A stretch of DNA of 21,346 nucleotides from an uncultured Collinsella sp. (lineage in GTDB: Bacteria > Actinomycetota > Coriobacteriia > Coriobacteriales > Coriobacteriaceae): positions 1-21,346 of the forward strand of contig USNX01000003.1 of assembly GCA_900556205.1 (NCBI GenBank). Reading direction: 5' to 3'. Position 1 is the first letter of the stretch. The number at the start of each line of letters is the position of its first letter. The notes beneath the pieces are model-generated. The model saw nothing but the letters and a program-made list of their open reading frames with translations. It did no database searches and was not told the origin of the DNA. Positions 1 to 21,346 of this stretch are shown piece after piece. A program made the translations under genes and the position numbers.

Positions 1-1370
1 TCCGCGGCCTGCGTGCCGGCGGCACGGGCCAAATCATCGATTGCAAGGGTGTCGGCGCTCAGGGCGCGGTGACGTCCGTCGAGCGCGGGCTCGCCCGCCT
101 GCTCCACGGCAAGCGACTCGCCGGTGCGCATACGCCAAGCGGCGCGACGACCCCAGACGAGGGACTCAAGCAGGCTGTTGGAGGCCAGGCGGTTCTTGCC
201 GTGCACGCCGTTGCAAGCCGTCTCGCCGGCGGCGTAGAGCTCGGGCATCGAGGTGCGGCCGTCCTTGTCAACCCACACGCCGCCCATAAAGTAGTGCTGC
301 GTGGGCGTGACGGGGATGGGCTCGTCCAGGATGTCGCGACCGTCCTCCAGACAGCGCGCGCGGATGTTGGCAAAGTGCCCGGTCACCACGTCGCGCTCGA
401 CCGGGGCAAAGCTCAGCCACTCGTGCTCGGTGCCGTCCTGCTTCATCTGCTCGCGGATGGCGGCGGCGACCACGTCGCGCGGCTGCAGCTCGTCGGTAAA
501 ACGCTCGCCGGCGGCATTGAGCAGAATCGCGCCTTCGCCGCGGCAGCTCTCGCTGATCAGGAAGGTGCGGCCCGGCTGCGGCGAGAACAGGCCCGTGGGG
601 TGAATCTGCACGTAGTCCAGGTGCTCCATCGTAATGCCGTGCTCCTGGGCGATGTAGCAGGCGTCGCCCGTGAGCTGCGGGTAGTTGGTCGAGTGGTCGT
701 ATACGCCACCGATGCCGCCCGTCGCCCACAGCGTATGGCAGGCGTGAATCTCAAACGGCTTGCCGGCATGCACGCCCTCGGCGGCATTTACCAGCTCGTC
801 GGCGGGACGAGCCGAATCGTCCTCGTCCACGGGAACGGCGATGACGCCGGTGCACACCGTGGCGCCGTCGCGCTCGCCGGTCAGAATGTCGGTCATGGCC
901 ACGTGCTCAAGAATCTGCACGTTGTCCAGCTTGCGCACGGCCTGGAGCAGCTTGGTCGTAATCTCCTTACCCGTAATGTCGGCATGGAAGGCGATACGCG
1001 GGCGGCTGTGCGCGCCCTCGCGAGTGAAGTCGAGGCTGCCATCGGCCTTGCGCTCAAAGTCCACGCCCATGGCCAGCAGGTCGTTGATGACCGAACGGCT
1101 CGAGCGGATCATGATGTCGACGCTCTCGCAACGGTTCTCGTAATGGCCGGCGTGCATGGTGTCCTCAAAGAAGGCGTCGTAGTCCGAGCCCTCGGGCAGC
1201 ACGCAGATACCGCCCTGCGCGAGCATCGAATCGCACTCGTCGACGGCGCCCTTGGAGAGCATGATCACGCGCGTGCTCTTCGGCAGATTGAGAGCCGCGT
1301 ACAGGCCCGCCACGCCGCAGCCGGCAATGACGACGTCGCACTCCATATCGAGGTATTGCTTGGTTTCCAC
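1..1370 (-). CDS. nadB: L-aspartate oxidase, C-terminus cut by window edge
   Basis: This flavoenzyme oxidises L-aspartate to iminoaspartate, the first step of de novo NAD synthesis; NadA uses the product. Translating the minus strand gives an N-terminal FAD-binding fold (ECDVVIAGCGVAGLYAAL, a GxGxxG-type Rossmann motif), then HPTGLFSP and ISESCRGEGAILLN, the active-site region typical of the succinate dehydrogenase/NadB flavoprotein family. HYFMGGV and LYAAGETACNGVHGKNRLASNSLLE follow near the left edge. About 456 codons are present; the family is usually 500-550 residues, so the C-terminal helical part lies outside. I chose the GTG at 1370 because GAGAGGA lies 5 nt upstream; an in-frame ATG at 1346 lacks such a site. 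The gene starts 56 bp after nadA ends, so the two are probably co-transcribed from the nadA promoter. Family assignment is confident; the exact start is inferred. Confidence 0.95.
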   Translation of the reverse strand, partial: METKQYLDMECDVVIAGCGVAGLYAALNLPKSTRVIMLSKGAVDECDSMLAQGGICVLPEGSDYDAFFEDTMHAGHYENRCESVDIMIRSSRSVINDLLAMGVDFERKADGSLDFTREGAHSRPRIAFHADITGKEITTKLLQAVRKLDNVQILEHVAMTDILTGERDGATVCTGVIAVPVDEDDSARPADELVNAAEGVHAGKPFEIHACHTLWATGGIGGVYDHSTNYPQLTGDACYIAQEHGITMEHLDYVQIHPTGLFSPQPGRTFLISESCRGEGAILLNAAGERFTDELQPRDVVAAAIREQMKQDGTEHEWLSFAPVERDVVTGHFANIRARCLEDGRDILDEPIPVTPTQHYFMGGVWVDKDGRTSMPELYAAGETACNGVHGKNRLASNSLLESLVWGRRAAWRMRTGESLAVEQAGEPALDGRHRALSADTLAIDDLARAAGTQAA

Positions 1371-1389
1371 AGGAATCCTCTCCCTTGTA

Positions 1390-1422
1390 ATGCGACATAA
1401 GGGACTGTTCCTCATGTCGCAT
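1390..1422. repeat. Hairpin in the nadA-nadB gap
   Basis: Perfect 9-bp arms (ATGCGACAT at 1390-1398, ATGTCGCAT at 1414-1422) enclose 15 nt. The inner GGGAC/GTTCC stretches can pair further, one pair being a G-T wobble. There is no T-tract, so it does not look like an intrinsic terminator. It could be an mRNA stem that tunes nadB expression or an intergenic repeat. The GGGAC(T/A)G core also occurs in the hairpin at 16640-16718. Confidence 0.6.
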
Positions 1423-1426
1423 CGTT

Positions 1427-2452
1427 TTAGCGCGCTGCGTACTCGAGCATGCGGTCGAGCGTGAGTTTGGCCTGGTCGGCGGCCTCGTCCGACACGCCGA
1501 TTTGAACCTCGCCCTCGCCCGTCTCCAGGCAGCGCACAAGCTTTTCGAGCGTGATGAGATCCATGTTGACGCAAGTGGGCTGCACCGCGGGGAAGTAGAA
1601 CTTCTTGCCGGTGCCCTGGCAGCGGCGCTCGAGCTCGTAAAGCACGCCGCGGACCGTCACGATGATGAACTCGCTCGCGTCCGACTCCTCGGCATATTTG
1701 ATGATGCCGGCGGTGGAGCCGATGTAGTCGGCTTCGGCAAGGACATCGGCCTTGCACTCGGGGTGTGCCAGTACGAGCGCGTCGGGGTGGGCCTCCGTCG
1801 CATCGACGATCTGCTCGACCGTGATGATGTGGTGGCGCGGGCAGTAGCCGCTGTTGAGAATGACGTGCTTCTGCGGCACTTGCTCGGCCACGAAACGGCC
1901 CAGATTCTGGTCGGGAATGAACAGAATGTGCTGCTGCGGCAGCTCGGACACGATCTTGACAGCGTTGGAGCTGGTAACGCACACGTCACTCCAGCTTTTG
2001 ATCTCGACCGTCGAGTTGACGTAGCACACCACGGCCAGGTCATCGCCATACTCGGCACGGGCGGCATCGACCGTCTCGCGCTTGACCATGTGCGCCATGG
2101 GGCAGTCCGCGTTCGGCTCGGGCAGCAGCACGGTCTTGGTGGGATTGAGCAGCTTGGCGCTCTCGCCCATAAACTCCACGCCGCACAGCACGATGGTCTG
2201 CTGCGGCAGGCTCTTAGCGAGTTTTGCCAGGTAGAAGCTGTCGCCGACGTAATCGGCAACGGCCTGGACCTCGGGCGCCACATAATAGTGTGCCAGGATC
2301 ACCGCGTCACGTTGGGTTTTTAGTTGCTGAATGGCCTCGACGAGCTCTGCGGGCACCAGTGCCGCGCGCTCCGTTGCCGTCGTTGCCGATGCCAGGCCGG
2401 CCGCAATATCGCGTGCAAGCTCCGATGCATCCATGTTCGCGCTCTGTGCCAT
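1427..2452 (-). CDS. nadA: Quinolinate synthase
   Basis: This [4Fe-4S] enzyme condenses iminoaspartate with dihydroxyacetone phosphate to make quinolinate in de novo NAD synthesis. The 341-residue product shows the hallmarks of the family: ILAHYYVAPEVQAVADYVGDS near the N-terminus, VLCGVEFMGESAKLLNP, PEPNADCPMA, VCYVNSTVEIKSWSDVCVTSSNA, NSGYCPRHH, HPECKADVLAEADYIGSTAGI, and FYFPAVQPTCVNMDLITLEKL. By position the likely cluster ligands are Cys90, Cys204 and Cys294; the spacing resembles the longer Bacillus-type enzymes. The ATG at 2452 has AGAGGGG 5 nt upstream. A TTG codon at 2455 would sit too close to that site. The gene is first in an operon with nadB and has its own promoter and candidate operator. 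Confidence 0.97.
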   Translation of the reverse strand: MAQSANMDASELARDIAAGLASATTATERAALVPAELVEAIQQLKTQRDAVILAHYYVAPEVQAVADYVGDSFYLAKLAKSLPQQTIVLCGVEFMGESAKLLNPTKTVLLPEPNADCPMAHMVKRETVDAARAEYGDDLAVVCYVNSTVEIKSWSDVCVTSSNAVKIVSELPQQHILFIPDQNLGRFVAEQVPQKHVILNSGYCPRHHIITVEQIVDATEAHPDALVLAHPECKADVLAEADYIGSTAGIIKYAEESDASEFIIVTVRGVLYELERRCQGTGKKFYFPAVQPTCVNMDLITLEKLVRCLETGEGEVQIGVSDEAADQAKLTLDRMLEYAAR

Positions 2453-2487
2453 CAAGGCCCCTCTCTTTTGGCGAATCTTGGGGCTTT

Positions 2488-2516
2488 AGTATGACACCTA
2501 GGTTTACAGCTGACAA
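2488..2516 (-). promoter_or_regulatory. Promoter of nadA-nadB
   Basis: On the minus strand TTGTCA (2511-2516) and CATACT (2488-2493) are separated by exactly 17 nt, a good match to a housekeeping sigma factor promoter. The -10 box ends 35 nt before the nadA ATG, which leaves room for the ribosome site. The -35 box and the spacer lie inside the palindrome at 2494-2537. Confidence 0.7.
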
Positions 2517-2537
2517 GACAGCTGTAAACCTAGGTGT
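2494..2537. promoter_or_regulatory. Palindromic candidate operator of nadA-nadB
   Basis: Two perfect 19-nt arms, ACACCTAGGTTTACAGCTG (2494-2512) and its complement (2519-2537), flank 6 nt. The site covers the -35 box and spacer of the nadA promoter, so a bound repressor would block RNA polymerase. The inner part (TTACAGCTG and CAGCTGTAA) recalls, from memory, the operator of NiaR (YrxA), the nicotinate-sensing repressor of NAD genes in Gram-positive bacteria. The identity of the regulator is inference; the palindrome and its overlap are seen directly. There is no T-tract on either side to suggest a terminator. Confidence 0.65.
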
Positions 2538-2659
2538 AAAGTTGAAATAAAGATTCAATTACGGAGCGACCCATTTTAGAATTGGCGAGCTGAAAAGAGC
2601 CGAAATGGCTTCTTTCTAATATTTGAACCCTCTGTTTGATGCCCCAGTTTGAGGGGCCG

Positions 2660-2866
2660 TGGGCAAAAAAGGGCAAATATGAGTACTGTTACCAGATTAG
2701 TAGCAGCGTTTTTCGGTCCGTCAGGCCCATGAATCGCCTTTTTGGGCTCCGAATCCAGCGACAGGCATCCCAAAATCACGCTCGCGACGCTCCCTAGACC
2801 CGTTTTGAGCCTTATTTTGCTGTTACTAAAATAGTGACAGTACTCATATTTGCCATTTTTTGCCCA
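2660..2866. repeat. MITE-like element with long terminal inverted repeats
   Basis: The ends at 2660-2707 and 2819-2866 are inverted copies of each other, matching at 42 of 48 positions and starting TGGGCAAAAAA. The 111-bp middle carries no recognisable gene. Part of each arm can also fold back on itself (for example GTTACTAAAATAGTGAC at 2822-2838). An open frame of about 100 codons crosses the element on the minus strand but resembles no protein I know. The layout suggests a small non-autonomous mobile element or dispersed intergenic repeat. The flanking 2541-2659 holds no gene; I see only short inverted repeats there. Confidence 0.6.
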
Positions 2867-2885
2867 CAAGACCTCGCGGCGCCAC

Positions 2886-2919
2886 AAAAAAGGGGCCCGG
2901 ATGGCGAAATCCGGGCCCC
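2886..2919 (-). terminator. Rho-independent terminator of the surface-protein gene
   Basis: A perfect 11-bp GC-rich stem, GGGGCCCGGAT (2892-2902) with its complement (2909-2919), closes a 6-nt loop. On the minus strand it is followed by six T residues (2886-2891). It lies 18 nt past the stop codon at 2938, so it ends the full-length surface-protein transcript. Confidence 0.9.
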
Positions 2920-2937
2920 AAGGGGATGAGGAGGCGA

Positions 2938-3960
2938 CTAGGCGCGGCGCCTCATGGCGTATGCCAGCAGCAGAACTGCCACGCCGGCTGCAAGTACGCC
3001 ACCAGCCATGGCGTACATCCCATCGCCGACCGAAGGCATGGTCGCCTTGCCAGCCTTCTTCTTGGACTTAGAAGACGTGGTCGTCGTGGTCGTGGTGGTC
3101 TGGCTCGAATCGGGCGTCGGCTTGGCGGCCTCGGCAATGGTAAAGGTCGTCTCGGCCGTACCCGTGGTCGAAACCACGCTCAGCTTATGCTCGCCCACGC
3201 CAAGCGTCTTCACGAAGCTCGCCTTGAGCGTCACGATTGTAGAGCCCGAGGTAAGAACGAAGTTATCAGCACCGACTTCCATGTCGTCGACCAGCACCGT
3301 CTTGAAGTACTTGATCGGCGCGTTCGAGCGGAAGCTCAGGTCCTTGGCGGTGTCGACCGTAATCGCCTGGCCTGCACCCTCAATGATCGTGGGGGCCAGG
3401 ATCGCGATGTCCTCGGTCTTGCCCTTCTCGCCGCAGACAGTGCACTCCTGGTGCCTCTCGCCCTTGGCCTCGGTGGTCGCCGGCTTGTCAACGACCCACT
3501 CAAAGGTGTGCTCAGCCTTGTCGAGGATCTCGCCGCAGCGGCAAATATGCCAGTGGTTCTTGGCGTCGTGCGCCCAGCCGGAGCCGTCGGGTTCGTGCTT
3601 GAGCACGCCCTCGACCGTCACGTTCACATCGCCCTCGACGTCCTTGAGCTCATAGGTGCCGTCGTCAGCGAGCTTAACGGCCTTACCGTTGACGCTGACA
3701 GCGTAGTCCTTGCCCGTAAAGTACGCGCCGTCGATGCTGATGGCGAGCTTTGCAGAGCCGTGCCAGTCGAGCTCGGTTGCCGTCGAGGTGAGCGTGAAGC
3801 CCACCTGGTTGCCCGGCAGCGTCACGACGAGCTTGCGGCCAGCCTTCACGGTAACCTCGGTGACGGCAGAGGCATCGTAGTTGGCCTTAGCTTGGTAGCG
3901 CACCTCGTACACGCCGGCGGCGAGGTCCTTGAGCTCAGTCACGTCCTTGCCCACGGCCTG
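2938..3960 (-). pseudogene. C-terminal remnant of the giant surface protein, with anchor
   Basis: These 340 codons continue in the same frame directly after the amber codon at 3961-3963. They begin QAVGKDVTELKDLAAGVYEV, matching QAVPEGVAELSGLAAGTYEV of the preceding tandem unit. They hold the last LDWHGSA module, the fourth HWxxCxCG module (HWHICRCG ... CTVCG), one more beta-sandwich-like region, a linker with eight Thr in a row and a Lys-rich stretch, and a tail. The tail is MPSVGDGMYAMAGGVLAAG plus a hydrophobic helix ending in RRR: the layout of a sortase signal, but with MPSVG in place of LPxTG. The first possible restart is a GTG at 3954 with no clear ribosome site, so separate translation is unlikely. 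No other stop or frameshift is present, which suggests a recent mutation, a sequencing error, or some readthrough. Confidence 0.75.
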
Positions 3961-6900
3961 CTACTCGGCGGCGCCCTGAGCGCGCCACTCCATGGTGGCG
4001 TCGACGCCCGTGATCTTGCCGTCCTTCTTGCCGCTCACGGTCTCGGCTTCGGCCTGGACCACCGGCGCGTCCTGCGCGGCGTTCTTGATGGAGAACTCGC
4101 AGGTCAAGCCATCGGCGGGCAGCGTGTAGTTGCCCGCGGCCTTGCCCGTCAGCTCGGCGAGGGTCGCCGTGTACGGAGCGCCCACCTCGGTCTGGGAACC
4201 ATCGACGAACGCACCGAGGTCATCCTTGCCGATGACGTTGCCAAGCTCTGCCACGGGGCAGTGCTCCTTGCCATCGTAGACGAATTCTGTGGTACCCCAC
4301 GTCACGGTGAGCAGACGCCGGTTGATGATGAACGTGCCGTCATTGAGCGTAATCGCGTAGTTGGGGTTCGCGCCCTCGAGCTGTGTCAGGCGCAGAGCAT
4401 AGCCACCCTCGTGCACATCGTCACAGTCTTCGCGCTCGATCTCGAGCTCAAGCGTATCGTCCCCGACGAGCTCGCCAGAGGTGACCGACCACTCAAAGAC
4501 GGGGTCTTTCTCGCCGTAAATCTTGGAGGCGTCCTGAGCGGTGACCGTGATCGCGCGAGGCGTGACCTCGAGCGTCACCTGGCCCTCGACCGTCGCACCG
4601 CCGATCATCACCCTATAGGCAACGTCCAGCTTGCTAACGTCCTTGATCTCGGGGGCAGTGGTAGACCAGGTCTTGCCGTCGTCGGTGCTGTACTCGGCCG
4701 TCGCGCCCTCGGGCAGCGCGGAAGCATTGACCGTGTGATACGCGCCGTCGTATTCGCCGGAGTAACCGGGGATAGCAGCAGCCGGAATCTCCTCGGAGGC
4801 AAGGGCGCACCCGCAGACGACGCACTGACGGTGACCGAAGCCCTTCTCGGTCGCCGTGGGAGGCGTGTCGACAACCCACGTAAAGGTGTGCGCGGCCTCG
4901 TCAATCTTGCCGCCGCAAGTACACTCGTGCCAGTGCGTATTGTCGTCGGAGATCCACTTATCGCTCACAGCCTCGTGCTTGCGCACGCCCTCGACCGTCA
5001 CGTTCACGTCGCCCTCGACGTCCTGGACGGTGAACTCGCCGCGGTCGTTGAGCGCCACAGCGCCTCCGTTGACCTTGACGACATAGGCGAGGGAGTCGGC
5101 AAAGTAGCCGTCCTCGATGCTGATAGTGAGGGTGGCAGAACCATGCCAGTCGAGCTCGGTCGCGTCAGCCGTGAGCTTGTAGCCGACCTGTTCGGCGGGC
5201 AGCGCCACAGCGAGCTTGCGGCCCGCGGCAACCGTAACCTTGGTCGCGGCGGAGGCTTCGTGGTTGTCATCGGCGCGGTAGCGCACTTCGTACGTGCCCG
5301 CGGCAAGGCCGCTGAGCTCGGCCACGCCTTCGGGCACAGCCTGATACTCGCCCGATTCCTTGGCGCGCCACTCCATGGTGGCGTCGACGTCCGTGATCTT
5401 GCCGTCTGCCTTGGCGCTGACGGTCTCGGCCACACCCTGGACCACCGGCGCGCCCTTGGGCGCCTTCTTGATAGAGAACTCGCAGGTCAGACCCGTTGCC
5501 GGCAGCTTGTAGTTGTCCTTGTCGGCGCCCGTCAGCTCGGTGATCTCCGCCGTGTAGGTGCCAGCCTTGACTGCGGCACCGTCGACGTACGCACCGAGCT
5601 TATCGCCACCGACGACGTTGCCGAGCTCCGCCTGGGGGCAGTGCTCCTCGCCGTCGTAGGTGAACTCGGTGGTGGCGTCCCACGTCACGGTGAGCTCGCG
5701 CCTGTTGATGGTGAACTTACCAGACTTGAACGTAATCTCGTAGTTGGGGTTGGCGCCCTCGGACTGCGATGCCGTCACGGCATAGCCGCCCTTGCTCACG
5801 GTCTCGCCGGCCTTGCGGGAGACGGTGATGCCCTCAAGGGACTCGCTCTCGACGAGCTCGCCCTTGGTGACCTTCCAGCCCAAAGCAGCGGGATCATCGT
5901 CGCCGTAGGTCTTAGAGGCATCGGATGCCGTCACGGTGACCTTGCGAGGCGTCACCACAAGCTCTGCGTCACCCTCGATAGCGGCACCGTCGACGGTCGC
6001 ACGGTACTTGAACGGCAGGGTGCCGACGTCCTTAATCTCGGGAGCGGAGATAGACCAATTGACGCCACCGTCGATGCTGTACTGGGCCGCCGTGCCCTCG
6101 GGCAGGGCCGAGACATCGGCAGTGTGGACCTTGCCGTCATACTCGCCGGAGTAGCCAGCAACAGAGGCTGCCGGGATTACAACCTTCTCGGAGGAGTTGT
6201 AGTCACAGACGGTGCAGTGCAAATGCTTGGATCCGGACTTCTCGACCGTAGGCTTCTCGTCGATTATCCACTCGAAGGAATGCTCGGCAACGTCAATCCG
6301 CTCACCGCACGTGCAAACATGCCAGTGAGAAGAATCGTCGCTCTTCCAACCGGTGCCATCGGGCTCGTGCTTGGCGATGCCCTCGACGGTAATCACGGTG
6401 TCTTTCTCAACCTTAGAGAGCTGGTAAACACCCTGCTCGCTAGGCTTGATGGTCTCACCGTTTGCCTTAACAGCAAGATCCTTGGTCGCGTAATAGCCAT
6501 CCGTAGCCGTAAGCTTAAGCGTCGCAGAACCATGCCAGTCGAGCTCAGTCGCGTCAGCCGTGATCGTGTAGCCCGCCTGCTCAGCCGGCAGCGTCACCTT
6601 GAGCTTGGGCCCAGCGGCGATCGTAACGGTAACGATCTCGGAGGCTTCATAATTCGTCGTCGCCCCGTAGCACAGGCGATAGGAACCGGGCGCAAGATTC
6701 TCAAGCTTGTCGCCATCGACCAGATCACTTGCCTTGATGAACATCATCTGCTTGCTAGGCTTGCCCAGCATCATCGATGTATCAACGCCCTCAATCGTGC
6801 CGTCGTGTTTACCACTCACGGTCTCCGCTGTCGCCTTTACATTGGGAGCGCTATCCCGTTTGGCCTTGGCGATAGCGTACTTGCATTCAATGCGCGAAGA

Positions 6901-9900
6901 GGGCTTCCGATAATTAGCAAGAACTGCGTTCTCACCAATAAGATTGCTTACATACGCCGTATACGTGCCGGCATTTACCTTTACAGCATCAGTGACATTG
7001 AGAGACACGTCGTCGCCGTTAACCAGATTGGTTATCTCTGCCGTGGGACCCTGTTCTTGGCCGTTATAAACGTATTGACCAACATTCCACGTCACATCGA
7101 TAGTGCGACGCGTAATAGTGAACTCGCCCGCCTCAAACGTAATGTCGTAGTTAGCGTTGGCGCCCTTTTCCTGAGAAGCCGTCACCTTATACGTCTTATA
7201 ACCAGTCAGGACTTTCTCCCCCTCATCACGCTTGTACGTGATACCAGAAAGCGTATCGCCCTCCATAAGGGAGCCGGCCGTCACTTTATAGGTAAAGTCG
7301 GGATCCGGATCACCATACGTTTTAGAAGCAGTAGCAGGCGCCACCGTGATCGGGTACGGCGTCACCTCGAGCGTCACCTGTCCCTCGATGTCGGAAGCAC
7401 CGGGGGTGATCACCTTATAGTCGACAGTGGTCTTGCCGACGTTTTTGATTGTTGGAGTATCCGTTTTCCACGAGGCGCCACCGTCGATGCTGAACTGAGC
7501 CGTCGCGCCATCCTTAAGGTCGACGCTCACGGCATGCTCTTTGCCGTCATACACGCCGACATAACCGCCGATGCACGCCGGAGGAATCTCCTCCTTGCGC
7601 AGGACATAGCCGCACGTGGAACATTGATACTGCTTTAGACCAGGCTTCTCGCTGGTGGGAGCCGTGACTTCCTCCCAGCAGAATTCATGCTTGCCTTCGT
7701 TAATTTTCTCTTTGCAACGGCATACCTGCCAGTGGGTGCCATCTGAGCCCTCGGTCATAGACCACTTGCCATCCTTCGACGCGCAAGGACCCTCCGCGAT
7801 TGTGAAGGCGTTAGCCTTCGAAGCATAGTGGTTGTTGTCCTCCTTAAAGCGCACCTCGTACATGTCGGCGGACAAATCGTCGATTGAGGTTTTACCGGCA
7901 GGGACGGATTTCCACCCTTTGGCCCCGAATTTTCTCCACTCATAGGTCTCATTCAGGTTGGAAAGCGACCCGTCCTTGAGGAAATGCGCGCTTGGGTTCT
8001 TGACCTTGACACCCGTGCCAGCGCTAGCGATATAACGCCACGGAACAGGCTGGCTGGCAGGCGTGATCTCAATCTTAACCGATCCTCTCTTTGTCACATA
8101 GTCTTTCGCGGTGATGCGGTAATTGACCGTTACGGAACAGACCTCGTCCCCGTCATCACGCTGAACATCCGTATAACTCGGAGCCGCCGTTGTCCATTCG
8201 TCGCTCCCATCAACGTTGTACTCGATCGTCATGTCGGCAGGAGCTTTTTCCACCGAGATGTTGACGCCATGCGGCTGCCCGTCATAGACGCCCTCGAATC
8301 CCTTAGCCGTCACGTTTTCGAACTGCGTGCCCGTGATGGTCCAGCGTGCGAATGTCGAGCCTGTGTAGTTGCCCATGCCCTTGATATAGACCAAGTAGTA
8401 CGGGTAATAGGAATTGGAGCTGGGAGGATCGACCGCACTCACCGTGCTATACGTCGGGTCATTATCAATCTCGTAGTCACCATCTTTGACGAAATACGAC
8501 CAGCTTTGAGCGTCGTAGTTGTAGACCTTAACGGAGAAACTCGGCGTAATCGTCTTACCCGTCCACGGGTACGCACGAACTGTCTCACCATTGATCTTGG
8601 TGTCTTCTCCGCCATTATTGAATTCAAACGTGATCCCGCTGACATCACGCAAATCAAGCGGCTTAATCTGGAACTCGCGAGTAAGCGTTAGGGCGTCATC
8701 CTGGCCATCGACCCTAACTTTGGACTCGATACGATAAATTCCCGCATCGGTGGGAACCTTTTCCAGTGCCTCGCCCTTGCTGTCGCCCCACTTCGTAAGC
8801 TTATAATACCTGGATTCGAAGATATGAACGCTTCCTGTCGAGACGATATCGTCTCGAGCATAGCCGCTCTTATTCGACATCGTCAGTGTTGGAGCTACCT
8901 CACTGCCACTGTACGGAATGCCGAGCTTTCCTTCGCTCACCGTCGCCCCATCGATGCCCAGCTCGACGGCATAACCATTTTTGTAGTTGCAATCGCTCGG
9001 ACGCATCTTGCCGGAGCAGGTGACCTTCAGCTGACATGAGCTGTTGGCGGCCTTTTCCACCGACCACACATGCTCGTGCGGCAGGCGCATGGCGTACACA
9101 CATCCGTCGTCTGTCTTTCCGATGCCGACGCTCGGATCGTCCGTAGTAACACGAGAGCGCAGGTCGGCCTCTTCGATGCCGCAGGTGCCGAGTGGCCACT
9201 GCGTGCCCGTATAAGAGCCCAACTGATCGTCCTTAAGCGACAGCTGGACCTTACCTGTGAAGGATTCTGCAATGTTCAATTTGCCGAGGTAGTAAACCCC
9301 CGGGGTATCGAGCGCGAGACCTCGAGCACCCTTATCGACGTTAGTAGTAATGGTCGTGTTGCCAGCAAGCGTCACCGTTCCGCGAGCATACACAGTGTTT
9401 CGACGTGTATTCGCATCAGCATAGTAGTACGTGCCCTCGGCATAAGTATCAGAGATCTTGGTGTTGTTGAGCGTGCAAGCCGAGCCTTTAGCAACCGCGA
9501 TTGCACTCGTCATGACCATATCTTGCGTATAGTTCGCCGCCGGAACCCGCGAGTCCATTGACTGAACGAGGCAATTGTTGAGCGTGACATCCGAATTGTT
9601 GACGACAATATTGCCCGCATGTGTATGCTCGTTTGTATCCTCAACCCCAAGGCTCTTGCACCAAATCGATTCCTGCCTGTTGTTGTTAAACGTGCAGTTA
9701 TTGAGCACGACATTGGGACGGAACCCACGGCCCACAACGCTCAATGCGCCAGCGCAGTTATCACAGTTGCCCTCGAAAGTGCAATTGTTAAAGGTCGCGT
9801 CTAGACTCTTCCCGCTGTTCTGCGAACCGCGGATGGTGACGGGCGCAGGAGAGGCGGTGTATAGGTAAGTGCTGTTCCCGTAGTTATGGTCATGTCCATA

Positions 9901-10560
9901 ACTCGCCGTTCCCGTTCTGCAATCCCAACCAATTACAGAGACGTCCTCAAATACGGCCGATTCGCCCCCGTCCATCGTGCCGTATAGCGCAATAGCGCGT
10001 TTGGACCTTTTTCCTGTAATGGTTCCCAGCTCGATGCCGCTCATCTTGAAGTTTAAGCTCCCGCCGGCACACCGCTTGTCGATAACAGAATCTGCGCCAT
10101 ACGTTTTATCCGGATTTGCATCGTCAGACAAGAAACTATGGCCATTGCAGTCAAACTGAGTTTGAAAGGAACCGTTGGTGCCGATGAATTCGATGTAGCC
10201 GCCCTTGAGGACGAAGAGCTCGCCGCTAGTAGAGTCTCTCTTGTCGACTATCGTGCCGCCATATTTGGGTTTTTTGGAAAAATAAACACGCGTCGGGTCG
10301 TCTTTGGTGCCGCCCTCGACCTCATAGTAGCCAAGAGTAATCTCACCGCCGATGACGTAGTCTTTTCCCGCTTCGAGCTTCACCGAGTAGGGGTATTGGA
10401 GGCCCGTACGACTTCTCTGAGCCAGAATCACGTCCTGCGGAATATCCGCCGTAGTCGCTGCCTCGGCCGCCGCCGGCGACGCCACGAGTGCGCATGCCAC
10501 GGTGGCGATACCCAGCAGGCGCGTCAGAGCGGCGCGCATCCCCATCTTCTTCTCCCTCAT
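3961..10560 (-). CDS. Giant secreted modular surface protein, ended by an amber codon
   Basis: The product is 2199 residues; 2540 codon positions if the TAG at 3961 is read through. The ATG at 10560 follows AGGGGAG by 5 nt and begins a clear signal peptide (about 1-35, cleavage near SPAAAEAA). Residues of about 40-490 look like a right-handed beta-helix with many repeated NNCTF/NNSDVTLNNC rungs, as in adhesins and carbohydrate-active proteins. About 495-930 holds beta-sandwich-like modules. From about 940 on come three tandem units of 460-469 residues. Each has HWxxCxCxxxI...H.F.W...CxxCG, then GYxGxYDGxxH, an MBG YGX-type domain (TYGDPDP near 1081, TYGDDDP near 1550, IYGEKDP near 2015), an RR.xxVTW...YDG(E/K)EH segment, and WRA and LDWHGSA segments. 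These domain types are common in extracellular proteins of gut Gram-positives. A role in adhesion or glycan binding is inference. A divergent two-component system lies upstream. Confidence 0.85.
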   Translation of the reverse strand: MREKKMGMRAALTRLLGIATVACALVASPAAAEAATTADIPQDVILAQRSRTGLQYPYSVKLEAGKDYVIGGEITLGYYEVEGGTKDDPTRVYFSKKPKYGGTIVDKRDSTSGELFVLKGGYIEFIGTNGSFQTQFDCNGHSFLSDDANPDKTYGADSVIDKRCAGGSLNFKMSGIELGTITGKRSKRAIALYGTMDGGESAVFEDVSVIGWDCRTGTASYGHDHNYGNSTYLYTASPAPVTIRGSQNSGKSLDATFNNCTFEGNCDNCAGALSVVGRGFRPNVVLNNCTFNNNRQESIWCKSLGVEDTNEHTHAGNIVVNNSDVTLNNCLVQSMDSRVPAANYTQDMVMTSAIAVAKGSACTLNNTKISDTYAEGTYYYADANTRRNTVYARGTVTLAGNTTITTNVDKGARGLALDTPGVYYLGKLNIAESFTGKVQLSLKDDQLGSYTGTQWPLGTCGIEEADLRSRVTTDDPSVGIGKTDDGCVYAMRLPHEHVWSVEKAANSSCQLKVTCSGKMRPSDCNYKNGYAVELGIDGATVSEGKLGIPYSGSEVAPTLTMSNKSGYARDDIVSTGSVHIFESRYYKLTKWGDSKGEALEKVPTDAGIYRIESKVRVDGQDDALTLTREFQIKPLDLRDVSGITFEFNNGGEDTKINGETVRAYPWTGKTITPSFSVKVYNYDAQSWSYFVKDGDYEIDNDPTYSTVSAVDPPSSNSYYPYYLVYIKGMGNYTGSTFARWTITGTQFENVTAKGFEGVYDGQPHGVNISVEKAPADMTIEYNVDGSDEWTTAAPSYTDVQRDDGDEVCSVTVNYRITAKDYVTKRGSVKIEITPASQPVPWRYIASAGTGVKVKNPSAHFLKDGSLSNLNETYEWRKFGAKGWKSVPAGKTSIDDLSADMYEVRFKEDNNHYASKANAFTIAEGPCASKDGKWSMTEGSDGTHWQVCRCKEKINEGKHEFCWEEVTAPTSEKPGLKQYQCSTCGYVLRKEEIPPACIGGYVGVYDGKEHAVSVDLKDGATAQFSIDGGASWKTDTPTIKNVGKTTVDYKVITPGASDIEGQVTLEVTPYPITVAPATASKTYGDPDPDFTYKVTAGSLMEGDTLSGITYKRDEGEKVLTGYKTYKVTASQEKGANANYDITFEAGEFTITRRTIDVTWNVGQYVYNGQEQGPTAEITNLVNGDDVSLNVTDAVKVNAGTYTAYVSNLIGENAVLANYRKPSSRIECKYAIAKAKRDSAPNVKATAETVSGKHDGTIEGVDTSMMLGKPSKQMMFIKASDLVDGDKLENLAPGSYRLCYGATTNYEASEIVTVTIAAGPKLKVTLPAEQAGYTITADATELDWHGSATLKLTATDGYYATKDLAVKANGETIKPSEQGVYQLSKVEKDTVITVEGIAKHEPDGTGWKSDDSSHWHVCTCGERIDVAEHSFEWIIDEKPTVEKSGSKHLHCTVCDYNSSEKVVIPAASVAGYSGEYDGKVHTADVSALPEGTAAQYSIDGGVNWSISAPEIKDVGTLPFKYRATVDGAAIEGDAELVVTPRKVTVTASDASKTYGDDDPAALGWKVTKGELVESESLEGITVSRKAGETVSKGGYAVTASQSEGANPNYEITFKSGKFTINRRELTVTWDATTEFTYDGEEHCPQAELGNVVGGDKLGAYVDGAAVKAGTYTAEITELTGADKDNYKLPATGLTCEFSIKKAPKGAPVVQGVAETVSAKADGKITDVDATMEWRAKESGEYQAVPEGVAELSGLAAGTYEVRYRADDNHEASAATKVTVAAGRKLAVALPAEQVGYKLTADATELDWHGSATLTISIEDGYFADSLAYVVKVNGGAVALNDRGEFTVQDVEGDVNVTVEGVRKHEAVSDKWISDDNTHWHECTCGGKIDEAAHTFTWVVDTPPTATEKGFGHRQCVVCGCALASEEIPAAAIPGYSGEYDGAYHTVNASALPEGATAEYSTDDGKTWSTTAPEIKDVSKLDVAYRVMIGGATVEGQVTLEVTPRAITVTAQDASKIYGEKDPVFEWSVTSGELVGDDTLELEIEREDCDDVHEGGYALRLTQLEGANPNYAITLNDGTFIINRRLLTVTWGTTEFVYDGKEHCPVAELGNVIGKDDLGAFVDGSQTEVGAPYTATLAELTGKAAGNYTLPADGLTCEFSIKNAAQDAPVVQAEAETVSGKKDGKITGVDATMEWRAQGAAE

Positions 10561-10610
10561 CGTAGCTCCCCTTATCCCTATGCTCTCGCGATGCCCGACA
10601 TCGCTTGGCG

Positions 10611-10644
10611 CTGGCGGCTGGCATAATCCCCGGCCAACCGCCAG
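10611..10644. promoter_or_regulatory. Inverted repeat between the surface gene and the regulators
   Basis: CTGGCGGCTGGC (10611-10622) and GCCAACCGCCAG (10633-10644) pair at 11 of 12 positions around a 10-nt loop. It lies 51 bp upstream of the surface-protein start in the 242-bp divergent gap. It could be a regulator site or a stem in the leader RNA. LytTR proteins usually bind direct repeats, so I do not assign it to the neighbouring regulator. Confidence 0.45.
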
Positions 10645-10650
10645 CATCTG

Positions 10651-10677
10651 TTGACATGTTTATCCACGGATTATTTT
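10651..10677 (+). promoter_or_regulatory. Candidate promoter of the two-component pair
   Basis: A perfect -35 TTGACA (10651-10656) is followed after 15 nt by TATTTT (10672-10677). The spacing is shorter than the usual 17, so the assignment is tentative. A transcript would have a leader of about 120 nt before the regulator start. Confidence 0.35.
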
Positions 10678-10802
10678 GCGGCGGCGCTTTCTGACACCCC
10701 GCCGCTCGGCGTGAGTTGCACGCCGTGGGGCGCAAACGGGATGCGCCTCGGCGAGCGGCACGCGCCCGATGTGGCAAAATCGAACTACTAAGGGGGCTCA
10801 GA

Positions 10803-11525
10803 ATGCTCAAGATTATTGCCTGCGACGACGACGTCGTATTTCTAGATAGACTGCACCGGATGATCGACCGCTGGTCGAGCGAGACGGGCACGGCGGTCGA
10901 TGTTGCGCTCGTCACGCGCGGCGAGGACCTGCTGGCCCGCCATGCCGCATCGCGCGCCGACATCATCCTGCTCGATATGATCATGCCGCTCGTCAACGGC
11001 ATGGACACCGCGCGCGAGCTGCGCCAGTCCGATACCGCCGTGCGCCTGGTGTTCCTCACCTCGTCACCCGAGTTTGCGCTGGAGTCCTACGAAGTCCGCG
11101 CCTTCGACTACCTGCTCAAGCCCGTGGCATACGAACGCCTGGCACAGCTGCTCGACGAGCTTTCGAGCATGCGCCCGTCGGCGACCGACGAGTTCGTCAT
11201 CAAAACGTCCTTTGGTTACCATGCCCTGCGCCTGTCCAACATCGAATATGCCGAGGTACGCAACAAGCACGTGGTTTTCCACCTGCGCGACGGACGCGAT
11301 ATCGAGGCGCTCGAGTCGTTCCGCAGCGTCGAGGACCGCTTGGCGCAAAACGCGGTCTTCTTTAAATGCCATCGCAGCTACCAGGTCAACCTGCGCAACA
11401 TCGATCATTTCGATCGGACGGAGATCGTCATGCGCTCGGGCGCGAGCATTCCTCTTTCGCGCAGCAGCAAGCAGGGATTCCAGGACGCCTACTTTGCGGT
11501 GCGATTTGAGGGCGGGAGGCGCTGA
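10803..11525 (+). CDS. LytTR-family response regulator (AgrA/VirR type)
   Basis: This cytoplasmic transcription regulator has 240 residues. Residues 1 to about 120 are a receiver domain: acidic pocket CDDD (8-10), phospho-acceptor Asp58 in ILLDMIMP, switch residue in VFLTSS, and the conserved Lys in DYLLKPV. Residues of about 137-235 are a LytTR DNA-binding domain (VIKTSFGYHALRLSNIEYAEV ... FFKCHRSYQVNLRNI ... IPLSRSSKQGF). GGGGG lies 6 nt upstream of the ATG. Its stop overlaps the kinase start by one base, so the two are translationally coupled. Such pairs usually answer to peptide signals and control surface or secreted proteins. No AgrB or AgrD homologue is in the window, so the signal is unknown. 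The divergent surface-protein gene is a possible target by position only. Confidence 0.92.
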   Translation: MLKIIACDDDVVFLDRLHRMIDRWSSETGTAVDVALVTRGEDLLARHAASRADIILLDMIMPLVNGMDTARELRQSDTAVRLVFLTSSPEFALESYEVRAFDYLLKPVAYERLAQLLDELSSMRPSATDEFVIKTSFGYHALRLSNIEYAEVRNKHVVFHLRDGRDIEALESFRSVEDRLAQNAVFFKCHRSYQVNLRNIDHFDRTEIVMRSGASIPLSRSSKQGFQDAYFAVRFEGGRR

Positions 11526-12802
11526 TGCCTGCATCAGTCGAAATGGTTCTTTGGGCGATTCACCACGCCACGACGCTGCTCTTTGGCGTTTTTGCCTCGG
11601 CGGCGCTCTGCGGTGTCGAAATCAATCGACGCCATGCGCTCGAATTGCTGGGGATCGGCGCCGCAACCGGCGCCGCCTTCTCGATTGCCAATGCCGTTGG
11701 TGGAGAACTGTTTGCCCGTCAGGCCTACCCGCTCGTCGTGCACCTGCCGCTTATCATGTTCCTCTGCACGCGCTACCGCTTAAGTCCGCTGCTCGCGGCA
11801 CTGGGCGTCACCAGCGCCTACCTGAGCTGCCAGTTTAGCAACTGGATGGGTATCGCCGCATTCGCAGCCACCGACTCGCAGATTGCATACTACCTTGCGC
11901 GCATCGCGACCACGCTCGGCGTCTTTGCCGTCCTCCTGCACTGGGGCGGCGATATCGGTCCGCGCCTGGCGATTAAAAACCCTACTGAGCTGGGCATTCT
12001 TTTAATTCTGCCGCTTGTCTACTACATCTTTGACTACGCCACCAACGTCTACACCACGCTGTTCCACTCGGGTTCGGTGGTGACCGTTGAGTTTCTGGCC
12101 TTTGCCCTTTGCGCCTTCTATCTTATGTTTCTTGCCGTTTACCTGCGCGAATACGAAGCAAAGGAAGTCGCCGAGCGTGAACGCTGGATGCTCGAGACGC
12201 GCGACAACTCCGCCATCAAAGAGCTCGAGGCCTGGCGCCAATCCGGACGCGAGCTGTCGATTCTTCGCCACGACATGCGGCACTTTTTGCGCGGTTTGGC
12301 CGTTTTAATTGAGGAGGGCCACACCGACGAGGCGCTCGACCGCATCGATGAGCTCTGCGAGGCCAACGACCGCACCGCCGTACGCCGTTACTGCGCCAAC
12401 GAGACGATCAATATCGTGCTTTCGTCATTTAGCTCAGATATCAACAAGCACGGCATCACCGCCGACCTGCGCGCCGCCGTGCCCGAAACCGTTCACGTGG
12501 GCGATGCCGACCTGTTCAGCGTGCTTTCGAATGCCCTGGAAAACGCCATCATCGCTGCAAGCGCCGCCCCCGAAGGCAAACGCTTTGTCGACCTGAACCT
12601 GCGGTTTGAGGACGGCCAGCTGCTGCTTTTGGTTTCCAATACGTTTGGGCGCGCGCCGCGCATGGTCGACGGCATGCCCGTGACCCAACATGCCGGTCAC
12701 GGCTTTGGCACCAAGAGCATTAAGCTCGCCGTGGAGCGCATGAACGGCAACTGCCAGTTCCGCATCAACGGCGACCGGTTTGAGCTGCGCGCCGTGATGT
12801 AG
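11525..12802 (+). CDS. GHKL sensor histidine kinase (AgrC-like)
   Basis: The 425-residue membrane protein starts with about six hydrophobic segments (roughly residues 5-30, 40-60, 70-105, 120-142, 155-180, 185-207). A charged coiled-coil-like stretch (208-245) follows, then a kinase core: phospho-acceptor region LRHDMRHF (His249 or His253), N-box LSNALENAI (Asn336, Asn340) and G-box GHGFGTKSI (391-399). The D-box-like region between them is weak, as is usual for this HPK10/GHKL group. It should phosphorylate the regulator encoded immediately upstream. The multi-pass sensor without an obvious extracytoplasmic domain matches peptide-sensing kinases such as AgrC. The ligand cannot be read from sequence. 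Confidence 0.9.
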   Translation: MPASVEMVLWAIHHATTLLFGVFASAALCGVEINRRHALELLGIGAATGAAFSIANAVGGELFARQAYPLVVHLPLIMFLCTRYRLSPLLAALGVTSAYLSCQFSNWMGIAAFAATDSQIAYYLARIATTLGVFAVLLHWGGDIGPRLAIKNPTELGILLILPLVYYIFDYATNVYTTLFHSGSVVTVEFLAFALCAFYLMFLAVYLREYEAKEVAERERWMLETRDNSAIKELEAWRQSGRELSILRHDMRHFLRGLAVLIEEGHTDEALDRIDELCEANDRTAVRRYCANETINIVLSSFSSDINKHGITADLRAAVPETVHVGDADLFSVLSNALENAIIAASAAPEGKRFVDLNLRFEDGQLLLLVSNTFGRAPRMVDGMPVTQHAGHGFGTKSIKLAVERMNGNCQFRINGDRFELRAVM

Positions 12803-12865
12803 GGGCGCGACACTGGACTCGCGGTGCGGCTCAACCGCCCGGGTCGCCTTGCCGGCGCAGGCCCG

Positions 12866-13435
12866 TTACAGCGGAGCGGCCGACGGGGTCAGCTGCTTAA
12901 TGTAGGCCCACATGCGCTGCTTGGCCGCCTTGTCGGTCAGAGCGGCCTCAAAGCCATCGAGTGCGAGTACGCGACGCCCCTGCACGTGGGCGACCAGGCC
13001 GGGCTTGAGCATGGCGGTGTCAAAGTCATCGATCGCCACGAGCATATCGACATAGGTCTCGCGCATGACATCGGCCGCGCTGTTGTCCAGCAGCAGCACC
13101 GCCTCGGGGTCCAGGGTCTCGAGCGCCTCTCGGAACAGCTCGCACGGCAGGGCTTCGCCCACCGCGACCGCTCCGTCGCCCGCGCCGGCAACGCTTGCCA
13201 GCGCGCAGAAATCCTCGGGCGCGTAGCCGATAGCCCCGAGCGCCTTGCGCAGCGCGGCGCCATCCGGGCCGGCGGCAAGCTCGCCGCCCGAGCGCTCGGC
13301 CTCATCCAAATCGCCTTTGACCAGCACGATCGGCGAGCACGCGTTGCCCGCGATGCGCACGCCACGCGCCGCAAGCGACGCGAGCTCCTGCTCGGTGGCC
13401 TGGGCGATGGCTTCTTTTTTCTGGCTCTGTGACAT
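12866..13435 (-). CDS. Degenerate uracil-DNA-glycosylase-like protein
   Basis: The 189-residue product starts at the ATG at 13435, with GGAGAG 9 nt upstream. It is soluble and has no signal peptide. The pattern VLVKGDLDEAERSGGEL...GPDGAALRKALGAIGY followed by LFREALETLDPEAVLLLDNSAADVM resembles the order of family 4 uracil-DNA glycosylases. There the corresponding features are a GExPGxxE...GxxG loop, a helix, and a (L/I)xPxxIxxLGxxA strand. The iron-sulfur cysteines and the usual catalytic residues of motif I are not visible. It may therefore be a non-catalytic relative, or the resemblance may be only structural. The IS200/IS605 element ends 40 bp upstream of the start and may have separated the gene from its old promoter. 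Confidence 0.5.
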   Translation of the reverse strand: MSQSQKKEAIAQATEQELASLAARGVRIAGNACSPIVLVKGDLDEAERSGGELAAGPDGAALRKALGAIGYAPEDFCALASVAGAGDGAVAVGEALPCELFREALETLDPEAVLLLDNSAADVMRETYVDMLVAIDDFDTAMLKPGLVAHVQGRRVLALDGFEAALTDKAAKQRMWAYIKQLTPSAAPL

Positions 13436-13474
13436 AGGTATGCGCTCTCCAATCGTTTGCGTGCCCACCATTAT

Positions 13475-13507
13475 TTGACACTCCCCATGGCTAAAGCCAG
13501 GGGATTC
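13475..13507 (-). repeat. Right-end hairpin of the IS element
   Basis: CCCC-A-TGGC (13483-13491) pairs with GCCA-GGGG (13496-13503), leaving an unpaired A bulge, and GTGTCAA follows on the minus strand. A short stem with a bulge and a TCAA tail is the classic TnpA recognition structure at IS605-type right ends. Confidence 0.8.
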
Positions 13508-13620
13508 TTGCTTCACCGAGAATTGCCTAGACTGCGCATGCAGCCGTAGGTCTTACGCCCTCTCCACAAGCGTTTGCGGCATCCGCCGCGGTTCCCGCAT
13601 GCCCTGCGGTACCTTCCAGG
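13475..13620 (-). ncRNA. Probable omega (guide) RNA of TnpB
   Basis: In IS200/IS605 elements the 3' end of tnpB and the right end are transcribed as a guide RNA whose last part comes from the flanking DNA. The tnpB C-terminal tail here (ACGEGVRP) is of the kind often seen where coding sequence and RNA scaffold overlap. The 5' boundary is a guess. The guide would begin at 13474 and read ATAATGGTGGGCACGC. This is inferred from the family, with no direct signal apart from position and the end hairpin. Confidence 0.4.
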
Positions 13621-14717
13621 ATTCTCCTTCCCTCGCGGGCGATGTTGACGGCGGCATTTAGGTCGCGGTCGTGACGCATGCCGCACGCGGGACAGTCCCA
13701 TACCCGTTCGGCCAGCGTCAGTCCCCTGTAGACGTAACCGCATGCGGAACACGTCTTGCTGGACGGATAGAACCTGCCCACCCTTACGAAGCCGCGCCCC
13801 GACCATGCGCATTTGTACTCGAGCTGGCGCGCCAGCTCCGACATGGCGGCATCGCCCACGGCCTTGGCGAGGCGGCGGTTCCTCTGCATGCCCCTGACGT
13901 TCAGGTCCTCGACCGCGATGTTTTGGCTTTCTCTCACCGCATGCGTCGTGAACTTGTGCAGGGCGTCCTTCCGCCGGTTGGCCACCTTCTCGTGCGCCCG
14001 CGCGACCCTGACACGCTGCCTGGCGCGATTTGCGGAGCCCTTCCGCTTGCGCGAGAGCCGTCGCTGCTCCCGTGCCAGCTTCCTCTCGCTCCTCTGCAGG
14101 TTTCTGGGGTTGGGCAGGCGCTCCCCCGTGGAGCAGGTGGCTATGTCGTGTATCCCCGCATCGACCCCCAGGAATCCGACGGTCGGGGCCGGTGCATCCG
14201 TGGCGGGGACGTCCACGCAGCATATCGCCACGTAGTACTTGCCGCTCGGCACCTGCTTGACCGTCGCGGACAGGACGCGCCCCTCCACGGGACGGCTCAC
14301 CCGTGCCCTGACGGTCCCCAGCTTGGGCAGCCTCACGTGCCTGGCGTCGATTATCACGACGCCGTTCGTGCGGTAGCTCTTCCTCCCCGCGCGTTTGGAC
14401 TTGAACTTCGGAAAGCCCACCTTGCCTGGTGCGCGGAAGAAGTTCCTATATGCCTTGTCCAGGTCGCGCAGGGACTGCTGCAGCGCCATGGAGTCCACCT
14501 CGGAGAGCCACGGCGCGTCCGTTTTCTTCCAGGCGGGGATCTGGGTGATGTAGGAGTTGATGTGCTTCGATTTGCCCGTCCGCGCGTACTCGTCCCGCCT
14601 CATCGCCAGCACCCTGTTGTAGACCCAGCGACAGCAGCCGAAGGTCTTCTGCAGGAGGGCCTCCTGATCGGCGCTCGGGTATATGCGGTACTCGAAGCTC
14701 TTGTCCATGGCCCTCAT
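13527..14717 (-). CDS. tnpB: TnpB, RNA-guided RuvC-like nuclease of IS605 family
   Basis: The 396-residue protein is complete. It has an N-terminal helix-turn-helix/wedge region (FEYRIYPSADQEALLQKTFGCCRWVYN), then a split RuvC domain with all three acidic residues: Asp186 in GVDAGIHD, Glu270 in VEDLNVRGM and Asp352 in HDRDLNAAVNI. A zinc finger sits between the last two (CSACG at 323-327, CPACG at 342-346). In characterised relatives TnpB uses an RNA from the element end to cut the vacated donor site, which helps the element persist. The ATG overlaps the tnpA stop (ATGA), so translation is probably coupled. No damage is visible, so the nuclease is predicted to be active. Confidence 0.95.
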   Translation of the reverse strand: MRAMDKSFEYRIYPSADQEALLQKTFGCCRWVYNRVLAMRRDEYARTGKSKHINSYITQIPAWKKTDAPWLSEVDSMALQQSLRDLDKAYRNFFRAPGKVGFPKFKSKRAGRKSYRTNGVVIIDARHVRLPKLGTVRARVSRPVEGRVLSATVKQVPSGKYYVAICCVDVPATDAPAPTVGFLGVDAGIHDIATCSTGERLPNPRNLQRSERKLAREQRRLSRKRKGSANRARQRVRVARAHEKVANRRKDALHKFTTHAVRESQNIAVEDLNVRGMQRNRRLAKAVGDAAMSELARQLEYKCAWSGRGFVRVGRFYPSSKTCSACGYVYRGLTLAERVWDCPACGMRHDRDLNAAVNIAREGRRILEGTAGHAGTAADAANACGEGVRPTAACAV

Positions 14718-15109
14718 GCGTTCTTCTGGTCCTCGATATATTGCCTGACGGTCTCGGGCGTCGCCCCGCCGACGGTCGAGACGAAGTAGCTGTTCGTCCA
14801 GAGCGTCGGCAGCTTGCGCTTCAGCTGCGGGAACTCGGTGCGCAAGTCATGGCTGGTCCTGCCTTTGATGCGCTTTACGGCCCGGTGAATGCCGAACTGG
14901 GGGTCGACCGAGATGAGCATGTGCACGCGGTCGGGCATGACCTCGATTTCCCTTATCTCGAAATCGAGCTCTTCCGCAACCTCGTGCGCGATCTCCTTGA
15001 AGCGGGAGTCGATGCCGTCCACGAGCACCTTTCTGCGGTATTTCGGGCAGAAGACCACATGGTAGTCGCAGCTCCAGACTATGTTGTCGTTGCTTCTGTA
15101 TCTATCCAT
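14714..15109 (-). CDS. tnpA: TnpA, Y1 transposase with altered HUH motif
   Basis: The 131-residue protein matches the IS200/IS605 Y1 transposases: NDNIVWSCDYHVVFCPKYRRKVL at the start (about residues 8-30), then DPQFGIHRAVKRIKGRTS, and the C-terminal helix with the catalytic Tyr125 (TVRQYIEDQ). The metal-binding HUH motif, normally DHVHML, reads DRVHML here, with Arg61 in place of the first His. One base change (CAC to CGC) would explain this. Loss of that His should impair metal binding and strand cleavage, so the enzyme may be inactive. The ATG at 15109 has no ribosome site; a -10 box lies only 6 nt upstream, which suggests leaderless translation. Confidence 0.92.
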   Translation of the reverse strand: MDRYRSNDNIVWSCDYHVVFCPKYRRKVLVDGIDSRFKEIAHEVAEELDFEIREIEVMPDRVHMLISVDPQFGIHRAVKRIKGRTSHDLRTEFPQLKRKLPTLWTNSYFVSTVGGATPETVRQYIEDQKNA

Positions 15110-15115
15110 ACAAAC

Positions 15116-15144
15116 AGTATACCACTTGCAGCCGTATATGTATA
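15116..15144 (-). promoter_or_regulatory. Promoter of tnpA-tnpB
   Basis: On the minus strand TATACA (15139-15144) and TATACT (15116-15121) are 17 nt apart. The -10 box ends 6 nt before the tnpA ATG, so transcription should begin at or next to the start codon. Confidence 0.5.
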
Positions 15145-15159
15145 TCGGCTGACGCCGAT
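15144..15159. repeat. Left-end hairpin of the IS element
   Basis: ATCGGC and GCCGAT form a perfect 6-bp stem around 4 nt. The position just upstream of tnpA fits a TnpA-binding structure at the left end. A competing pairing with CAGCCG at 15129-15134 is possible. Confidence 0.45.
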
Positions 15160-15195
15160 GCGCCTTATATCCCCATATCTGAAGAAAGGGGTTTT

Positions 15196-15220
15196 GCGGC
15201 GCTTTTGATAAAAGAGCCGC
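15196..15220. repeat. Hairpin between the IS element and trxA
   Basis: GCGGC-G-CTTTT (15196-15206) pairs with AAAAG-A-GCCGC (15210-15220) around a 3-nt loop, with one mismatch. Neither strand has a T-tract after it. It may be an old terminator or part of the left flank of the IS insertion. Confidence 0.4.
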
Positions 15221-15310
15221 CCGCGAGTGGTTGCTTTGCGGGCCGCTGGGTATAAGCACGGTCGTACTGAGTTTTACGCGGCCGAGCCGCGTCGCATTAT
15301 GGAGGTCACC

Positions 15311-15631
15311 ATGGCTGACATTAAGCAGATTACCCCCGAGAACTTCGATTCCATCGTTAACGACAGCCTGCCCGTGCTGGTTGATTTTTGGGCTCCGTGG
15401 TGTGGGCCGTGTCGTTCACTCTCGCCCATCGTGGACGAGGTCGCCGACGAGCTGGCCGGCAAGCTGGCCGTGGCCAAGTGCAACGTCGATGACAACCAGG
15501 ACCTGGCCATGAAGTTTGGCGTCATGAGCATCCCCACGCTGATCGTCTTTAAGAACGGCGAAGAGGTTGACCGCTCGGTCGGCGCGCTGCCCAAGGCGAG
15601 GCTTCAGGCGCTGCTGGAGAAGCATCTGTAA
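15311..15631 (+). CDS. trxA: Thioredoxin
   Basis: This cytoplasmic disulfide reductase is recycled by thioredoxin reductase. The 106-residue protein is the normal family length and carries the active site FWAPWCGPCRSL (Cys31, Cys34). The conserved cis-Pro loop MSIPTLIVFKNGEEVDRSVGA and C-terminal helix ARLQALLEKHL are also present. GGAGG lies 5 nt before the ATG. A possible -10 (TATAAG, 15251-15256) lies upstream without a good -35. It stands alone between the IS element and the nickel/hydrogenase cluster, and a terminator 112 nt downstream separates it from the latter. Confidence 0.97.
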   Translation: MADIKQITPENFDSIVNDSLPVLVDFWAPWCGPCRSLSPIVDEVADELAGKLAVAKCNVDDNQDLAMKFGVMSIPTLIVFKNGEEVDRSVGALPKARLQALLEKHL

Positions 15632-15743
15632 TACGCTTGTTACGTATCTGCCGTCCATGAGCGGTTTTGCACCGCTCGCCGGAGTGCCGGGTGCAGGGCG
15701 CGCGACCACGGATAGTATGGTAGACACAAACAGCCCCCAGTGA

Positions 15744-15780
15744 ACGGGTGCGGGTCAGACGGACTCGCACCCGTTTTCTT
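15744..15780 (+). terminator. Rho-independent terminator downstream of trxA
   Basis: Perfect 9-bp arms ACGGGTGCG (15744-15752) and CGCACCCGT (15766-15774) can extend inwards by GTC/GAC. TTTTCTT (15774-15780) follows on the plus strand. It ends trxA transcription or that of a short RNA starting near 15725 (a -10-like TAGTAT lies at 15713-15718). Confidence 0.85.
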
Positions 15781-15807
15781 ATGCGGCGGCGCCCGGGGCG
15801 GGCGTAG

Positions 15808-15813
15808 TAGAAT
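15808..15813 (+). promoter_or_regulatory. Candidate -10 box before the small ORF-nikR pair
   Basis: TAGAAT lies 38 nt upstream of the 15852 start, in a GC-rich gap. No -35 box is visible at the expected distance, and I see no NikR-type GTATGA/TCATAC operator. Confidence 0.3.
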
Positions 15814-15851
15814 CTGAACCACTGGATTGCCCCGTACAAAAGGAGATTCCC

Positions 15852-16100
15852 ATGCATGACGTTGGAATGAACATGAGCCAGCTTGCCATGAGCGTCAAGC
15901 AGGTCGACGACACCATCGAGCTCGCCCACGAGTGGAGCCATCAGCTGCTGCATGCGACCGAGAACTTTGACATGGAGCGTATTGGCGCCAAGCTCGAGGC
16001 CGCCATGGCTGCGCTGCACGAGGCGCATGACGCGCTCGAGGGCTACGAGGACGCCATCGAGGCCGACCACAACTCCGTCGGCTCCGTGAAGCTGGTGTAG
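15852..16100 (+). CDS. Small helical His-containing protein of unknown function
   Basis: I do not recognise this 82-residue protein. GGAG lies 6 nt before the ATG, and its stop is one base before the nikR start, so both are real and coupled. The sequence is almost wholly helical and acidic, with seven His and six Met (for example LAHEWSHQLLHATENFDMER and LHEAHDALEGYEDAIEADH). It is probably a two-helix hairpin. There is no signal peptide or membrane segment. The position before a nickel regulator and hydrogenase maturation genes makes a metal-related role plausible, but that is inference. Confidence 0.75.
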   Translation: MHDVGMNMSQLAMSVKQVDDTIELAHEWSHQLLHATENFDMERIGAKLEAAMAALHEAHDALEGYEDAIEADHNSVGSVKLV

Positions 16101-16101
16101 C

Positions 16102-16620
16102 GTGGCCGAGCACGAGCACGAGCACGGCTGCGACCACAAGCACGAGCATCCGCACGGTCCGGCCGACCAGGCGAGCTGCCGTTGCGCCGGCTCCAGCTCC
16201 GAGCTGGTACGCTTTTCGGTCACCGCGCCCGACGACCTGCTGCGCCGCTTTGACGAGCAGATCGCGCGCCGCGGTGACGTGGCCAACCGCTCCGAGGCCG
16301 TGCGCGACCTGATTCGCGCCTCGATCGCCAAGGAGCAGATGCGCACGCCCGACGAGCAGGTCATCGGATCGCTCACCATGATCTACGACCACCACACCGG
16401 CGATCTGACACGCCGCCTGGACGAGGTGCAGCACGACTACACCGACGAGATCGTCTCGACCCTGCACGTGCATCTGGACCACCACAACTGTCTGGAGATT
16501 CTGGCGCTTAAGGGCCGCGGCGAGCGCGTCTACGAGCTGGCCGACCGTCTGCTGGGACTGCGTGGCGTTAAGCACGGCGAGCTCACGTGTGCCGCCACCG
16601 GACAAAGCCTAGGACTGTAG
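16102..16620 (+). CDS. nikR: Nickel-responsive regulator NikR with His-rich N-terminus
   Basis: This ribbon-helix-helix/ACT-type repressor binds DNA when loaded with nickel. The 172-residue product has a metal-binding-like extension (1-28: HEHEHGCDHKHEHPHG, Cys26, Cys28) and an RHH DNA-binding domain (LVRFSVTAPDDLLRRFDEQI...NRSEAVRDLIR, 35-72). A C-terminal nickel domain follows, with the four ligands expected from the E. coli protein: His111, His122, His124 and Cys130 (TLHVHLDHHNCLEI). The extension is absent from E. coli NikR, which is 133 residues. The start is the GTG at 16102, one base after the previous stop; no good internal start would remove the extension. Targets probably include nickel uptake or hydrogenase genes, which are not seen here. 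Confidence 0.93.
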   Translation: MAEHEHEHGCDHKHEHPHGPADQASCRCAGSSSELVRFSVTAPDDLLRRFDEQIARRGDVANRSEAVRDLIRASIAKEQMRTPDEQVIGSLTMIYDHHTGDLTRRLDEVQHDYTDEIVSTLHVHLDHHNCLEILALKGRGERVYELADRLLGLRGVKHGELTCAATGQSLGL

Positions 16621-16639
16621 CGGGATTTCCCGCAGCGCA

Positions 16640-16718
16640 CCTGCCAAAAAGGGACAGGTTTATTTTGGCAGGTTTAGATGTTTTACCTACCAAAATAAAC
16701 CTGTCCCTTTTTGGTCGG
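16640..16718. repeat. 79-nt hairpin repeat between nikR and hypF
   Basis: Arms 16640-16673 and 16685-16718 pair at 31 of 34 positions around an 11-nt loop. The core is AAAAAGGGACAGGTTTATTT on the plus strand. It lies 19 nt after nikR and ends 20 nt before the hypF start. It could stop or stabilise transcripts, and it looks like a dispersed palindromic repeat (REP-like) rather than a standard terminator. The GGGACAG core recalls the nadA-nadB hairpin. Confidence 0.75.
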
Positions 16719-16738
16719 TTTTGATGAGGGAGAGCCGC

Positions 16739-19192
16739 ATGCGGCATGTGCATATTCATGTGACGGGCATTGTGCAGGGCGTTGGCATGCGGCCGTTTGT
16801 GTATCGCGAGGCCATGGCGCATGGCATCTGCGGCTGGGTGCTCAACGCAGGCGACGGCGTGCATGTCGAGGCGCATGCCTCGGGTGCGGCCGTCGACGGC
16901 TTTGTCGCCGCGCTGTCGGAGCACGCACCCGCGGCTGCCCGCGTGGATCGCGTCGACGTTGCGGATTTGGAGCCCGGCACTTGGGATGCTGCCAATGAAC
17001 AGGGCTTTCGCATTGTGGCGTCACAGGACCAGACTGCGCATACGACGCTCGTCTCGCCCGATATCGCCACCTGCGACGACTGCCTGCGCGAACTGTTCGA
17101 CCCCGCCGACCGACGCTATCACTACCCCTTTATCAACTGCACCAACTGCGGCCCGCGCTTTACCATCATCCGCTCGCTGCCTTATGACCGAGCGGCCACC
17201 TCTATGGATCGCTTTCCCATGTGCCCCGAATGCGCCGCGGAGTATGCCGACCCACTTGACCGGCGCTTTCATGCGCAGCCCGATGCCTGCTTTGACTGCG
17301 GGCCGCATATTACCTGGCGCGAGGCGGCAGGCGGCATGGTGCTCGAGAGCTCAGAGGCGACGCCGGCTGTCGGCGACACGCGCGAGTCTAGCGACGCTAT
17401 TATCGAGCGCTGTGTCGAGCTGCTCGAGGCCGGCGGCATTGTTGCCATCAAGGGCGTGGGCGGATTCCATCTGGCTTGCGACGCCGCCAACGAGCAAGCA
17501 GTAGTCGAGCTGCGCCGTCACAAGCGCCGCAGCAACAAGCCGCTTGCCGTTATGGTGCGCGACCTTACCGATGCCGAGCGCCTGTGCCGTGTCAACGACG
17601 CCGAGCGCGACTTGCTGGCCGGCAGCATCCGCCCCATCGTGCTGCTGCGCCGGCGTGGTGTTGGCATGGGAGATTCCTTCGATGCTCTCGCACTTGCGCC
17701 GTCCGTTGCGCACGATCTGCCCGAGCTCGGCGTCATGCTCCCCTATACCCCGCTTCAGCATCTGCTGCTTGCCGCGGCAGAAACGCATGGCATGCACGCG
17801 CTGGTTATGACCAGCGGAAACTTGAGCGAAGAGCCCATCGAGACCGATGACGATCTTGCCTGGGAGCATCTCGTTGCCGCCGGCATCGCCGACGCGCTGC
17901 TCGGCAATGACCGCGCGATCCTCTCGCGCTACGACGACTCCGTGGTACGTGTGGTCGACGGGGTCGTTATGCCCGTGCGCCGCGCTCGCGGGTACGCCCC
18001 GCAGCCGTTGCCGCTGCCGGCACTCGCCAGCGCCGCGCCCTGTGTGCTCGCCTGCGGCCCGCAGCAAAAGGCCACGATCGCACTCACGCGCGAAGACGCG
18101 AATGGAACGTCGGCCTGTTTTGTGTCGCAGCATATCGGCGATGTCGAAAACGGTGCGACTTTCGATGCGTGGAATGCGGCACGCACGCGCCTGGAAGACC
18201 TTTTTGACCTAGCGCCCGCCGCGCTGGCCTGCGACTTGCACCCCAGCTACTTATCGAGCCAATGGGCGCGCGAACAGGCGTGGGAACAGGGCCTGCCGCT
18301 TGTCGAGGTTCAGCACCATCATGCGCACATCGCGAGCGTGATGGCCGAGGCCATCGCCGCAGGACAACTTGCGTCTGACGCGCGCGTGCTCGGCATTGCC
18401 TTCGACGGCACGGGCGCCGGCACCGACGGGACCATTTGGGGCGGTGAGTTTCTTGTCGCCGGTCTCGCCGATTTTGAGCGCACCGCGCGCCTGCGTACCT
18501 GGGCACTCCCCGGTGGCGCCGCATCTGTGCGCGACGCCCGACGCAACGCCTTTGCCCTGCTGAGCGAGCTCGATCTGCTCGAGCACCCGGGTGCCGCGGG
18601 ACTCCTGGGCGGCCTCGATGAGCAGACGCGCAGTATCACGACCACGATGATCAAGCGAAACATCAACAGCCCGCGAACGAGCAGTATGGGCCGTCTGTTT
18701 GACGCCGCGGCGGCAATCCTGGGCATCTGCGGCACTGCAACCTACGAGGGCGAGCCCGCCATTGAGCTCGAAGCCGCCGCTTGGCACGCGCTCGGCAGCA
18801 GAACCGTCCGCCCCATCGACTATCAGTCAGGCATACCCACGTCTGTCGACGACTCCACCATCTTGGATTCCCAACCGCTCATCGAAGCACTTTTGGAGGG
18901 TATTGAAGCCGGCGCATCGCCCGATAGGCTCGCGCTCGACTTCCATATCGCCATTGCACGCGCATCGGCACGTATCGCAAGCGAAATCTGCGCTCGCGAA
19001 GGCATCGACATCGTCGCGCTCTCGGGCGGCGTGTTCATGAACCGACTTTTGCTTCGGCTCCTCACGCGCGAGCTCAAAGACGCCGGTCTTGCCGTCTTGG
19101 TTCCCCACACCGTGCCCGTCAACGACGGCTGCATCGCCTACGGCCAGGCGGCGGTCGCCCGCGCTCGCCTCACGCAGATCGCATCGCGGTAG
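16739..19192 (+). CDS. hypF: Carbamoyltransferase HypF
   Basis: HypF turns carbamoyl phosphate and ATP into carbamoyl-AMP and passes the carbamoyl group to the C-terminal Cys of HypE; this becomes the CN ligands of [NiFe] hydrogenase. The 817-residue protein has an acylphosphatase domain (1-92, GIVQGVGMRPFVYR). Two zinc-finger pairs follow: C112/C115 with C134/C137, and C162/C165 with C184/C187. Next come a YrdC/Sua5 domain (about 205-400, KGVGGFHLACDA...RRSNKPLAVMV) and a Kae1-like domain with VQHHHAHIASVMAE, AFDGTGAGTDGTIWGGE and ALSGGVFMNRLL. The ATG at 16739 has GAGGGAG 6 nt upstream; an ATG at 16724 would lack a site. The gene is complete and begins the hypFCDE order. Confidence 0.97.
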   Translation: MRHVHIHVTGIVQGVGMRPFVYREAMAHGICGWVLNAGDGVHVEAHASGAAVDGFVAALSEHAPAAARVDRVDVADLEPGTWDAANEQGFRIVASQDQTAHTTLVSPDIATCDDCLRELFDPADRRYHYPFINCTNCGPRFTIIRSLPYDRAATSMDRFPMCPECAAEYADPLDRRFHAQPDACFDCGPHITWREAAGGMVLESSEATPAVGDTRESSDAIIERCVELLEAGGIVAIKGVGGFHLACDAANEQAVVELRRHKRRSNKPLAVMVRDLTDAERLCRVNDAERDLLAGSIRPIVLLRRRGVGMGDSFDALALAPSVAHDLPELGVMLPYTPLQHLLLAAAETHGMHALVMTSGNLSEEPIETDDDLAWEHLVAAGIADALLGNDRAILSRYDDSVVRVVDGVVMPVRRARGYAPQPLPLPALASAAPCVLACGPQQKATIALTREDANGTSACFVSQHIGDVENGATFDAWNAARTRLEDLFDLAPAALACDLHPSYLSSQWAREQAWEQGLPLVEVQHHHAHIASVMAEAIAAGQLASDARVLGIAFDGTGAGTDGTIWGGEFLVAGLADFERTARLRTWALPGGAASVRDARRNAFALLSELDLLEHPGAAGLLGGLDEQTRSITTTMIKRNINSPRTSSMGRLFDAAAAILGICGTATYEGEPAIELEAAAWHALGSRTVRPIDYQSGIPTSVDDSTILDSQPLIEALLEGIEAGASPDRLALDFHIAIARASARIASEICAREGIDIVALSGGVFMNRLLLRLLTRELKDAGLAVLVPHTVPVNDGCIAYGQAAVARARLTQIASR

Positions 19193-19263
19193 GCTGCTTG
19201 GCCAGCCCATGCGCCGCCGTCTCACAGGTGTAACGCGTTTGCCCGCAACCCCCGCGAGCGCTA

Positions 19264-19277
19264 CCATCAACTGATGG
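19264..19277. promoter_or_regulatory. Short palindrome in the hypF-hypC gap
   Basis: CCATCA-AC-TGATGG sits 46 bp before hypC, just upstream of an AT-rich TTATTAAG. The 131-bp gap holds no gene. It could be a regulator site or chance; it is not a NikR-type operator. Confidence 0.25.
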
Positions 19278-19323
19278 ATTATTAAGCGCCCATCCAGCGC
19301 AAAGCGTATAAAAGGGAAACATT

Positions 19324-19584
19324 ATGTGCCTTGCCGTTCCCGGTAAAGTGGTCAAACGCGACGACGACCTAAAGGCGATCGTCGACATGATGGGCATCGA
19401 GCGCCCCGTATCGCTGCGACTTGTGCCGACGGCACAGGTGGGCGACTATGTTCTCGTACACGCCGGCTTTGGCATCCAGATTGTCGACGAGCAGGAAGCC
19501 CAGGAGACGCTCGAGCTGGTCAACGCCATGACCGAGCTGGTCGAAGAGGACCAGCTCGCCACCAACCCGGCCGAGGCATACTAG
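19324..19584 (+). CDS. hypC: Hydrogenase maturation chaperone HypC
   Basis: HypC binds HypD and the hydrogenase large-subunit precursor and carries the Fe(CN)2CO intermediate. The 86-residue protein starts with the signature MCLAVPGKVV; Cys2, exposed after Met removal, is the key ligand. It then has the OB-fold pattern VGDYVLVHAGFGIQIVDEQEAQETLEL. AAGGG upstream of the ATG is a modest ribosome site. The stop codon shares its last base with the hypD GTG start, so the two are coupled. Confidence 0.97.
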   Translation: MCLAVPGKVVKRDDDLKAIVDMMGIERPVSLRLVPTAQVGDYVLVHAGFGIQIVDEQEAQETLELVNAMTELVEEDQLATNPAEAY

Positions 19585-20696
19585 TGGCGGCGGCGCAACC
19601 GGTTCACTCCGGTATCGACTTTTCGGCATTTCGCGACCCACGGCTCGCTCGCGAGCTCATCGACCGCATTCATGAGCTTGTCGGCGACCGCACCATCAAC
19701 CTGATGGAGGTCTGCGGTACGCATACCGTGAGCATTGGCCGCTATGGTTTTCGCTCCATTATGCCGGCGGGGCTCAAGCTGTTGAGCGGCCCGGGCTGCC
19801 CCGTCTGCGTTACCGCAAACCGCGACATCGACCACGCAATCGCACTCGCCAAGATGGACGGCGCCATCATCACTACCTTTGGTGACATGATGCGCGTGCC
19901 CGGATCGTCCACCTCGCTTGCCGCGCAAAAGGCAGCCGGACGCGACATCCGTATCGTCTACTCGCCGCTCGACGCGCTCGATATCGCCAAACACAACCCC
20001 GACCGCCCGGTCATCTTTATGGGCGTGGGCTTTGAGACTACGACGCCCACCATCGCCGCCGCCATCCTGGAGGCCGATGCACGCGGACTCCAGAACTTCT
20101 CGGTCTATTGCGCCCACAAGACCACGCCACCGGCGCTGCGCGCGATTGCCAACGACCCCGAGACCACTATCGACGGCTTTATCCTGCCGGGCCACGTCGC
20201 CACCATCACAGGCCTGGTACCCTTTGGCTTTTTGGTCGATGAGTTTAGGACCCCAGGCGTGGTCACGGGATTTGAGCCGGTCGATATTCTGCAGGGTATC
20301 TGCATGCTGGTGCAGATGGTCGTTGAGGGGCGGCCCGCGATCGACAACGCGTACCGTCGCGGCGTCAACGTGGACGGCAACCCCGTGGCGCGCCAACTGG
20401 TCGAGCAGGTGTTTGAGCCGTGCGATACCACATGGCGCGGGCTGGGACCGATTGCCGCCTCGGGCCTTTCCATCCGCCCCGAGTTCTCGCGCTTTGACGC
20501 CGGCGCCCGCTATGACGTGCCCGTTGAACCGACGGTCGAGCCGCGCGGATGCCGTTGCGGCGACGTGCTGCGCGGGGCCATCGCACCGAGCGACTGCCCA
20601 CTTTTCGGCCACGCCTGCACGCCCGGGCATCCTGTTGGCCCGTGCATGGTGAGCTCGGAAGGCAGCTGCGCTGCGTACTTTAGATACCAAATCTAG
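19584..20696 (+). CDS. hypD: Hydrogenase maturation Fe-S protein HypD
   Basis: HypD is the scaffold on which the Fe(CN)2CO unit is assembled with HypC and HypE. The 370-residue protein shows MEVCGTHT (Cys44) and GPGCPVCVT (Cys72, Cys75). PVIFMGVGFETTTPTIA and LPGHVATITG follow, and then the C-terminal [4Fe-4S] region CRCGDVLRG...CPLFGHACTPGHPVGPCMVSSEGSC. All key cysteines are present. The GTG at 19584 overlaps the hypC stop by one base. The next gene begins 47 bp downstream. Confidence 0.97.
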   Translation: MAAAQPVHSGIDFSAFRDPRLARELIDRIHELVGDRTINLMEVCGTHTVSIGRYGFRSIMPAGLKLLSGPGCPVCVTANRDIDHAIALAKMDGAIITTFGDMMRVPGSSTSLAAQKAAGRDIRIVYSPLDALDIAKHNPDRPVIFMGVGFETTTPTIAAAILEADARGLQNFSVYCAHKTTPPALRAIANDPETTIDGFILPGHVATITGLVPFGFLVDEFRTPGVVTGFEPVDILQGICMLVQMVVEGRPAIDNAYRRGVNVDGNPVARQLVEQVFEPCDTTWRGLGPIAASGLSIRPEFSRFDAGARYDVPVEPTVEPRGCRCGDVLRGAIAPSDCPLFGHACTPGHPVGPCMVSSEGSCAAYFRYQI

Positions 20697-20743
20697 CCCG
20701 AACGCCCCCACGCACCAGACGCACCACGATTGGAGTTTTCGAT

Positions 20744-21294
20744 ATGTCCCATAGCGTCACCGATAGCACTGTCCTGCTGGGCCACGGCTCCGGCGGCCAG
20801 ATGATGAAGCGCATTATCGACGAGGTCTTTCTGGATGCCTTTGGGTCGCCCGAGCTGCTCGAAGGCAACGATGCCGGTGTCGCCGCCCTGCCCGCGAGCG
20901 GGCGCATCGCCATGTCGACCGACAGCTTTGTGGTGACGCCGCAGTTCTTCCCCGGCGGAAATATCGGCAGGCTCGCCGTGTGCGGAACCGTCAACGATGT
21001 TGCGACCTCGGGTGCCAACGTGCGCTTCCTTTCGTGCGGCTTTATCCTCGAAGAGGGCTATCCTATGGATAAGCTGCGCCAGATTGTGCAGACCATGGCC
21101 GAGACGGCGCGCGAGGCAGGCGTCAAAATCATCACCGGCGACACCAAGGTGGTCGAGCGCGGCGGAGCTGACGGCGTCTACATCAACACCGCCGGCGTGG
21201 GCGAGGTTCCCGCGGGCGTGACGCTCAGTGGCGCCAACTGCCGCCCTGACGATGTCATTCTGGTATCGGGTACGCTGGGCGACCACGGTATCGC
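20744..21294 (+). CDS. hypE: HypE, C-terminal half missing (contig end)
   Basis: HypE dehydrates the carbamoyl group on its C-terminal Cys to a cyanide precursor for the hydrogenase iron. The 183 true residues match the N-terminal PurM-like domain: LLGHGSGGQMMKRII, MSTDSFVVTPQFFPGGNIGRL, AVCGTVNDVATSGANVRFLS, IITGDTKVVERG and VSGTLGDHGIA. GGAG lies 8 nt before the ATG. From 21295 the frame runs into adapter sequence, so the apparent tail CLLYTLTLPTKRIV and the stop near 21340 are not real. Full HypE proteins have about 330-350 residues and end in PRxC. Confidence 0.97.
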
Positions 21295-21346
21295 CTGTCT
21301 CTTATACACACTGACGCTGCCGACGAAGAGGATAGTGTAGATCTCG
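21295..21346. other. Nextera/Tn5 sequencing adapter at the contig end
   Basis: CTGTCTCTTATACACA (21295-21310) is the Tn5 mosaic end, lacking the T that normally follows. CTGACGCTGCCGACGA (21311-21326) is the reverse complement of the Nextera read-1 adapter. AGAGGATA (21327-21334) fits an 8-base index, and GTGTAGATCTCG (21335-21346) is the start of the reverse complement of the P5 primer. The order matches the library design exactly, so this is not genomic. Confidence 0.97.

Follow-up and report, generated by a model that had tools for sequence, protein, structure and literature searches.

A leftover Nextera library adapter at a contig end cuts off hypE in an uncultured Collinsella assembly

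The window that we analyzed is the whole 21,346-nucleotide stretch of contig USNX01000003.1, from an uncultured Collinsella sp. At its end stand consecutive hydrogenase maturation genes; Pfam searches identified there a NikR-like regulator, hypF, hypC, hypD and hypE. In the ORF list, the hypE frame starts at 20744 on the + strand and encodes 198 amino acids, with a stop ending at 21340. An IS200/IS605-type element lies on the - strand at 13527-15259 and consists of a Y1 transposase gene (14714-15259) and, after it, a TnpB-like OrfB (13527-14717) whose TNB domain is Cas12f1-like. Also on the - strand, the gene at 3961-10647 encodes a 2228-residue protein in which a domain search found MBG_2 domains and a beta-helix match, and which is probably a repetitive surface protein. 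A 338-residue ORF at 2938-3954 adjoins this gene on the same strand.

We aligned the end of the window with the Nextera read-1-side adapter in the read-through orientation. The reference combined the adapter oligo printed in PMC3906532 with the reverse complements of index S503 and of the P5 primer, as named in the oligo list in PMC7589761. All 52 window bases from 21295 to 21346 matched, with one single-base gap. Four parts follow one another on the + strand: the Tn5 mosaic end at 21295-21312 (18 of 19 bases, with 21295 possibly genomic), the reverse complement of the read-1 part of the adapter at 21313-21326 (an exact match), the i5 index AGAGGATA at 21327-21334, and the first 12 bases of the P5 primer reverse complement at 21335-21346, where the contig ends. 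The complement of the transposase oligo stands directly after the insert, with 32 of its 33 bases in order around the gap. The index that comes right after it is the reverse complement of the kit index S503 (TATCCTCT), and the P5 complement behind the index matches in 12 of 12 bases. The absent base is T17 of the 33-base adapter, which lies within the 19-base mosaic end.

The two sides of the gap were also found as exact 16-base matches. The first 16 adapter bases (CTGTCTCTTATACACA) lie at 21295-21310 and the last 16 (CTGACGCTGCCGACGA) at 21311-21326; with up to three mismatches allowed, neither has a second match in the window, and the mean number of matches in shuffled sequence was 0.08 and 0.58, respectively. 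Under a simple four-letter model, the 44 fixed letters, ordered and spaced as they are here, have an expected number of occurrences of approximately 1e-22. In the rest of the window, searched on both strands with five oligos, the longest exact stretch was 14 bases of P5 at 3469, which we take to be chance, and no adapter was noticed on reading through the first 400 bases. Both the alignment and the two exact matches bear out the original prediction, which had read the Nextera layout in order over these last bases with one T absent inside the mosaic end. The sequence at 21295-21346 is confirmed as a leftover Illumina Nextera library adapter, an ordinary laboratory artefact and not biology.

The point at which genomic sequence gives way to the adapter was located by comparison with relatives. 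The genuine 5' part of hypE, defined by homology to relatives, occupies 20744-21294 on the + strand and comprises 183 whole codons and two bases. It was matched in 33 of the 39 related genomes searched and had no match in six; the nearest relative has 98% protein identity, and each of the 33 best matches belongs to an open frame of 339 amino acids or more. Twenty of the 33 matched genomes were aligned at the junction. In every one of these the BLAST alignment stops at window base 21294 or 21295, while the relative's own hypE frame runs on past the junction to give a protein of 342-345 residues. This comparison with intact relatives had been proposed as a check on the claim that hypE is interrupted right after its GDHGIA motif, and the claim held in all 20. 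The assignment of the last 52 bases to the adapter stood for 21296-21346. Base 21295 is ambiguous, and the last certain genomic base is 21294, because 21295 is a C that is both the first base of the adapter and the base found in 17 of the 20 aligned relatives.

What follows the junction in the predicted protein is translated adapter. The false tail at 21296-21340 (+ strand), recognized by comparing the ORF with the adapter reading frames, consists of 14 residues (CLLYTLTLPTKRIV) and a TAG stop. The residues are identical to a translation of the adapter, in which the absent T shifts the CLLYTS frame of the oligo to the LTLPT frame. The predicted HypE therefore owes its final 14 residues and its stop to the adapter, and the earlier claim that they are artefacts was correct. 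Against the NCBIfam hypE profile (TIGR02124), which has a cut-off of 251.6, the 183 genuine residues reach 231.2 bits, whereas a longer relative (P0002, 347 residues, covering profile positions 2-291 of 332) scores 380.7 bits. Of the two domains by which HypE is recognized, Pfam found the N-terminal AIRS domain (PF00586) alone in the 198-residue ORF; PF02769 is listed for many of the longer HypE relatives. The sub-threshold gene is hypE cut by the contig end and not a different protein, and the real C-terminal half of HypE is absent from the contig.

Two biological explanations were weighed against these observations, and both were rejected on the order of adapter, index and primer together with the 20 aligned relatives. 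The first is that a true Tn5/IS50-type insertion, or an engineered Tn5 transposon, lies in hypE and that just its end was assembled. The first 16 bases after the junction are indeed Tn5 mosaic-end sequence joined directly to hypE, but what comes straight after the mosaic end, up to the last base, is the read-1 oligo, then a kit index of 8 bases and then the complement of P5, as in a sequencing library. In addition, the ends of natural Tn5 are not identical to the engineered mosaic end. The adapter pattern was present in none of 98 related genomes, so the adapter is no natural part of the hypE region. We consider such an insertion very improbable. That hypE was truncated or frameshifted naturally and gained a novel tail, as the 198-residue open frame and its stop might suggest, is more improbable still, since the tail equals adapter translation with its two halves in two reading frames of one oligo switched by the absent T, and hypE continues in all 20 aligned relatives.

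We favor the explanation that a Nextera (Tn5 tagmentation) adapter, reached by read-through of a short insert, was kept as the end of the contig, and we put its probability at about 98%. The identity, order and orientation of the adapter, and the break relative to other genomes, are directly visible. PMC3906532 describes the sequence trimmed off read 2, when an insert is shorter than the read, as the complement of the read-1 transposase oligo followed by the index and primer complements. Because the orientation in the window matches this trimmed sequence, we infer that a transposome would have cleaved hypE at 21294/21295, attaching the read-1 adapter to the cut end, and that read 2 would then have run through the short insert into the reverse-complemented library end, in the order read-1 adapter, S503 and P5. 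If the adapter was left untrimmed, the assembler may have retained it as the contig end. The loss of T17 would be a single-base deletion that came either from the adapter oligo or from the read. The window differs from the read-through case of PMC3906532 in two ways: its copy is missing T17, and it stands in an assembly, whereas the known case stays in the reads.

Similar remnants occur at the ends of other public contigs. Exact scans for the adapter, in which the base at position 17 was allowed to be absent, gave at least 126 occurrences in genome contigs and at least 120 in viral contigs (L021-L260). One of these loci, L091, belongs to a contig that is likewise 21346 bases long, but the 8000 bases compared have no 31-letter word in common with the window, and we regard the equal length as coincidence. 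Among the occurrences listed, the intact adapter lay within 38 bases of the locus end in 120 of 126 from genome contigs and within 37 bases in 115 of 120 from viral contigs, the locus end being the contig end for most loci, with a few (e.g. L203 and L212) for which no listing shows this. As in the window, the adapter stands at the contig end after genomic DNA. The index of the window, AGAGGATA, ranks first in frequency in the genome set (19 of the 126 occurrences listed) and is found in 7 of the 120 listed from viral contigs. Unlike in the window, the gap position was filled in all 246 occurrences listed: by T in 125 and C in one of the 126 from genome contigs, and by T in all 120 from viral contigs. 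The form without T17 was thus represented in none of them (0/126 and 0/120), which counts against the read-through account. The exact T17-less form also gave no stretches in the viral contigs scanned and none in the 98 related genomes.

The missing T was put down to a probable assembly or read error in the original prediction; a deletion in the adapter oligo, followed by escape from trimming, fits its loss as well. In the latter case, the library would have been trimmed and the T17-less copy would have been retained because of its own deletion, a tentative idea that we rate at somewhat worse than even odds. Without T17, the 33-base adapter falls into two arms of 16 bases; at 0.602 for every match (the value given in PMC4103590), either arm reaches 9.63, slightly short of the simple-clip threshold of 10 in common use. 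According to PMC8477409, this threshold is used with the Nextera adapter file. In a simplified Trimmomatic-like scheme (ungapped, with 0.602 per match and a fixed mismatch penalty of 3.5, where the program's own penalty depends on base quality), loss of T17 is the one among the 33 possible single-base deletions that scores below 10. The T17-less copy is therefore the one single-deletion form that such a simple mode would miss. This argument is post hoc, at about 1 in 33, and the palindrome mode of the trimming program might still have removed such a copy.

If escape from trimming were the cause, the adapters that remain after trimming should show an enrichment of central deletions, a sign that can be measured. 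When viral contigs were scanned for adapters lacking one to three bases, positions 16-18, 10-12 and 25-27 gave 1, 1 and 0 stretches, respectively; the idea is unsupported by these scans because there was no excess of central deletions. When viral contigs were anchored on the P5 part, the adapter was intact in 115 of 123 occurrences; two had a single-base deletion at another position, three had one or three substitutions, and three were without an upstream mosaic end. The only three loci covered from dataset 3300009408 carry two deletions (L292 and L345) and three substitutions (L293), and the intact adapter is found in none of the three. These damaged adapters lie approximately 90-250 bases from the locus end rather than at it, and would fit survivors of a trimmed set. 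Under the same simplified scheme, L292 (deletion at position 16) would score 10.24 and L345 (deletion at position 10) 13.85, so a threshold of 10 fails to explain them.

The present case matters for quality control only. The last 52 bases should be masked, with 21295 ambiguous, and hypE should be marked as partial at the contig edge; the 198-residue protein should not be read as a truncated or variant HypE. Because T17 is absent, searching for the exact 33-base adapter would not find the copy in the window.

Adapter-encoded tails do enter protein collections. We searched with the 198-residue ORF, scoring 8000 candidates and listing the best 120, among which the named homologues were mostly Collinsella HypE, with one from Enorma. 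Adapter-encoded stretches were found in three of these best 120 of 8000 (P0003, P0008 and P0025), which are HypE fragments of other assemblies ending in adapter translations (VSYTHLTLPT... or CLLYTSPSPRD...). In P0003, the final 14 residues correspond exactly to a frame that runs through the intact adapter into index TATGCAGT, and the C-terminal end of P0008 equals a frame of the read-2-side adapter.

The 16-base mosaic-end pattern was detected in 3 of 43 genomes of the genus, at 42 places, 30 of which are given as loci. Two of these congeners, G023 and G051, resemble the window in that a mosaic end stands at a contig end after genomic DNA. They differ from it in that the 19-base mosaic end stands there alone, exactly at the contig end, in 11 of 11 places (L262, L263, L265, L266, L268, L270, L272, L274, L276, L278 and L280). 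In the third, G018, 19 of 31 places form 14 sites, of which 13 are internal to a contig by 1,500 bases or more. Five of the sites are intact 38-base pairs of mosaic ends arranged head to head (L261, L277, L282, L285 and L289) and nine are damaged. These pairs are probably what remains, in a public genome, of the junction adapters from a Nextera mate-pair library. An intact adapter was also found in the middle of a viral contig (3300000510_000121, L142, positions 2154-2186); it carries the index of the window, and N's follow 11 bases further on, suggesting that a scaffold was joined across an adapter end.
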